The notes beneath the pieces are model-generated. The model had not been told where the DNA came from and did no database searches. It saw only the letters and a program-made list of their open reading frames with translations. The translations under genes were made by a program, and so were the position numbers. From Lentilactobacillus laojiaonis (GTDB lineage: Bacteria > Bacillota > Bacilli > Lactobacillales > Lactobacillaceae), in assembly GCF_020616595.1 (NCBI RefSeq), contig NZ_CP085278.1:744001-808000 (forward strand): a DNA stretch of 64,000 nt, given 5' to 3'. The stretch's first letter is position 1. Every line of letters starts with the position of its first letter. Positions 1 to 64,000 of this stretch are shown one piece after another.

Positions 1-284
1 TTTAATTGATCCTTACTATGGTAACCAATAATTGAGTCAACTACTTGTCCATCTTTTTTTACAAGTAAAGTAGGGATACTCATAATTCCAAATTTAGATG
101 CAGTTTCTGGATTAGCATCAACATCCATTTTTAAAAATTTAACTTCATGCATTTCTTCTGCTAATTCCTCAACAACTGGAGATTGCATTCTACATGGTCC
201 ACACCAAGTTGCCCAAAAGTCAGTTAGAGTAATTCCGTTATTTGTTTCATTTTCAAATGTTTTATCACTTGTTTCTGTAACCAT
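1..284 (-). CDS. trxA: Thioredoxin (3' end cut by window edge)
   Basis: Cytosolic thiol-disulfide oxidoreductase that reduces protein disulfides using electrons from thioredoxin reductase. About 94 codons are present, and the C-terminal end lies outside the window. The active site WCGPC sits at residues 27-31, followed by the conserved cis-proline segment SIPTL about 40 residues later. The ATG at 284 is preceded by AAGGAGG at good spacing. The gene lies downstream of mutS2 on the same strand, with its own likely promoter in the 60-base gap. The family call is secure; only the missing end is unknown. Confidence 0.95.
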
Positions 285-310
285 TCTTTACGACCTCCTT
301 GTCTAAAAAT

Positions 311-338
311 ATTCTAGCAACTTTTTTACAAATTGCAA
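311..338 (-). promoter_or_regulatory. Likely trxA promoter
   Basis: Read on the minus strand: -35 TTGCAA, 16-base spacer, -10 TAGAAT, lying between the mutS2 stop and the trxA start. No clear terminator precedes it, so read-through from mutS2 is also possible. Confidence 0.5.
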
Positions 339-344
339 CTATCT

Positions 345-2708
345 TTACTTAAACTTAACTACCGTCGATCCATCGCCACCAGCATTAGGAGCAGAGTATC
401 CGTAGCTCTTGACACGTGGGTGTTTTTTTAGATAGTTATTAACACCACTTCTTAGGGCACCCGTTCCCTTACCATGAATAATGGTAATGCTTGGATATCC
501 TGCAAGTAATGAAGAGTCCACATATTGATCTAAATGATACATAGCTTCTTCGTAGCGTTCACCACGTAGATCCAACGTTGGTGAAATACCTGCCGATTTA
601 GTTCTAGAGACGTTTGTACGCACTTTCTTGGGTTCTTTAGGAGCCTTTGATTTTTCTAAATCACTTTCATCAATTCGCATTTTTAAAATACCTAATTGGA
701 CTTCCCACTCACTATCACCAATTTTTTGTACTAGCGTTCCCATTTGTCCATATGACTTAACTAAAACTTCATCATTTTTATGGAAATCATGCTTAGCTTT
801 TTCTTTTTTAAGTACCTTATTGTGCTTCAAATTAGGAGCAATTTCTAGGGAATTTAAAGCTCCCTTAGCATCCATTAATTCATTTTCTTTAACTGTGGCA
901 CTAGCAAGATTGGCTTGCTTGTGTCTTAAATCTTCAATAATTTTATCGGCTTTTTGTTTACTATCTGAAATTACTTGATTAGCTTCAATTCTAGCTTGCT
1001 CAAATAATTTTTCTTTTTGAAGTTGATATTTATCAAATTTATCTTTCAAATCATTAAATAGTTTTTGGGCTTCTTCTAAGTCAGCTTTAGTTTCTTCTGC
1101 ATTTTGGCGAGCTTCTTTATTCTGTTCTACCAATTCATCAATCATATTATTAATGTCTTGATTTTGCTCATCAGTAAATGAACGGGCCGTGTCAATAATA
1201 TTATTGTCCATTCCCAGTTTTTGAGCAATATTTAATGCATTACTTTGTCCAGGAATTCCTAATAACAATTGATAAGTAGGCTTTAAACTATCAATATCAA
1301 ATTCCATGGAAGCATTGATAGTTGAATAACGATCATAAGCATAAGCCTTTAGTTCCGGATAATGAGTGGTAGCAATTAATTCACTACCAATTACACCGAT
1401 TTGATCAATAATAGCCATAGCTAAGGCCGCACCTTCTTTAGGATCAGTACCTGCTCCCAGCTCATCAAGTAATATAAGACTATGATCAGTTGCTTGGTTT
1501 AAAATACTTATTACATTATTCATATGCGAAGAAAAAGTACTAAGGTTAGCTTCAATAGATTGATCGTCACCAATATCTGCAAAAATATCATCAAACACAC
1601 CAATTTGGCTATTTTCATTGGCAGTAATAAACAAACCAGATTGTCCCAACAACTGAAGAATTCCTAAAGTTTTGATAGTAATGGTTTTACCACCAGTATT
1701 GGGACCCGTAATGATGATTGTTTTGTACTCATCGCCCAATATAATGTCATTGGCAACTACTTTGCTTTGATCAATCAACGGATGTCTAGCCTGTCTTAAA
1801 CTCACTAAGTTTGCTTCAGAAACTTTTGGCATAATCCCCTTTACTTTATGAGCATACTTGGCCTTAGCATTGATAAAATCCAAATGGCCTAAAATATTAA
1901 CATTATTTTTTAATTCATCAATATAGGGTCTTAATTGATTGCTTAAATCTAAAAGTATTTTACGTTCTTCATACTTTTCTTTGAGTTGTTCTCTTCTTAA
2001 TTCGTTACTTGTCTCAACTACATCGTTAGGCTCAATATATAAAGTTTGTCCGGAAGCACTTTGATCATGAATAATGCCACCAAATTTTTGTTTGTATTCC
2101 GCCTTAATCGGTAAAACAAAACGTTCTTCACGAATTGTCACCAAAGGCTCACTTAAGTAACTGGCTGTGGAACCCTTAAGATAGCGATTCATTTTAGCAC
2201 GAATAGTATTTTGAATTTTTGCAATTTGTTGTCTAATATGACTTAGTTCTACAGATGCCGTATCTAAAATTGAACCATCTTCATTGATTGAGCGAATCAT
2301 TTGATCCGTAATATCAGGCAAGTAACTTAAAGTAGAAATAATGGTTGGAATTTGGGTTAGTTCAACCGTTTCATCTTCAAAATTATCAAAAAACTTCCGA
2401 ACTGCTTGCACTGCTCTTAAGACTTTAAGAATTTGGGATAACTCCGTACCTGATAAACTAGCATCTTCAATTGATAGGCGTTTTAAATAGGGATTGATAT
2501 CTAATATCTTAGGTATAGGAATTTCTCCTTTTAATCTTACAATATTAGCGCCATCAAAAGTTTCCATCAATAATTGATTAATAATATTAGGTTGCGTTTG
2601 TGGTTCTAGTTGACTAACAAATTTTTTACCCTGATCAGTGACAATATAGTCATTAAGTTGATTTTTTATTTTATTATATTCTAGAGTTTGTAATACTTTA
2701 TTATTCAT
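345..2708 (-). CDS. mutS2: MutS2 family ATPase / Smr nuclease
   Basis: MutS-like ATPase without the mismatch-binding N-terminus. In Firmicutes MutS2 is linked to suppression of recombination and, in Bacillus, to rescue of collided ribosomes (RqcU). The 787 aa protein has the usual family length. Walker A GPNTGGKT is at 335-342, Walker B LILLDELGAGTD near 411-422, and a long charged coiled region covers about 510-610. The C-terminal Smr domain starts at LDLRG (712-716) with HGKGTG at 745-750, so nuclease and ATPase motifs are both intact. It follows cvpA by three bases and is probably co-transcribed with zapA and cvpA. Which role it plays here cannot be told from sequence. Confidence 0.95.
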   Translation of the reverse strand: MNNKVLQTLEYNKIKNQLNDYIVTDQGKKFVSQLEPQTQPNIINQLLMETFDGANIVRLKGEIPIPKILDINPYLKRLSIEDASLSGTELSQILKVLRAVQAVRKFFDNFEDETVELTQIPTIISTLSYLPDITDQMIRSINEDGSILDTASVELSHIRQQIAKIQNTIRAKMNRYLKGSTASYLSEPLVTIREERFVLPIKAEYKQKFGGIIHDQSASGQTLYIEPNDVVETSNELRREQLKEKYEERKILLDLSNQLRPYIDELKNNVNILGHLDFINAKAKYAHKVKGIMPKVSEANLVSLRQARHPLIDQSKVVANDIILGDEYKTIIITGPNTGGKTITIKTLGILQLLGQSGLFITANENSQIGVFDDIFADIGDDQSIEANLSTFSSHMNNVISILNQATDHSLILLDELGAGTDPKEGAALAMAIIDQIGVIGSELIATTHYPELKAYAYDRYSTINASMEFDIDSLKPTYQLLLGIPGQSNALNIAQKLGMDNNIIDTARSFTDEQNQDINNMIDELVEQNKEARQNAEETKADLEEAQKLFNDLKDKFDKYQLQKEKLFEQARIEANQVISDSKQKADKIIEDLRHKQANLASATVKENELMDAKGALNSLEIAPNLKHNKVLKKEKAKHDFHKNDEVLVKSYGQMGTLVQKIGDSEWEVQLGILKMRIDESDLEKSKAPKEPKKVRTNVSRTKSAGISPTLDLRGERYEEAMYHLDQYVDSSLLAGYPSITIIHGKGTGALRSGVNNYLKKHPRVKSYGYSAPNAGGDGSTVVKFK

Positions 2709-2711
2709 GTA

Positions 2712-3227
2712 TTAAATGTTCACCTCATTTTTATATACTGTAAATTGATTGGTTATTTGATTTGAGATCACTGGAGTTTGATTAATAATAAATTGGGCAA
2801 TTTGGGATTCGTTATATTGATCTTCAAAAATTTTTACTGGAAATAATAATAACAAGTGAATTACTAAAAATAATACTAAATAACGTATCACTCCTCCAGT
2901 TAATCCACCTAACAATCGATTAGCAAGATTAACTACTGGTAATTTAGTAATTGGAGTTAGTATTTTCTTTACTAGCCTAAAAATTTGCCAGATTACTGTA
3001 AAAATTATAAAAAAACTAATAGTTACACAGACAGAAGGAACCGTCAGATAATTACTATGATCTATCAAATCCCAAATCATTTTTGCTAGTGGCTTAGCAT
3101 ATATAAAAGCCCCTAAATAAGATACTATATAACCAAATAAATTGATTATTTCGTTAACGAATCCTTGATGGTAGCCTTTGTACAAGCCCCAAACAATTAT
3201 TAAGAGAATTATCACATTTAAAAACAT
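2712..3227 (-). CDS. cvpA: CvpA family membrane protein
   Basis: Integral membrane protein of 171 aa with about four hydrophobic segments (near 1-20, 25-45, 62-85 and 105-130) and the glycine-rich stretch LLGGLTGGVIR typical of the CvpA/colicin V production family. The molecular role of CvpA in Gram-positive bacteria is not settled; it is generally tied to envelope stability. It lies between zapA (8 bases upstream) and mutS2 (3 bases downstream), the usual zapA-cvpA-mutS2 order in Firmicutes. The call rests on topology and synteny. Confidence 0.85.
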   Translation of the reverse strand: MFLNVIILLIIVWGLYKGYHQGFVNEIINLFGYIVSYLGAFIYAKPLAKMIWDLIDHSNYLTVPSVCVTISFFIIFTVIWQIFRLVKKILTPITKLPVVNLANRLLGGLTGGVIRYLVLFLVIHLLLLFPVKIFEDQYNESQIAQFIINQTPVISNQITNQFTVYKNEVNI

Positions 3228-3235
3228 ATTTAATA

Positions 3236-3487
3236 TTAGTCTTCCTTTTGATTAAATTGGGCTTTACTTTCTTCCATAGATAATTGATTTGATAATGAAT
3301 TAAATGCAATTAATATAGCAATCTCTTCCACTGAAGCCTTAGGCATGCTCTCTTTAAGCTGATCAATTTGTTCATTCAAAAGATTATTGACTGCTTGCAT
3401 ATGCTCAGTTGTGTTATTACCAACTAATGTATAATTTTTTCCATTAATTTTTGCTTTAAAACGTTGTTTTATATTTGCCATAATCAT
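3236..3487 (-). CDS. zapA: Cell division protein ZapA
   Basis: Small FtsZ-associated protein (83 aa) that promotes bundling of FtsZ protofilaments at the Z-ring. The N-terminal part (KQRFKAKINGKNYTLVG) and the helical coiled C-terminal part fit the family. Two starts are possible: ATG at 3487, or ATG at 3481 giving MANIKQ. The AAAGGAG box lies 4 bases from the first and 10 from the second, so the choice is open. It opens the zapA-cvpA-mutS2 operon just downstream of a strong terminator. No odd features. Confidence 0.85.
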   Translation of the reverse strand: MIMANIKQRFKAKINGKNYTLVGNNTTEHMQAVNNLLNEQIDQLKESMPKASVEEIAILIAFNSLSNQLSMEESKAQFNQKED

Positions 3488-3496
3488 ATAACTCCT

Positions 3497-3552
3497 TTAA
3501 AAATTATAAAAAGGATTGATACAAAACTAATTCAGCTTTGTTTCAATCCTTT
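3497..3552 (-). terminator. Intrinsic terminator after the DUF1292 gene
   Basis: Inverted repeat with 16-base arms (3510-3525 and 3537-3552, one mismatch) followed on the minus strand by a T-rich tract. It separates the ireB-ruvX-DUF1292 group from zapA. Confidence 0.85.
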
Positions 3553-3564
3553 CTATAAACTTAT

Positions 3565-3879
3565 TTATTTTTCATCATGGTCATGTGAATCTTCTTCATC
3601 TTCGCCAAGGAAGGTGTTCAATACTGATTCAACCATATCCCATTCTTCTTCTGATTCGATTGCTTGCAATTCTCCACCTTGTGGATCAGCAGGATCATCG
3701 CCCTTAGGCATTGCATAAGCTGAAATTTCAATTTCTTCATCATTTGCTTTACCTGTAGGATAAATAAAAATATATGAACGATTAAAATCTTCTGACTCAA
3801 ATGTAAATAATACATCGTATAAAGCTTCGTCACCGTTTTCGTCTACTAATGTAATTTGTTGTTGAACTGGTTCTGCCAT
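3565..3879 (-). CDS. DUF1292 family acidic protein (YrzB-like)
   Basis: Small, very acidic cytosolic protein of 104 aa ending in an Asp/Glu/His-rich tail (GEDEEDSHDHDEK). The core with ITLVDENGDEALYDVLFTF and the GGELQAIESEEEWDMV segment matches DUF1292, found in Firmicutes next to ruvX and the IreB family gene. No function is established. Synteny (ireB-ruvX-DUF1292) is exactly as in Bacillus and the lactobacilli, and a strong terminator closes the transcription unit just after the stop. Confident as family, silent on role. Confidence 0.85.
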   Translation of the reverse strand: MAEPVQQQITLVDENGDEALYDVLFTFESEDFNRSYIFIYPTGKANDEEIEISAYAMPKGDDPADPQGGELQAIESEEEWDMVESVLNTFLGEDEEDSHDHDEK

Positions 3880-3889
3880 ATTAAATTCC

Positions 3890-4324
3890 TCACTTTTTAG
3901 TTAATTTTCCGTTAGCATCTAAATAATTTTGTAAAATTAAGCTAGCCGCCAACTTATCAATAACTTTTTTTCGTTTGCCTCTTGATACATCTGCTTTTTC
4001 AATTAACATTCGTTCGGCCTGAACAGTTGTTAATCGCTCATCCTGAAAGTCAACTGGTAAATTAAATCTTTCATTTAACATTTTACCATACTTTTGTGAA
4101 GCTTCTGCTCGTGGGCCCAAAGAATTATTCATATTCTTTGGAAGACCAACAACAAATCCTTCTACTTGATATTTTTTAACTAACTCTTCAACTCTATCAA
4201 GTCCAAAAATCTCATTTTCCTCATCAATCGGAATAATTTCTATACTTTGAGACGTCCAGCCTAAAGTATCACTTACCGAGATTCCAACTGTTTTTGAGCC
4301 AACATCAAACCCCATTAATTTCAT
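3890..4324 (-). CDS. ruvX: RuvX/YqgF RNase H-fold nuclease
   Basis: Putative Holliday-junction resolvase / pre-16S rRNA 5'-end processing nuclease of the YqgF family, cytosolic. The 144 aa protein has the RNase H-fold landmarks: [10 protein letters not shown] near residue 5, [12 protein letters not shown] near 60, DERLTT around 95, and a C-terminal Asp in the DKLAASLIL helix, so the acidic catalytic set appears complete. The start ATG overlaps the ireB stop by one base (TAATG), indicating translational coupling. Studies of homologues favour rRNA processing; sequence alone does not decide. Confidence 0.93.
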
Positions 4325-4620
4325 TAATTACTCTCTTCTGAATTTATATCAGTATTCGTAGTTTTTGTTTGATTATCAAGATAAAACCTAACTAATTCTT
4401 CAATAATTTCATCGCGTTCATGGCGACGTATTAAATTACGAGCGTCACTATTACGAGGAATATATGCAGGATCACCAGAAATCAAATAGCCAACAATTTG
4501 GTTATAAGGATTATATCCCTTTTCTTCTAACGCCTTATAAACTATTAACAAAGTGTCACGAATGTCTTTTGGCTTATCTTCTTTAAAATCAAAAAACATG
4601 GTGTTATCTAATGAGTTCAT
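4324..4620 (-). CDS. ireB: IreB family regulatory phosphoprotein (DUF965, YrzL)
   Basis: Protein of 98 aa matching the UPF0297/DUF965 family. In Enterococcus faecalis IreB is phosphorylated by the Ser/Thr kinase IreK and affects cephalosporin tolerance. The hallmark is the N-terminal part ([17 protein letters not shown]) and the [12 protein letters not shown] loop; the two Thr-rich phosphorylation sites of the family would lie near the N-terminus. GAGGG precedes the ATG. First gene of the ireB-ruvX-DUF1292 unit, with its own promoter upstream. Family is secure; the signalling role is transferred from Enterococcus. Confidence 0.88.
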
Positions 4621-4655
4621 TGCATTACCCTCTTTATGATTTAATTGTTTATCTA

Positions 4656-4684
4656 ATTTTACACGAAATTGAGTTAAACTACAA
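4656..4684 (-). promoter_or_regulatory. Promoter of the ireB-ruvX-DUF1292 unit
   Basis: Minus strand: -35 TTGTAG, 17-base spacer, -10 TAAAAT with an upstream TG (extended -10). It lies in the 95-base gap between alaS and ireB. No convincing terminator for alaS was found in this gap. Confidence 0.6.
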
Positions 4685-4715
4685 TCGCATAAAAAAACAT
4701 AATAAAATTGTAATA

Positions 4716-7361
4716 TTATTTTTGATTACTTAGCCATTCATTAGCAGCTAGCATTGCATCATTTAACCCCGCAGGATTTTTTCCACCGGCTTGAGCCATA
4801 TTTGGACGGCCGCCACCGCCTCCATTAATTTTTGGTGAAATTTGTTTGATTAAATCGCCAGCCTTAATTCCAGCAGCAATACTAGAATCATTAACTGCAA
4901 CAATTAAATTGGCCTTATCGCCTTTACCAGTACCTAGCACTAAAACATCCGAAATATTTTTACTTCTCCAAGTATCTGCTAATTGACGTAATTGATCCAT
5001 TCCAGAATCTTTTATAATTCCAGTCACCAATGTGTAATTTCCTGCAGTTTTCTTTTGCTCAAAAATGGACTGTGATTGTTGATTAGCAAGTTGAGCTTCT
5101 AAAGATTCTTGGCGTTGTTTTAATTCTTTAATTTCTAGTTGTAGTTGATCAATTCGATTAGGAAGGTCTTTAACTTGAGATACCTTTAAATTATCAGCAA
5201 TAGTATTTAGCATTTCAGTTTTAGAATTTAGTAATTCATAAGCTTCGCTAGAAGTTACTGCTTCAATTCTTCGAACCCCTGCACCGACTCCTGATTCAGA
5301 AACTATTTTAAATAATCCAATTTCGTTAGTGTTTTTAACGTGCGTACCACCACAAAATTCAATTGAGAAATCTCCGATGCTAACTACGCGAACCTTATCA
5401 CCATATTTTTCACTAAATAAAGCAATAGCTCCCATTTCTTTACCAGTTTTAGGGTCAGTTTCAACTGTTTTAACTTCAATTTCTTTAAAAATTTGTTCAT
5501 TTACCAATTCTTCAACTTTTTCCAAGTCTTCTTTAGTAACTTGACCGAAGTGAGTAAAATCAAATCTTAAATAACTAGGTTCAACCAATGAACCAGCTTG
5601 TTGAGTATGGCCACCCAATACATTTCTTAGAGCTTGATCTAATAAATGTGTAGCAGTATGATTTTTTTCTACTTTACTATGGTAATGTTTGTCAACTTTT
5701 AATATAAACTTATTGTTTTTAGCCATTGATTGAACTACTTCAATTGTGTGTAAGTTTTGACCATTAGGTGCATGTTGAACATCAACTACCTTAGCAACTA
5801 AATTGCCATCTTCATCTAAAATTACCCCATGATCAGCAACTTGGCCACCCATTTCAGCATAGAAAGGAGTCTTATCAAAAATTACTTCAGCAGTTTCTCC
5901 AGCATTTAAAGTATCAACTAAACTTTCATCCTTAACGATAACTGTTAATTCAGCATCATTAACCACTAAGTTAGTATATCCAACATACTCGCTAGGATCT
6001 TTAATTTCAACTAAGAGATCTCTTTGTACACCCATTGATTTAGCACTGCTACGAGCATTTCTAGCACGTTCTTTTTGTTTTTCCATTTCTGCAGCAAATC
6101 CGTCAACATCAACTGTAAGTCCAATTTCTTCTAAAGATTCTTTAGTTAATTCCAATGGGAAACCATAAGTATCATAGAGCTTAAATGCAGTTGGACCATC
6201 AATTACACTAACATTATTTTGTTTAGCATTATCAATGACTTCATTTAATAACTTCATACCATCAGAGAGAGTCTCATTGAAACGATTTTCTTCTGATTTA
6301 ACAACATCAGAAATATAATCGCTTTGTTCGAGCACTTCTGGATAGTAAGATCTTAAAATTTCACCTACAATTGGCACTAATAAGTACATAAATGAATTAT
6401 CAATACCTAATTTTTGACCGTTAACAATCGCTCTTCTAATTAGACGTCTAATTACATAGCCACGACCTTCGTTAGATGGCAAAGCGCCATCGCCAATAGC
6501 AACTGTAATAGCTCTAGCATGATCGGCAATTACTCTAAATGATTCATCATAAGCAGCATTTTCACCATATTTTTTACCACTTAATTCTTCGGTTTTATGA
6601 ATAATAGGTAAAAATAAATCTGTTTCAAAGTTAGTTTTTGCATTTTGGAAAATTGAAACTACTCGTTCTAATCCCATTCCCGTATCAATATTTTTTCTAG
6701 GAAGTGGTTCATAAGTATTATCTGGTTTGTGATTAAATTGAGAAAATACAATATTCCAAACTTCTAAATAACGTTCATTTTCTCCACCAGGATAATTTTC
6801 TGGATCATCTTCTGATAAATTATTAAATTCTGGTCCACGATCATAGAAGATTTCTGAATCTGGTCCTGAAGGTCCTTGACCAATATCCCAAAAATTATCG
6901 TCAACTTCAATAATGTGATCTTCAGGGACGCCAACAGATAGCCAAATTTCCTTAGCTTCAGTATCTTTAGGATAAACTGTCATATAGAGTTTATTTGGAT
7001 CCCAAGCAAACCATTTTTCAGAAGTTAATAATTCATAGGCCCACTTAATGGCATCTTCTTTAAAATAATCTCCCACAGAGAAATTACCAAGCATTTCAAA
7101 TAGGGTATGATGTCTAGGAGTTTTACCAACATTTTCAATATCATTTGTTCGAATACTCTTTTGTGAACTGGTCATTCTTGGATTTTCTGGAACGACACTA
7201 CCATCAAAATATTTTTTCATAGTAGCGACCCCGGAATTAATCCACAATAAAGTGGGATCATCAACCGGAATTAATGATGAACTTGGTTCAATTGTATGAC
7301 CTTTTTCTTGAAAAAAGTCTAAATACATTTGTCTAATTTGACTACTACTTAATTTTTTCAT
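4716..7361 (-). CDS. alaS: Alanine--tRNA ligase
   Basis: Charges tRNA-Ala with alanine (ATP to AMP + PPi) in the cytosol. The 881 aa protein has the class II aminoacylation core at the N-terminus, the editing domain with its zinc/active-site set HTATH at 568-572 and Cys670/His674 (in FCGGTH), a coiled linker near 725-760, and the C-Ala domain ending in a Gly-rich [14 protein letters not shown] segment. All domains are present, so editing is expected to work. A T-box leader lies directly upstream and should raise expression when uncharged tRNA-Ala accumulates. Confidence 0.98.
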
Positions 7362-7379
7362 TTAATTACTCCCTATAAT

Positions 7380-7585
7380 AAATAAAACATCATTGCTAAA
7401 AGAGACGCTAAAAGCGCGGTACCACTCTAATTGCAACGATGTTTTTTCGTAACCACTTTGTCTCGATAACGCTGAGCAGCGTTTGACAAATTTGAAATAG
7501 CACTAATTAAAATTAAATCATCTTTTACACCAACCAAGATGTCTCTTTTAAATAATAAAAATTAGCATGTTTTCTAGTCAATAAA
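7380..7585 (-). promoter_or_regulatory. T-box leader, tRNA-Ala type
   Basis: The T-box sequence AGAGTGGTACCGCG is at 7415-7428. A stem whose arms are 7433-7443 and 7386-7396 is followed by a T/A-rich tract and fits the terminator. Stem I has the GGUGUAA-type distal loop. The specifier loop lies between CUAAUU/AAUUAG and GAAA/UUUC helices, exposing GCU (Ala) followed by A. The variable T-box base (UGGU) fits an A discriminator on the tRNA. Everything agrees with control of alaS by tRNA-Ala charging. Confidence 0.9.
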
Positions 7586-7615
7586 ATTATACAGTTTGAA
7601 TCTAAAATATGTCAA
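7586..7615 (-). promoter_or_regulatory. Promoter of the alaS T-box leader
   Basis: Near-perfect sigma-A promoter on the minus strand: -35 TTGACA, 18-base spacer, -10 TATAAT, immediately upstream of the T-box leader. Confidence 0.85.
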
Positions 7616-7627
7616 TTCAATCTAGAT

Positions 7628-8986
7628 CTATTTATATCTAGTAGAGCTGTTTTTCTTTTGCTTTCTTTGAGCACGTGCTTCATTACGTTTTTTAACTCGG
7701 CGATCCATTTCTTGTTTTCTAGAGATCGTATTTTTAATTCGGCGTTTATAACCAGGTTTAATATTCTTCTTTTTCTTTTTAATCATACCGATCATGGTAG
7801 GATCAAGTTTTTCACCTTTTTTACGATGGGTTTTACGACGATTTCGATCATAAGAATCAACGATTTCGTGATTAGAAAGTTTTTTAGGCTTAAACTCAAT
7901 ACCCATTGATTCTAATTCGGTAACCTTAGCTTCATCATCTGGTTCATAAAGCGTAATTGAAATTCCAGGCATCCCATTTCGGCCAGTACGACCAACTCGA
8001 TGAATAAAGAATTCAAGGTTTTCAGGAATATCATCATTAATTACGTGTGATACTCCTTCAATATCAATTCCTCTAGCAGCCAAATCGGTTGCAACAACAA
8101 ATTGGAATTCTAAGTTGCGCACACGTTTCATGATAGATTTTCTTTCACGAGGTTTAATACCACCATGAATCATTGCTACTTTTAAACCATTTTGTTTTAA
8201 GAAATCAGTTAATTCTTCTACCCTTTGTTTGGTATTAGCAAAAATTAATACTAAGTAAGGTTCACCCATAGTTAAAAGATTATAAATTAATTGATTTTTA
8301 TTTTTACCTTTAGTTGAAATTAACCAATTATCAATTGTGGAACTAATCACTGTTTCTACAGGGATTTCTTCAACAACTGGATTATCCATATATTTTTTCA
8401 AAAATACACTAATTTTTTGTGGAATAGTAGCTGAAAATACCATCATTTGAACATTTTTTCCAAAACTGGCTGCAATCTTATCAACTACATCTAAAAATCC
8501 TAAATCTAATGTCATATCAGCTTCATCAATTACCAATTGATTAGCAGAATGCACATCCAGTCCACCATTATCGATTAAATCCCAAATACGACCAGGAGTT
8601 CCGACAACAATTTGAGGTTGTTCACGTTTTAGTTTTTCAATTTGACGTTTTTTATCTGTTCCACCAATATAACTTCCAATTTGAATTGGTTTATCATTAA
8701 ATTTAATGATTTGTTTGGCTGCATCAGTAATTTGATAAGCAAGTTCACGACTAGGGGTAGTAATAACTGCCTGAACAACATGCTTTTCAGGATCAATTTG
8801 ATTAAAAATTGGTAATAAAAAGGCATGCGTTTTTCCACTACCAGTAGCTGATTGTCCCACAACATCACGACCATTTAAAATATATGGAATCATTTTACTT
8901 TGGACCGGAGTTGGCTCGCTAAATCCTAAATCACTAATTGCATCTAGCAAGAAAGGTTTTAAATTAAATTCTTTAAAACTTGTCAT
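7628..8986 (-). CDS. cshB: DEAD-box RNA helicase (CshB-like)
   Basis: ATP-dependent RNA helicase of the DEAD-box family, likely acting in ribosome assembly or mRNA turnover. In the 452 aa protein the Q motif lies near 20-30, motif I ATGSGKT at 47-53, DEAD at 154-157, SAT at 185-187, and HRVGRTGR in the C-terminal RecA lobe. A strongly basic Lys/Arg tail of about 80 residues follows and probably binds RNA. It lies 8 bases downstream of nrnA, so both likely share one transcript. The CshB label rests on this neighbourhood (nrnA/alaS) and the basic tail; other DEAD-box subfamilies are possible. Confidence 0.85.
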   Translation of the reverse strand: MTSFKEFNLKPFLLDAISDLGFSEPTPVQSKMIPYILNGRDVVGQSATGSGKTHAFLLPIFNQIDPEKHVVQAVITTPSRELAYQITDAAKQIIKFNDKPIQIGSYIGGTDKKRQIEKLKREQPQIVVGTPGRIWDLIDNGGLDVHSANQLVIDEADMTLDLGFLDVVDKIAASFGKNVQMMVFSATIPQKISVFLKKYMDNPVVEEIPVETVISSTIDNWLISTKGKNKNQLIYNLLTMGEPYLVLIFANTKQRVEELTDFLKQNGLKVAMIHGGIKPRERKSIMKRVRNLEFQFVVATDLAARGIDIEGVSHVINDDIPENLEFFIHRVGRTGRNGMPGISITLYEPDDEAKVTELESMGIEFKPKKLSNHEIVDSYDRNRRKTHRKKGEKLDPTMIGMIKKKKKNIKPGYKRRIKNTISRKQEMDRRVKKRNEARAQRKQKKNSSTRYK

Positions 8987-8994
8987 AAATTCTC

Positions 8995-9945
8995 CTATTT
9001 ATTGTTATTTTTAGATATTTCATCTAATTTTTTAATAACTTCTTTTATTTGAGCATCATCTTTAGCAATAGCCCCACTAGCTAACGGGTGGCCACCGCCA
9101 CCATATTCCTTAGCTAATTCATTAATGACAGGGCCTTTTGATCTTAATCTTATACGATAAGTACCATCTTTTTGTTCAACGAAGATGGCCCAAGCTACAA
9201 CTTCTTTAATATTTCCCGGTAATGGTACCACCGCTGAAGTACTATCATCACCTAGATTAAATGGCTCTAAAGCCTCATTAGTTAAAATCATATAAGCGGC
9301 CCCACTATCTAAAATATTTAAATTTTGATAGACATAAGCTGATAATCTAGCTAATGGAATGTCAATCTCATCTTCAATTTGATTAACATCACTAGTTGAA
9401 AAGTCAAACTTTGATAAAAAGGCGGCAATTTCAAAAGTATGTGATGAAGTCGATGGATACTTAAATCGTCCCGTATCTCCAACAATCCCGGCATATAGTA
9501 GTCGAGCGGCATTGTCATTAATTTTTAAATCCATTTCACATTCTTTATAAAAGTCAGTAATTAACTCTGATGAACTTGAAGCATTTTCTTCAACCCAAAC
9601 TATATCTCCATAAATATCTTCATTGGGATGATGATCAATTTTGATTAACATCTTCCCTTTATTATATCTATCGTCATCAATTCGAGGTTGATTGGCGGTA
9701 TCCACAACAATAACTAGAGCATTGTCGTATTTATCATCTGAAATGTCATCAGTTGTTCCCATCCAATCAAATCCATGATATTGTTTACCGACACAATAAA
9801 CTTCTTTTTGTGGGAAAGTAGCTTTAATTATTTCTGCCAAACCCATTTGTGATCCAATCGCATCTGGATCAGGTCGTTGATGTCGATGAATAATAATTGT
9901 TTGATATTTTTTTATTGAATCAAGAATTTCTTTTTGAATTGTCAT
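8995..9945 (-). CDS. nrnA: DHH/DHHA1 phosphoesterase, NrnA type (oligoribonuclease / pAp phosphatase)
   Basis: Manganese-dependent phosphoesterase that degrades very short RNA oligomers and, in Bacillus, dephosphorylates pAp; some relatives cleave pApA. The 316 aa protein shows motif I RPDPDAIGSQMG (residues 25-35), DTA at 82-84, the DHH signature at 104-106, and the C-terminal DHHA1 domain with GGGGHPLASGA. No membrane, PAS or GGDEF-like parts are present, which argues for NrnA and against GdpP. It is the first gene of a two-gene unit with the DEAD-box helicase, driven by a strong promoter just upstream; the pairing suggests joint work in RNA decay. Confidence 0.9.
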   Translation of the reverse strand: MTIQKEILDSIKKYQTIIIHRHQRPDPDAIGSQMGLAEIIKATFPQKEVYCVGKQYHGFDWMGTTDDISDDKYDNALVIVVDTANQPRIDDDRYNKGKMLIKIDHHPNEDIYGDIVWVEENASSSSELITDFYKECEMDLKINDNAARLLYAGIVGDTGRFKYPSTSSHTFEIAAFLSKFDFSTSDVNQIEDEIDIPLARLSAYVYQNLNILDSGAAYMILTNEALEPFNLGDDSTSAVVPLPGNIKEVVAWAIFVEQKDGTYRIRLRSKGPVINELAKEYGGGGHPLASGAIAKDDAQIKEVIKKLDEISKNNNK

Positions 9946-9982
9946 TAATTACTATCTCCAACCATTAATTATTGAATACTTT

Positions 9983-10011
9983 AGTATAACCGTAAATGAA
10001 CGGAAATTCAA
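9983..10011 (-). promoter_or_regulatory. Promoter of the nrnA-helicase unit
   Basis: Minus strand: -35 TTGAAT, 17-base spacer, -10 TATACT. The spacer holds a small dyad, CCGT-N6-ACGG, that could be an operator or chance. Confidence 0.7.
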
Positions 10012-10012
10012 A

Positions 10013-11101
10013 CTAGATAAATAGTTCTAAATTAATATTTTGGTAAGTTAAATCATCCAAATTCGTGATAGTAATTCCAATTAGTCTAAATCCATTGAAG
10101 TGGTCTATGTCTTCATCGAAAATATCCATTGCTAACTTAGTAAACTCTTTGGAATCATTTTTAATATATTCTTCAAAGGTTACTCGCTTAGTAATGGTTT
10201 TAAAGTCATCATATCTTAATTTTAAAACTAAAGTTTTTCCATGCTTTCGTTTAGCAAGCATTTCATTTTCAACTAACTTAGCAATTTCTTTTACATGAGT
10301 TTGAACTTCTTCACGACTAACTAAGTTTCTAGAAAAAGTACGTTCCTTGCCAATAGATTTTCTTATTCTAGTTGCTTGGACTTCAGCTTGATCAATTCCT
10401 CGGGCTCTTCTATAAAGATAATACCCAAATTTGCCAAATTTTTGAATAAGAATTGTTTCTGATACTTTCAATAGATCTTCACCATTGTATATATTCATTT
10501 CATGCATTTTGGGCAATGTTTTTTTACCAACGCCTCTAAACTTTTCAATTGGTAAAATTTTTAAAAAATCAATTGCATCTCGTTCGTCAATAATGGTTAG
10601 CCCATTTGGCTTAGCATAATCAGAAGCTTCCTTGGCAAGAAACTTATTATATGAAATGCCTACTGAACACGTTAGTTTGGTTTTAGCCAAAATTTCTTTT
10701 CGAATCATTGTAGCTATTTTAATTGGATTAGATATTTTAAGTTTATTCTCAGTAACGTCTAAATACGCTTCATCCAAAGCATAGTATTCAATTTTATCCG
10801 TATACTCATGAAATATTTCATGGATTTGATTGGAAACTGCTCGATATAACTTAAATCCGGTAAATCTAAAAACAGCTTGAGGACAAAGTTTAAGCGCTTT
10901 TTGTGAACTCATAGCTGAATGAATACCATACTTTCTAGCAATATAATTTGCCGTTGAAACTACGCCTTTACCACCCATTTTTCTGGGATCGTTGGCAACC
11001 ACTAGTGGCTTATTTTTAAGGCTAGGGTCCTCGCGTTCCTCAATAGATGCGTAAAAAGCATCCATATCTATATGAATTATTTTTCGATTTTTAAATCCCA
11101 T
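10013..11101 (-). CDS. dinB: DNA polymerase IV (Y family)
   Basis: Error-prone translesion polymerase, about 362 aa. Catalytic acidic residues are visible in [10 protein letters not shown] near the N-terminus and in ALDEAYLD around residue 110 (Asp-Glu pair), followed by the helix-hairpin-helix thumb region and little-finger domain. The C-terminal NLELF resembles a beta-clamp binding peptide. Three in-frame starts exist (GTG 11110, ATG 11107, ATG 11101); the last has the best spacing from a weak GAGTGAT box. The upstream promoter has an SOS-type box in its spacer, so expression is probably LexA-controlled. Confidence 0.93.
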
Positions 11102-11136
11102 TTTCATCACTCAATTAATAAATTTATATTAATTAA

Positions 11137-11165
11137 ATTTTAACCGAACGTATGTTTTTTTACAA
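11137..11165 (-). promoter_or_regulatory. dinB promoter with embedded SOS (LexA) box
   Basis: Minus strand: -35 TTGTAA, 17-base spacer, -10 TAAAAT. The spacer contains AAACATACGTTCG (plus-strand CGAACGTATGTTT, from 11145), a near-perfect match to the Gram-positive LexA/DinR box GAAC-N4-GTTC. LexA bound here would sit between -35 and -10. Confidence 0.75.
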
Positions 11166-11198
11166 TAAAAAATAAAGCCAGGGAGATTCCCTAGCTTT
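11163..11198 (-). terminator. Intrinsic terminator after yajC
   Basis: Stem with 11-base arms (11174-11184 and 11188-11198, one G-T pair) followed on the minus strand by TTTATTTTTTATT. It ends the ruvA-ruvB-queA-tgt-yajC run. Confidence 0.85.
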
Positions 11199-11203
11199 AC
11201 TTT

Positions 11204-11548
11204 TTATTTATCTTCATTTTCTTTTGAATCATCTTTAGTTTCGGATTCATCGGGTTTAACTTCAGGAGTAACTTTGCGTTCAGAAACTTGAGCAACAGCA
11301 TTTAAATCAAATACTAAATAAATACCATCACAATCTAAAGTAACTGTTTTTTCGCTTTCGTTAACTTCATCTACAACACCGTGTAAACGACCAATTGTAA
11401 CAACTTGATCACCTTTTTTAATCTTAGATAATTGTTCTTTACGCTTTTGTTCTTGTTTCTTTTGAGGACGAATCATCAAAAAATACATTAAAGCAAATAA
11501 AACAACAATCATTAAAATTGAGTAAACTGAACTAGACAATATTTTCAC
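11204..11548 (-). CDS. yajC: Preprotein translocase accessory subunit YajC
   Basis: Single-pass membrane protein of 114 aa that associates with the Sec translocon and YidC. One hydrophobic helix (about residues 8-25, ending in MIRPQKKQEQ) is followed by a cytoplasmic domain with the GDQVVTIGRLHGVV motif typical of YajC, then a long acidic Glu/Asp/Lys tail. It is the last gene of the ruvA-ruvB-queA-tgt-yajC run, as in many Firmicutes, with a strong terminator right after the stop. No secD or secF lies nearby. Confidence 0.93.
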   Translation of the reverse strand: MKILSSSVYSILMIVVLFALMYFLMIRPQKKQEQKRKEQLSKIKKGDQVVTIGRLHGVVDEVNESEKTVTLDCDGIYLVFDLNAVAQVSERKVTPEVKPDESETKDDSKENEDK

Positions 11549-11609
11549 CTACTTTTTATTTATATAACTACTTTAACAAAATACTTTTTGAACGTCCATA
11601 TGAATTAAA

Positions 11610-12752
<1,143 letters not shown>

Positions 12753-12762
12753 CTAATGCTCC

Positions 12763-13803
12763 TTAATATATATACATAGCATCGCCAAAACTAAAGAAGC
12801 GATATTTTTCATCAATAGCATGGTGATAAGCGTTTAATATGTTATCTCTTCCAGTAAACGAGGCTACTAACATCACTAGAGTTGATTTAGGTAAATGAAA
12901 ATTAGTTATAAAGGCATTTACCACTTTCCAATCATATCCTGGTTTAATAAAAATATCAGTCCAACCAGAATCTGCTTTAATTTCACCATTAAACTTAGTT
13001 CCAATAGTTTCTAAGGTTCTGATTGAAGTAGTACCTGTGGCAACTATTCGACCACCATTACTTTTAACTTCATTTAATGTATCAGCTGCATCCTGACTCA
13101 ACTGATAGAATTCACTGTGCATTTTATGATCTTCAATATTTTCTTCGTCTACGGGTCTAAAGGTTCCTAATCCAACATGTAGAGTTAAATATACTAGTTT
13201 AATGCCTTTATCTTGGACTTTTTGTAATAATTCCTTAGTCCAGTGAAGACCAGCAGTTGGAGCTGCAGCCGATCCCATTTCTTTGGCATATACTGTTTGA
13301 TATCGATCTGGATCATCTAATTTTTCTTTAATATAAGGTGGAAGTGGTGTTTCTCCTAATTGTTCAAGAATTTCGATAAAAATACCATCGTACTTAAATT
13401 CAATTTCTCGACCACCGTGCTCTAACTCTTTAGTAACAACTGCCTTTAATTTACCATCACCAAACGATACAGTTGTGCCAACTTTAGCTCGCTTAGCTGG
13501 TTTCATTAGAGTTTCCCATTTGTCACCTTCAATATTATGAAGCAACAAAACTTCCATATGAGCATGAGTCTCTTCTTTTTCACCATAAATTCTTGCCGGC
13601 ATAACCTTAGAATTGTTCATTACTAAAGCATCACCAGGATTTAAATAATCAATAATGTCATAAAAATGTTGGTCTTTTAAATTACCAGTCTGATGATCCA
13701 TTACTAGTAACCGTGAAGTGTCACGGTCCTTTATCGGAGTTTGGGCAATTAATTCATGAGGTAAATTATAATCAAAATCATTAAGTGTGTAATTAGTTTC
13801 CAA
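12763..13803 (-). CDS. queA: S-adenosylmethionine:tRNA ribosyltransferase-isomerase
   Basis: Transfers and isomerises the ribosyl group of SAM onto preQ1 in tRNA to give epoxyqueuosine. About 346 aa, opening with the family-typical [15 protein letters not shown] and containing the conserved [13 protein letters not shown] segment. I place the start at TTG 13803: AAAGGAA lies 7 bases upstream. The ATG at 13821 is directly next to the ruvB stop, has no visible ribosome binding site, and would put the AAAGGAA inside the gene. It lies between ruvB and tgt on one transcript. Confidence 0.93.
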
Positions 13804-13821
13804 AATAAAATTCCTTTGCAT

Positions 13822-14835
13822 TTAATTTTTAAAGTTGTTTGGGTAACCCAAGTGTTGATAACCGGTAGAAGTAACCATTCTACCTCGAGCCGTTCGCTTA
13901 ATAAAACCAATTTGTAATAAGTATGGTTCATACATTTCAGCAATTGTATCAGCATCTTCACCAATATTGGCAGCCAGCGTATTTAAACCCACTGGACCAC
14001 CATCGTAAAACTCAATCATCGTTTTAAGTAACTTAATATCAGTAGCGTCTAATCCAATACTATCAACCTTTAATAAGGTTAAAGCATATCTTACAATTTC
14101 TAAATCAATCTCATCCTTATTAGCAACTTGAGCAAAATCTCTAATTCGTTTTAATAACCGGTTAGCGATTCTAGGAGTTCCACGAGATCTTAAAGCAACT
14201 TCTATTGCTCCTTGATCTTGAATCGAAATATTAAATATATCAGCCGTTCTTTTTACAATACTTTGTAGATCTGAAACTTCATAATAATTCATGTGCTCAA
14301 CAATTCCAAAACGATCTCTAAGGGGAGCTGATAGCATACCAGCCTGAGTAGTGGCACCAATTAAGGTAAACGGAGGTAATGGAAAATGTACCGGATGAGC
14401 AGTTGGACCTTGCCCAATCACGATATCAACAAAGAAATCTTCCATTGCCGAATATAAAATTTCTTCAACCGCTTTTGGTAAACGATGAATTTCATCAATA
14501 AATAAAACATCCCCTGGGTTTAATTCATTTAATAACGATAATAAATCTCCTGATTTTTCAATTGCTGGACCACTAGTTGTTTTAACATTAACTCCCAGTT
14601 CATTAGCAATTACCATAGCTAAAGTAGTTTTTCCCAAGCCTGGGGGGCCGTATAAAAGAACATGATCTAATGATTCTTCTCGCTGCTTAGCAGCAGTTAT
14701 ATATACGCTTAATTCATCCTTTATGTCGTTTTGACCAATATATTGATCCAAATACTGTGGACGTAAACTTTGCTCTAGGTTGGGTTCATCATCAACATCA
14801 TGGGGAGATACAATTCTTTCATCATTATCTGACAA
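13822..14835 (-). CDS. ruvB: Holliday junction branch-migration ATPase RuvB
   Basis: Hexameric AAA+ motor that, with RuvA, drives branch migration of Holliday junctions. In the 337 aa protein Walker A GPPGLGKT is at 63-70, Walker B with DEIH at 114-117, the sensor region with [18 protein letters not shown] near 175, and the C-terminal winged-helix DNA-binding domain with [14 protein letters not shown]. It begins 13 bases after ruvA. No RuvC resolvase is expected in Firmicutes, where RecU does that job. Intact and typical. Confidence 0.98.
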
Positions 14836-14848
14836 TTCTTACATCTCC

Positions 14849-15448
14849 TTATTTAGTTAATAGGCTCAAACCAGTACTTAAATATTCATTAGTACTAGTT
14901 GCTCCACTTGATAACAATTGATCACTAATTTTATCTAATTGTTTTTCGCTATAGCCTAAAGCAATCAAAGCTGCCTTAGCTTCCATAAATTCATTAGATA
15001 ATTCTGTGTGACTGATCGATTGCTCTGGAGTAAATAAATCCTGAGAAAATTCTTCTAACTTACCTTTTAAATCTAAGATAATTTGTTGAGCAGTTTTTTT
15101 ACCAACTCCCGGGAACTTAGTTAGAAATTTAATATCATCACTATTAATCGCATTAATTAAGCCACTTCGGTCGTTACCTGCTAAAATGGCCAAAGCACTT
15201 TTCGCCCCAATACCAGATACCGATAACAATTTTTCAAACATTTGCTTGTCTTCAAATTCATAAAATCCATATAGATATTGAGCTGATTCGCTAATAGTTT
15301 GATGAACATAGATACGAATTGTTTTTGTTTCATCTGGTTCATATTTAAATGGATCGGCAGTATAAATTAAATACCCAATCCCATTAACTAATAAAACAAT
15401 ATAACTTGGAGTGGTCTGCACTATCTGACCTTCAAAAAATTCAAACAT
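14849..15448 (-). CDS. ruvA: Holliday junction DNA helicase subunit RuvA
   Basis: Tetrameric protein that binds the four-way junction and loads RuvB. The 199 aa protein has the N-terminal OB fold (FEGQIVQTTPSYIVLLVNGIGY), two helix-hairpin-helix motifs (SVSGIGAKSALAIL near 80, FPGVGKKTAQQIILDLKG near 115), and the C-terminal UBA-like domain that contacts RuvB. It starts about 55 bases after mutL; this gap holds an extended -10 (TGGTACAAT, 15486-15494), so a promoter inside the run is possible. No GAAC-N4-GTTC box is visible here, unlike recA and dinB. Confidence 0.97.
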   Translation of the reverse strand: MFEFFEGQIVQTTPSYIVLLVNGIGYLIYTADPFKYEPDETKTIRIYVHQTISESAQYLYGFYEFEDKQMFEKLLSVSGIGAKSALAILAGNDRSGLINAINSDDIKFLTKFPGVGKKTAQQIILDLKGKLEEFSQDLFTPEQSISHTELSNEFMEAKAALIALGYSEKQLDKISDQLLSSGATSTNEYLSTGLSLLTK

Positions 15449-15503
15449 TCCTTTGTCCCCTTACTAAATTCAATGATACCAATCGATTGTACCACAACTA
15501 ATT

Positions 15504-17402
15504 TTATATTATTGAAGAAATTGTATCATGTGAATCTTGGATTCGTTTAAACATTTTTTCGACATCCTCATTAGTAAATTTGACTAAAACTGGACGTCCA
15601 TGTGGACAATTATAGGGATTTTCACAATTAGGAAGCCTAGTTAACAGTTCTCTAGCTTGTTGATCGTCCAAATGATGATTGGCTTTAATTGCTCGCTTAC
15701 AGCTCATCATAATGGCCGTTTTTTCTCTAAATGTCGCAATTGAAATATTTTTTTCATTAATAATATAATCAATCATCTCTTTTAAAGTGTCCTCTTCTTG
15801 GCCCGCCTTAAACCAGGTAGGATGAGATCGGACTAAGAAGCTACTTTGCCCAAATGGTTCTAAATAAAGACCAACTTTCTTTAATAAATCCATTTTTTCA
15901 CTAATCAGTAAAAAATCACTAATCGAATAATCTAAAATAATCGGAAGTAATAGTTTTTGTTGGGTGGGTTCAACTTTTCCAATTTCTTCACGGTAATATT
16001 CATAATTAATCCGTTCTTGAGCCGCATGCTGATCAATTAAATATAGTCCTTCCGAAGATTCAGTTAATAGATAGGTTCCATGAAATTGACCAATATAGTT
16101 TAACTGTGGAAAATGGTTATTTACTTTAGTTGATAATTGAATTTGTTCAATTTGGGGAGATTCAGGCTCAATTAAATCCTCATAATTTAAATTGGCACTA
16201 TTTTCTAATACCTTTTTATCAAAGTTTTGAATTTCCTCACTATTTAAATCTAACTTGCTCTTAATAATTATGGGATCATTATCTTCAACAATTCGATTTA
16301 AATCAGTTAATTTTTTAGCAAGTGGTTGCGTTTTAATTAATTCAACATTTTTTTCGTCACTAGCTTTAGCAAAATTAGTTTCTCGTGGGATAAATTTCTC
16401 ATCTACTTCTGGAATTAAAACTGCTTTGGCTAACGCTTCACTAATTCCGTTACTAATTAAATTAGATAACAAGTTTTCCTCGCTAATTCGTACTTCTTGT
16501 TTAGTGGGATGGACATTCACGTCAACCAATCTTGGATCAATTTCAATAGAAATTATCGCCAACGGAAATCGACCTACCATTAACTTAGATCCATAGCCAG
16601 AGATTACTGCTCTAGTTAACTGAAAATTTTTAATATAACGACCATTTAAAAAGATTGAAATGTAGTTTCTAGATGATCGAGTTAATTCTGGTAAGCTAAA
16701 AAAACCACTCACTGTAATATCATTTTGTAGGTTTTCAAATTTTGTCATTTGGCTTACGGCTTTAATGCCATAAATGGAACCAATGACTTGTAACGGATTA
16801 TTTCGTCCTGAAGTTCGTAATAATTCTTTACCATCAGAATTTAATGTGAAGGTAATTTCCGGATGAGATAAAGCTAAGTGATGAACTACATCTGTAATTT
16901 TAGATAATTCCGTTTTTTGAGACTTCAAATACTTTAGTCTAGCTGGGGTATTATAAAAAATCGAGTTAACTATAATACTAGTTCCTTTTTTAGATTCAGA
17001 ACTTGTTTCCTCAATTAATTTACCACCTTTAAACCTAACTTTAGTACCCATTTCACCAGTTGAAGTTTTTAATGTTACATCAGCTATAGAGCTAATACTA
17101 GGTAAAGCTTCACCCCGAAATCCAAGTGTATTTACTCGAAATAAATCTTTTTGACGAGTAATTTTACTAGTGGCGTGTCTTAAAAAAGCGGTTTTAACAT
17201 CCGTTTTTTCAATTCCATCTCCATCATCAATCACTTCGATAGATTTGATACCAGCATCAATTACCGAAATATCAATTTCCGTACTATGGGCATCAATTGA
17301 ATTTTCTACCAATTCTTTTACTACTGAAGCAGGACGCTCAATAACCTCACCAGCAGCAATCTGGTTAGCTAAATTAGTTGATAATTCATGAATTTTTGGC
17401 AT
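15504..17402 (-). CDS. mutL: DNA mismatch repair endonuclease MutL
   Basis: Couples MutS mismatch recognition to strand incision. About 632 aa. The GHKL ATPase domain shows LANQIAAGEVIERP, ELVENSIDA, DDGDGI and GFRGEAL; the C-terminal domain has the metal-dependent endonuclease motif DQHAAQERINYE, plus CPHGRPV and a clamp-binding-like QQKLLLP. Endonuclease activity is therefore expected, as in organisms without MutH. A GTG at 17411 touches the mutS stop, but AGGTG overlaps it and is well placed for ATG 17402, which I choose. Directly follows mutS. Confidence 0.97.
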   Translation of the reverse strand: MPKIHELSTNLANQIAAGEVIERPASVVKELVENSIDAHSTEIDISVIDAGIKSIEVIDDGDGIEKTDVKTAFLRHATSKITRQKDLFRVNTLGFRGEALPSISSIADVTLKTSTGEMGTKVRFKGGKLIEETSSESKKGTSIIVNSIFYNTPARLKYLKSQKTELSKITDVVHHLALSHPEITFTLNSDGKELLRTSGRNNPLQVIGSIYGIKAVSQMTKFENLQNDITVSGFFSLPELTRSSRNYISIFLNGRYIKNFQLTRAVISGYGSKLMVGRFPLAIISIEIDPRLVDVNVHPTKQEVRISEENLLSNLISNGISEALAKAVLIPEVDEKFIPRETNFAKASDEKNVELIKTQPLAKKLTDLNRIVEDNDPIIIKSKLDLNSEEIQNFDKKVLENSANLNYEDLIEPESPQIEQIQLSTKVNNHFPQLNYIGQFHGTYLLTESSEGLYLIDQHAAQERINYEYYREEIGKVEPTQQKLLLPIILDYSISDFLLISEKMDLLKKVGLYLEPFGQSSFLVRSHPTWFKAGQEEDTLKEMIDYIINEKNISIATFREKTAIMMSCKRAIKANHHLDDQQARELLTRLPNCENPYNCPHGRPVLVKFTNEDVEKMFKRIQDSHDTISSII

Positions 17403-17411
17403 ACTAATCAC

Positions 17412-19967
17412 CTACTTTAATTTCTGTTGCCATTTATACACTTGATTCATAATTTGCATTGGGGTTTTTGACATTAAATCTAAGTTAGATAGTTCATCTA
17501 AAATAGTAGAATTTGGTTTTGAAATAACGGGATCTTCTAGCAGTTCCATTTGCTCTGATGAATCAGGAATACTTGGTATAACTTTTTTATCATCACTTTC
17601 AAGGTTTTGTAATATTTTATCAGCTCGCGTTAATAAGGCATCTGGTAACCCAGCTAGTTTAGCCACATGAATTCCATACGACTTGTCAGCCGGACCATTA
17701 GTTACGTTATGCAAGAAAATTAATTCTCCGTTATCCTCTGTAGCTCCAACATGAACATTTTTTAAATTAACTAAGTTATTCGATAATTCCGTTAGTTCAT
17801 GATAATGCGTTGAAAATAGAGTTTTAGCTTTAATTTGGTCATGGTCATATTCAATGATTGATTGAGCTAAGGCCATACCATCATAAGTAGCGGTTCCACG
17901 ACCAATCTCATCAAATAAAATTAAACTATCTTTAGTGGCATTTTTTAAAGCATTATTAGCCTCTTTCATTTCTACCATAAAAGTACTTTCACCAGAAATT
18001 AAATCATCAGCAGCTCCAATTCTAGTAAATATTTTATCAAAAATTGGTAGTTTAGCTGATTTAGCTGGAACAAAGCAACCAATTTGGTTCAAAATTACAA
18101 TCAGTGCAAATTGACGCATATAAGTACTTTTACCGGACATATTAGGTCCAGTTATTAATAAAATATTAGTATCATTATCCATAACAATGCTATTTGGTAC
18201 ATATTTTTGATGACCTAATACTTTTTCTACCACCGGATGCCGGCCATCGATAATTTCAACATCATGATCTATTGATCTTTGAGGATAAATAAATTTATAT
18301 TCCTCACTAATCTCAGTAAGACTTTGTAAAACATCAATTTTAGCAACAATATCAGCAATTAATTGAATTCTTTTAATGGATTTTTTAATACTTTCTCGTA
18401 TTTCAACAAATAGTTGATATTCTAAATCCTTACTTTTTTCCTGAGCTTCTAAAATTAAACTTTCTTTATTCGTTAATTCGTCAGTGGAAAATCGTTCAGC
18501 ATTAGTTAAAGTTTGCTTACGTTGATAGCGATCTTCAGGAACCTTGTCTAAGTTTGATTTAGTAACTTCAATATAGTATCCAAATACCTTATTATATTTT
18601 ATTTTTAAGTTATTAATGCCCGTTAATTGACGCTCTTTTTGTTCTAATTCAACCAGCCATTTTTGACCATTAGCCGTAGCATCCCGGTATTCATCTAATC
18701 TTTGATTATAATTTGGTTTAATAATATTTCCATCAGTTACTGATATTGGAGCATCTTCATTAATTGATTTTTCAATCAACTCTACTACATCATCGATTGG
18801 AACAAAATTTTGGATTAATTTATTAACCGTCGAATTATTTAAACTATCAAGAATATACTTAATTTTTGGTACTTGATTTAAAGAATTTTTTAGTTGAATC
18901 AAGTCCCTACCATTAACACTTCCAAATGATATTCTCCCAATTAGGCGTTCTAAATCGTATACTTTAACCAATTCATCTTGCAATTGTTTTCTTTCGAAAT
19001 AATTGTCTAAAAAGATTTGAATCAATTTTTGGCGCTCGTCAATTTTGTGAGAATTTACTAAGGGGCGTTCAATCCACTGTTTTAACTTTCTACCCCCCAT
19101 GGCAGTTTTAGTCTGATCTAATAGCCATAATAGGGAGCCTGATTTTTTCTGAGTTCGAATATTTTTAGTTAACTCAAGGTTGGCTTGAGAGTTATAGTCA
19201 ATTTCTAAAAAATCAGAAATTTTATACGAAACCGCTGCTTTAATATGCTCTAAGCTTCGCTTTTGAGTAGTAGACACATATGATAATAAAAGCTTTAATA
19301 CACTTTTTTGTTCGCCAGTTAGCTCTTCACTTTGTGTTAAATAATTAACCAAAGAGGTATTAACAATCTCGGCTTGCTTAGAAATTAAAATATTTAATTT
19401 AGAAAAACTATTTAAAATAGCTTCACTAAAATCAGTTTGAATGACAACTTCTTTGCTTTGTAAATTAATAACTTCATTTAATAAATCATTTTCACTATTT
19501 AACGAAGTAACCTTTAATTCACCAGTCGAAAGATCTACATATGCTAGATTAAATTGATCGTTGATGCGGTTCATTGCCACTAAATAATTATTATTTTTAG
19601 CTTCTTGCAAGCCACTGTCAAATTTAGTTCCTGGAGTAATTAATTGCACTACTTCTCTTTTAACCATACCCTTAGCTGTTTTAGGATCTTCTACTTGTTC
19701 ACATAATGCTACTTTATATCCTAAATCTACTAATGTATCAATATAACTTTTAGCCGCTTTATGGGGAACTCCACACATTGGAATTGGATTTTCCGATTTG
19801 CGGTTACGATTAGTTAATGTTAACTCTAAAATCTGTGAGCCTTTAATTGCATCATCATTAAATAATTCATAAAAATCTCCTAAGCGATAAAATAAAAACG
19901 CATCAGGGTATTGATCCTTAATTTTTTGATATTGCTCCATCATTGGCGTAGTTTCTTTAGTTGCCAT
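17412..19967 (-). CDS. mutS: DNA mismatch repair protein MutS
   Basis: Recognises base mismatches and small loops, then recruits MutL. The 851 aa protein has the mismatch-reading Phe-X-Glu element in GDFYELF near residue 36, connector and clamp domains, and the ATPase domain with GPNMSGKST, the [11 protein letters not shown] Walker B and FSTHYHEL. The composite ATPase site is complete. It lies 14 bases downstream of ymdB and runs into mutL, so ymdB-mutS-mutL probably share a transcript. Confidence 0.98.
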
Positions 19968-19981
19968 TCTCCACTTACCTC

Positions 19982-20779
19982 TTAAATAATTTGATCATTC
20001 ATAACTTTAAATGTCTTAATTTTTTGAGCTTTACCAGATTCATTATCAACATCAATATAACAACCAGAAATAATAGTTGGTCCAGTTTCTTCTACCTTAA
20101 ATCTAGTTGGCCGTTGATTAATAAATTGCTGAATGATGTTGTCAGCATGCATCCCTAAAATACCATCAGTTGGTCCTGACATACCTGCATCAGTTAAAAA
20201 CGCCGTGTATTTATTTAAAATACGCGCATCATTAGTTTGAACATGGGTATGGGTACCCACTACCGCTGATACTCTTCCAGTAACATAAGTCGCAAAAGCT
20301 AATTTTTCACTAGTTGCTTCGGCATGAAAATCAACAAAAATTATATCAGTTTCTGCCTTTAATTTATCGATGATTTCATCCGCAAGTGTAAAGGGATCAT
20401 CTAGATTATTTAAAAATATTCTTCCCTGCAAATTAATAATTCCTACTTTAATTCCATTAACGTTTACTACTACGTATCCTTTTCCGGGAACATCTTTACC
20501 AGGAAAATTGGCTGGGCGAATTAGTTTAGTTGCATCATCAATAAAATCAACAATTTCTGCATTATTCCAAGCATGATTTCCTAAAGTAATAACATCAACG
20601 CCTGAACCCATCAATTCTTTATAAATATTTTTACTAATTCCTCTACCAACTGAAGTAGAATTTTCACCATTTGCAATCGTTAGCTGTGGACGAAATTCCT
20701 TTTTAATTAATGCTAAATTATTAACAACGGCCTCAGTTCCTTTATTTCCAACAATGTCTCCAATAAATAGTAATCTCAT
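19982..20779 (-). CDS. ymdB: YmdB family metallophosphoesterase (TIGR00282)
   Basis: Cytosolic calcineurin-like phosphodiesterase. In Bacillus YmdB hydrolyses 2',3'-cyclic nucleotides and affects biofilm and motility decisions. The 265 aa protein has metal-binding motifs GDIVGNKG at the N-terminus, [13 protein letters not shown] near 70, and the HTHVQTND segment near 180. It sits downstream of rny, the usual rny-ymdB pairing in Firmicutes, but a terminator lies between the two. It leads into mutS with a 14-base gap. The in vivo substrate in lactobacilli is not known. Confidence 0.92.
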
Positions 20780-20837
20780 AATTTTTCCTTATCATCTTTA
20801 TTAATAAATTAATTTTAACAGCTTAAACTAAAATAAA

Positions 20838-20863
20838 AAAGACCAGTTATTAACTGGTCTTTT
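20838..20863 (-). terminator. Intrinsic terminator after rny
   Basis: Stem with arms 20838-20849 and 20851-20862 followed on the minus strand by TTTTTTATTTT. It overlaps the rny stop codon and separates rny from ymdB. Confidence 0.8.
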
Positions 20864-22424
20864 ATTTTGCATATTCTACTGATCTAACTTCACGAATAAC
20901 CGTCACCTTAATGTGACCTGGATATTTCATTTCTGATTCGATCTTCTTTTTAATATTACGGGATAAATTAATTGCTTGGGTATCGGTAATATAATTAGGC
21001 TTAGCTATTACTCTAATTTCTCGTCCAGCTTGAATAGCGTAACTCTTCTCAACTTCATCAAATGAATCACTAATTTTTTCCAAACTATCCAATCGATGTA
21101 CAAAGCTCTCTAGAGAATCGCTATAAGCACCTGGTCTAGTAAGTGCAATTTTTTCAGCAACTACCACTAATTCTGAAATTACATATTCAGGTTGATAATT
21201 GTCATTATAAGCTTTGATTGTATCTATAATAACGGGACTTTCATGATATTTCTTAGCTATCTCAACACCTAATTCAATACTTGAACCTTCTGACCCATTA
21301 ACAACTGCTTTACCAATATCGTGTAATAACCCTGCGCGTTTTGCTAATGTAACGTCCTCACCTAATTCAGATGCAAATGCACCAGCTAACTTAGCAACTT
21401 CAATCGAATGACTAAGTAAGTTTTGACCATTATCAATTTTAAAATTCAACTGACCAACATATCTAATCATTTCTGGTCCCATTGAGTGAATTCCTAAACT
21501 AAATAATGCCTCTTCACCAATTTCTTGGATACGTTGCTTCAATTCTTTACGACTCTTATCTACCATTTCTTCAATTCTGGCTGGATGAATTCTTCCATCC
21601 TTAATAAGTTTTTCTAAAGCCATTTTAGCAACTTCTCTTCTGATTGGATCAAAACCGCTTAAAACGACAGCTTCCGGTGTATCATCAATAATTAAATCAA
21701 TTCCGGTTAAAGTTTCAAAAGTTCGAATATTTCGTCCTTCGCGACCAATAATTCTACCCTTCATGTCTTCGTTTGGAAGATTTACAACTGATACAGTCGT
21801 TTCAGAAACAATGTCTGCTGCGCTTTGTTGAATCGCTTGCACGATTAAATTCTTAGCATTTTTATCAGCTTCGACCTGTGCCTGATAATAACTATCCTTA
21901 ACCATACGTGCTTTTTCGTCGCTTAACTCTTCGCTAGTTTCATCTAAAACTAATTTTCTAGCCTCTTCTTGAGTAAATGCAGCAACTCGTTCAACCTCTG
22001 CTTGTCGTTTTTGAATAAGTGACTCGGCTTTTTCTTGTTGTTTTAGTAAATTTTGGTTTTCTTGAGAAATCTTCTTTTCTTTTTTAGTAAGTACATTTTC
22101 ACGTTGTTCAAATATACTATCTTTGCGATCTAAAGATTCTTCTCTTTGTAACAAACGATCCTCTTGCTTTTGAATTTCTGCTCTTCGTTCCTTAAGCTCT
22201 TTTTCAACTGTAGAACGATAGCGATGACTATCCTCTTGAGCAGTTAACATAGCTTCTTTAACAGTATCTTTAGCCTTTTTATTGGCATCTTCAATAATAC
22301 TATTTGCAGTTTCCTTAGCAGCATTCAAAGTATGTTCTTGAGTCTTAGTTTGTAAGTATCTACCAATTATAAAACCAACAACAATAGCGATGATTGCGAG
22401 GATTAATTCAACCATAATCAAATG
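20862..22424 (-). CDS. rny: Ribonuclease Y
   Basis: Membrane-anchored endoribonuclease that starts mRNA decay in many Firmicutes. About 520 aa: N-terminal transmembrane helix (VELILAIIAIVVGFIIGRY), a long charged coiled coil to about residue 200, a KH domain with GREGRNIRTFE, and an HD domain with LLHDIGKAV. An ATG at 22445 is possible, but GGAGGTG lies inside that stretch, 7 bases before a TTG at 22424, followed by ATG at 22418. I take the TTG as start. Preceded by recA and its terminator. Confidence 0.95.
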   Translation of the reverse strand, partial: HLIMVELILAIIAIVVGFIIGRYLQTKTQEHTLNAAKETANSIIEDANKKAKDTVKEAMLTAQEDSHRYRSTVEKELKERRAEIQKQEDRLLQREESLDRKDSIFEQRENVLTKKEKKISQENQNLLKQQEKAESLIQKRQAEVERVAAFTQEEARKLVLDETSEELSDEKARMVKDSYYQAQVEADKNAKNLIVQAIQQSAADIVSETTVSVVNLPNEDMKGRIIGREGRNIRTFETLTGIDLIIDDTPEAVVLSGFDPIRREVAKMALEKLIKDGRIHPARIEEMVDKSRKELKQRIQEIGEEALFSLGIHSMGPEMIRYVGQLNFKIDNGQNLLSHSIEVAKLAGAFASELGEDVTLAKRAGLLHDIGKAVVNGSEGSSIELGVEIAKKYHESPVIIDTIKAYNDNYQPEYVISELVVVAEKIALTRPGAYSDSLESFVHRLDSLEKISDSFDEVEKSYAIQAGREIRVIAKPNYITDTQAINLSRNIKKKIESEMKYPGHIKVTVIREVRSVEYAK

Positions 22425-22551
22425 GCTCCACCTCCAAATCATCAAAAATGATTAATTACTTAATCTTATTATCAGATATTATTTAATTATTTACACAACT
22501 TTTATTTTACGGTTTCACAAGTTAAGTGTCAACGCTATTTCTACATAATAA

Positions 22552-22591
22552 AAATAAAAAAATGCCGATTAAATTTTAAAATTTAATCGGC
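22552..22591 (-). terminator. Intrinsic terminator after recA
   Basis: Perfect 28-base palindrome at 22564-22591 (GCCGATTAAA...), followed on the minus strand by ATTTTTTTATTTTTAT. Confidence 0.88.
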
Positions 22592-22603
22592 TTTTATTTA
22601 AAA

Positions 22604-23644
22604 TTATTCTACAACATTTTCATCATCAGTAGAAGATTCTGCATCTTCTTGAATCTCACCAATTCCGTATGCATTACGCACTTTTACTAGAACTTCATTA
22701 TAGATATCTGGATGTTCTTCTAAATAAGTTTTTACGTTTTCTCTACCTTGGCCAATTCGTTCTTCACCATATGAATACCAAGATCCTGCCTTATTAATAA
22801 TATCCTTTTCAGCAGCCATATCAACTAATTCACCAGATTGTGAAATTCCTTTACCATACATAATATCAACTTCAGCCTTCTTAAAAGGAGGAGCAACCTT
22901 ATTTTTTACAACTTTAACTCGAGTACGGTTACCAATAATGTCTGCACCATCTTTAATTTGTTCAGCGCGACGAACTTCTAAACGAATTGTTGAATAAAAT
23001 TTAAGTGCTCGTCCACCCGGTGTAGTCTCTGGGTTTCCAAACATAACTCCAACTTTTTCACGAATTTGATTAATAAAGATAGCAATGGTCTTAGTCTTAT
23101 TGATCGTTCCAGATAATTTTCTAAGAGCCTGTGACATTAAACGTGCTTGTAACCCTACGTGAGCGTCACCCATTTCTCCTTCAATTTCAGCTCTTGGCAC
23201 TAACGCAGCAACTGAATCGATTACAACAATATCAATTGCTCCACTAGAAACTAATGCATCAGTGATTTGTAAGCCTTGTTCTCCTGTATCTGGTTGAGAT
23301 AGCAATAAATCATCAATGTTGACGCCTAGATTAGTTGCATATGCAGGATCCATAGCATTTTCAGCATCAATATATGCCGCTGTACCGCCACGTTTTTGAA
23401 CTTCTGCAACTGCATGCAAAGCAATAGTAGTCTTACCAGAACTTTCTGGACCATAGACTTCAATAATTCTTCCTTTAGGATAACCACCAACACCTAACGC
23501 TTCATCAAGTGCTAATGAACCGGTAGGAATTGTTGAAATTTGGGTATCAACTTTATCACCCATTCGCATGATTGAGCCTTTCCCAAATTCCTTTTCAATA
23601 CTTTTTAAAGCCACATCTAAGGCTTTTTTTCTTTCATCAGCCAT
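22604..23644 (-). CDS. recA: Recombinase RecA
   Basis: Forms ATP-dependent filaments on single-stranded DNA, catalyses strand exchange, and stimulates LexA self-cleavage. The 346 aa protein has Walker A GPESSGKT at 65-72, the MAW motif region after it, DNA-binding loops L1 ([12 protein letters not shown]) and L2 ([18 protein letters not shown]), and a short acidic C-terminal tail. The ATG is preceded by AGGAGG. The upstream region has a good promoter plus a perfect GAAC-N4-GTTC box, so SOS induction is likely. Neighbours cinA and pgsA match Firmicute synteny. Confidence 0.99.
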
Positions 23645-23693
23645 TTAAACCCTCCTGCTTTCCCCTAATTATTAGAAAAAAGTTAACTACAAT

Positions 23694-23722
23694 ATTGTAC
23701 TAATATCTGATCAAAAAATCAA
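23694..23722 (-). promoter_or_regulatory. recA promoter
   Basis: Minus strand: -35 TTGATT, 17-base spacer, -10 TACAAT, in the gap between cinA and recA. Confidence 0.75.
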
Positions 23723-23732
23723 TACAAAATGA

Positions 23733-23744
23733 GAACTATTGTTC
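23733..23744 (-). promoter_or_regulatory. SOS (LexA) box upstream of recA
   Basis: GAACAATAGTTC on the minus strand is an exact GAAC-N4-GTTC match to the Gram-positive LexA box. It overlaps the cinA stop codon and ends 10 bases before the recA -35. Confidence 0.7.
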
Positions 23745-24206
23745 CCTTAAAGTTTTTATAATTAATTGCATTCCCGTATCGACAGACTGCTTTCTAACTT
23801 GCTCCCGATTACCAATAAAATGATAACAATTAGCTATTAACAATTCTTTATAAGCCAAGCCAATCCATACAGTTCCTGGAGGATTTCCTTCTAAAGATTC
23901 TGGTCCGGCCACCCCGGTAAATGAAATTGATAAATCTGTTTTCATTAAATTCATGGTATTTTTAGCCATCTCCATAGCAATCTCTTTACTAACTACACCA
24001 TATTTATTAATTATTTGATTATCAATTTTTAATAATTCGTGCTTAGCTTCATTAGAGTAGGTCACATAGCCACCATAAAAAATTTTAGATGCTCCCGATA
24101 CACTGGTAATTGCGGTTTGAAAAGCACCTCCGGTTAAACTTTCAGCAGCTGTAATCGTTAATTTTTTATTAGTAAGTAACTGTACTACATTCATTGACAA
24201 ATTCAA
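23736..24206 (-). CDS. CinA C-terminal domain protein (PncC-type nicotinamide-nucleotide amidase)
   Basis: Protein of 156 aa equal to only the C-terminal domain of CinA; the usual Firmicute CinA is about 410-420 aa with an N-terminal MoCF-like domain. The PncC signature TAAESLTGG is intact (AESLTGG at 21-27, catalytic-type Ser23), as are the VSGASKIFYGGYVTYSN and SFTGVAGP segments, so deamidation of nicotinamide mononucleotide to NaMN is plausible. The start is TTG 24206, nine bases after AAAGGAG. Only 70 bases separate it from pgsA, so no remnant of the lost domain is left. It sits upstream of recA in the usual cinA position. Confidence 0.88.
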   Translation of the reverse strand: MNLSMNVVQLLTNKKLTITAAESLTGGAFQTAITSVSGASKIFYGGYVTYSNEAKHELLKIDNQIINKYGVVSKEIAMEMAKNTMNLMKTDLSISFTGVAGPESLEGNPPGTVWIGLAYKELLIANCYHFIGNREQVRKQSVDTGMQLIIKTLREQ

Positions 24207-24232
24207 GATTATTTTCTCCTTTCAAATTTTAA

Positions 24233-24271
24233 GTACGAAAAAAAGAAGATAACTTAACCAATTATCTTCTT
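24233..24271 (-). terminator. Intrinsic terminator between pgsA and the cinA domain gene
   Basis: Perfect 10-base arms (24243-24252 and 24262-24271) followed on the minus strand by TTTTTTTCG. It lies just upstream of the ribosome binding site of the next gene. Confidence 0.85.
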
Positions 24272-24276
24272 AATAA

Positions 24277-24858
24277 TTAAAATGAATCTGAAAAAATTGA
24301 ACGATTTTTAATAAAATAGTCAATTCCTGAATAAATTGTAAAGAATAAACATACATACAATAAAATTTGACCCATTGGAATATTTATTAAATTAAAGTAA
24401 GGATTATTTAATAATAATAAAATAATCGATAGCATTTGCGTGGTAGTTTTAATTTTACCTGGCCACGCAGCTGCCAAAACTTTACCATCATTTTCAACGA
24501 TTAAGAGTCGTAGTCCCGTAACAGCTAATTCTCTACAAACAATAATTGAAGCAACCCAGGCCGGAACTACTCCCATTGATACTAAGAAAATAAAGGCTGT
24601 CATTACTAACATTTTATCAGCTAGTGGATCGGCAAACTTACCAAAATTAGTTATAAAATGTCCTCGACGAGCGATTTGACCATCTAAAAAGTCAGTTAAT
24701 GATGCAATTATAAAAATAATTGTAGCAATTATTCTTACTACGGAGACTGTAATTCCACCAAATTCTACACTACCTAATGCAGTTGGCACTGATAAAATTA
24801 ATATAAAAAATGGAATTAAAATTATTCGAAAAACAGTTAATTTATTTGGTAAATTCAT
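24277..24858 (-). CDS. pgsA: CDP-diacylglycerol--glycerol-3-phosphate 3-phosphatidyltransferase
   Basis: Membrane enzyme that makes phosphatidylglycerol phosphate, the first committed step to phosphatidylglycerol and cardiolipin. The 193 aa protein carries the CDP-alcohol phosphotransferase signature split across TDFLDGQIARRG and FGKFADPLADK (DxxDGxxAR...GxxxDxxxD pattern), with about five membrane helices. It lies 17 bases after rodZ and likely ends the ymfF-ymfH-rodZ-pgsA transcript, because a strong terminator follows. Confidence 0.96.
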   Translation of the reverse strand: MNLPNKLTVFRIILIPFFILILSVPTALGSVEFGGITVSVVRIIATIIFIIASLTDFLDGQIARRGHFITNFGKFADPLADKMLVMTAFIFLVSMGVVPAWVASIIVCRELAVTGLRLLIVENDGKVLAAAWPGKIKTTTQMLSIILLLLNNPYFNLINIPMGQILLYVCLFFTIYSGIDYFIKNRSIFSDSF

Positions 24859-24875
24859 CGTGACCTCCTAAAATA

Positions 24876-25790
24876 CTATTTAAAGTTTAAGGTTACAACC
24901 CTAACTTGAGAACTACTACCACTTTGGGGTTTAGCTAATTTGATCTTCTTACCATCAATTGAAATATTAGTTGCTATTGCGTTTCCCATGTTAACACTTA
25001 CTGTTTTACTGCTTGCAGGAATTTTAACTACTTTCTTTTGTCCTTTAGTTTGAGATGCCTGCCAAGTAGTAGTGCCGTTAACACTAACAGATGTCCAAGC
25101 ACTATTAGTTGCTGAAATAGTTAGATTTTTGCTTTTAGCATGACTAACACTGTAAGTAAGATTACTTCCTGAAGCCGCACTTTGTTTAAAGCTAACTTCT
25201 TTGGAAGCTGGTTTATCGTTTTTCTTCTTATCATCGGATTTCTTAGTATTGCTAGTTTTATTTTCATCGTCACTAGTTTTTACTTTTATATTATCCTTAT
25301 TGTCATCTTTATCACTAGAAACCGTTACTCTTTCAGTATTAATTTCTGTTTTAGTTGATTTATGGGTATTTTTGGCTGCAGCCACCCAAATAGCAATTAA
25401 AATTGCTAAAATTACAACAGAAACTAACACGATTGGTAAGTAATGGCGGATTTTTTCATTATGTACTTCTACTTTTCTTTGTTCCGAACGAGTTTCTGAA
25501 TTAGGCTCAGTAGTTCGTTCGATGTAGTCAGGATCTTCCGTATTGGGTAAATTGTGTTGATATTCTTTTAATAACTCATTACCATCAAGACCTACAGAAT
25601 CTGCATACTGTTTAACAAATGCCCGTACATAAAATTCACCGGGGAGAGCATCAAAATCATTATCTTCAATGGCAATTAAATAACGCTTTTGAATTTTGGT
25701 TGATTTTTGTAAATCATCCAAGGAATAACCCTTTTCATTCCTAACTTTTTTTAATTTTTGTCCAATTGTAATATTTTCATTTTCGCTCAT
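24876..25790 (-). CDS. rodZ: RodZ-like membrane protein with cytoplasmic HTH domain (YmfM)
   Basis: Bitopic protein of about 304 aa that in rods links MreB filaments to the wall-elongation machinery. The N-terminal helix-turn-helix (IGQKLKKVRNEKGYSLDDL onward) spans about residues 8-75. A single membrane helix (YLPIVLVSVVILAILIAIWVA) lies near 120-140, then a Ser/Thr/Lys/Asp-rich linker, then a C-terminal DUF4115-like beta domain. A longer frame begins at 25838, but GGAGAG fits the ATG at 25790 (MSENEN). It sits between the M16 peptidase pair and pgsA, as in Bacillus. Confidence 0.9.
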   Translation of the reverse strand: MSENENITIGQKLKKVRNEKGYSLDDLQKSTKIQKRYLIAIEDNDFDALPGEFYVRAFVKQYADSVGLDGNELLKEYQHNLPNTEDPDYIERTTEPNSETRSEQRKVEVHNEKIRHYLPIVLVSVVILAILIAIWVAAAKNTHKSTKTEINTERVTVSSDKDDNKDNIKVKTSDDENKTSNTKKSDDKKKNDKPASKEVSFKQSAASGSNLTYSVSHAKSKNLTISATNSAWTSVSVNGTTTWQASQTKGQKKVVKIPASSKTVSVNMGNAIATNISIDGKKIKLAKPQSGSSSQVRVVTLNFK

Positions 25791-25878
25791 ATAACTCTCT
25801 CCATACTCGTTAAATTCGTTCAAAATTAAGTATATCATAAGGCAATAGTATAAATATTATAAAAAAATTATAAGATGT

Positions 25879-27153
25879 TTAATTATTTATAACTTTGACT
25901 TGAAAACTCGCATTTTCCATAAATGCATGACTATATTTCTTTAAATCGTCAAAAGTTAATTCATCTAAAATTCTTACCTCATCATAAACCGTATTAAAAA
26001 CTTCATCAAATGGATCAAATTGATTAGCAACTGCTTCTTGAGAATCCATCATGGCAATGTAGCTTCCAAGTTGTTCATTTTTTTGTAAAATAAACTCATC
26101 TTCTAAACCATCTAGATTTATTAACATTTTATTTAACACACTGTCTAGTGATGAAATAAATTTATCGGCATCGTCTGTATCACTAGCTATCATAGCAAAG
26201 TGATATGCTCGCTGATTATCAAATTCAGTTGAAAATGAGTCATCAATAATGCCATTTTTAAATAAATCATTATAAGTATCTGCATTCTCACTGAAGAAAA
26301 GGTCAAAAAATAGTGAAATAGCAATTTCATATTTAATTTTTTCATCACCTGATGGAACCAAATCGTTACCACGGATTCCAATAGCTACCTTGGGGCGAAC
26401 AACATCGAAATCTAAAAATTCTTTATGAGTTCCCTCACTTTTTGGTAGATTGATATTACGTTTAAATTTAATTTCTTCGTTAAATTTTTTACTATTTTGG
26501 TTTTCAATAACCCACTCTAGAGTTTCGTCTTGATCAATATTTCCAACCACAAATAAACTCATATTATTGGGCTGATAAAAAGTATCGTAAGCAGTATTTA
26601 AATCATTTACCGTTATTTGATTAATCGATTCAACTGATCCGGCAATATCTTTAGCCATGGCAGAGTCCGGATACATTTGAGCAATTGTTTCAAAATACAA
26701 TTGATTATCCGGATCGTTTTTATACATATTAATCTCTTGTTTAATAATATGTTTTTCTTTTTCTACTTTGGCATCTGTAAAATATGGTTGTTGGACAAAA
26801 TCTAATAAGATATCTAGATTTTCTCTAACTTTCATAGTTGTAGAAAATAAATAACTGGTCTTAGTAAAACTAGTAAAAGCATTAGCACTGGCACCAGTTT
26901 TATTAAATAGTTCAAATACATCATAATTTTGCTTATCAAATAGTTTATGTTCTAAAAAATGTGCGATTCCCGCTGGCTGCTGAATTAATTTGCCATTAAC
27001 ATTAAATGAAGTATCCACTGAGCCAAAATTAGTACTTAAAACGGCATAAGTTTTTTTATAATCTTTCATTGGTAAAAGATAAACTGATAAGCCGTTTGGT
27101 AATTTTTCCCAATAAAGTGTCTCTTTAAAATTATTATAATTAATTTTTTTCAT
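25879..27153 (-). CDS. ymfH: M16 family zinc peptidase (YmfH-like)
   Basis: Member of the M16 (pitrilysin/insulinase) metallopeptidase family, 424 aa. The inverted zinc motif is intact as HFLEH in GIAHFLEHKLF, with a downstream Glu in KEKHIIKQEINMY as third ligand candidate, so catalysis is plausible. The two-lobe architecture continues to the C-terminus. It lies 10 bases after ymfF, whose product lacks the zinc motif; such pairs often form an active/inactive heterodimer. Substrate unknown; distant relatives process secreted peptides. Confidence 0.9.
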   Translation of the reverse strand: MKKINYNNFKETLYWEKLPNGLSVYLLPMKDYKKTYAVLSTNFGSVDTSFNVNGKLIQQPAGIAHFLEHKLFDKQNYDVFELFNKTGASANAFTSFTKTSYLFSTTMKVRENLDILLDFVQQPYFTDAKVEKEKHIIKQEINMYKNDPDNQLYFETIAQMYPDSAMAKDIAGSVESINQITVNDLNTAYDTFYQPNNMSLFVVGNIDQDETLEWVIENQNSKKFNEEIKFKRNINLPKSEGTHKEFLDFDVVRPKVAIGIRGNDLVPSGDEKIKYEIAISLFFDLFFSENADTYNDLFKNGIIDDSFSTEFDNQRAYHFAMIASDTDDADKFISSLDSVLNKMLINLDGLEDEFILQKNEQLGSYIAMMDSQEAVANQFDPFDEVFNTVYDEVRILDELTFDDLKKYSHAFMENASFQVKVINN

Positions 27154-27163
27154 TAACTTATAC

Positions 27164-28423
27164 CTACTTTTCTTTACAAAGATAAATTGCTCGTAATTTC
27201 ATCTGATTAGCGACTTTAACTACATCTTCTTTGCTAACTCGATTAATACCTTCGATCCATTCCTCATCATTCCAAGAAATTTTTAGCACGGATTGAATAT
27301 ACTCACGATCAACAATTGTTCTTAAATAATCATTTTCGGCAAAGTGATGATTAATCATTGCATTTTTGATATTGTCAATCAATTTTATATCAAATTGACC
27401 GGCTTGAATTAATCTAAGTTGATCCTCAATTTCCTGAATTGCTTGATCTACTTTGGATAATTCTACCCCAGCTTGTACATTAATCATCCCAGTTAGCGAA
27501 CTATAACCACTATGAATATCGTATGCTAATCCCGATTTTTCTCTTACATTAGTAAAAAGCATCGATTGACCAGTGCCACCAAACAATTGATTAAAAATAG
27601 TTGCTGCAAAATAATTGGCATCACCATAATACACGGGTAAATAGTATCCTAAGTTAATTACCGACTGTGATCCTACAAATTCTTCTTCAAGACGGCTAAC
27701 TTCAGTTTTATCATTAGGAATACTTGGAATGGGATATTTTTGAACCTGTCGTTGTGTAATAAAATCAAAATTTTTGATTTCATCTAAAATAATTTCCGAA
27801 TTAAAATTACCGGCAACCAAAATATTAACCTGTTCTTGAGAAATCATTTGTCTGTAAAATTCATATAGACTATTGGCATCTACACTAGCCAATTGAGAAC
27901 TAGTTCCCAAAATGTATTGACCTTGTGGATCATCATGGTCATAAAATAAACTTTGTAACTTGATTTTTGAATAATATTCTTTATTTTCAATAATTGAATT
28001 TACATAATTAATCATATTTTTCTGATGAAGCTTAAAAAAATCATTTTGAAAATGTGCATCTTCAACTAATGGTTTTTCAATTACTTCCTTTAAAAATAGT
28101 ATTATTTGATGGAATAATTCAGTTTTACCGGGTATAAATGCATCATTTGGAAACGAAATTTTAATTTGGAGGACGTGCTGGTTACCATATTTAAATACAC
28201 TAACCCCATAATTAGCTCCGAACATTTTTGATAGTTCTCTAGATATCTTTAATTCACTATTATATTTTTGTGAACTATTTTCTAACATTTCCGCCAATAA
28301 TGACTTATAGGCAAAGTTTTCACTGTTTAATGGAGCGGTAAAGTTAATAACAATAATTGAATTTTTAAATTTTTTGGTGTTAATGACATCTAAGTCAACA
28401 CCTTCTTGAATTGAATAATGCAT
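27164..28423 (-). CDS. ymfF: M16 family peptidase homologue lacking the zinc motif (YmfF-like)
   Basis: Protein of about 419 aa with M16 fold features, including GGTGQSMLFTNVREKSGLAYDI in the C-terminal lobe, the substrate-handling Arg/Tyr region. At the position of the zinc site it reads LLAEMLEN rather than HxxEH, so it should be catalytically inactive and probably partners YmfH. The start is placed at ATG 28423 after GGGAG; an upstream in-frame start at 28453 would bury that site. First gene of the ymfF-ymfH-rodZ-pgsA run. Confidence 0.88.
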   Translation of the reverse strand: MHYSIQEGVDLDVINTKKFKNSIIVINFTAPLNSENFAYKSLLAEMLENSSQKYNSELKISRELSKMFGANYGVSVFKYGNQHVLQIKISFPNDAFIPGKTELFHQIILFLKEVIEKPLVEDAHFQNDFFKLHQKNMINYVNSIIENKEYYSKIKLQSLFYDHDDPQGQYILGTSSQLASVDANSLYEFYRQMISQEQVNILVAGNFNSEIILDEIKNFDFITQRQVQKYPIPSIPNDKTEVSRLEEEFVGSQSVINLGYYLPVYYGDANYFAATIFNQLFGGTGQSMLFTNVREKSGLAYDIHSGYSSLTGMINVQAGVELSKVDQAIQEIEDQLRLIQAGQFDIKLIDNIKNAMINHHFAENDYLRTIVDREYIQSVLKISWNDEEWIEGINRVSKEDVVKVANQMKLRAIYLCKEK

Positions 28424-28483
28424 TTCTATCTCCCTTAATCTAATAAATACCATACTAGAATAAATAAATTAAAACTACAATAT

Positions 28484-28515
28484 AAAAATGACTAAACTTA
28501 CGTTTAGTCATTTTT
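28484..28515 (-). terminator. Intrinsic terminator after the amino-acid ABC importer operon
   Basis: Perfect 14-base arms (28484-28497 and 28502-28515) around a 4-base loop, with a T-rich tract on the minus strand. It overlaps the 3' end of the binding-protein gene. Confidence 0.85.
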
Positions 28516-29334
28516 TTGTCCCAACCATTTACGATTGATTTTGGCTAATTCTCCATTTTTCGCTAATTTATTAATGCCAAAATCAATTTTATTTTTTAAT
28601 TTAGTATCATTTTTCTTCATACCGACCCCATAAAATTCACTCGGATAATTAACTGGCGTCACATTATATTTAATATATTTTGCTTGCATTTTATTAATAT
28701 AGTAATTGGCATACACTTGATCAATTAGCAGTCCTTGAATTCGGTTAGCATTTAGATCAATAAATGCATCTGTAAAAGTGTCATACATAATAGGATTATT
28801 ATCTTTTATATATTTTTTTAAAACTTTTGGATGCTTGTCTAGGTCCATAGACCCCGCTGAGCCAGTTTGAACTCCTAAAACTCGATTATTCATTTTTTGT
28901 GGATTGGTAATTTTTTGATCAGTTTTACTTACCAAAACTTGTCCATTTTTTAAATATGGTTTACTAAATAGCATTGATTTTTCTCTTTGTTCATTAATTG
29001 TAAAGCCATTCCAAATTAGGTCAATCGTTCCATTATTTAATTCAGTAGTATTCATTGACCAGTCAATTGGTTGAAATTCAACAGTAACTCCATACTGTTG
29101 AAATACGGCTCGTGCTAAGTCCACATCATAACCAACGATTTTTCCACTTTTCGTTTGAAAATCCATTGGCACAAATGAATCATCAATACCAATAACTACT
29201 TTTTTATTTTTCATTATTTTAGACCATGTGTTTGGATCCTGTTTTAAATCTTTACGATCTTTAATCCGACATCCACTTAAAGTTAATGTAAAAATCAGAA
29301 TTACTAAAGTTACTAAATTTAATTTTTTCATCAT
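28504..29334 (-). CDS. Amino-acid ABC transporter substrate-binding lipoprotein
   Basis: Extracytoplasmic solute-binding protein of the polar amino-acid (PAAT) family, 276 aa. The N-terminal signal peptide has the lipobox LSGC near residue 20, so it should be lipid-anchored outside the membrane. The body shows the SBP_bac_3 fold: VVIGIDDSFVPMDF, GYDVDLARAVF, and WNGFTINEQRE. Last gene of a three-gene importer operon, 12 bases after the ATPase. It belongs to the same family as glutamine and histidine binders; the ligand cannot be read from sequence. Confidence 0.9.
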   Translation of the reverse strand: MMKKLNLVTLVILIFTLTLSGCRIKDRKDLKQDPNTWSKIMKNKKVVIGIDDSFVPMDFQTKSGKIVGYDVDLARAVFQQYGVTVEFQPIDWSMNTTELNNGTIDLIWNGFTINEQREKSMLFSKPYLKNGQVLVSKTDQKITNPQKMNNRVLGVQTGSAGSMDLDKHPKVLKKYIKDNNPIMYDTFTDAFIDLNANRIQGLLIDQVYANYYINKMQAKYIKYNVTPVNYPSEFYGVGMKKNDTKLKNKIDFGINKLAKNGELAKINRKWLGQKND

Positions 29335-29346
29335 AAAATCACCTAT

Positions 29347-29982
29347 TTATTTGATTGGTGTCACTTTTAATATCTCATCTGCGACATTTTCAGCAAATTC
29401 CATATCATGAGTGATCACAATTTGCGTTACTGCATCTTTTTTTAGATTTAAAATTAATTTAGCAACTTCTTTTCTTAAATCTGGATCCAAGGCAGAAGTT
29501 GGCTCATCGTAACATAATATTTTGGGATTCATCGCTAAAGCCCTAACGATCGCAACTCGTTGTTGTTGGCCTCCAGACAATTGATACGGATAAAGATTTT
29601 CTTTACCACTTAAATCTAATTGATCCAGCATCTTTTGTGCTTCATCTTTGGCAAGTTTAGTTGCCACTCCTTTAACTTTTACAGGAGCTAAAATAATATT
29701 TTCCATAACCGTTAAATTAGGAAATAACTGATAATTTTGAAAAACTGCACCGACAATTGAATTTTTGGGATCTGAATTAGTGGGATCAAATTGATGACCA
29801 TTCCAAAAAAATTCTCCTGAGTCAACATTTTCTAGTCCTATAATGCATCTTAGCAAGGTAGTTTTTCCAGCTCCAGACGGTCCAACAATTGCTAAAATTT
29901 GGCCAGTTGGAATTTTAATTGATAAAGAATTAATAATTGTTTTATTACCAAATTTTTTGGTTAAATTTTTAATTTCTAGCAT
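29347..29982 (-). CDS. Amino-acid ABC transporter ATP-binding protein
   Basis: Cytosolic ATPase of the PAAT importer family (GlnQ/HisP type), 211 aa, somewhat shorter than the common 240. Walker A GPSGAGKTT lies near 34-42, the Q-loop in AVFQNYQLFP, the ABC signature LSGGQQQRV near 133, Walker B ILCYDEPTSALD near 155, and the H-loop in ITHDMEFA. It lies 19 bases after the permease gene and powers it. All ATP-handling motifs are present. Confidence 0.93.
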   Translation of the reverse strand: MLEIKNLTKKFGNKTIINSLSIKIPTGQILAIVGPSGAGKTTLLRCIIGLENVDSGEFFWNGHQFDPTNSDPKNSIVGAVFQNYQLFPNLTVMENIILAPVKVKGVATKLAKDEAQKMLDQLDLSGKENLYPYQLSGGQQQRVAIVRALAMNPKILCYDEPTSALDPDLRKEVAKLILNLKKDAVTQIVITHDMEFAENVADEILKVTPIK

Positions 29983-30000
29983 CCTACTTCTCCTTTAGCT

Positions 30001-30645
30001 TTAACGCCAAACATTGGTTCTTTTTTCAATAGCCTTTAAAATATAGGTTGTTATGGCCGTTAATATTAGGTAAATTATTCCAACTAAAATTAATGGTAGT
30101 AAAGTAACATCTCTAGCCGTAGCCACATTACCAGCTCTAAGTAAATCACCAATTCCGATAACATAAACTAATGATGAATCTTTAATTAAATTAATTGTTT
30201 CATTACCAACTGATGGTAAAACAATTTTAAATACTTGAGGAGCTAATACATATCTTAAAGTTTGCCATTTACTCAATCGTAATAATTTGGCACTTTCAAT
30301 CTGTCCCTTAGGAATAGATTGAAATCCACCTCTAAATATCTCACTAAAATAAGCAGCATAATTCAATATAAATGCTATCAATGCTGCATTGTATCTGGAA
30401 AAAACAATTCCTAATAAAGGAAGACCATAAAATATAAATATTAATTGTAAAAGCAACGGGGTTCCGCGCATAATCAAAATATAAGTATTTAGTAGCCATT
30501 TAATAGGCTTAAATTTGCTAGTTAAGGTTACTCCTAATAAAATCCCCAATGGAATTGCAATAATTAGTGTTATAGCAAAGATCGATAAAGTTACTTTAGT
30601 CCCTCCTAATAAGGCGGGTAAAATTTGTTGAATATAATTAAGCAT
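30001..30645 (-). CDS. Amino-acid ABC transporter permease
   Basis: Membrane subunit of the PAAT importer, about 214 aa with five hydrophobic helices. The inner-membrane signature with RGTPLLLQLIF and the EAA-loop sequence (RGGFQSIPKGQIESAKLL) identify a HisM/GlnP-type permease. GGAGG followed six bases later by ATG 30645 defines the start; an earlier ATG at 30657 would place the ribosome binding site inside the gene. First gene of the operon, directly behind a T-box leader whose second terminator ends at this ribosome binding site. Confidence 0.93.
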   Translation of the reverse strand: MLNYIQQILPALLGGTKVTLSIFAITLIIAIPLGILLGVTLTSKFKPIKWLLNTYILIMRGTPLLLQLIFIFYGLPLLGIVFSRYNAALIAFILNYAAYFSEIFRGGFQSIPKGQIESAKLLRLSKWQTLRYVLAPQVFKIVLPSVGNETINLIKDSSLVYVIGIGDLLRAGNVATARDVTLLPLILVGIIYLILTAITTYILKAIEKRTNVWR

Positions 30646-30649
30646 TTTT

Positions 30650-31020
30650 TCCTCCATAAAAAAATCCCCTTAAGTTCTTCAATGAACTTAAGAGGACGAT
30701 TTGGTCGCGGTTCCACCTCAATTTGTAATTAACTTCGCAATTAATTACCTCAAAAAGTTTAGAAATAAAAAAGTCCTCTTAAGCCAATAGCTTAAGAGGA
30801 CGATTTTATCGTGGTTCCACCTCAAATTCAACTGTATCACTACAGTCCTTATGAGTTTATTTCTAAACTTCAACAATAACGTGTTTAACGATTTTCCCTA
30901 CTAAATTCATTCAGGAAAATGACTCATAGACGTGAAAGGTTATCATTAATTATCTCATTCCACCAGTCGAGACTCTCTTAAATTAATTAATAACCTAGTT
31001 CTACTCAATGTCGTTCTAAT
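30650..31020 (-). promoter_or_regulatory. T-box leader with one stem I and two antiterminator/terminator modules
   Basis: Stem I (about 30905-31012) has AGAGAG and GGUGGAA motifs. Module 1: hairpin at 30831-30846, T-box AGGTGGAACCACG at 30810-30822, and a terminator with 11-bp arms 30773-30783/30791-30801 plus T-run. Module 2: hairpin 30725-30748, T-box AGGTGGAACCGCG at 30706-30718, and a terminator with 13-bp arms 30665-30677/30684-30696 ending at the permease ribosome binding site. Module 2 has no stem I of its own. Both cores read UGGA, implying a tRNA with U as discriminator. The specifier loop reads CACG: ACG (Thr) or CAC (His), unresolved. A plausible promoter (TTGATT, 18, TTTAAT) lies just upstream. 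Confidence 0.85.
30755..30870 (-). repeat. Perfect 15-bp inverted repeat around T-box module 1
   Basis: The arms AAGTTTAGAAATAAA (30755-30769) and TTTATTTCTAAACTT (30856-30870) are exact reverse complements, separated by 86 bases that hold module 1 (hairpin, T-box, terminator). The 5' arm in the RNA can also fold alone as AGUUUA-GAAA-UAAACU. Confidence 0.85.
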
Positions 31021-31068
31021 ATTAAATTAATATTAACTATATTAAATCAATCTTAATTGAACGTCAAG

Positions 31069-31875
31069 TTAGTCTTTTTTAAACCAACTAGAAACTCGTT
31101 TCCAAAATGACTTATGGATTTCCTGTTCAATTTTCATTAAAGGTACTGATTCGCCTTCTAATCTTCTTGCCACGTCACGATATCCTTGACCAGCTGGATT
31201 ATCAGGATCTAAAACAATCGGTTCTCCATGGTTAGAAGTAGATATTACAGCGTCATCATCAAAAATAATTCCTAATAATTCTACTCCTAAGTGATGCGTA
31301 ATTTCATCAACATCCATCATAGAACCATCTTGCATCATGTGTCTTCTAATTCGATTAATGATTAAATGAGGCTCTTCTTGAAGTGGATTTCTTTCAAGTA
31401 AACCAACTACTCGATCAGCATCTCTAACCGCAGAAATTTCTGGAGTAGTAACAATAATCGCACTATCAGCACCGACAATTGCATTCATAAAACCTTGTTC
31501 AATACCGGCTGGACAATCTATAAATATATAATCAAAATTGGGTTTTAAATCATTAACGATCTTTAAAACTTGATCTTCATTTAATGCACTCTTATCAGTA
31601 TTTTGTGCGGCTGGTAATAAATAGAGTTTATCATCAAAACGTTTATCTTTAACTAGCGCTTGTGATAATTTAGCTCGATCATTAGCCACATCAACGATAT
31701 CATACATAATTCTATTATCTAGTCCTAAAACAACATCTAGATTTCTTAAACCAATATCCAAATCCATTAAACAAACTTTTTTACCCATCATTGCTAAGGC
31801 AGTGCCTAGATTGGCAGTAGTTGTGGTTTTACCAACTCCACCTTTTCCCGATGTAACTACATATGCTTTACCCAT
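31069..31875 (-). CDS. minD: Septum site-determining ATPase MinD
   Basis: Membrane-associated ParA-like ATPase that recruits MinC to block FtsZ assembly away from mid-cell. The 268 aa protein has the deviant Walker A KGGVGKTT at 11-18, switch motif with DCPAGIEQGF near 117, and a C-terminal amphipathic membrane-targeting helix (SFWKRVSSWFKKD). It overlaps the end of minC by eight bases, so translation is coupled. No minE lies here; in Gram-positive rods DivIVA/MinJ usually positions MinCD. Confidence 0.96.
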   Translation of the reverse strand: MGKAYVVTSGKGGVGKTTTTANLGTALAMMGKKVCLMDLDIGLRNLDVVLGLDNRIMYDIVDVANDRAKLSQALVKDKRFDDKLYLLPAAQNTDKSALNEDQVLKIVNDLKPNFDYIFIDCPAGIEQGFMNAIVGADSAIIVTTPEISAVRDADRVVGLLERNPLQEEPHLIINRIRRHMMQDGSMMDVDEITHHLGVELLGIIFDDDAVISTSNHGEPIVLDPDNPAGQGYRDVARRLEGESVPLMKIEQEIHKSFWKRVSSWFKKD

Positions 31876-32554
31876 TGATTACTCCTCCAACCATATTGAA
31901 GAATTTTGGATTAATACGTTTTAAATCTTCAATTTTTCCATAATCTATAACATGGAGATCATTAACATAAACTACTGATTCTCTAGTTAGGTTATTTTCA
32001 GAAACATCGTCTAATATTTCAAATTGTTCCCCAATTCGAACCTGTTGTGCGTTATGTAAATCACCAATAATTAATTTTGTTTCTATATTCGGATAGCCCG
32101 CTTGGACAATTCCATGTACATTTCCCATAACATATAAATTACCACTTACAAAAAGTTTACCACCTTGATGAACCGTTCCTAAAAATATTACATCGCCTTC
32201 AAGATGAACGTCTTGACCATTACGAATTATACGATCAACTACATGAACATTTTCTTGTTGTCGAATTTTTTCAGCTCGTTCATTAGAAATAACTTCTGAC
32301 AACACTTTATGAATTGAAAAATATTCATAATTAGAAAAAATTTCCTCTAATTTTTTTCGATCTTCTGAAGTTAATAGTCGATTACCAGTTAAAACATCAA
32401 ACTTAATCGCTTTTGGAGAAACAGAAGCCGTTTGAGTTTTGAGCTTATCAAGTAATTTTGATAATGAACTAAAGATTTCATTCATACTAGCACGTTCATC
32501 TAAAACCAATTCATATCCATCATTGGTACCTTTTAAAACAGCAGCATCTTGCAT
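31868..32554 (-). CDS. minC: Septum site-determining protein MinC
   Basis: Inhibitor of FtsZ polymerisation activated at the membrane by MinD. The 228 aa protein has an N-terminal FtsZ-inhibiting domain (to about 105) and a C-terminal beta-helix domain with repeated turns such as EGDVIFLGTVHQGG, SGNLYVMGNVHGIVQAG, typical of MinC and the MinD contact. It lies 23 bases after mreD and overlaps minD. Same gene order as other lactobacilli. Confidence 0.94.
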   Translation of the reverse strand: MQDAAVLKGTNDGYELVLDERASMNEIFSSLSKLLDKLKTQTASVSPKAIKFDVLTGNRLLTSEDRKKLEEIFSNYEYFSIHKVLSEVISNERAEKIRQQENVHVVDRIIRNGQDVHLEGDVIFLGTVHQGGKLFVSGNLYVMGNVHGIVQAGYPNIETKLIIGDLHNAQQVRIGEQFEILDDVSENNLTRESVVYVNDLHVIDYGKIEDLKRINPKFFNMVGGVING

Positions 32555-32577
32555 CGATTTAATCCCCTTTAAAATTC

Positions 32578-33096
32578 CTATCTAAAACGATTATATAGCC
32601 CAGAAATAGGAAAATATAGTATTAATAATAATATTAAATTGAGAGCTAATGTTGGTGCTAAGGTGTTTACTAAGAAGTTGCTAAAGGTAACCTGGGTTTG
32701 ACCAATCATTGACATTACAACATAACTTAGTCCGGCAACAAATGCTACATCAATAAAATAAATTAAAAAACTACTAAAAAAGCTTGGAGTTAAAATTTGA
32801 TATAACAATCTTGTTAACATAATCGTTAATGGAAATATGAATACAAAAATTCCCAATATACCAGTGTAGTATAGATCAAAAATAAACCCAATAACTATTG
32901 CCCATAAAACATAATTAATTTTAGTAGTTGAAAACATAAATCCCAAAACCAACCATAAAACTGTTAGATATGGAACCATTGCATACGGAAAATGATATAA
33001 AGATGATGCAAACATTTGACTAATTGAACCATCTAGAAAAAAAGATATAAATAAGCCAATAAAAAAAACTTTTTTTTCTGATCCACTGCGTTGCAA
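32578..33096 (-). CDS. mreD: Rod shape-determining protein MreD
   Basis: Polytopic membrane protein of 172 aa with about five hydrophobic helices, no large soluble domain, and the family's poorly conserved sequence; the N-terminal stretch FFIGLFISFFLDGSIS and position directly after mreC support the call. It acts with MreC and RodA in side-wall elongation. The gene abuts mreC (no gap), which argues for coupled translation. Confidence 0.9.
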   Translation of the reverse strand: MQRSGSEKKVFFIGLFISFFLDGSISQMFASSLYHFPYAMVPYLTVLWLVLGFMFSTTKINYVLWAIVIGFIFDLYYTGILGIFVFIFPLTIMLTRLLYQILTPSFFSSFLIYFIDVAFVAGLSYVVMSMIGQTQVTFSNFLVNTLAPTLALNLILLLILYFPISGLYNRFR

Positions 33097-33960
33097 TTAA
33101 TCACCTTCTTTACCATTTTTAACAGCTACCGAAACTGCTTCTAAATCATTTAGATTAGCTGCAGGAGTGATATATATTTTCTTAGCTAAACCGTAGTCAT
33201 CTTTAGCAACCTTGCTAACTTTTCCAACATAGATTCCCTTAGGTAAAATACCGCCCAGTCCACTGGTTGAAACTTTGTCGCCTTTTTTAATTTTTGACTT
33301 AGAAGTTATATTTCCCATAACAATTTGGTTAGTATTTGCTTCATAAGCATTAATTATTCCGTTAGTAACTCCGCCTGCGCTGTTAATTATTTGTACCGCA
33401 AAACGATTAGAGTCTGATGAAATATTCGAAATTAAAACCACTTTACTGTTAGTTTTATTAACTTCTGAAACCGTACCAATTAAACCTTTATCAGCAGTTA
33501 CTGGCATGTTCTTTTTAACACCACTAGTTTGCCCCTTGTTGATAATAATTTGACTTGACCAAGATGAAGGAGTTCTAGTAATAACTGCTGCGTTGATTTT
33601 ACTATATCCCGTTAAAGTACTACCGATCTTTAGTTGGCGTTTTAGTTGTTGATTTTCATTTTCTAAAGATTGTTCTCTAACTTGGGTTTGGGCCAGCTCA
33701 TCTACACGAGATTTTAGATATTCATTTTCTTCATAGGTATTTAGCAAATTTTTTATTGAAGAAAAGCCACCACTGATACCATTTACAGGTACAGAAACGA
33801 CACGATTAGCAAAACCTACTACGTCATTTCCAAATTGTTGGACTACTGGTGGAGTATTTCGCTTATTTCTAACAGAAACTGATAATGTTATTAACCCAAA
33901 ACTAATAATTAAACAAACAATAAAAATTACTAATTTTCGGTTGGAGAAAAATTTTTGCAT
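33097..33960 (-). CDS. mreC: Rod shape-determining protein MreC
   Basis: Bitopic membrane protein of about 287 aa that organises the elongation machinery outside the membrane. An N-terminal membrane helix (KLVIFIVCLIISFGLITLSV) is followed by a coiled segment (residues about 70-105) and beta-rich domain ending in GLGGILPKGIYVGKV, typical of MreC. A GTG at 33972 is in frame, but GGAGG lies inside that extension, 5 bases before ATG 33960. Separated from mreB by a terminator-like hairpin. Confidence 0.93.
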   Translation of the reverse strand: MQKFFSNRKLVIFIVCLIISFGLITLSVSVRNKRNTPPVVQQFGNDVVGFANRVVSVPVNGISGGFSSIKNLLNTYEENEYLKSRVDELAQTQVREQSLENENQQLKRQLKIGSTLTGYSKINAAVITRTPSSWSSQIIINKGQTSGVKKNMPVTADKGLIGTVSEVNKTNSKVVLISNISSDSNRFAVQIINSAGGVTNGIINAYEANTNQIVMGNITSKSKIKKGDKVSTSGLGGILPKGIYVGKVSKVAKDDYGLAKKIYITPAANLNDLEAVSVAVKNGKEGD

Positions 33961-33984
33961 AATTGCCTCCACTTATTATTCGTT

Positions 33985-34015
33985 AATAAATAAACGGGGA
34001 TCTATTAAATCCCCG
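33985..34015 (-). terminator. Terminator-like hairpin between mreB and mreC
   Basis: GC-rich stem CGGGGAT/ATCCCCG (33995-34015) with a 7-base loop, followed on the minus strand by TTTATTTATT. Likely a partial terminator giving more mreB than mreCD-minCD transcript. Confidence 0.7.
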
Positions 34016-34020
34016 AATAA

Positions 34021-35037
34021 TTATTGTTTTTTCTTAATTATATCAATACTCTTTAATGATTCACCAGTACCAACTGCCACACAGTCTAAGGGATCTTTAG
34101 CAATTGAAACTGGAACTTGAGTTGCGTCAGCAATAACATCAGCTAAATTACGCAATAATGCACCACCACCAGTTAAAACAATACCATGATCAATTACATC
34201 AGCAGCAATCTCTGGTGATGTTTCTTCTAGGGTTTCTTTAATAGTTGAAATGATTTCTTGAATTCCTTCACCGATTGCAGTATTAATATCAACTGCGGTT
34301 ACGTCAACTGATTTTGGTAAACCAGTTACCAAGTCACGACCTCGAACTGGTACTGAATTAATTGATTCAGCCACTTCAGGTGAAGCAGTTCCAATATCCC
34401 ATTTCAATTGTTCGGCTGTTCTTTCACCAATTAAAAGATTATATTTTTGGCGTACATATTGATAAATAAACTCATTTAATTTATCACCAGCAATTCTTAC
34501 TGAACGGCTAGAAACAATACCACCAAGTGAAATAGTAGCAACATCAGTAGTACCCCCACCTATATCAACTACCATGCTACCAGTGGGATCCATTACTGGT
34601 AAACCAGCACCAATTGCTGCAGCAAATGGTTCTTCAATCACATAAGCATCCCTTGCACCGGCAACTTTTGTGGCATCAATTACAGCACGTTTTTCAACAG
34701 CTGTGATTCCAGTTGGAACACATACCATAACATATGGTTTACCTGATGAATGACCCAGAGCTTTTCCAATGAAGTATTTCAACATAGCTACTGTAGTATC
34801 ATAATCAGCAATTACCCCATCTTTCATTGGTCGAACAATTTCAATACTACTTGGTGTTCTACCAATCATATCGCGAGCCTCTTCACCAACAGCAATGATT
34901 TCACCATTTTTAGTAGATTTTGAGACTACGGATGGTTCACGAAGTACAATTCCTTTTCCGTCAACGTAAACAATGGTGTTGGCTGTACCAAGGTCAATAC
35001 CAATGTTTTTAGTTCCTAATCCAAACAAGTTATTCAT
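34021..35037 (-). CDS. mreB: Cell shape-determining actin homologue MreB
   Basis: Actin-like ATPase that forms membrane-bound filaments guiding wall elongation. The 338 aa protein shows the phosphate-1 motif GIDLGTANT near residue 12, connect-1 and phosphate-2 [10 protein letters not shown] near 163, and adenosine motif [10 protein letters not shown] near 287. A second MreB-type gene (mbl-like) lies at 56.8-57.8 kb. It opens the mreBCD-minCD block; the upstream 98-base gap carries an extended -10 (TGATATACT), and radC, common here in relatives, is missing. Confidence 0.96.
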
Positions 35038-35135
35038 CCCTTCACTTTAACTATGTATTTTAGTTAGTTTTATCGTATATTTAATACTTCAAGTATATCA
35101 TATCAAATTAATAAATAATTCATATTAAATTAATA

Positions 35136-36452
35136 TTATCTATAATTAAATTTTTCCTTAATATAATTTCTAACATCAGAAATAAAATATAAAGAACCAG
35201 TAATTATTAAACTATCTTCCTTGTCCATTATTCCAAATATTTGATTAATTGCAACCTTCCAGTTATCAATTACTTTTAAATTTATAAAATTCTTATGGTG
35301 TTTAATCAAACCAACATCAAATATTTCACGATTAGTTGGCTGTTTAAACCTAGTTAAAATTATTTGGGCATCATTGATATTGCTAAGCGTCGATAACATT
35401 GTTTCGGCTTCTTTATCGGCCAAAATGGCAACAATAATATATAGCTTACCAGTTCTAAAATCCGAATTATTGGTAATAAATTCAGAAATCTCCTTGATTG
35501 CTGGTTCATTATGTGCTCCATCAATAAAGACGTTGGGATTTTTAGATAATAATTCAAATCTTCCCATCCAGGTAGTATGTTCAATGCCTTTTAAAATATC
35601 TGAAGTATTAACTTTTTGCTTAAATTGCTCCATTAATATTAAATAAGCTTCAATAGCTACCCCAGCATTTTCAGCTTGATACTTTCCAATTAACGTACTT
35701 TCTAAATCTTTAATCGTTAAATTAGAATTTTTAAAATCAAACTTAATTTTCCAATTATTCATGTTATGGTAATTAACTTTAAAATCTCGATTTAAATAAT
35801 GCATGGGACTATTTAGTAATGTTGCTTGCTGACTAATCACTTTTAAAGGATCTTTCGCTACATTTCCTACCACTATCGGAACATTTTCTTTGATGATTCC
35901 CGCCTTTTGGAATGCGATTTTCTCTAAGGTGTCCCCTAAAATAGCCATGTGGTCAAAGCCAATTGTCGTAATTATCGAGAGTAATGGATTGATGACATTA
36001 GTTGAATCATATTTTCCACCAATTCCTACCTCTACTAACACAATATCTACCGGATGATTTTTGAAATAAACCAGCATCATGGCTGTAATCATTTCAAATT
36101 CTGTCGGGCCATTTTGATTTTCATCCATTTTAAGAACTACTGGATAAACTATTTTAAAAACTTTCAATAATTCGTCATTAGTTATGGGGATTCCATTTAC
36201 ACTAATCCGTTCATTGAATGAAATCATAAATGGCGAAGTAAAACTTCCAACCGTTTTACCGCTAATTTGTAATAAGTTCCTTAGATATGCCAAAGTGGAT
36301 CCTTTACCATTAGTACCGGCAATGTGAACGGTTGGTAAATTATTTTGCGGATTTTCTAAATTTGATAATAATTCCCGCATTCGATCTAAAGTTGGTTTCT
36401 TTTTTAATCTTGGTCGGCTATGAATAAAATTAATCGCTTCAAAATAATTCAT
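35136..36452 (-). CDS. folC: Folylpolyglutamate synthase / dihydrofolate synthase
   Basis: Mur-ligase-like enzyme that adds glutamate to folates (ATP-dependent). The 438 aa protein has the P-loop HIAGTNGKGSTLAYL near 44-58, the SFTSPF omega-loop region, and EVGIGGKYDSTNVI near 145; the C-terminal half has the FIDGAHNEPA motif. GGAGG precedes the start. It follows valS, as in most lactobacilli, but a terminator stands in between. Whether it also makes dihydrofolate from pteroate cannot be told. Confidence 0.95.
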   Translation of the reverse strand: MNYFEAINFIHSRPRLKKKPTLDRMRELLSNLENPQNNLPTVHIAGTNGKGSTLAYLRNLLQISGKTVGSFTSPFMISFNERISVNGIPITNDELLKVFKIVYPVVLKMDENQNGPTEFEMITAMMLVYFKNHPVDIVLVEVGIGGKYDSTNVINPLLSIITTIGFDHMAILGDTLEKIAFQKAGIIKENVPIVVGNVAKDPLKVISQQATLLNSPMHYLNRDFKVNYHNMNNWKIKFDFKNSNLTIKDLESTLIGKYQAENAGVAIEAYLILMEQFKQKVNTSDILKGIEHTTWMGRFELLSKNPNVFIDGAHNEPAIKEISEFITNNSDFRTGKLYIIVAILADKEAETMLSTLSNINDAQIILTRFKQPTNREIFDVGLIKHHKNFINLKVIDNWKVAINQIFGIMDKEDSLIITGSLYFISDVRNYIKEKFNYR

Positions 36453-36464
36453 ATATTTCCTCCA

Positions 36465-36500
36465 ATATAAAAGTCTCTAACCATTATAGATTAGAGACTT
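36465..36500 (-). terminator. Intrinsic terminator after valS
   Basis: Perfect 10-base arms AAGTCTCTAA/TTAGAGACTT (36471-36480, 36491-36500) followed by TTTTATATT on the minus strand, directly before the folC ribosome binding site. Confidence 0.75.
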
Positions 36501-36505
36501 CCATT

Positions 36506-39172
36506 TTAGCTATTTAATTGGTTCTTAATTTCAACTAAACGTTCTTGAGCAGCTTTTAATTTGTTTTGATAATCAGCTTGTTTTTCTTTTTCTTCATTAA
36601 CAACTGATTCTGGAGCATTACTTACAAATTTTTCATTAGATAGTTTTTTATTAGTGCGTTCTACTTCAGATTCAAACTTCTTAATCTCTTTTTCTAAACG
36701 ACTAACTTCTTCATCTAAACTAATCAATTCTTCTAACGGAATAAATACAGTAGCATCAGTAATAACTGCAGACATTGATAAGTTAGGAATATCTAAATCA
36801 TTACCAATTTCTAAATTCTTAGCATGCAAGAAGCGATCGATATATTCTTTATTTTCCTCAAAAATTGCTTTCAAATCAACATTATCAGTCTTAATTAAAA
36901 TATCGACAGCAGATGACAATGGTGCATTAGCTTCTGAACGAATATTACGAACTGCTTTAATTAAGTCAATTAAGGATGCCATATTAGCTTCTGCTTTAGG
37001 ATTATTAAATTCATCATTAACTTCTGGATATTTAGCAGTTACTAACGAATTACCATCATGTGGCATAGTTTGCCAAATATTTTCAGTTACAAATGGCATA
37101 ATTGGATGTAATAATCTTAGTGTTTGGTCTAATACATAAGCCAAAATATTTTGAGTATTAGAACGTAATTGATCATCATCACTACTTAAAGCTTCTTTAC
37201 TCATTTCAATGTACCAATCACAGAAATCATTCCAAATGAATTCATAGAGAGCACGACCAGCTTCACCAAAATTGTATTTATCAAATTCACGAGTGACATG
37301 TCCGATAACTTCATTTAAGCGACTCATAATCCATTGATCTGCCAATTGCCATTCACTTTGGTCCGGCAATTTAGGGGTGTCAATATCATTTAAATTCATA
37401 ATTACATATCGACTGGCATTCCAGATTTTATTAATAAAGTTCCATGCTGAATCCATCTTGTCATATGAGAATCTCAAATCTTGACCAGGAGTAGTTCCAT
37501 TAGATAAGAACCAACGCAAAGCATCTGAACCGTATTTATCAATAACATCCATCGGATCAATTCCATTACCTAATGACTTAGACATTTTACGTCCTTGTTC
37601 GTCACGAATTAGACCATGTAATAAAACATCTTTAAATGGACGTTCGTTAGTAAATTCTAAACTTTGGAAGATCATTCTAGATACCCAGAAGAATAAGATA
37701 TCATATCCCGTAACTAACGTATTAGTTGGGAAATAACGTTTATAATCTTCAGCTTCTTCATTAGGCCAACCCATTGTTGAAAATGGCCATAATCCAGATG
37801 AGAACCAAGTATCTAACACATCATTATCTTGTTCCCAATTTTCAATATCTTTAGGGGCTTCTGCTCCAACGTAAATTTCGCCAGTTTCTTTATGATACCA
37901 AGCAGGAATTCGATGTCCCCACCATAATTGTCTAGAAATAACCCAATCATGTACATTATCCATCCAATGAGTAAAGGTGTTTTCAAATCGTTCAGGAACA
38001 AAATTTACTCGATCATCAGTTTTTTGGTTATTTAATGCCATTTCTGCTAAAGGTTTCATTTTAACAAACCATTGTGTTGATAAACGGGATTCAACCTGTA
38101 CCCCAGTTCGTTCAGAATGTCCAACTGAATGTACAATTGGATCAATTTTTAGCATTAAGCCCAATTCTTCTAAATCATTAACAATTGCTTTTCTAGCTTC
38201 AAAACGATCCATACCATTATATTTACCAGCATTTTCATTCATAGTGGCATCTTCATTCATTGTATTAATTCGTTCTAAGTTATGACGATTACCCACTAAG
38301 AAATCGTTAGGATCATGAGCAGGAGTAATTTTAACCATTCCAGTACCAAATTCTGGATCCACATATTGATCAGCAATAATAGGAACCTTACGATTAACTA
38401 ACGGTACAATGACTTCTTTTCCAACTAGATCTTTATATCTTTCGTCACTGGGACTAACCGCAATCGCTACATCCCCCATCATAGTTTCAGGTCTAGTAGT
38501 AGCAATTTCAATATAGTCTTTTCCGTTGTAAGTTACACCGTCAGCTAATGGATATTTAACGTGATAAAAGGCTCCCTTATCATCTTCATGAATTACTTCA
38601 ATATCTGACAAGGCTGTTCTAGCTTGTGGATCCCAATTGATAATGTATTCTCCACGGTAAATTAAGCCCTTATTATATAGATCAACAAAGACCTTAGTTA
38701 CAGCTTCTGATAAGCCTTCATCTAACGTAAATCTTTCACGATCATAGTCTAATGAAAGTCCTAATTTTGCCCATTGTTTATGAATAGTATCTGCAAAACT
38801 ATCTTTCCATTCCCAAACTTGATCAATAAATTTATCTCTTCCTAGATCGTATCGACTAATTCCTTCTTCGCGTAACTTAGCCTCAACTTTTGCTTGGGTT
38901 GCTATACCGGCGTGGTCCATTCCTGGTAACCATAAGGTATCAAAACCTTGCATACGTTTTTGACGAATGATCATATCTTGAAGAGTAGTATCCCAAGCGT
39001 GACCTAAATGCAATTTACCAGTAACATTGGGTGGTGGTAAAACAATCGAAAATGGTTTTGCTTTCTTATCACCACTAGGTTTAAATACTCCTTCTTCTAG
39101 CCAAGTTTGATATTGGCCTTCCTCAACTTCGCTAGGATTGTACTTTTTAGACATTTCTTTATTAGATGCCAT
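36506..39172 (-). CDS. valS: Valine--tRNA ligase
   Basis: Class I aminoacyl-tRNA synthetase charging tRNA-Val. The 888 aa protein has the HIGH-type motif LHLGH in [13 protein letters not shown] near residue 55, the CP1 editing domain in the first half ([15 protein letters not shown]), KMSKS in [14 protein letters not shown] near 530, anticodon-binding helices, and a C-terminal coiled arm. Full length and intact. A T-box leader with a Val codon lies upstream. Confidence 0.98.
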
Positions 39173-39189
39173 ACAATTACTCCTTTAAT

Positions 39190-39449
39190 ATTTTTTTAAA
39201 ATAAAAAGCACTTCTCCTAATAAAATAGGACGAAGTGCTTCGCGGTACCACCTAAATTGGAATAAATTATTATTCCCACTTGAATCAAAAATAACGGCTT
39301 GATCTCCGTCTAATTAATAAATTAGAAATGAAACTCGCAAGCTTACTTTCAAATTAAACTGTTAAAAGTCTCACAGCAATCAACTTTTTTTCTGAAAACA
39401 TATTTAATTTTACTTACCTGGTCTTAATTTCGTATTAACGTTAATTATG
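39190..39449 (-). promoter_or_regulatory. T-box leader, tRNA-Val type
   Basis: T-box AGGTGGTACCGCG is at 39240-39252, and a strong terminator with arms around 39204-39214 and 39232-39240 is followed by a T-run. Stem I has a GCUGUGA-type distal loop. A specifier loop framed by AAAUUAAA/UUUAAUUU and GUAAGU/GCUUGC helices presents GUA (Val) followed by A. The UGGU core fits an A discriminator. It controls valS by tRNA-Val charging. Confidence 0.9.
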
Positions 39450-39478
39450 GTATCTAATTATCCGCTTACTGTCAATTA
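39450..39478 (-). promoter_or_regulatory. Promoter of the valS T-box leader
   Basis: Minus strand: -35 TTGACA, 17-base spacer, -10 TACCAT, between the thiI stop and the leader. Confidence 0.65.
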
Positions 39479-39488
39479 AATCTAGAAA

Positions 39489-40709
39489 CTAAAGTAATTC
39501 AGCAAAAATTTCTTCGTTTTCATTCATGTAATCTTCATTTGCATGAATAGTTGTAATTTGGATATTATCAATTGCTTCTCTTGCTAAACTTTCTACATCA
39601 ATATTTTTTTCAAATTGACGAGTTTTTTCAAGATTTGGCTTAGTTTTAGGAGCTGGTGGTGTAAAAATAGTACAACAATCTTCAAATGGTAATATTGAAA
39701 GATCATAAGTACCAATTTTTTCAGCAATTTTAATAATTTCTGTTTTATCCATTGATAATAATGGTCGTAAAACTGGCATCGTTGTAACATCGTTAATTGC
39801 TCGCATACTTTCCAATGTTTGTGATGCTACTTGGCCTAAAGCCTCTCCGTTGAAAATACCATTTCTGCCAGATTCTTCAGTGATCATTGAAGCAATCTTT
39901 AACATCATTCTTCTTTGTACCGTCATTAAATAACCTTCAGGAACTTTTTCTTTAATTTCTTCCTGAATCTTAGTGAACGGTACTTGGATAAATCTAATAT
40001 TACCCGAAAATTGTGCTAATACAGAGGTTAGTTGCTTAGCTTTAGCCAAAGCTTGTTCACTAGTATAAGGTGGGCTATAGAAATGAATCATATCTAATTT
40101 AACACCACGTCGCATTCCCATATAAGCAGCTACAGGTGAATCAATTCCTCCAGAAAGCATCATAGTAGCTCGGCCACCAGTTCCAACTGGAAAGCCCCCA
40201 GCTCCCTTAATAGTTTCTGAAGATAGGTAGATTCCATTTGATCGAATTTCAACTCGTAATTCAATATCTGGATTTTTAACATCCACTTTAATTCCTGGAA
40301 TTGCTTCTAAAACAGCATCTCCGATTAAATTATTAACTTCAAAGGTTTTAAATTCGAATTCTTTATCCTGTCTTTTAGTAGTGATTTTAAAGGTCTTACC
40401 AGTTACATACTGATCTAAAATCATTTTAACTGCCATTTGTTGCATATCTTCGACATTTTTTTCTACTCTAACTGATGGAGAAAGATTTTCAATGCCAAAA
40501 ACACCTTGTAAAATATTTATAACTTTATCATCATCTTGACCGCCATTTAGTCTAACATGCATGCGATCACGGTTAACGATAATTTTTAATCCATCAATGC
40601 CATAAAGTGCTTGACGAACGTTATCTCCCAAGCGATTAATAAAATCTTTGCGATTTTTACCCTTGGTTGATAATTCACCATAACGAACCATAATTTCGGT
40701 ATACTTCAT
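39489..40709 (-). CDS. thiI: tRNA 4-thiouridine synthase ThiI
   Basis: Adenylates and thiolates U8 of tRNA using persulfide sulfur from a cysteine desulfurase; in some species it also feeds thiazole synthesis. The 406 aa protein has an N-terminal ferredoxin-like/THUMP region (to about 165) and the PP-loop [12 protein letters not shown] near 185. No rhodanese domain is present, as usual in Firmicutes; the adjacent Cys pair in [10 protein letters not shown] may relay sulfur. It directly follows the desulfurase gene (9-base gap), its functional partner. Confidence 0.96.
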
Positions 40710-40718
40710 AAAATCTCC

Positions 40719-41864
40719 TTAACTTAATCTATCAAATTCTTGATACAAATTATCAAACGCTTCAATAAATTTATCAGCTTCTTGCATAGTATTTTCTTCA
40801 CCTAATGAAATTCGAATTGCACTGGTTGAAATACTATCAGGAACTTGCATAGCCTTCAACGTACTAGAAGCCATCTTTTTCTTAGAAGAGCAAGCACTAG
40901 TTGTTGAAATATATATGTCATACTCTTCAAAGGCATGCACGATGGTTTCACCACGAACCCCTTGAATTGCAAAACATAAAATATGCGGCGCAAATTTTTC
41001 ATTATCTTTTGAAAAAATAACTACTTTATCAAATTGTTTAACATGATCAATAATTTTATTTTTAATATTTCGTTCATTCAAACTAGTTTGATTTTCTTGT
41101 TCTAAAACCATTCTTAAAGCTTTAGCCATTGCAGCAATTGCTGGAACATTTTCGGTTCCACTACGCTGATTTTTTTCTTGACCTCCACCTGTCAATAGCG
41201 GAGCTAGCTTTCTACCTCGCTTCGCATATATAAATCCGGTTCCTCTAGGAGCGTGAAATTTGTGTCCTGAAAAAGTTGCAAAATCAACTCGTTCATTAAA
41301 AATTTGACTCCAAATGTTTTTTGCAATTCCTTGAACTGCATCAACATGAAACTGAATTTTAGGATATGCTTTTAAAACTTCAGCGATTTCATTAATTGGT
41401 TGAATGGTTCCAATTTCGTTATTAACAGCCATAATTGACACTAAAATAGTATCGGGTCTTAGAGCTGCTTTTAAATCTTCGATTTGTACTTGCCCATTTT
41501 CATCAACTGGTAAGTAGGTAATTTCAAAACCTAACTTTTCCAATTGTTCCATAGAGTTTCTAACTGCCGGATGTTCAACTTCCGATGTTATTAAATGCTT
41601 CCCATATGCACTTTTTTCAATTGCAGTTCCCTTGATAACCCAATTATCACCCTCAGTGCCTCCACTGGTAAAATAAATCTCATCAGGATTAACAGCCAGT
41701 AAATTAGCAATTTGCTTTCTTGACTGTTCTAACAACTGAAAAGATTTATCACCGAATTTATGAAGACTTGAAGGATTTCCCCATACATTTTCACTAACCT
41801 TGGCATAAGTATCAATAACTTCTGGCCAAGCCTTAGTTGTGGCACTATTATCGAAATAAATCAT
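40719..41864 (-). CDS. Cysteine desulfurase (IscS/NifS type, ThiI partner)
   Basis: PLP enzyme that takes sulfur from cysteine as a persulfide and yields alanine. The 381 aa protein has the PLP lysine in GHKFHAPRGTGF near residue 203 and the catalytic Cys in STTSACSSKKK near 325. Pairing with thiI nine bases downstream marks it as the dedicated sulfur donor for 4-thiouridine (NifZ-like in Bacillus) rather than the SUF desulfurase. AAGAGGG precedes the ATG. It may still serve other sulfur pathways. Confidence 0.93.
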   Translation of the reverse strand: MIYFDNSATTKAWPEVIDTYAKVSENVWGNPSSLHKFGDKSFQLLEQSRKQIANLLAVNPDEIYFTSGGTEGDNWVIKGTAIEKSAYGKHLITSEVEHPAVRNSMEQLEKLGFEITYLPVDENGQVQIEDLKAALRPDTILVSIMAVNNEIGTIQPINEIAEVLKAYPKIQFHVDAVQGIAKNIWSQIFNERVDFATFSGHKFHAPRGTGFIYAKRGRKLAPLLTGGGQEKNQRSGTENVPAIAAMAKALRMVLEQENQTSLNERNIKNKIIDHVKQFDKVVIFSKDNEKFAPHILCFAIQGVRGETIVHAFEEYDIYISTTSACSSKKKMASSTLKAMQVPDSISTSAIRISLGEENTMQEADKFIEAFDNLYQEFDRLS

Positions 41865-41939
41865 TATATACCCTCTTACAAATTAATTGGTTCGACTCCA
41901 ATAATTTATATAAAAATAAATAATACACCAATTTCATAA

Positions 41940-41976
41940 AAATAAAAAGGCTGATTAAAATTTAATCAGCCTTTTT
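41940..41976 (-). terminator. Intrinsic terminator overlapping the ezrA stop
   Basis: Perfect 16-base arms (41944-41959 and 41961-41976) that include the stop codon of ezrA, flanked by A- and T-tracts. Confidence 0.85.
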
Positions 41977-43704
41977 ATTAATTTCTTCTAATTTATTAGG
42001 ATTATTTTTTTTAGCAAAATACTCATTTTCTATTTTTTGAAATGAGCCACTTTGTTCATTTTCAAGAGCTGTCGCAATTACAGTTAAACTCTTTGAATAT
42101 TCAAATTTTTTATCAAAATATTCTTTAGCCTTTATTCGAGCAGTTGCAATGGTTTCACTAGAATGAACAAATCGGTTTGAAAATTGCAATGCCTGTTCGG
42201 CTAAAATTGCATTGTCAGTTAATTTATCCGTATACTCATTTAAATTATCCATGTCTGATTGAATAATGATTAGCTGCTTTGAAATTTCGTCAATATTAAT
42301 TTTAGGTAAATTCATAGCAGTATCTAATTTAGTAATCTCTTTAATTACTCCATTAAATTGTTCAGTATAATCATTAGGCATGCCAGGTAAGTTAAGACTA
42401 TCCAAATGTCGTTTGCAATTTCTCATTTCTAAATCAAATTCTTTTAATGCTTGAGTGGCATTTTGCTCTTTAGATGGTAATTCAATTAATGAATTATAAA
42501 GTTCATCTTGAGTATCTTTAATTTGTTTTAGAGTTTTGATGGTCTTAGATTGTTGTTCATCAATTAATGAATAAATTGCATCGCCATCTTTCATAGCACC
42601 TTTATCGTCATTAACAGTCTTAGCAATATTTTTAATTTGTTCTGTAATTTGACGATTATTTTCCGTTTCAGAATGATCTAAAACGTAGTTAGAATTCATT
42701 TTGGTTAAGGTTCTAGTCAAACTAACATTTTGCTTTCTAATAAATTCAAGATATTCATCAATTTTTTTAGTATTTTTTTCAACTCGTTTTTGTGCCGAAT
42801 ATTCTTTTTCAATTCGTGCATACATCTCATCTACAATTGTAGCAATTTTGGTATTAATACTTTGACTAGTTTCTAAATCCAATTGTGAGAGTGCTTCATA
42901 ACTTTGGTTAATTAATTCATTTAAATTGTTAATTCTTCCATTAAAGTTATCATCTTTAAAGTTGATCTTTTGATTTACACTAAAATTATATCCTTTTTTG
43001 AGTTCATCGATTTGAACTGGAAAAACATTTTTTAATTTATCATAGGCTGAAGGAATATTTTTCATATCATTTTTGATATCAATAATTTCGTTATTTAGTG
43101 TTCCTAAAACTTTTTCTGCTTTATCGTGGTCCCCATTTTCAGTTAAGGTTGAAAATTCTAAGAAAGTTTTATTAGCTTCATCCATTTTTAATTGAATCGC
43201 ATCAAAGCTCGGTAAAATTTCTTCTTTGTGCTCAGAGATTTCTGACTTAAGATTTTCATACTCTATCTCTAAATCTTTAACTAACAAATGATGCTGCTTA
43301 TTCAATTCATGTAGTTGTGCAAGATTAGCTTGAATCTCTTTAATACTTAAATCAGCGTCTTCCATCATATTATGTACTAAGTTTAAGTCTCGTCTAGTCT
43401 TAATAAAGTTAATTCCTTTACCATCTTCGTTGACTAATTTAATTCCTTCTTCAATATCTGGAAAGGTTACACCTCTTAGATTTTCATATTCAGATAATAG
43501 ATTATCATATTTTTGCTTAGATTCACCAGTTAGTCTAAGATCGTTGGCAAGCTTAAATTCATCGTTTAAAGGAATGCTTCCTAATTCGTGTTTACTTTCA
43601 TAAAGTTTATTTGCTTGTTTGACTGTATACTTTTGCCAAAAAATTATGCATAAATATACAATTCCAGCAATTGCTATAATTCCTAAAAAAACATTTAACA
43701 TCAA
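41962..43704 (-). CDS. ezrA: Septation ring formation regulator EzrA
   Basis: Membrane-anchored regulator of FtsZ ring placement. About 580 aa: one N-terminal membrane helix (NVFLGIIAIAGIVYLCIIFW) and then a long, almost wholly helical, charged cytoplasmic part of spectrin-like coiled coils, as in EzrA. GAGGG precedes several possible starts (ATG 43713, TTG 43704, ATG 43701); spacing favours the TTG. An extended -10 TGATATAAT lies at 43766-43774. Divergent from rpsD, as in other Firmicutes. Confidence 0.93.
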   Translation of the reverse strand: MMLNVFLGIIAIAGIVYLCIIFWQKYTVKQANKLYESKHELGSIPLNDEFKLANDLRLTGESKQKYDNLLSEYENLRGVTFPDIEEGIKLVNEDGKGINFIKTRRDLNLVHNMMEDADLSIKEIQANLAQLHELNKQHHLLVKDLEIEYENLKSEISEHKEEILPSFDAIQLKMDEANKTFLEFSTLTENGDHDKAEKVLGTLNNEIIDIKNDMKNIPSAYDKLKNVFPVQIDELKKGYNFSVNQKINFKDDNFNGRINNLNELINQSYEALSQLDLETSQSINTKIATIVDEMYARIEKEYSAQKRVEKNTKKIDEYLEFIRKQNVSLTRTLTKMNSNYVLDHSETENNRQITEQIKNIAKTVNDDKGAMKDGDAIYSLIDEQQSKTIKTLKQIKDTQDELYNSLIELPSKEQNATQALKEFDLEMRNCKRHLDSLNLPGMPNDYTEQFNGVIKEITKLDTAMNLPKINIDEISKQLIIIQSDMDNLNEYTDKLTDNAILAEQALQFSNRFVHSSETIATARIKAKEYFDKKFEYSKSLTVIATALENEQSGSFQKIENEYFAKKNNPNKLEEINKKAD

Positions 43705-43858
43705 TAGTCCCATCCCTCACAAAATGTTTAAATAAATTATTTATTCGATATGTATAACAATTTGAATTATATCATAGTAAGTAAGTCATACCAGTTAATT
43801 TATTAAAACTCAACAAACAATTATCAAAATTTAAAAATTACATAACAATCAATTGCCA

Positions 43859-43887
43859 TTGACAAAGCTACATAATATTTATAAAAT
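43859..43887 (+). promoter_or_regulatory. rpsD promoter
   Basis: -35 TTGACA at 43859-43864, 17-base spacer, -10 TAAAAT at 43882-43887. Confidence 0.75.
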
Positions 43888-43893
43888 ACAATT

Positions 43894-44063
43894 TGTGTAA
43901 AATAATGTAGCAGTATGCGGTAAGCTCGTCAACATATGATTGCCTCAATGGTTCTATTAGTAACTTAACGGCTGCTTAAGTGAAAATAGCAAAGTTATAT
44001 GCACGAATACTAAGCATGCACTTGGATTATTTTACTCCAAAAAACAATTGGAGGAATCATTTT
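43894..44063 (+). promoter_or_regulatory. Long rpsD 5' leader, probable S4-binding autoregulatory RNA
   Basis: About 170 bases of untranslated leader between the predicted transcription start and rpsD, with GTAGCAG/CTGCT and other pairing segments. In Bacillus, S4 represses its own mRNA through such a leader. A downstream open frame exists through this region but lacks a ribosome binding site. The wider 350-base gap (43714-44063) also holds the ezrA promoter; I see nothing else. Confidence 0.5.
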
Positions 44064-44672
44064 ATGTCAAGATATACAGGTCCAAGTTGGAGACTTTCAC
44101 GTCGTTTAGGAATTTCACTTTCAGGTACTGGTAAAGAACTTGCTCGTCGTCCTTATGCTCCTGGTGATCATGGTCAAGGTCGTCGTCAAAAATTATCAGA
44201 ATACGGTGTACAACTTCGTGAAAAACAAAAACTACGTTTCATGTATGGTTTAAGCGAACGCCAATTTGCAAATACTTTTACTCGCGCAGGTAAAATTCGC
44301 GAAGGTAAACATGGTGACAACTTCATGGTTTTACTTGAACAACGTTTAGATAACATGGTTTACCGTTTAGGTTTAGCTACTACTCGTCGTCAAGCAAGAC
44401 AATTAGTTAACCATGGACACATTACCGTTGACGGTAAACGTGTTGATATTCCATCATACGAAGTTAAAGTTGGTCAAGTAATTAGTGTCCGTGACAAATC
44501 AAAAAATCTACAAGTAATCAAAGATGCTGTTGAAGCAGTTGTTGGTCGTCCACAATATGTTACTTTCGATGCTGATAAGCTAGAAGGTTCACTTGTTCGC
44601 CTACCTCAACGTGATGAACTTGATGCAGATATTGATAACTCACTTATCGTTGAATACTACAACAAACTTTAA
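44064..44672 (+). CDS. rpsD: 30S ribosomal protein S4
   Basis: Primary 16S rRNA-binding protein that nucleates the 30S body and contributes to decoding accuracy. The 202 aa protein starts [16 protein letters not shown] after GGAGG; the S4 domain with [27 protein letters not shown] covers about 90-155. The Gram-positive form without zinc cysteines. A reading frame extending 28 codons upstream is not used, since the ribosome binding site lies within it. Monocistronic between a strong promoter and a strong terminator. Confidence 0.98.
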
Positions 44673-44680
44673 TTTATTTG

Positions 44681-44715
44681 AAAAGCATTTTGCAATTGCA
44701 AAATGCTTTTTTTAT
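44681..44715 (+). terminator. Intrinsic terminator after rpsD
   Basis: Perfect 30-base palindrome (44681-44710) followed by TTTTTTT. Confidence 0.9.
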
Positions 44716-44775
44716 ACTTAAAAATCTTAGATAATGTAATTAAAATATTAATATTTAATTACGGAGGAATTTAAT

Positions 44776-45159
44776 ATGGATAACAATAACGATTTACAAC
44801 AACGCATTGATCATTCAATCTCAAACAACAACATGATTAATCCTGATGAACAAAGAAAATATCTAGGTACTTTTAGAGAAAGAATAATTACGGCAATTAA
44901 CGTTGCCGACTTACAATCTAAAAAATATATTGATAAATTTGAAGATATTTTAAAATCAAATAATACCGGACAAATCATTTTAAATGGCAACTTAAGCCAC
45001 TCTTTTTTATCTCCATACATTAAATTAGCTACTAAATATAATGTAAAATTTATAATTAAGACCGACAAATTATTTGGAATTAGAGATAATAATTATGGCT
45101 TGGTTTACGCAAGCAATACCGCCATTAATCAAAATGATATTGATATTGAAAATCAATAG
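44776..45159 (+). CDS. DUF1694 family protein (YueI-like)
   Basis: Small cytosolic protein, 127 aa, with the DUF1694 hallmark INPDEQRKYLGTFRERI near residues 21-37 and the FEDILKSNNTGQIILNG segment after it. No known function. GGAGGAA precedes the ATG. It is followed 11 bases later by rarA, a common pairing in lactobacilli. An AT-rich hairpin (44736-44762) ends one base before the ribosome binding site. The family call is good; nothing in it points to an activity. Confidence 0.82.
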   Translation: MDNNNDLQQRIDHSISNNNMINPDEQRKYLGTFRERIITAINVADLQSKKYIDKFEDILKSNNTGQIILNGNLSHSFLSPYIKLATKYNVKFIIKTDKLFGIRDNNYGLVYASNTAINQNDIDIENQ

Positions 45160-45170
45160 AGGAGGTTTTT

Positions 45171-46451
45171 ATGGCCAAAAATGAACCCCTAGCTTTTCGT
45201 ATGCGACCAACTAATTTATCAGAAGTGGTTGGTCAACAAGATTTAGTGGGTAATGGAAAAATTATTGACCGAATGGTTAAGGCTCATATGTTATCATCAA
45301 TGATCTTATATGGACCCCCTGGCACGGGTAAAACTAGTATTGCTAGTGCAATTGCTGGCTCGACCAAATTTGCATTTAGAATATTAAATGCGGCTACTGA
45401 TAGTAAAAAAGATCTTCAGATCGTTGCTGAAGAAGCTAAATTAAGTGGTACAGTAGTTTTGCTCTTAGATGAAATTCATCGGTTAGACAAAACTAAACAA
45501 GATTTTTTACTTCCGCTTTTGGAAAATGGATCAATCATCTTAATTGGAGCTACTACTGAGAATCCATACATTAACATTAGTCCCGCAATTCGTAGTCGTA
45601 CAGATATTTTTCAAGTCTATCCATTGGATGCTGATGACATTAAATCAGCCATTCAGCGTTCTTTAAATGATAAAACCAAAGGATTAGGTAACTATCCAGT
45701 CGAAATCACTCCCGAAGCACTTAATTTTTTATCTCACGCTACTAATGGTGATTTACGATCAGCACTTAATGGTCTAGAACTCGCTGTTAAATCCACGCCG
45801 GAAGTTGATGGTCAAATTAAGATTACTTTATCCATCATTGAAGAATGTATTCAACGGAAAGCTTTAACTCAGGATAAAGATGGTGATGCTCACTATAATG
45901 TAATTTCTGCATTACAGAAATCAATTCGAGGATCTGATACAGATGCTGCCCTCCACTATGCTGCTCGTTTGATTGAATCTGGTGACTTAAATTCGTTAAT
46001 TAGACGTTTAATTGTGATTGCATATGAAGATATCGGCTTAGCAAATCCTAATATTTGCCAGCGAACTATGGCTGCGGTTGACGCCGCTAAACAAGTCGGC
46101 TTACCGGAAGCCAGAATTCCATTAGCTGATATTATTATCGAGTTATGCCTAAGCCCAAAATCTAATTCAGGAATTACCGCCATAGATAAAGCCCTAAGTG
46201 ACATAAAAAAAGGCAGCTACGGTGATATTCCTAACTACCTTAAAGATGCTCACTATAGTGGTGCTAAGCAACTAGGGCACGGGATTGATTATAAATACCC
46301 ACATGATTTTCCTAACGACTGGGTTAAACAATTATATCTACCTAGTAAACTAAAAAATGTTAGCTATTATCAGCCTAAAGAAAATAGTAGCTATGAAAAA
46401 GCCCTTAAAGAACGTTATAATAATCTTAAAAACTTACAAAATAAATCTTAA
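45171..46451 (+). CDS. rarA: Replication-associated recombination protein RarA (MgsA)
   Basis: AAA+ ATPase related to clamp loaders that acts at stalled replication forks with SSB. The 426 aa protein has FRMRPTNLSEVVGQ at the N-terminus, Walker A GPPGTGKT near 46-53, Walker B LLLDEIHR near 100, sensor GATTENPYI, and the C-terminal tetramerisation domain with YEDIGLANPN. GAGG precedes the ATG. It lies between the DUF1694 gene and a small membrane protein on one likely transcript. Intact and typical. Confidence 0.95.
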   Translation: MAKNEPLAFRMRPTNLSEVVGQQDLVGNGKIIDRMVKAHMLSSMILYGPPGTGKTSIASAIAGSTKFAFRILNAATDSKKDLQIVAEEAKLSGTVVLLLDEIHRLDKTKQDFLLPLLENGSIILIGATTENPYINISPAIRSRTDIFQVYPLDADDIKSAIQRSLNDKTKGLGNYPVEITPEALNFLSHATNGDLRSALNGLELAVKSTPEVDGQIKITLSIIEECIQRKALTQDKDGDAHYNVISALQKSIRGSDTDAALHYAARLIESGDLNSLIRRLIVIAYEDIGLANPNICQRTMAAVDAAKQVGLPEARIPLADIIIELCLSPKSNSGITAIDKALSDIKKGSYGDIPNYLKDAHYSGAKQLGHGIDYKYPHDFPNDWVKQLYLPSKLKNVSYYQPKENSSYEKALKERYNNLKNLQNKS

Positions 46452-46462
46452 TGGAGAAAAGC

Positions 46463-46747
46463 ATGTTAGTTAATATTTTAATAATTATTGCAATAATAAT
46501 TAATTTATTTGTGGGTGGATATCTCATCAACCACCGTAACAAGCCCTTTTTTAATTTAGATCCAACCAAATCAGATAGATTAGCTAAAATCTTAAAAATT
46601 AGTGGCAGCATTCTATTATTTATCGGAATTATTGGTATTGCTTCATTAATTATTCAAAGTATCATTTTTATTGCAGTTTATTTATTAGTTTCTACAGTTG
46701 CACTTACTTCGATACAATATTTATTGACGACCATGATATTTAAATAA
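46463..46747 (+). CDS. Small DUF3899-like membrane protein
   Basis: About 94 aa with three predicted membrane helices: LVNILIIIAIIINLFVGGYL, ILKISGSILLFIGIIGIASL, and IIFIAVYLLVSTVAL; an NHRNKPFFNLDPTKSDR cytoplasmic-type loop lies between the first two. It resembles DUF3899 proteins found after rarA in lactobacilli, but I am not certain. The start is put at ATG 46463 (GGAG six bases upstream) instead of ATG 46451, which overlaps the rarA stop. Function unknown. Confidence 0.7.
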   Translation: MLVNILIIIAIIINLFVGGYLINHRNKPFFNLDPTKSDRLAKILKISGSILLFIGIIGIASLIIQSIIFIAVYLLVSTVALTSIQYLLTTMIFK

Positions 46748-46754
46748 TTAATAT

Positions 46755-46782
46755 TTGATTTTTAATTTAGTTATATTACAAT
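46755..46782 (+). promoter_or_regulatory. Promoter of the universal stress protein gene
   Basis: -35 TTGATT, 16-base spacer, -10 TACAAT, in the 64-base gap upstream of the stress protein start. Confidence 0.65.
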
Positions 46783-46811
46783 TAGAATAAATAACTTTAG
46801 GGGTGAGGTAT

Positions 46812-47294
46812 ATGTTACAACAATATCATCAAATATTAGTAGCTGTTGATGGTTCTTATGAATCTGAATTAGCTTTTAAAAAAGCTGTTTCAATTGCACT
46901 TAGGAATCAGGCATCACTACACCTAGTACATGTAATAGATACTAGATCTTTCCAAAATATCTCTAGTTTTGATACTTCCATGGTTGAACAAGTAACCAAA
47001 ACTGCTAAAGAAACTCTTGATAAGTATCTTCAAGAAGCTAAAGAGGCTGGATTAGATAGTGTTAATTATTCAATTGAATATGGATCACCTAAAACCATTA
47101 TTTCTAAAGACATGCCAACTGATCTAAAAATCGATTTAATTATTATCGGTGCTACTGGTTTAAATGCTGTAGAACGTATTTTAATCGGTTCAGTTACTGA
47201 ATACGTTACTCGTAGTGCTGCTTGTGATGTCTTGGTAGTTAGAACTGATCTAAACAACAATTATATTAAAAACAATAACAATAATGATAAATAA
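46812..47294 (+). CDS. Universal stress protein (UspA family)
   Basis: Cytosolic nucleotide-binding stress protein, about 160 aa. Opens YHQILVAVDGSYESELAFKK, the Usp strand-loop-helix, and ends with the ATP-binding pattern GATGLNAVERILIGSVTEYV followed by CDVLVVR (the G-2x-G-9x-G(S/T) motif), so it belongs to the ATP-binding branch. The ATG 46812 follows GGGGTGAGG; an in-frame GTG at 46803 is less likely. It has its own promoter and a shared terminator with the convergent regulator gene. Precise role unknown. Confidence 0.93.
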   Translation: MLQQYHQILVAVDGSYESELAFKKAVSIALRNQASLHLVHVIDTRSFQNISSFDTSMVEQVTKTAKETLDKYLQEAKEAGLDSVNYSIEYGSPKTIISKDMPTDLKIDLIIIGATGLNAVERILIGSVTEYVTRSAACDVLVVRTDLNNNYIKNNNNNDK

Positions 47295-47322
47295 AAAGGT
47301 CCTCATTAAGAGGGCCTTTTTT
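47294..47322. terminator. Bidirectional terminator between usp and the HTH/TPR regulator
   Basis: AAAAAGGTCCTC and GAGGGCCTTTTT arms around a 5-base loop, with T-tracts on both strands, between two convergent genes. Confidence 0.85.
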
Positions 47323-47324
47323 AT

Positions 47325-48200
47325 TTACAGATCTTTTATTTTATTTAAAAACTCTAGCAAGCGTTCATTATCAAAGACTTGATCGTAACTATGTAAATTC
47401 CCCATACAAAGTGAAAATAATTCATTGCCGTAACTCAATTCATATTTACCCATAACCTTTAAAGCTTGGGCTTTTAATTTTAAAAGCTCATCTAATTTAT
47501 ACATATATTTTTTACTAACAAGAGCTTTAATGATCTTATCAATTATTTTCAAAGCCTTTTGTGGCTTATCTATTTCAAGATAATATTTTGATATGGAGAA
47601 GTAAATTATTGCTGCAATTTCTAGTTCTCGATTTGAATTAACGTCATATTGCTTAATAATATCTACTGCATCATTAACATATTTTAATGAGCGACTATCT
47701 GCTTTAGAAGTATACCCAGATTTTTTATAACACCAACCTAATCCCAGAGTGGCAATAGCTCGATATAAATCCATCCCTATATAATCACCAGATTGTTGTA
47801 AAGCGCTATTTAAATAGTATAGTGCCTCATCATAATTTTTATTTAATAAGAAGACTACCCCACCATAACTATAATAACGAACTTTAGAAACCTCATCTTC
47901 CAATCTGTGCTCTTGGATGTGTTTAAATTCAATTTGAGCAGCATTATAATCGTGATTTCTTATTTCCGTTTCAATTTTAACAAACATCTTATCAGCATAC
48001 TTATTAGCTAGAATAACATCACGTAAATCTAAATTTAATCGATAACAAATTTCACTAATTAATTTAAAGCTGGAACAAATATTTTGATTTTCAATGACAC
48101 TGATCGTAGCTTGCGTACAAATGCCTTTAGCAAGTTCCTTTTGTGAAATATTCTTCTTTGTTCTAGCCTGATAAATTGCCTTACCTGATATAGTATTCAT
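47325..48200 (-). CDS. HTH (XRE) regulator with TPR-like C-terminal domain, RNPP/Rgg-like
   Basis: Protein of 291 aa: an XRE helix-turn-helix at residues about 8-60 (ARTKKNISQKELAKGICTQ...) and a helical repeat domain of TPR type over the rest (units near YSYGGVVFLLNKNYDEALYYL and YLEIDKPQKALKIIDKII). This architecture is that of peptide-sensing RNPP/Rgg regulators, but no small peptide gene is visible in the flanking 116 bases. Promoter TTGAAA-17-TATGAT upstream, ribosome site AAGGAAGG. Convergent with usp, downstream of ddl. Targets unknown. Confidence 0.8.
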   Translation of the reverse strand: MNTISGKAIYQARTKKNISQKELAKGICTQATISVIENQNICSSFKLISEICYRLNLDLRDVILANKYADKMFVKIETEIRNHDYNAAQIEFKHIQEHRLEDEVSKVRYYSYGGVVFLLNKNYDEALYYLNSALQQSGDYIGMDLYRAIATLGLGWCYKKSGYTSKADSRSLKYVNDAVDIIKQYDVNSNRELEIAAIIYFSISKYYLEIDKPQKALKIIDKIIKALVSKKYMYKLDELLKLKAQALKVMGKYELSYGNELFSLCMGNLHSYDQVFDNERLLEFLNKIKDL

Positions 48201-48287
48201 TTATTACCTTCCTTATATTTCGATTCATTGTTAATAATATAACTAGCCTATCATAAACTATATTAATTAAGATTTCAATACCCAAAA

Positions 48288-48315
48288 TAAAAAGACCGCT
48301 AAAAGCGGCCTTTTT
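48288..48315 (-). terminator. Intrinsic terminator after ddl
   Basis: Stem AAAGGCCGCT/AGCGGTCTTT with a short loop, followed by TTTTTATTTTG on the minus strand. It also precedes the promoter of the HTH/TPR gene. Confidence 0.85.
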
Positions 48316-48316
48316 A

Positions 48317-49444
48317 TTATAGTTCTTGGTCTTTAGGATCTAAAGATTTAAAGTCATGTAAAATATTTGATTGGTGATCATATTCACTAATAGCTAATTG
48401 AATTAAACGATCAATTAATTCGGTATAAGGAATACCAGTGGCTTCCCAAAGTTGTGGATATAGACTAATGTTAGTAAATCCAGGTAAGGTATTAACTTCA
48501 CCAACATATGGAACCCCTTCTTTAGATACTAAGAAGTCAATTCTTGATAGTCCTTTTAATCCTAAAGTTTTGAAGGTATCTAATCCCATCTTAGTAATTT
48601 CATCAGCTAATGATTCAGGAATATCAACAGGGATATCAAATTCTACCTTACTAGCATCAACAAACTTGTTGTCATAAGTGTAGAAAGCATCTTCAGCAGG
48701 TACTTTGATTGATCCAACGTGTGAGGCAATTGGATGTTCATTACCTAAAATTGAAATTTCTAATTCTTCAGGACCATTAATAGCTTCTTCAACTAATACT
48801 TTATCATCATATCTAAAGGCATCTTTTAATGCTTCATCAAATTCTTCTTTGTTTTCAACTTTATGAATTCCAACTGAAGATCCTTGGTTAGCTGGCTTTA
48901 CAAAAAGAATTGAACTTAATTCTTTAGATAATTGATCATAACTGAAAGCTTCAGCAGTCTGAGGAGTTAATAATTCATAACGAGTATTACGAATTCCTGC
49001 CAAAGTTAACATACGTTTTGTAGTATCCTTGTCAAATGACATAGCTGATCCTAACACAGCACTGCCAATAAATGGTTTATTTAATAGGCGTAATAAACCT
49101 TGAATAGTTCCATCTTCACCTAAGTTACCGTGAATAATTGGGAAAAAGACATCAATATTCTTAGTTTTTGATAAGTTAGCAATTGGAGCTAATGGATCGT
49201 TCATATCTAACTTAGGTAATTCTTCTTTCACAACATCATCTTCAGCTTCACCTTCAAAGATGCGCTTTGAAGCTTCATTATCTAAGAAGATACCATTCTT
49301 AGTCATTAAAAATAGACTAACATCATATCTACTTTTATCCATAGCATCATAAATATTATGTGCAGAACGTTTTGAAACATCGTGTTCTGATGAGTCTCCA
49401 CCAAACAATAAAGCTACATGTAATTTTTCATTATTTTTATCCAT
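48317..49444 (-). CDS. ddl: D-alanine--D-alanine (probably D-lactate) ligase
   Basis: ATP-grasp ligase making the terminal dipeptide or depsipeptide of peptidoglycan precursors. The 375 aa protein has LFGGDSSEHDVS near the N-terminus, HGNLGEDGTIQG near 105, KPANQGSSVGI near 183, and NTLPGFT in the C-terminal domain. In the omega-loop YDNKF the residue is Phe261, the position where Phe goes with D-Ala-D-Lac ligases of intrinsically vancomycin-resistant lactobacilli and Leuconostoc and Tyr with D-Ala-D-Ala ligases. Its extended -10 (TGGTATACT) lies near 49480. Monocistronic. Confidence 0.95.
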   Translation of the reverse strand: MDKNNEKLHVALLFGGDSSEHDVSKRSAHNIYDAMDKSRYDVSLFLMTKNGIFLDNEASKRIFEGEAEDDVVKEELPKLDMNDPLAPIANLSKTKNIDVFFPIIHGNLGEDGTIQGLLRLLNKPFIGSAVLGSAMSFDKDTTKRMLTLAGIRNTRYELLTPQTAEAFSYDQLSKELSSILFVKPANQGSSVGIHKVENKEEFDEALKDAFRYDDKVLVEEAINGPEELEISILGNEHPIASHVGSIKVPAEDAFYTYDNKFVDASKVEFDIPVDIPESLADEITKMGLDTFKTLGLKGLSRIDFLVSKEGVPYVGEVNTLPGFTNISLYPQLWEATGIPYTELIDRLIQLAISEYDHQSNILHDFKSLDPKDQEL

Positions 49445-49606
49445 GATTTTTTCATCCCATTCGTATATATTCAGAAACTTAAGTATACCATTAAAACTTA
49501 TATTTTAGAACAAATTATAACCTATTAATTATAAAACTTACAAAATCAATTAATTAATTATATATGCTATTATATATCTTAGATAATAAAAAGAAGGTGA
49601 ATTAAA

Positions 49607-50296
49607 TTGGATACGGAAAAAAGAAGAGTTTTAAAAGAGCAAGTTAAGTCGATGCTTAAAGGAAATTGGAAGACGGCCATGCTACTTTGTCTTTCCTTAT
49701 ACGTTATTTTATTTCTAAACTACTTATTTAATATTTCTGTAAGGAGTTCAATTTCTTCATCTAATGATATTTCTTTTGGAATGTTATTTAATGGTCATAC
49801 CTTACTATCCATTTTCACTTCAGCCATTACCACCTTTGCTGTAGTAGCTGTTAGTTATGGTTTCCTAGATTGGATTAGAACCAAACAAGCTCCATCCGAA
49901 CCTCTTGTGGAGACTATTCAAACATTTACCAAAAAATACTTTGTTTCCACCTTGGTACTTTTTATCATCCAAGGAATCTTTATAATTTTATGGTATCTAC
50001 TATTAATTATTCCTGGAATAATTAAAGCCTATGCCTATTCCCAAACCTACTTTGTTTATAAAACCAAAGTTGATAATGGTGAAACTGATATTAGCTTTTT
50101 AGACTGTATTACTAAAAGTCGTGAACTAATGAATGGACATAAATGGGACTTCTTCGTCTTAGAAATAAGTTTCGTTGGTTGGTTCTTATTAAGTATAGTA
50201 ACATTAGGCATTGGTTTTATCTGGTTAATCCCATATTATTATGGTGTACGTGCAAACTTCTATTATTCACTTTTTGAAGATCTTCAAAAAGCCTAA
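49607..50296 (+). CDS. DUF975 family integral membrane protein
   Basis: Membrane protein of 229 aa with about five to six helices; the opening RRVLKEQVKSMLKGNWKTAM and the middle LLLIIPGIIKAYAYSQTYFV with CITKSRELMNGHKWDFF match the DUF975 family. No function is established. The start is TTG 49607, after GAAGGTGA; no ATG is suitably placed. Divergent from ddl and followed by a shared terminator. An extended -10 (TGCTATTAT) lies near 49565-49573. Confidence 0.85.
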   Translation: MDTEKRRVLKEQVKSMLKGNWKTAMLLCLSLYVILFLNYLFNISVRSSISSSNDISFGMLFNGHTLLSIFTSAITTFAVVAVSYGFLDWIRTKQAPSEPLVETIQTFTKKYFVSTLVLFIIQGIFIILWYLLLIIPGIIKAYAYSQTYFVYKTKVDNGETDISFLDCITKSRELMNGHKWDFFVLEISFVGWFLLSIVTLGIGFIWLIPYYYGVRANFYYSLFEDLQKA

Positions 50297-50326
50297 AAAA
50301 GAACCCTATCAAGGGTTCTTTTTTTA
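50295..50326. terminator. Bidirectional terminator between DUF975 gene and ABC permease
   Basis: AAAAAAGAACCC and GGGTTCTTTTTTT arms around a short loop, T-tracts on both strands, between convergent genes. Confidence 0.85.
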
Positions 50327-51106
50327 TGCTTTTTTAATTTGTTTTTTACTATAGAATACCTTAGAAAGATATAACATAATTAAATCCCATCCAAAGCACC
50401 ATACCATTAAATGATAAGGTTTAGCAGTAGTAAGATCATCATTAGCGTATCCTAACAACCATTTTGCAAAATCAGCCATCCAAGTATCAATAAATTGATG
50501 ATCAATAACTAATTTTACCAAAAATACCAAAGTGATAACTCCGGCAATGGGGATCATAATAATAATTGCTCGTTGCATTTTTCTTGAAAATAACGATAAA
50601 AAGCTACCAATAGCCATACTAGTTAATGAGTAACTCATAATCATTAAATAACCAAATACAAATCCTAAAACACCATTAAGAAATGGATTACTAAATGTAT
50701 TTTCGTAAAATGACTGAAATAAGCTTAATGACTTAAAAGTATCCATATTTAGAGGATATACAATTAAGTAATTATAAATTTGGTTTATGATGTTACCAAT
50801 TAAACCAATTATTAAATATACTTTTAATTGGCTTATAAAAAATGTTTTTCTAGAAATTCCATTTTGAATTAAAAATTTAAAATTTTCATATGATAATAGC
50901 GAAATTACAATCATGTAAATATAAAAGATGCCACTAATTGGAGTGTCCACCAGTGCATTTGAAAATGAATATGCACTTATATCTCCTGATAATAAATATA
51001 ATAAAAATGGTAAAACAATTAAAAAGGCAAATGAATAAATATATGCTAATCCCAAAATTTTCAGTTGCTTTTGTAATAAATAGTTAGTAGTTGGACCAAT
51101 CTTCAT
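50324..51106 (-). CDS. ABC exporter membrane subunit (ABC-2-like)
   Basis: Polytopic membrane protein of 260 aa with about six helices (near 18-40, 50-72, 90-115, 140-165, 180-205, 230-250) and a basic C-terminus. It has no recognisable catalytic motif. It follows an ABC ATPase gene by two bases and so forms the channel of that exporter. Together with the adjacent YtrA-type repressor this resembles the ytr group of exporters in Bacillus. Substrate unknown. Confidence 0.8.
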   Translation of the reverse strand: MKIGPTTNYLLQKQLKILGLAYIYSFAFLIVLPFLLYLLSGDISAYSFSNALVDTPISGIFYIYMIVISLLSYENFKFLIQNGISRKTFFISQLKVYLIIGLIGNIINQIYNYLIVYPLNMDTFKSLSLFQSFYENTFSNPFLNGVLGFVFGYLMIMSYSLTSMAIGSFLSLFSRKMQRAIIIMIPIAGVITLVFLVKLVIDHQFIDTWMADFAKWLLGYANDDLTTAKPYHLMVWCFGWDLIMLYLSKVFYSKKQIKKA

Positions 51107-51108
51107 AA

Positions 51109-51975
51109 TTAATTATTTCCTCCATTTTTACTAGTTAACAGTACAAATAATTTTTGTAAATCAAGATTTGAAATTTGCACTGTATCAGGGACGGGATTAT
51201 CGTTTAAATTACCATATACATAAGTAGTTTTTAAATTACCCATTTTATCAGTACCAATTATATTTAGTCCCTTAGTATAATCGTCCACCTCATTTTGAGG
51301 TCCAACGATACCGTATGCTTGATCTAAAATTTCTTCTACCGGTGCTGCTAATAAAATCCTACTATTATCCAAAATAACAACATCGCTAATAATATTAGTA
51401 ACCTCTTCAATTAAGTGTGTTGAAATAATAAAAGTTCTAGGATTATCTGAATATGATTGTAGAAGTTCCGAATAGAATAAATCTCGATGATTAGCATCCA
51501 AACCTAAAATTGGTTCATCTAAAATTACAAACTTAACTGGAACACATAAAGCAATAATTAATTTAAAAATTGAATGATAACCAGTTGATAATTTTCCATA
51601 TTTTTGGTCTAAATTAATTTCAAATTTCTTAGCTAATTTTTCGGATAGTTCCCAGTTAAATCCACCATATAACTTCTCGGTATTTTCTAGGATTTTGCTT
51701 AATTTGTCACCATTAGCATATAAATCAACCTCACTCATTAAGTACATCAAATCAAGTTTTCGATCGTTATCATTAATATTTTCGCCATCAATTCTTACCA
51801 TTCCACTATCAGCAAAAATTCGATTAACAATTATATTTAATAAAGTACTCTTACCAGCACCATTACGACCTAATAACCCATAAATTTTATTTTCAGAAAA
51901 GCTTAGGTTGATATTTGATAAAATAGTTTTTTTCCCAAAGCTTTTATTTATCTGCTCTAATTTTAGTTCACTCAT
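51109..51975 (-). CDS. ABC exporter ATP-binding protein (YtrB-like)
   Basis: Cytosolic ATPase of 288 aa. Walker A GRNGAGKST near 36-44, a signature reading LSTGYHSIFK near 134 in place of the usual LSGGQ, Walker B FVILDEPILGLD near 155, and H-loop in ISTHLIEE. The altered signature is seen in YtrB/ABC-2 type exporters. It overlaps the GntR gene by four bases and is followed by the permease, so regulator, ATPase and permease are translated together. Likely exports or responds to envelope-active compounds, by analogy only. Confidence 0.87.
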   Translation of the reverse strand: MSELKLEQINKSFGKKTILSNINLSFSENKIYGLLGRNGAGKSTLLNIIVNRIFADSGMVRIDGENINDNDRKLDLMYLMSEVDLYANGDKLSKILENTEKLYGGFNWELSEKLAKKFEINLDQKYGKLSTGYHSIFKLIIALCVPVKFVILDEPILGLDANHRDLFYSELLQSYSDNPRTFIISTHLIEEVTNIISDVVILDNSRILLAAPVEEILDQAYGIVGPQNEVDDYTKGLNIIGTDKMGNLKTTYVYGNLNDNPVPDTVQISNLDLQKLFVLLTSKNGGNN

Positions 51976-52358
51976 TTATTGTATCCTCGCTTAATTAAAT
52001 CTAGTAAATTAGCTTCGCTAATATGCAAATTTTTGGCTTCTCGTACAAAGTCGGTTACAAATTGATCATAAAATAACTCTTTGCGATGTTCGATAATAAT
52101 TTCTCGGGCACCTTTTGATACAAACATCCCCAAACCGCGCTTTTTATAAATCAAGGATTTATTAACTAAGATGTTCATCCCTTTTAAAACCGTTGCTGGG
52201 TTAATATGAAAGTTCTTAGAAATTTCAGTTGTAGACGGTATTTGTTCTTCTTCTAAAAAAGATCCGTTAAAAATAGCATCTTCAATTTGATTTGCCACTT
52301 GTAAATAAATTGGATCCGTATCATTAAATTTAAATTTCATATTTTTCAAACCAATCAC
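51972..52358 (-). CDS. GntR family transcriptional regulator (YtrA subfamily)
   Basis: Repressor of about 128 aa (or 122 if ATG 52340 is used): winged helix-turn-helix at about 15-80 (DPIYLQVANQIEDAIFNGSF, PSTTEISKNFHINPATVLKGM) with only a short helical tail for dimerisation, typical of the YtrA branch. The GTG 52358 overlaps the preceding stop as GTGA, indicating coupled translation; its own ribosome site is weak. It sits in the middle of the operon it probably controls through the dyad at 54941-54974. Confidence 0.87.
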   Translation of the reverse strand: MIGLKNMKFKFNDTDPIYLQVANQIEDAIFNGSFLEEEQIPSTTEISKNFHINPATVLKGMNILVNKSLIYKKRGLGMFVSKGAREIIIEHRKELFYDQFVTDFVREAKNLHISEANLLDLIKRGYNK

Positions 52359-54163
52359 TTAGTAATTTTTATTTTTGGTAATACTATTTTAATATACATT
52401 ATGACTGTTACAAGTCCATACAACAAGTAAACAAATAAAAATCCGCATAAAACCAAGATTAAATCACTATAAGGATCGCTAATAAGTTCCATTTGATCAA
52501 ACATTTGTAGACCAAATATTACATCAATTATTCCTAAAATCGCCGGTAATAAGAATAACAATCCTACTTGTTGAATAATCGAATTAATTTGGGTTGATTT
52601 TTGAGCTCCTAATTTATTTATCATTTGATATCTTTGACGATCATCAGTTGCTCCACTTAAAATTTTAAACATTAAGCAACTTGCTAACATTGCCAAAAAT
52701 GCAAATCCTAAAAAAGTCCCCATAAACTCCATGCCACTATAAACACCCTTTAGTAATTTAAAGTAACCATATGATCCGGGAAGATTTTCAACATTTTTTA
52801 CTTTTAATTGTTTAGACTGCATGGCTACAATTTTATCTAGTATTATATTATTTTCAGTAGTATGTTTTACTTTTACCAAGGTTAAATGATTAACTTTTTG
52901 ATGAATACTATTAAATTTTTGATCACTGACAAAAATTATTTTTTTACTACTATAACCATTCACGTTCAAAAAGTTTGAATAAGCAGTAGAGTTAGGGTTA
53001 CTAAGTTCACGAATACTTGCTTTCTTAATTCCCTTAATCTCGCCCGAATTATTGACATCCTGATATTCAAATGGTCGGGCATTGATTTGTGATTTGTTGT
53101 AATAGATGCGATTTTTAGTAGTTATTTGATCATATTGTTGAACACTGGCGTCACTAAGTTTTTGGATATTGGTTTTAATATTTTTATCCGGATTAACTAC
53201 AGCAATTGAATACATTGAATTAACATTCGCATATTTTTCAACCTGATGATTCATTTCATAACTAACTGTTATGGCTCCTAGAGATAGTGCAAATAAGATG
53301 GAAACTACTGATAAAATCTTAGTATAATCACGAATTCTAAATTTTAATTGAGCCAAAGTAAAATTATTTAATCGTTTTTGACCGAAGTTAGTTTTTTGTA
53401 ACTGAGTGATAAGAATACTTACTAATGCATTAAAAACAAAGTAAGTTCCTAATACAATTGTTACTAGAGCTATAGGAATTGATGATAATTTTAAATTTTT
53501 GATGTCACATAACGCAAAATATCCAATTCCAAGTAATACTAATCCTAAAATCGATTGAATAATTAATTTAAGATTACTAGCTTTTTTCCAATCCGTAGCC
53601 TGGCTGGAGCGTAACAGAGTTAAGGCACTAGTTCTACTAAACGTGATAATATTTAAAATCGATGCAATTAAAAATAAAATTATAAATAAAATTAAAGTTA
53701 TTTTAATAGCCGGAAAGTAAATTACACTAAAGTGTTTTAATGAAATTCCTAATTGCTTCATTATTAATTTAGATAAAACACCGGTTAATGATATTCCTAA
53801 TATTATCCCCAAAACTGTGGAAATAATTCCAACAAACATGGTTTCAATAGCTACTAGTTGGCTAACTTTACCCTTTTTAGCTCCTAACATCATGAATAAT
53901 CCATAATCATGTTTACGCATGCCTACTAAAAAATTATTGGCATAAGATACATAAACCAGGGTAATGATTCCAAGTAAAATTGAACCAAATTGAAAAATAA
54001 ATTTTATGCTACTAATTATGGTATTTCCTTCTGTAAATTGGTTATTAGTAGCAATTGCTTCAAGCATATAAAATATTGCAGAAGAAATTATTAATCCAAA
54101 AAATAATACTAGATAATCTTTAAAACGTGATTTAATACTGTTCAAAGAAAGCTTAACTAACAT
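52355..54163 (-). CDS. FtsX/BceB-like ABC exporter permease
   Basis: Protein of 602 aa with ten predicted membrane helices and an extracellular domain of roughly 150 residues between helices 7 and 8 (about 320-465), the layout of BceB-type permeases that sense and remove antimicrobial peptides. It pairs with the ATPase 12 bases upstream. BceB proteins usually come with a BceRS two-component system; none is here, and a GntR regulator overlaps its stop instead. Peptide resistance is a reasonable but unproven guess. Confidence 0.85.
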   Translation of the reverse strand: MLVKLSLNSIKSRFKDYLVLFFGLIISSAIFYMLEAIATNNQFTEGNTIISSIKFIFQFGSILLGIITLVYVSYANNFLVGMRKHDYGLFMMLGAKKGKVSQLVAIETMFVGIISTVLGIILGISLTGVLSKLIMKQLGISLKHFSVIYFPAIKITLILFIILFLIASILNIITFSRTSALTLLRSSQATDWKKASNLKLIIQSILGLVLLGIGYFALCDIKNLKLSSIPIALVTIVLGTYFVFNALVSILITQLQKTNFGQKRLNNFTLAQLKFRIRDYTKILSVVSILFALSLGAITVSYEMNHQVEKYANVNSMYSIAVVNPDKNIKTNIQKLSDASVQQYDQITTKNRIYYNKSQINARPFEYQDVNNSGEIKGIKKASIRELSNPNSTAYSNFLNVNGYSSKKIIFVSDQKFNSIHQKVNHLTLVKVKHTTENNIILDKIVAMQSKQLKVKNVENLPGSYGYFKLLKGVYSGMEFMGTFLGFAFLAMLASCLMFKILSGATDDRQRYQMINKLGAQKSTQINSIIQQVGLLFLLPAILGIIDVIFGLQMFDQMELISDPYSDLILVLCGFLFVYLLYGLVTVIMYIKIVLPKIKITK

Positions 54164-54175
54164 CTATATTCTCCT

Positions 54176-54928
54176 CTATTGTTCAAAAGTTCCTAATTTA
54201 TCAAGAATGACTTGATAAAATTCTGATCGGCTAAGGCCATCCGATTTTATTTCTTCACCGATTTGGCCATCCTTAATAAATAAGATTCGCTTACAGAAGC
54301 TGGCTGAAAAAGGATCATGAGTTACTAATAAAATGGACACTCCTTGTTCATTAATATCATTAAGAGTATCTAGCAATTCTCTAGCATTTTGTGAATCTAA
54401 AGCTCCCGTTGGTTCATCACCTAAGATCAATGAAGGATCAGATACTAATGCTCGAGCTGATGAAACCCTTTGTTTTTGACCTCCAGATATTTGACTAGGA
54501 TATTTTTCTAAAATATCTTGAATATTTAATTGGCTAGCTACTTCTTGAACTTTATTATTAAATAATTTTGCTTTTATATTCTGCAATGATAGCGGTAATT
54601 GGATATTTTCGCGAACCGTTAAGTTTTCTAACAAATTAAAATCTTGAAAAATAAAACCTAACTTTTTAGCTCTAAACTCCGCCATTTGATTAGCTGATAG
54701 ATTAGATAAGTTTTTTCCATCAACCATTACTTGACCACTAGTTGGTTGGTCTAAGGTAGCTAATATATTTAGCAAGGTAGACTTACCCGATCCAGAAGCT
54801 CCCATTATGCCCACAAATTCTCCTTGATCAACTGAAAAACTTATTCCCTTTAATGCTTCATATGGTTCACTACCGTTTGAATTATAAACTTTGGTTACAT
54901 CTTTAACATCTAATATTTTTTTATTCAC
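54176..54928 (-). CDS. ABC exporter ATP-binding protein (MacB/BceA-like)
   Basis: Cytosolic ATPase of 250 aa of the LolD/MacB/BceA type. Walker A GASGSGKST near 43-51, Q-loop FIFQDFNLLE, signature ISGGQKQRVSSARAL near 147, Walker B LILGDEPTGALD near 168, H-loop LVTHDP. Starts with GTG 54928, seven bases after AAGGAG. First gene of the five-gene exporter/regulator operon; promoter and probable operator lie immediately upstream. Confidence 0.92.
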   Translation of the reverse strand: MNKKILDVKDVTKVYNSNGSEPYEALKGISFSVDQGEFVGIMGASGSGKSTLLNILATLDQPTSGQVMVDGKNLSNLSANQMAEFRAKKLGFIFQDFNLLENLTVRENIQLPLSLQNIKAKLFNNKVQEVASQLNIQDILEKYPSQISGGQKQRVSSARALVSDPSLILGDEPTGALDSQNARELLDTLNDINEQGVSILLVTHDPFSASFCKRILFIKDGQIGEEIKSDGLSRSEFYQVILDKLGTFEQ

Positions 54929-54940
54929 AGGTTATCTCCT

Positions 54941-54974
54941 TATATAGTTAATTACTTGTGTAACTAACTATATA
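54941..54974. promoter_or_regulatory. Probable GntR operator (15-bp-arm dyad)
   Basis: Arms TATATAGTTAATTAC and GTAACTAACTATATA (one mismatch) flank a 4-base centre. The dyad overlaps the -10 and likely start of transcription of the operon that encodes the GntR repressor. Confidence 0.7.
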
Positions 54975-54995
54975 ATCTAAATTATTATTTGTCAA
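54967..54995 (-). promoter_or_regulatory. Promoter of the double ABC/GntR operon
   Basis: Minus strand: -35 TTGACA (54990-54995), 17-base spacer, -10 TATAGT (54967-54972). The -10 lies inside the dyad. Confidence 0.8.
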
Positions 54996-55033
54996 TGCAA
55001 AAAAGCATCTAAGTAATAAACTTAGATGCTTTT
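54995..55033 (-). terminator. Intrinsic terminator after rodA
   Basis: Perfect 13-base arms (55001-55013 and 55021-55033) followed on the minus strand by TTTTTTGCATTGACA, so the T-run ends almost at the next promoter's -35. Confidence 0.88.
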
Positions 55034-55042
55034 AACTTGATT

Positions 55043-56230
55043 TTATGAAAATTCTTTATCTGAACCAAACATGTTACTCTTATTGTGATACTGCATCGAC
55101 ATTATCAACCCGATTCCAATCATATTACCAATTAAGGCTGATCCCCCAGCACTAACAAATGGTAATGGAATACCAGTTAAAGGTAATAGTCCAATGCTCA
55201 TACCGATATTTTCAAATACATGGAATAAAATCATCATAATAACACCGGTTGAAATATATGCATAAAATACATTTCTGGTATCAAAAGTAACTCGAATCAT
55301 TTGATAGATTAATAAAAAGTATAAGAAAATTAAAACACATGCCCCAATAAATCCAAAGTTTTCGCCAATAACAGAGAAAATCATATCAGATTCTCTAACG
55401 GGAACATATACATGCGACTTATTAAAACCTGAACCAAAAATTCCACCTGATCCTACGGCTTTCATACTTTGCCATAATTGATATCCTTGATTAGAAGTAT
55501 CAGCAGAAGGATGTAGCCAAGTATCAACACGTGAAAATTGGTAAGCCTTAAATCCAAAATGCTCTAAGATTTTTCTTCCAGATTCTGGAATAACTAACGC
55601 TAATGCTGTTCCACCGATTACTGCTACCGTAGTTATAGTTGGCATAATAATTTTCCAAGTAACTCCTGAAACAATTACTAATCCCCCAAAGATAGCAAAG
55701 AACACTAACATAGTACCAAAATCATTTTGCAATTTTAGCAAGACAACCACTGGCAATGTCCACATACCCATGGTCAATAATAATATCCAGTCGTTTTTTG
55801 TGTCATGCGGATATTTATCGTTATGATTAACAATTACTCGACCCATCATTAAAATGTATGCCGGTTTCATAACTTCTGACGGTTGAAAAGTTAGTGGTCC
55901 CAGTTGAAACCAACTTTTAGCACCAGTATTTGCATAGTAAGCTCTACTATATAAAACCAATACTGCCGTTAATAAAATAATACCTGCCCAATAGGCATAT
56001 GGTGCTAATTTCCATAATTGCTCAGAATCAAACTGCATTAAAACGACAATGGCAATTGTACCAATCGCATACCACATTAATTGAGAGACAACCTGCTTAG
56101 TTACACTTGTAGAACTAGTGTCATGAGTGGCTGCAACAAAAATTGATGATAGGCCAATAATTGCTAACATTAATACACAAAAAACAATTCCCCAATCAAT
56201 TCTTGATTCTGAATCATCCCTTGAATCCAC
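55043..56230 (-). CDS. rodA: SEDS peptidoglycan polymerase RodA
   Basis: Ten-helix membrane glycosyltransferase that polymerises lipid II during elongation with a class B PBP. About 395 aa, with SEDS landmarks: QPSEVMKPAYILMMGR near 115, LLKLQNDFGTMLVF, GSGGIFGSGFNKSHVYVPVRESDMIFSVIGENFGF (central loop, split here only for naming) and LPLTGIPLPFVSAGGSAL near the C-terminus. Grouping with mbl and yidD supports RodA rather than FtsW. AAGGGG fits GTG 56230; an in-frame GTG at 56239 overlaps that site. Confidence 0.9.
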   Translation of the reverse strand: MDSRDDSESRIDWGIVFCVLMLAIIGLSSIFVAATHDTSSTSVTKQVVSQLMWYAIGTIAIVVLMQFDSEQLWKLAPYAYWAGIILLTAVLVLYSRAYYANTGAKSWFQLGPLTFQPSEVMKPAYILMMGRVIVNHNDKYPHDTKNDWILLLTMGMWTLPVVVLLKLQNDFGTMLVFFAIFGGLVIVSGVTWKIIMPTITTVAVIGGTALALVIPESGRKILEHFGFKAYQFSRVDTWLHPSADTSNQGYQLWQSMKAVGSGGIFGSGFNKSHVYVPVRESDMIFSVIGENFGFIGACVLIFLYFLLIYQMIRVTFDTRNVFYAYISTGVIMMILFHVFENIGMSIGLLPLTGIPLPFVSAGGSALIGNMIGIGLIMSMQYHNKSNMFGSDKEFS

Positions 56231-56262
56231 TATTTGCACCCCTTTCTAAAAATAAACAGATC

Positions 56263-56484
56263 TTAATGATGCAAGTGAAAATCCTTAATAAGGGTTTGAA
56301 CACCTTCATCAAAAGTATTTACACGATATGATCCATTTTCAGTATTTTTAACATCAAACTTATCGTTATTTTCTGCAATAGATCCAATAACATTACCAGA
56401 AATAGATACTTCGTTAACTAAATTTCCAGTTGAATCCTTTTTTTCCTTAATTTCAACATCAATACTTTTCTTTGCTTTACTCAA
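56263..56484 (-). CDS. DUF2969 family protein
   Basis: Small cytosolic protein of 73 aa, rich in charged residues, beginning KAKKSIDVEIKEKK and ending in VNTFDEGVQTLIKDFHLHH, matching DUF2969, a family largely limited to Lactobacillales. Function unknown. It lies between yidD and rodA in the same direction with short gaps, so it is probably co-transcribed with cell-wall genes. Nothing else can be read from it. Confidence 0.82.
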   Translation of the reverse strand: MSKAKKSIDVEIKEKKDSTGNLVNEVSISGNVIGSIAENNDKFDVKNTENGSYRVNTFDEGVQTLIKDFHLHH

Positions 56485-56504
56485 TTATATTCACCTTTCA
56501 AAAA

Positions 56505-56780
56505 TTATTTTAGATGCATACTTTTTCGATATTCAGATTGAGATTTTTTATTTCTAAAAATACTAAACCTATCTGGAACCTCATCATATCCGCCCTTAAC
56601 AAATGGATTACATCGAATGATCCTAGCTATCCCCATTATGGTCCCTAGAAATGCTCCATGCTTCTTAATAGCAGTAATCATATAACTACTACAAGTTGGA
56701 TAATATCGGCAACTAGGAGGTAATATTGGTGAAATAATTTTTTTATATCCCTTAACTAGAAATATTAAAATATTTTTCAA
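56505..56780 (-). CDS. yidD: Membrane protein insertion efficiency factor YidD
   Basis: Small membrane-associated protein (91 aa) that assists YidC/Sec-dependent insertion. The family signature is complete: [20 protein letters not shown] near 10-30, [12 protein letters not shown], and [14 protein letters not shown] near 60-73, with the conserved Cys residues. It lies three bases after mbl. Typical in length and sequence. Confidence 0.95.
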
Positions 56781-56783
56781 TGT

Positions 56784-57794
56784 TTATTCCTTTGATTCAG
56801 CCTTTTTATTTGATGTTTTATTATATCTTTCTAATAAAATACCAGCACCTTTAGCAACATTATCTAGTGGTCGTTCAGAAATAATTACCGGAACCGTTAA
56901 CTCATCAGAAATTACTTGATCAATTCCACTTAAGAGAGCTCCACCACCAGTAAGCATGATTCCACGATCTACAATATCAGATGCTAATTCTGGTGGAGTA
57001 ACTTCAAGAACTTCTTTAGCTCCATCAACAATTAACTGAATGGTATCATGGATAGCATCGCTTACTTCTTTACTATTAATAGTAATTGATTCGGGCATTC
57101 CGCTAATGGCATCACGACCACGAACTTCCATTTCTTTGATCTCATCTGGATTTACTTTTGCACTACCAATTTCAATCTTAATTTTTTCAGCGGTGTGTTC
57201 ACCAATTAATAAATTATGATGTTTGCGGATATAAGCCACAATCTCACTATTCATTTTATCACCGGCAACCCGGATTGATTTACTTGCTACAATATCACCT
57301 AAAGATAAAACAGCGATATCACTAGTACCGCCCCCCATATCAATAACCATGTTTCCTTTGGGTTGGAAAATGTCCATACCAGCACCTACAGCAGCAACCT
57401 TAGGTTCTTCTTCTAAGTAAACTTTACTACCACCAGCTTTTTCAGCTGCTTGTGTAATAGCATTTCTTTCAATTTCTGTAATATTAGTTGGTGCACAAAT
57501 CAAAATCTTAGGTTTTGACATAATGCCTTTAACATTTAGCTTATTCATAAAATAAGTTAACATTTCTTCAGTAATATCAAAATCTGAAATAACACCATCT
57601 TTTAAAGGTCGGATGGCTCGAATATTGCTGGGAGTTCTACCAACCATCTGATAAGCCTCAGTACCTACCGATAAAACTTTGCCAGTTTTAATATCAATAG
57701 CTACAACCGATGGTTCATTTAAAACTATTCCCTTTCCAGCAACATAAATTAATACATTTGCAGTTCCTAAGTCAATACCAACATCTTTTGCCAT
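56784..57794 (-). CDS. mbl: MreB paralogue (Mbl-like)
   Basis: Second actin-like shape protein of the window, about 336 aa. Motifs: [12 protein letters not shown] near 8, MVIDMGGGTSDIAV near 155, [10 protein letters not shown] near 285. It differs from the 34-kb MreB in lacking the short N-terminal NLFGLGTKN segment and in many surface residues. Grouping with rodA and yidD supports the Mbl role in side-wall synthesis. GGAGG lies ten bases before ATG 57794; the longer frame from 57827 is not used. Mbl versus MreBH is not certain. Confidence 0.9.
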   Translation of the reverse strand: MAKDVGIDLGTANVLIYVAGKGIVLNEPSVVAIDIKTGKVLSVGTEAYQMVGRTPSNIRAIRPLKDGVISDFDITEEMLTYFMNKLNVKGIMSKPKILICAPTNITEIERNAITQAAEKAGGSKVYLEEEPKVAAVGAGMDIFQPKGNMVIDMGGGTSDIAVLSLGDIVASKSIRVAGDKMNSEIVAYIRKHHNLLIGEHTAEKIKIEIGSAKVNPDEIKEMEVRGRDAISGMPESITINSKEVSDAIHDTIQLIVDGAKEVLEVTPPELASDIVDRGIMLTGGGALLSGIDQVISDELTVPVIISERPLDNVAKGAGILLERYNKTSNKKAESKE

Positions 57795-57874
57795 CTGCAA
57801 TTTCCCTCCAAAAAACTTTAATCTCAAGGATTTATTATACCATAATAATGTTAAAAACTTTTTTAATCTTCTAT

Positions 57875-57915
57875 TAAAGAAAAAAACGATTGCCCTATTC
57901 AGGACAATCGTTTTT
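57875..57915 (-). terminator. Intrinsic terminator after the DUF1146 gene
   Basis: Stem with ACGATTGTCC/GGCAATCGT-type arms (about 57882-57895 and 57902-57915), T-rich tract on the minus strand. It starts at the stop codon and separates the atp side from mbl-rodA. Confidence 0.8.
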
Positions 57916-58144
57916 ATTTAATAATAAAAATTAAATTTCTTACATTATCGATAAAAGATAAGAAAAATGATGAAACTAAATACCCCAGAGCAATAGAAAT
58001 TAACACAATAAATAGCTTTCCCTGGTAGGGTCTCATGGGAATTCTTTTTTCAATATGTAATTCTTGAATACTCCAAAAGGAAATAATAATACAAATAAAA
58101 TATGTCACTAATGTGATTAACGCCTGAATGCCAATTGATCTCAT
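57914..58144 (-). CDS. DUF1146 family membrane protein (YwzB-like)
   Basis: Small membrane protein of about 76 aa with two helices (about 6-26 and 44-66) separated by a basic loop with RIPMRPYQGK, matching the DUF1146 family found beside atpC in Firmicutes. No function known. GGAAGG fits ATG 58144 (eight bases) better than ATG 58150 (two bases). It comes after the atpC terminator and ends in its own terminator. Confidence 0.83.
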   Translation of the reverse strand: MRSIGIQALITLVTYFICIIISFWSIQELHIEKRIPMRPYQGKLFIVLISIALGYLVSSFFLSFIDNVRNLIFIIK

Positions 58145-58183
58145 ATTCATTGCCTTCCATCATTTTATAAATTTCCAATAAAA

Positions 58184-58209
58184 AAAGGCCAAGAAAGTTC
58201 TTGGTCTTT
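58184..58209 (-). terminator. Intrinsic terminator after atpC
   Basis: AAAGACCAAGAA/TTCTTGGCCTTT-type arms with a 2-base centre, followed by TTTTTTTATT on the minus strand; closes the ATP synthase operon. Confidence 0.85.
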
Positions 58210-58624
58210 ATTTACCTGCAACATTGATACGGTTAATTGCACGACGTAAAGCAATTTGAGCTCTAGCCAAAGAATCAGCATCTTCAGCCGCCTTAGCTTG
58301 TTCAATACGTTGTTCAGCACGTTTTTTAGCTTGTTGTGCTCTTAACACATCAATACTAGTTTGAGTTTCAGCACTATCTGCAACAATTGTTGCAGTATCA
58401 CCAGAAAATTCAATAAAACCACCATTAACAGCAATTTTATCTTCCTTATCATCATGCTTAACTCTAACTTCATCAACAGCAATTGTTGCAATAACAGGAA
58501 TATGGTTTGGTAAAATTCCTAGTTGTCCCGATAGTGTGGTAACAACTACCATATCAGCAGTATGCTCATAAACTTTTCCATCAGGAGTAACGATACTAAC
58601 CGTAATAACTGAATTTTCAGCCAA
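58208..58624 (-). CDS. atpC: ATP synthase epsilon subunit
   Basis: Central-stalk subunit of F1 that moderates ATP hydrolysis. The 138 aa protein has an N-terminal beta sandwich (VSIVTPDGKVYEH, LSGQLGILPNHIPV) and C-terminal helical hairpin (RAQQAKKRAEQRIEQAKAAE onward), so the inhibitory helices are present. Last gene of the atp operon, 13 bases after atpD. Confidence 0.97.
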   Translation of the reverse strand: MAENSVITVSIVTPDGKVYEHTADMVVVTTLSGQLGILPNHIPVIATIAVDEVRVKHDDKEDKIAVNGGFIEFSGDTATIVADSAETQTSIDVLRAQQAKKRAEQRIEQAKAAEDADSLARAQIALRRAINRINVAGK

Positions 58625-58637
58625 TTAGAATCCCTCC

Positions 58638-60056
<1,419 letters not shown>

Positions 60057-60083
60057 TTAATTCCTCCATCTAAAAAATTTAAA

Positions 60084-60989
60084 TTAATGACTAAGTGCTT
60101 CTTGACCACCAGTAATTTCAGTAATTTCAGTAGTAATTGCAGCCTGTCTAGCACGATTATATTGCAATTCTAAACTAGAAATTAAGTCATCTGCATTATC
60201 AGATGCCGACTTCATAGCAGTTGAACTTGAAGCATGTTCTGAAGTTTTAGCATCTAGAATTGCTCCATATACTAAGCTTTCAGAATATTGAGGCAAAATA
60301 ACTTTTAACACTTCTTCATTAGAAGGTTCAATGTCATAATCCATAGTCATATTTTCTTCGCTAATATCCTTGCTAGCATCGCTTTCGATCGATTCACTAT
60401 CAATTGGGAGCATTTTTTCAGCTCTAAATTTAGATTGAATACGATTTACAAAGTGATAATAACAAACATACAATTCATCAAAAACGCCATCTTCATACAT
60501 TGAAGTAACTGTTTTTACAATTCCTCTAATTTCATCAAAGGTAGGTACATCACTAACATTACGATATTCGTAAATTACATTAGCACCTTGTTTTTTATAA
60601 AAATCAGCACCTGTTCCACCAATGGCAATAATTGATCTATTATTAACATCACCTGAATGTTTTTCCATAAAACTATTAGCTTCACGCAAAACATTACTAT
60701 TATAACTACCAACCATACCTCGATCAGAAGTAATAATCATGTAGGCTGTCTTTTTAGATTCATTATTAGAATTAGTTGCTGAAGATTGGTTAATTCCATC
60801 AAGAAAATGTGATTTGGCTAAGTGCATAACAACCGCTTTAACACGACTTGCATAGATGTCATAATTAGTTGTTTGTTTTTGGATTTGGTTTAATTTTGAT
60901 TGAGAAACCATTTCCATTGCACTAGTTATTTGGCGTGTCTTTTTAGTTGATGTAATTCTGTGTTTAACATCATTTAACGAAGCTGCCAT
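60084..60989 (-). CDS. atpG: ATP synthase gamma subunit
   Basis: Rotor shaft of F1, 301 aa. N-terminal helix with [25 protein letters not shown] (split motif [14 protein letters not shown]), the [11 protein letters not shown] core near 90, and the C-terminal helix with [21 protein letters not shown] that sits inside the alpha/beta ring. An insertion rich in Ser/Glu/Asp lies around 200-215, common in lactobacilli. Twenty-one bases after atpA. Confidence 0.98.
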
Positions 60990-61010
60990 GTAATCTCACC
61001 TTTCTCTGAA

Positions 61011-62582
<1,572 letters not shown>

Positions 62583-63125
62583 TTAATTTAATAAAAGTTG
62601 TTTAACTTTATTAATTCGAGTTTTAATACTTCCATCAATAGTTGTATCATCAGACTTCATAATGACACCGCCGATAATTGAACTATCAACTTTAGTTTTT
62701 AAAATCACTTTATTAGCTCCAACACGTTTTTCAAAAGCTTTAGCTAAACGATTTTTTTGATCATCATTAAGTTCAGTAGCCGAAGTTACTTCTGCATGAA
62801 CGATCTTCATTTTATCGTTATAAACTTTTTCAAACTGATCAATAATTAGAACTAAATCATTAAATCTACTATTTTTATCAATAATATTTAAAAAGTTTTT
62901 CGTAAAATCTGAAGCATTATCTAAGATAGGCTTTAGAAGTGAAGCTTTAAAATTATTATCAATTGATTGATCATTCAAAATTTCTGATAATTGTGAATTT
63001 TCAGTAAAAATTGTTTTTAATGACTGTAGTTCTTCCAATCCATCAGTTAGTTGATTATTCTCTTGTAGAACTTCAAACATAGCTTTTGCATACTTATCTG
63101 CTGCAATTACATTATCTTGATTCAT
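62583..63125 (-). CDS. atpH: ATP synthase delta subunit
   Basis: Peripheral-stalk subunit that joins F1 to the b subunits. The 180 aa length is standard, with [15 protein letters not shown] at the N-terminus and the C-terminal motif [27 protein letters not shown] 63125 gives this length and follows GGGAAAG; a much longer open frame upstream only reads through atpF in another frame. The start overlaps the atpF end by 14 bases. Confidence 0.97.
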
Positions 63126-63630
63126 TTTGCTTTCCCAACCCTTCGATATAAGAATCAACGAGTGCTTGTTGATCAGTTTCATTAATTTCTTTTGAAATGA
63201 TCTTGGATGCAATATCAATAGATAGTGATGCAACATCTTTTCGAGAATTAGCCAACGCTTCTTGTCGTTGTTGCTCGATATCTTTTTCAGCTGTTGCTTT
63301 CATATTGGTAACTTCTTCATGAGCCTTACCAATAATTTGATCACGTTGCTGTTGCCCAGATTCTTTAGCGTCATTAATAATTCCGCTAACTTCATTACGA
63401 GTGTTATCTAACTCTGCTTGACGCTTTTGAGCTAGTTCATTCGCTTGAGTACGGGCTTGTTCTGCAGAATCAATATCACTGGAAATTTTGTTTGCACGAT
63501 CATTCATCATCTTAGTAATTGGTTTCCAAGCCACTAGGCTAATAAGAAATACTAAGACTACGAAACTGAGCATAACAAAAATCATATCACCAGTATAAAG
63601 TTCAGCTCCAACTACAGAATAAGAAAACAT
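63112..63630 (-). CDS. atpF: ATP synthase b subunit
   Basis: Membrane-anchored peripheral stalk, 172 aa: an N-terminal membrane helix ([23 protein letters not shown]) and a long charged coiled coil up to about residue 140. Length and position between atpE and atpH are standard. Preceded by GGAGGTGCC. Overlaps atpH by 14 bases. Confidence 0.97.
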
Positions 63631-63684
63631 CTATTGGCACCTCCTTCTCAAAACTTAGTTATTAAATTGTTTTATTAGTTTTAA

Positions 63685-63897
63685 TTATTTGTTCATTACT
63701 AATAAAGCAACAACGAAGGCGATAATAGGCATAGCTTCAATAAGACCTACACCAATAAACATGTTAGTACGTAATTGACCTGATAATTCAGGTTGGCGTG
63801 CCATACCTTCTAACATTTTTGAAATAACCATTCCATCACCAAGTGAGGCACCAATAGCGGCACCTGCCATACAAATACCTGCAGCAATTGCTCCCAT
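63685..63897 (-). CDS. atpE: ATP synthase c subunit
   Basis: Proton-carrying rotor ring subunit, 70 aa: two membrane helices joined by the polar RQPE loop (34-37). The ion-binding acid is Glu54 in [13 protein letters not shown]. The Gln/Ser pattern of sodium-binding rings is absent in the first helix, so protons are the expected ion. GGAGGAA precedes the ATG. Confidence 0.97.
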
Positions 63898-63921
63898 AAT
63901 AAAAATTCCTCCTTAAATATA

Positions 63922-64000
63922 TTATTCCTCGAGTTCTATTTTTCGAGAAATATAAACTGATGCTAGTGTTACAAAAACATAGGCTTGAATACAACCAAGG
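63922..64000 (-). CDS. atpB: ATP synthase a subunit (C-terminal end only, cut by window edge)
   Basis: The last 25 codons are visible: GCIQAYVFVTLASVYISRK followed by an acidic end and TAA at 63922-63924. The IQAYVF-type sequence is the conserved final helix of the a subunit, which forms the proton half-channels. The rest lies beyond the window, and position before atpE confirms the call. Confidence 0.93.
   Translation of the reverse strand, partial: LGCIQAYVFVTLASVYISRKIELEE

Follow-up and report, generated by a model that had tools for sequence, protein, structure and literature searches.

The perfect inverted repeat described here most probably supplies the alternative partners of a strand exchange in the RNA of a partially tandem T-box specific for histidine, by which one stem I and its tRNA would be read twice; we give this reading a probability of about 0.74. 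The repeat lies in the window, a 64,000-nucleotide stretch of the Lentilactobacillus laojiaonis genome (contig NZ_CP085278.1), in a leader between minD (31069-31875, minus strand, upstream of the leader) and an amino-acid ABC transporter operon, and this leader is encoded on the minus strand. In agreement with a preliminary description of the sequence, its two 15-bp arms (30755-30769 and 30856-30870) are 100% complementary, lie 86 nt apart and bracket the first antiterminator/terminator module (module 1). On the RNA, arm A occupies 30870-30856 (AAGUUUAGAAAUAAA) and arm B 30769-30755 (UUUAUUUCUAAACUU), and the A-B helix is lengthened to 16 pairs by one G-U pair. Comparison with related leaders supports this helix well, and shows covariation of the arms, competition with a linker hairpin (LH) and equal spacing of the two modules. 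The arms probably let one tRNA-sensing domain take two stop-or-go decisions in series.

The upstream part of the leader is matched by the Rfam T-box model RF00230 from 31017 to 30793 (minus strand) with 100.5 bits, compared with a gathering score of 93. The match runs from stem I to module 1, whereas arm B and module 2 lie outside it, and annotation that relies on Rfam only ends with module 1 and leaves the latter half of the leader unrecognized. Beyond the match, a stem III, an antiterminator with a T-box core and a terminator each occur once more; because one stem I is thus combined with two antiterminator/terminator modules, the leader is a partially tandem T-box. In both modules, an antiterminator with a UGGN bulge competes with a terminator, and the modules form a 38-nt direct repeat with 89% identity. 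A second stem I ahead of module 2, which would make the T-box fully tandem, is absent: the cores are 104 nt apart, and between terminator 1 and antiterminator 2 there are arm B and stem III of module 2 and nothing more.

Read along the minus strand, a probable promoter (TTGACG, 17 nt, TAATAT; 31039-31067; 9/12 in a consensus scan) lies between minD and the leader, although the three promoter-like sites of the region do not exceed the number in shuffled sequences (mean 2.2). Within stem I, the specifier codon is read as CAC (His) at 30932-30934, and every one of the 165 compared leaders has CAC at the corresponding position (163 found by pattern, two by eye). The stem IIA/B region with its conserved CGUUA (30876-30890) was located by the Rfam alignment and its letters, and CGUUA likewise recurs in 165 of 165 leaders. 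It is followed by LH (AGUUUA-GAAA-UAAACU, 30854-30869), stem III of module 1 (30831-30846; Rfam alignment and fold), antiterminator 1 (GAGG-UGGAACC-...-CCUC, 30796-30823; Rfam alignment, fold and letters) and the terminator 1 stem-loop (30773-30801) with its U run. Downstream of arm B, stem III of module 2 (30725-30748) was assigned from the sequence and alignment with relatives, antiterminator 2 (30692-30719) from the sequence, the second T-box core and the repeat of module 1, and terminator 2 occupies 30664-30697.

The regulated gene encodes an amino-acid ABC transporter permease (open reading frame 30001-30657, minus strand; HEQRo_perm_3TM above its cutoff). Its longest reading frame begins (30657) in the tail of terminator 2, and the true start is probably the second ATG at 30645, which follows a GGAGG. 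On the same strand and in the same operon are an ABC transporter ATPase (29347-29982), identified at the family level with none of the best 25 of 190 models reaching its cutoff, and an amino-acid ABC substrate-binding protein (28504-29334), also placed at the family level, where 0 of 13 models reach the cutoff. The histidine specifier fits such an amino-acid transporter operon, for which the profile models leave the substrate unsettled. Directly downstream of the transporter genes lies a gene for a YfmF-family protein (associated with EF-P modification, above cutoff; 27164-28453, minus strand), which is perhaps co-transcribed with them.

The position of the two arms relates them to a common hairpin. 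LH stands between the IIA/B motif CGUUA and stem III, and arm A comprises its 5' strand, its loop and part of its 3' strand. As noted in the preliminary description, arm A can form this GAAA-loop hairpin by itself (-3.2 kcal/mol; 5 of 200 shuffles are equally good), and arm B starts within the T run behind terminator 1 (stem 30801-30773). Arm B ends just ahead of the purines that open module 2 and is predicted by folding to be unstructured when alone. Aligned with relatives, it resembles a copy of the LH 3' strand, and its upstream part is complementary to the LH loop. As they use a common 5' strand, LH and the A-B helix are mutually exclusive. Comparison thus upholds the helix that the preliminary description had proposed to loop out module 1, but recasts its nature: because arm A sits in a standing hairpin and arm B is a second 3' strand for it, the pairing would be a strand exchange with LH rather than a new helix.

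All 24 genomes searched in the genus contain the leader. As expected if both arms matter wherever both modules are kept, all 24 leaders carry two cores, and in every one of them arm B pairs with the arm A of the same leader, the weakest by pairs forming an 11-pair helix (n = 24). Two T-box cores 82-112 nt apart occur in at least 160 of 397 genomes (17 of 40 genera) of the family, where the reversed pattern gave one match, in at least 59 of 395 genomes (19 of 80 genera, family members included) of the order, and in at least 30 of 398 genomes (21 of 267 genera) of the phylum, again with one match of the reversed pattern; these counts are lower bounds because diverged cores, such as those of two of the 24 genus members, escape the pattern.

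For covariation tests, 24 loci from the genus, 60 from a DNA search and 100 from pattern matches were combined with named loci into 174 core pairs, the choice from search matches being non-random, by score and genus. Removal of nine of the 174, whose spacing exceeded 140 nt or whose arm pair was a duplicate, left 165 distinct leaders from 25 genera. In 161 of the 165, the best ungapped helix that joins the linker to the inter-module region begins 3-8 nt past CGUUA. At least 10 A-B pairs are formed in 153 leaders and fewer in 12 (weakest 6), seven of which belong to a second family of the order. The summed helix score of own arms was 4601 over the 165 leaders, versus 3876 (sd 51, maximum 4061) when arm B was permuted within genera (2000 permutations); with one leader for each of the 25 genera, own arms scored 663 versus 349 (sd 15, maximum 404) for deranged arms. 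Own arms therefore beat swapped arms, as covariation in relatives with both modules predicts. The same helix can be built from quite unlike letters, as in the loci L017 (GAAGUUUAGUUAUUUAAA/UUUAAAUAACUAAACUUC), L204 (GUGGUUGAAAAACA/UGUUUUUCAACCAC) and L232 (CGAGUUUGAUCAAAU/AUUUGAUCAAACUCG).

Compensatory changes, which the preliminary description had named as a check, are also found within the genus: in an alignment of the 24 leaders built without regard to structure, 5 of 12 A-B pairs changed on both sides (14 such cells). In this alignment, 92.4% of A-B cells are paired, no shuffle out of 500 reaches the real alignment on any of five measures, and shifting the partner by one column lowers pairing from 92% to 45-49%. 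The helix score of 12 single-module controls was at most 15.0, compared with a mean of 27.9 for partial doubles. L031 and L127 (score 26.5) were rejected as controls of this kind, since both carry arm B and a second module whose core had escaped the pattern; if they are kept among the controls (14), just 96 of the 165 partial doubles score above the control maximum. The upstream region allowed for pairing was narrowed because, when it was wide, arm B was matched with stem II in numerous species. A multiple alignment with a single arm pair from each genus was discarded after the aligner had shifted the arms.

Folding energies, calculated here with tRNA, the IIA/B pseudoknot and kinetics excluded, are consistent with the comparison. 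They were computed for the 125 leaders in which a strict rule located antiterminator 1; the other 40 of the 165 were dropped. With antiterminator 1 imposed, the A-B helix is part of the minimum-energy fold in 120 of 125 leaders and is not preferred in five, four of them from one genus. The median gain from arm B pairing is -11.4 kcal/mol versus -3.9 kcal/mol for shuffled arm B; none of 20 shuffles matches the own arm B in 91 of the 125 leaders and at least one does in 34. For the window leader, the gain is -11.5 versus about -2.9 kcal/mol for shuffled arms, with 0 of 20 as good and all 16 pairs formed. These figures replace a count with looser constraints (144 of 149), in which some rows had impossible energies with gains of up to +21.9; a shuffle control on 122 leaders, from which rows with impossible energies had been dropped, was not used.

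Since arm B is kin to the LH 3' strand, a match to the LH 5' strand could by itself be passive; the deciding positions are those of the LH loop. When only the stem strand was used to set the register (159 of the 165 leaders), 495 of 647 LH-loop positions (76.5%) form Watson-Crick pairs with arm B, compared with 32.9% for arm B swapped from other genera and 45.5% for arm B from the same genus but a different loop, whereas identity between loop and arm B, expected of a direct copy, is seen in 164 of 647 (25.3%). This bears out the loop pairing that the preliminary description had suggested as a possible kissing start. An earlier loop test (539 of 660 Watson-Crick) was set aside because its register had used the whole helix including the loop. 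For LH itself, a hairpin of at least 4 pairs was fitted by folding in 161 of 165 leaders. Within the 24 genus leaders LH has no double change and its pairing is not above shuffles (93.5% vs 93.7%), because the stem hardly varies (5 of 7 pairs invariant); across genera (one leader each), the score with the own 3' strand is 359 versus 246 (sd 12) with those of other genera, a comparison in which the choice of LH by folding favours the own strand. The leaders thus contain two exclusive, conserved helices with a common strand, of which LH is without covariation inside the genus.

The loop bears most directly on the idea that arm B is a left-over of duplication, a copied LH 3' strand whose complementarity is a passive by-product. 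The direct repeat of the modules and the likeness of arm B to the LH 3' strand would fit such an origin, yet a copy would keep the LH loop, which is complemented instead, and double changes occur at the A-B pairing columns but not in LH pairing within the genus. Already contradicted by the complemented loops, this explanation was rejected as very improbable. Chance complementarity of AT-rich sequence draws on the facts that 1 of 2000 dinucleotide-shuffled versions of the downstream linker scores as high as the helix of the window leader and that shuffled arms reach the own score in 417 of 16500 over all leaders, so that the arms of some species are unremarkable singly; in 28 of 165 leaders, a segment other than arm A is an equally good partner for arm B. 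Conservation and covariation across 25 genera and the permutation controls nevertheless speak against chance, which we rejected and regard as next to impossible.

The repeat might also act on terminator 1 itself or as DNA, as an operator or hairpin, and not on module 2, as the overlap of arm B with the terminator 1 U run could suggest. However, the decision at terminator 1 should already have been made when arm B emerges from the polymerase, and the arms are locked to RNA landmarks, CGUUA upstream and the discriminator purines downstream, while their sequence varies with compensation; this possibility was rejected and appears even slightly more remote than a duplication left-over. A different objection accepts the A-B helix as real but lets it only remove module 1, insulate module 2 or protect the leader RNA, module 2 binding tRNA afresh or the first tRNA leaving. 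All structural evidence fits this function equally well. We nevertheless consider it unlikely, for module 2 lacks a separate stem I that could hold a tRNA, and the distance between the paired strand and the purine string is equal for modules 1 and 2 in 138 of 157 leaders, an exact spacing that placement beside stem I requires and insulation does not.

For the strand exchange that we favour, we propose the following hypothetical course, in which (i) arm A pairs locally during synthesis of module 1 to form LH, at the foot of which discriminator 1 (stem III and antiterminator 1) would read the 3' end of the stem I-bound tRNA; (ii) uncharged tRNA would lead to read-through of terminator 1 and arm B would then leave the polymerase, being present only in transcripts past this terminator; (iii) arm B would start on the LH loop, pair with the LH 5' strand and displace the LH 3' strand; (iv) the resulting helix of about 10-20 bp would enclose module 1, with its foot at about the place of the LH foot, and because strands enter and leave a helix at its foot, module 2 would exit where module 1 did, with the same spacing; (v) the same stem I and tRNA would be read again at terminator 2. 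We infer the formation of the helix in the cell, the order and kinetics of these events, the displacement of module 1 and the reuse of stem I with its tRNA. As module 2 is without a stem I, bringing it to the stem I-tRNA complex would be the simplest function of the exchange. Two serial readings would multiply the read-through probabilities and could thereby give a lower leak and a steeper response at no cost of a second stem I.

If this mechanism is true, it would explain how partially tandem T-boxes work. The arms suggest a concrete, sequence-specific way in which one ligand-binding domain could serve two expression platforms in turn by helix exchange; the mechanism predicts the key nucleotides, whose mutation should change only the second decision, and suggests a simple design for sharper RNA switches. 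We see even chances that it is general among the partially tandem T-boxes of Firmicutes, such that a toehold-started strand exchange of LH hands stem I and its bound tRNA to the second module and the serial double check amounts to RNA proofreading.

Earlier surveys reportedly include those of Vitreschak in 2008 and Gutierrez-Preciado in 2009. The window leader has in common with the T-box riboswitches of RF00230 a stem I with specifier, stem II, IIA/B, stem III, UGGN antiterminator and terminator, and differs from them by a second module of stem III, antiterminator and terminator and by arm B. Partially tandem T-boxes, as we interpret the term in the consulted part of a 2020 T-box review (PMC7583486), have one tRNA-decoding domain and repeated antiterminators and terminators, as here, and their mode of action is called unknown there; the specific, covarying strand exchange proposed here as mode of action goes beyond that account. 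Fully tandem T-boxes, described in the consulted part of PMC12452182 as complete sensor-plus-regulatory units in a row, also take two serial termination decisions, but the window leader has no room for a second stem I. In the excerpts of PMC9413887 considered, histidine T-boxes on hisYZ*X transporter operons of Lactobacillales are mostly single and are tandem in five Enterococcus species; operon kind and specificity are as here, and these excerpts mention no inter-module pairing. The c-di-GMP riboswitch Bc1 likewise places two terminators behind one sensor, but it is a small-molecule riboswitch, and the abstract of PMC11218506 mentions no strand exchange by which the sensor would be presented again to the second terminator. 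PMC9481103, judging by its consulted sections, surveys tandem riboswitches and adjacent aptamers, and such an arm pairing finds no mention in those of PMC2494555 or PMC7778990. In the literature searched, which left out most subscription journals, no description of a helix between T-box modules was found.

In one common but non-defining T-box trait the window leader departs from expectation. The fourth UGGN base is A in both modules (30819-30816 and 30715-30712), while the tRNA-His here carries G-1 and C73 (further locus, L173:850-923), and a Watson-Crick match of this base to the tRNA discriminator is therefore absent from the window leader. Among the 165 histidine leaders, the base is G in only two for module 1 and four for module 2, and it seems that histidine T-boxes do not recognize the discriminator base through a Watson-Crick pair. 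In tRNA-His, G-1 pairs with C73; for this reason the missing match is probably a peculiarity of histidine without bearing on family membership.

Partially tandem T-boxes also occur outside Lactobacillales, apparently in Clostridia and relatives (L276-L307), with Phe, Tyr or Trp specifiers as read by eye. Many of them have a second GUACC-type arm ahead of module 2 that is like the LH 3' strand, with weaker support than in Lactobacillales; no convincing arm was seen by eye at the expected place in L281, L282, L291, L292, L301 and L302, among others. Over 31 of the 32 loci (L306, in which no CGUUA-like motif was found, was left out), own arms scored 631.5 versus 502.8 (sd 17.4), a value reached in 0 of 5000 overall permutations; permutation within families reached it in 64 of 5000, a mild signal. 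With such a weaker version of the arm in clostridial partial doubles, the exchange would be a principle of the whole phylum.

Other T-box arrangements were encountered along with these leaders. In genus g23, L169 and L170 are fully tandem, with two and three complete elements and the specifier CGU (Arg) by eye, and the same genus also has the histidine partial doubles L150 and L175. The window itself contains a second, ordinary T-box (39223-39434, minus strand; Rfam 104.2 bits), behind which lies a gene for a large aminoacyl-tRNA synthetase (36506-39172) that, read by eye, resembles ValS.
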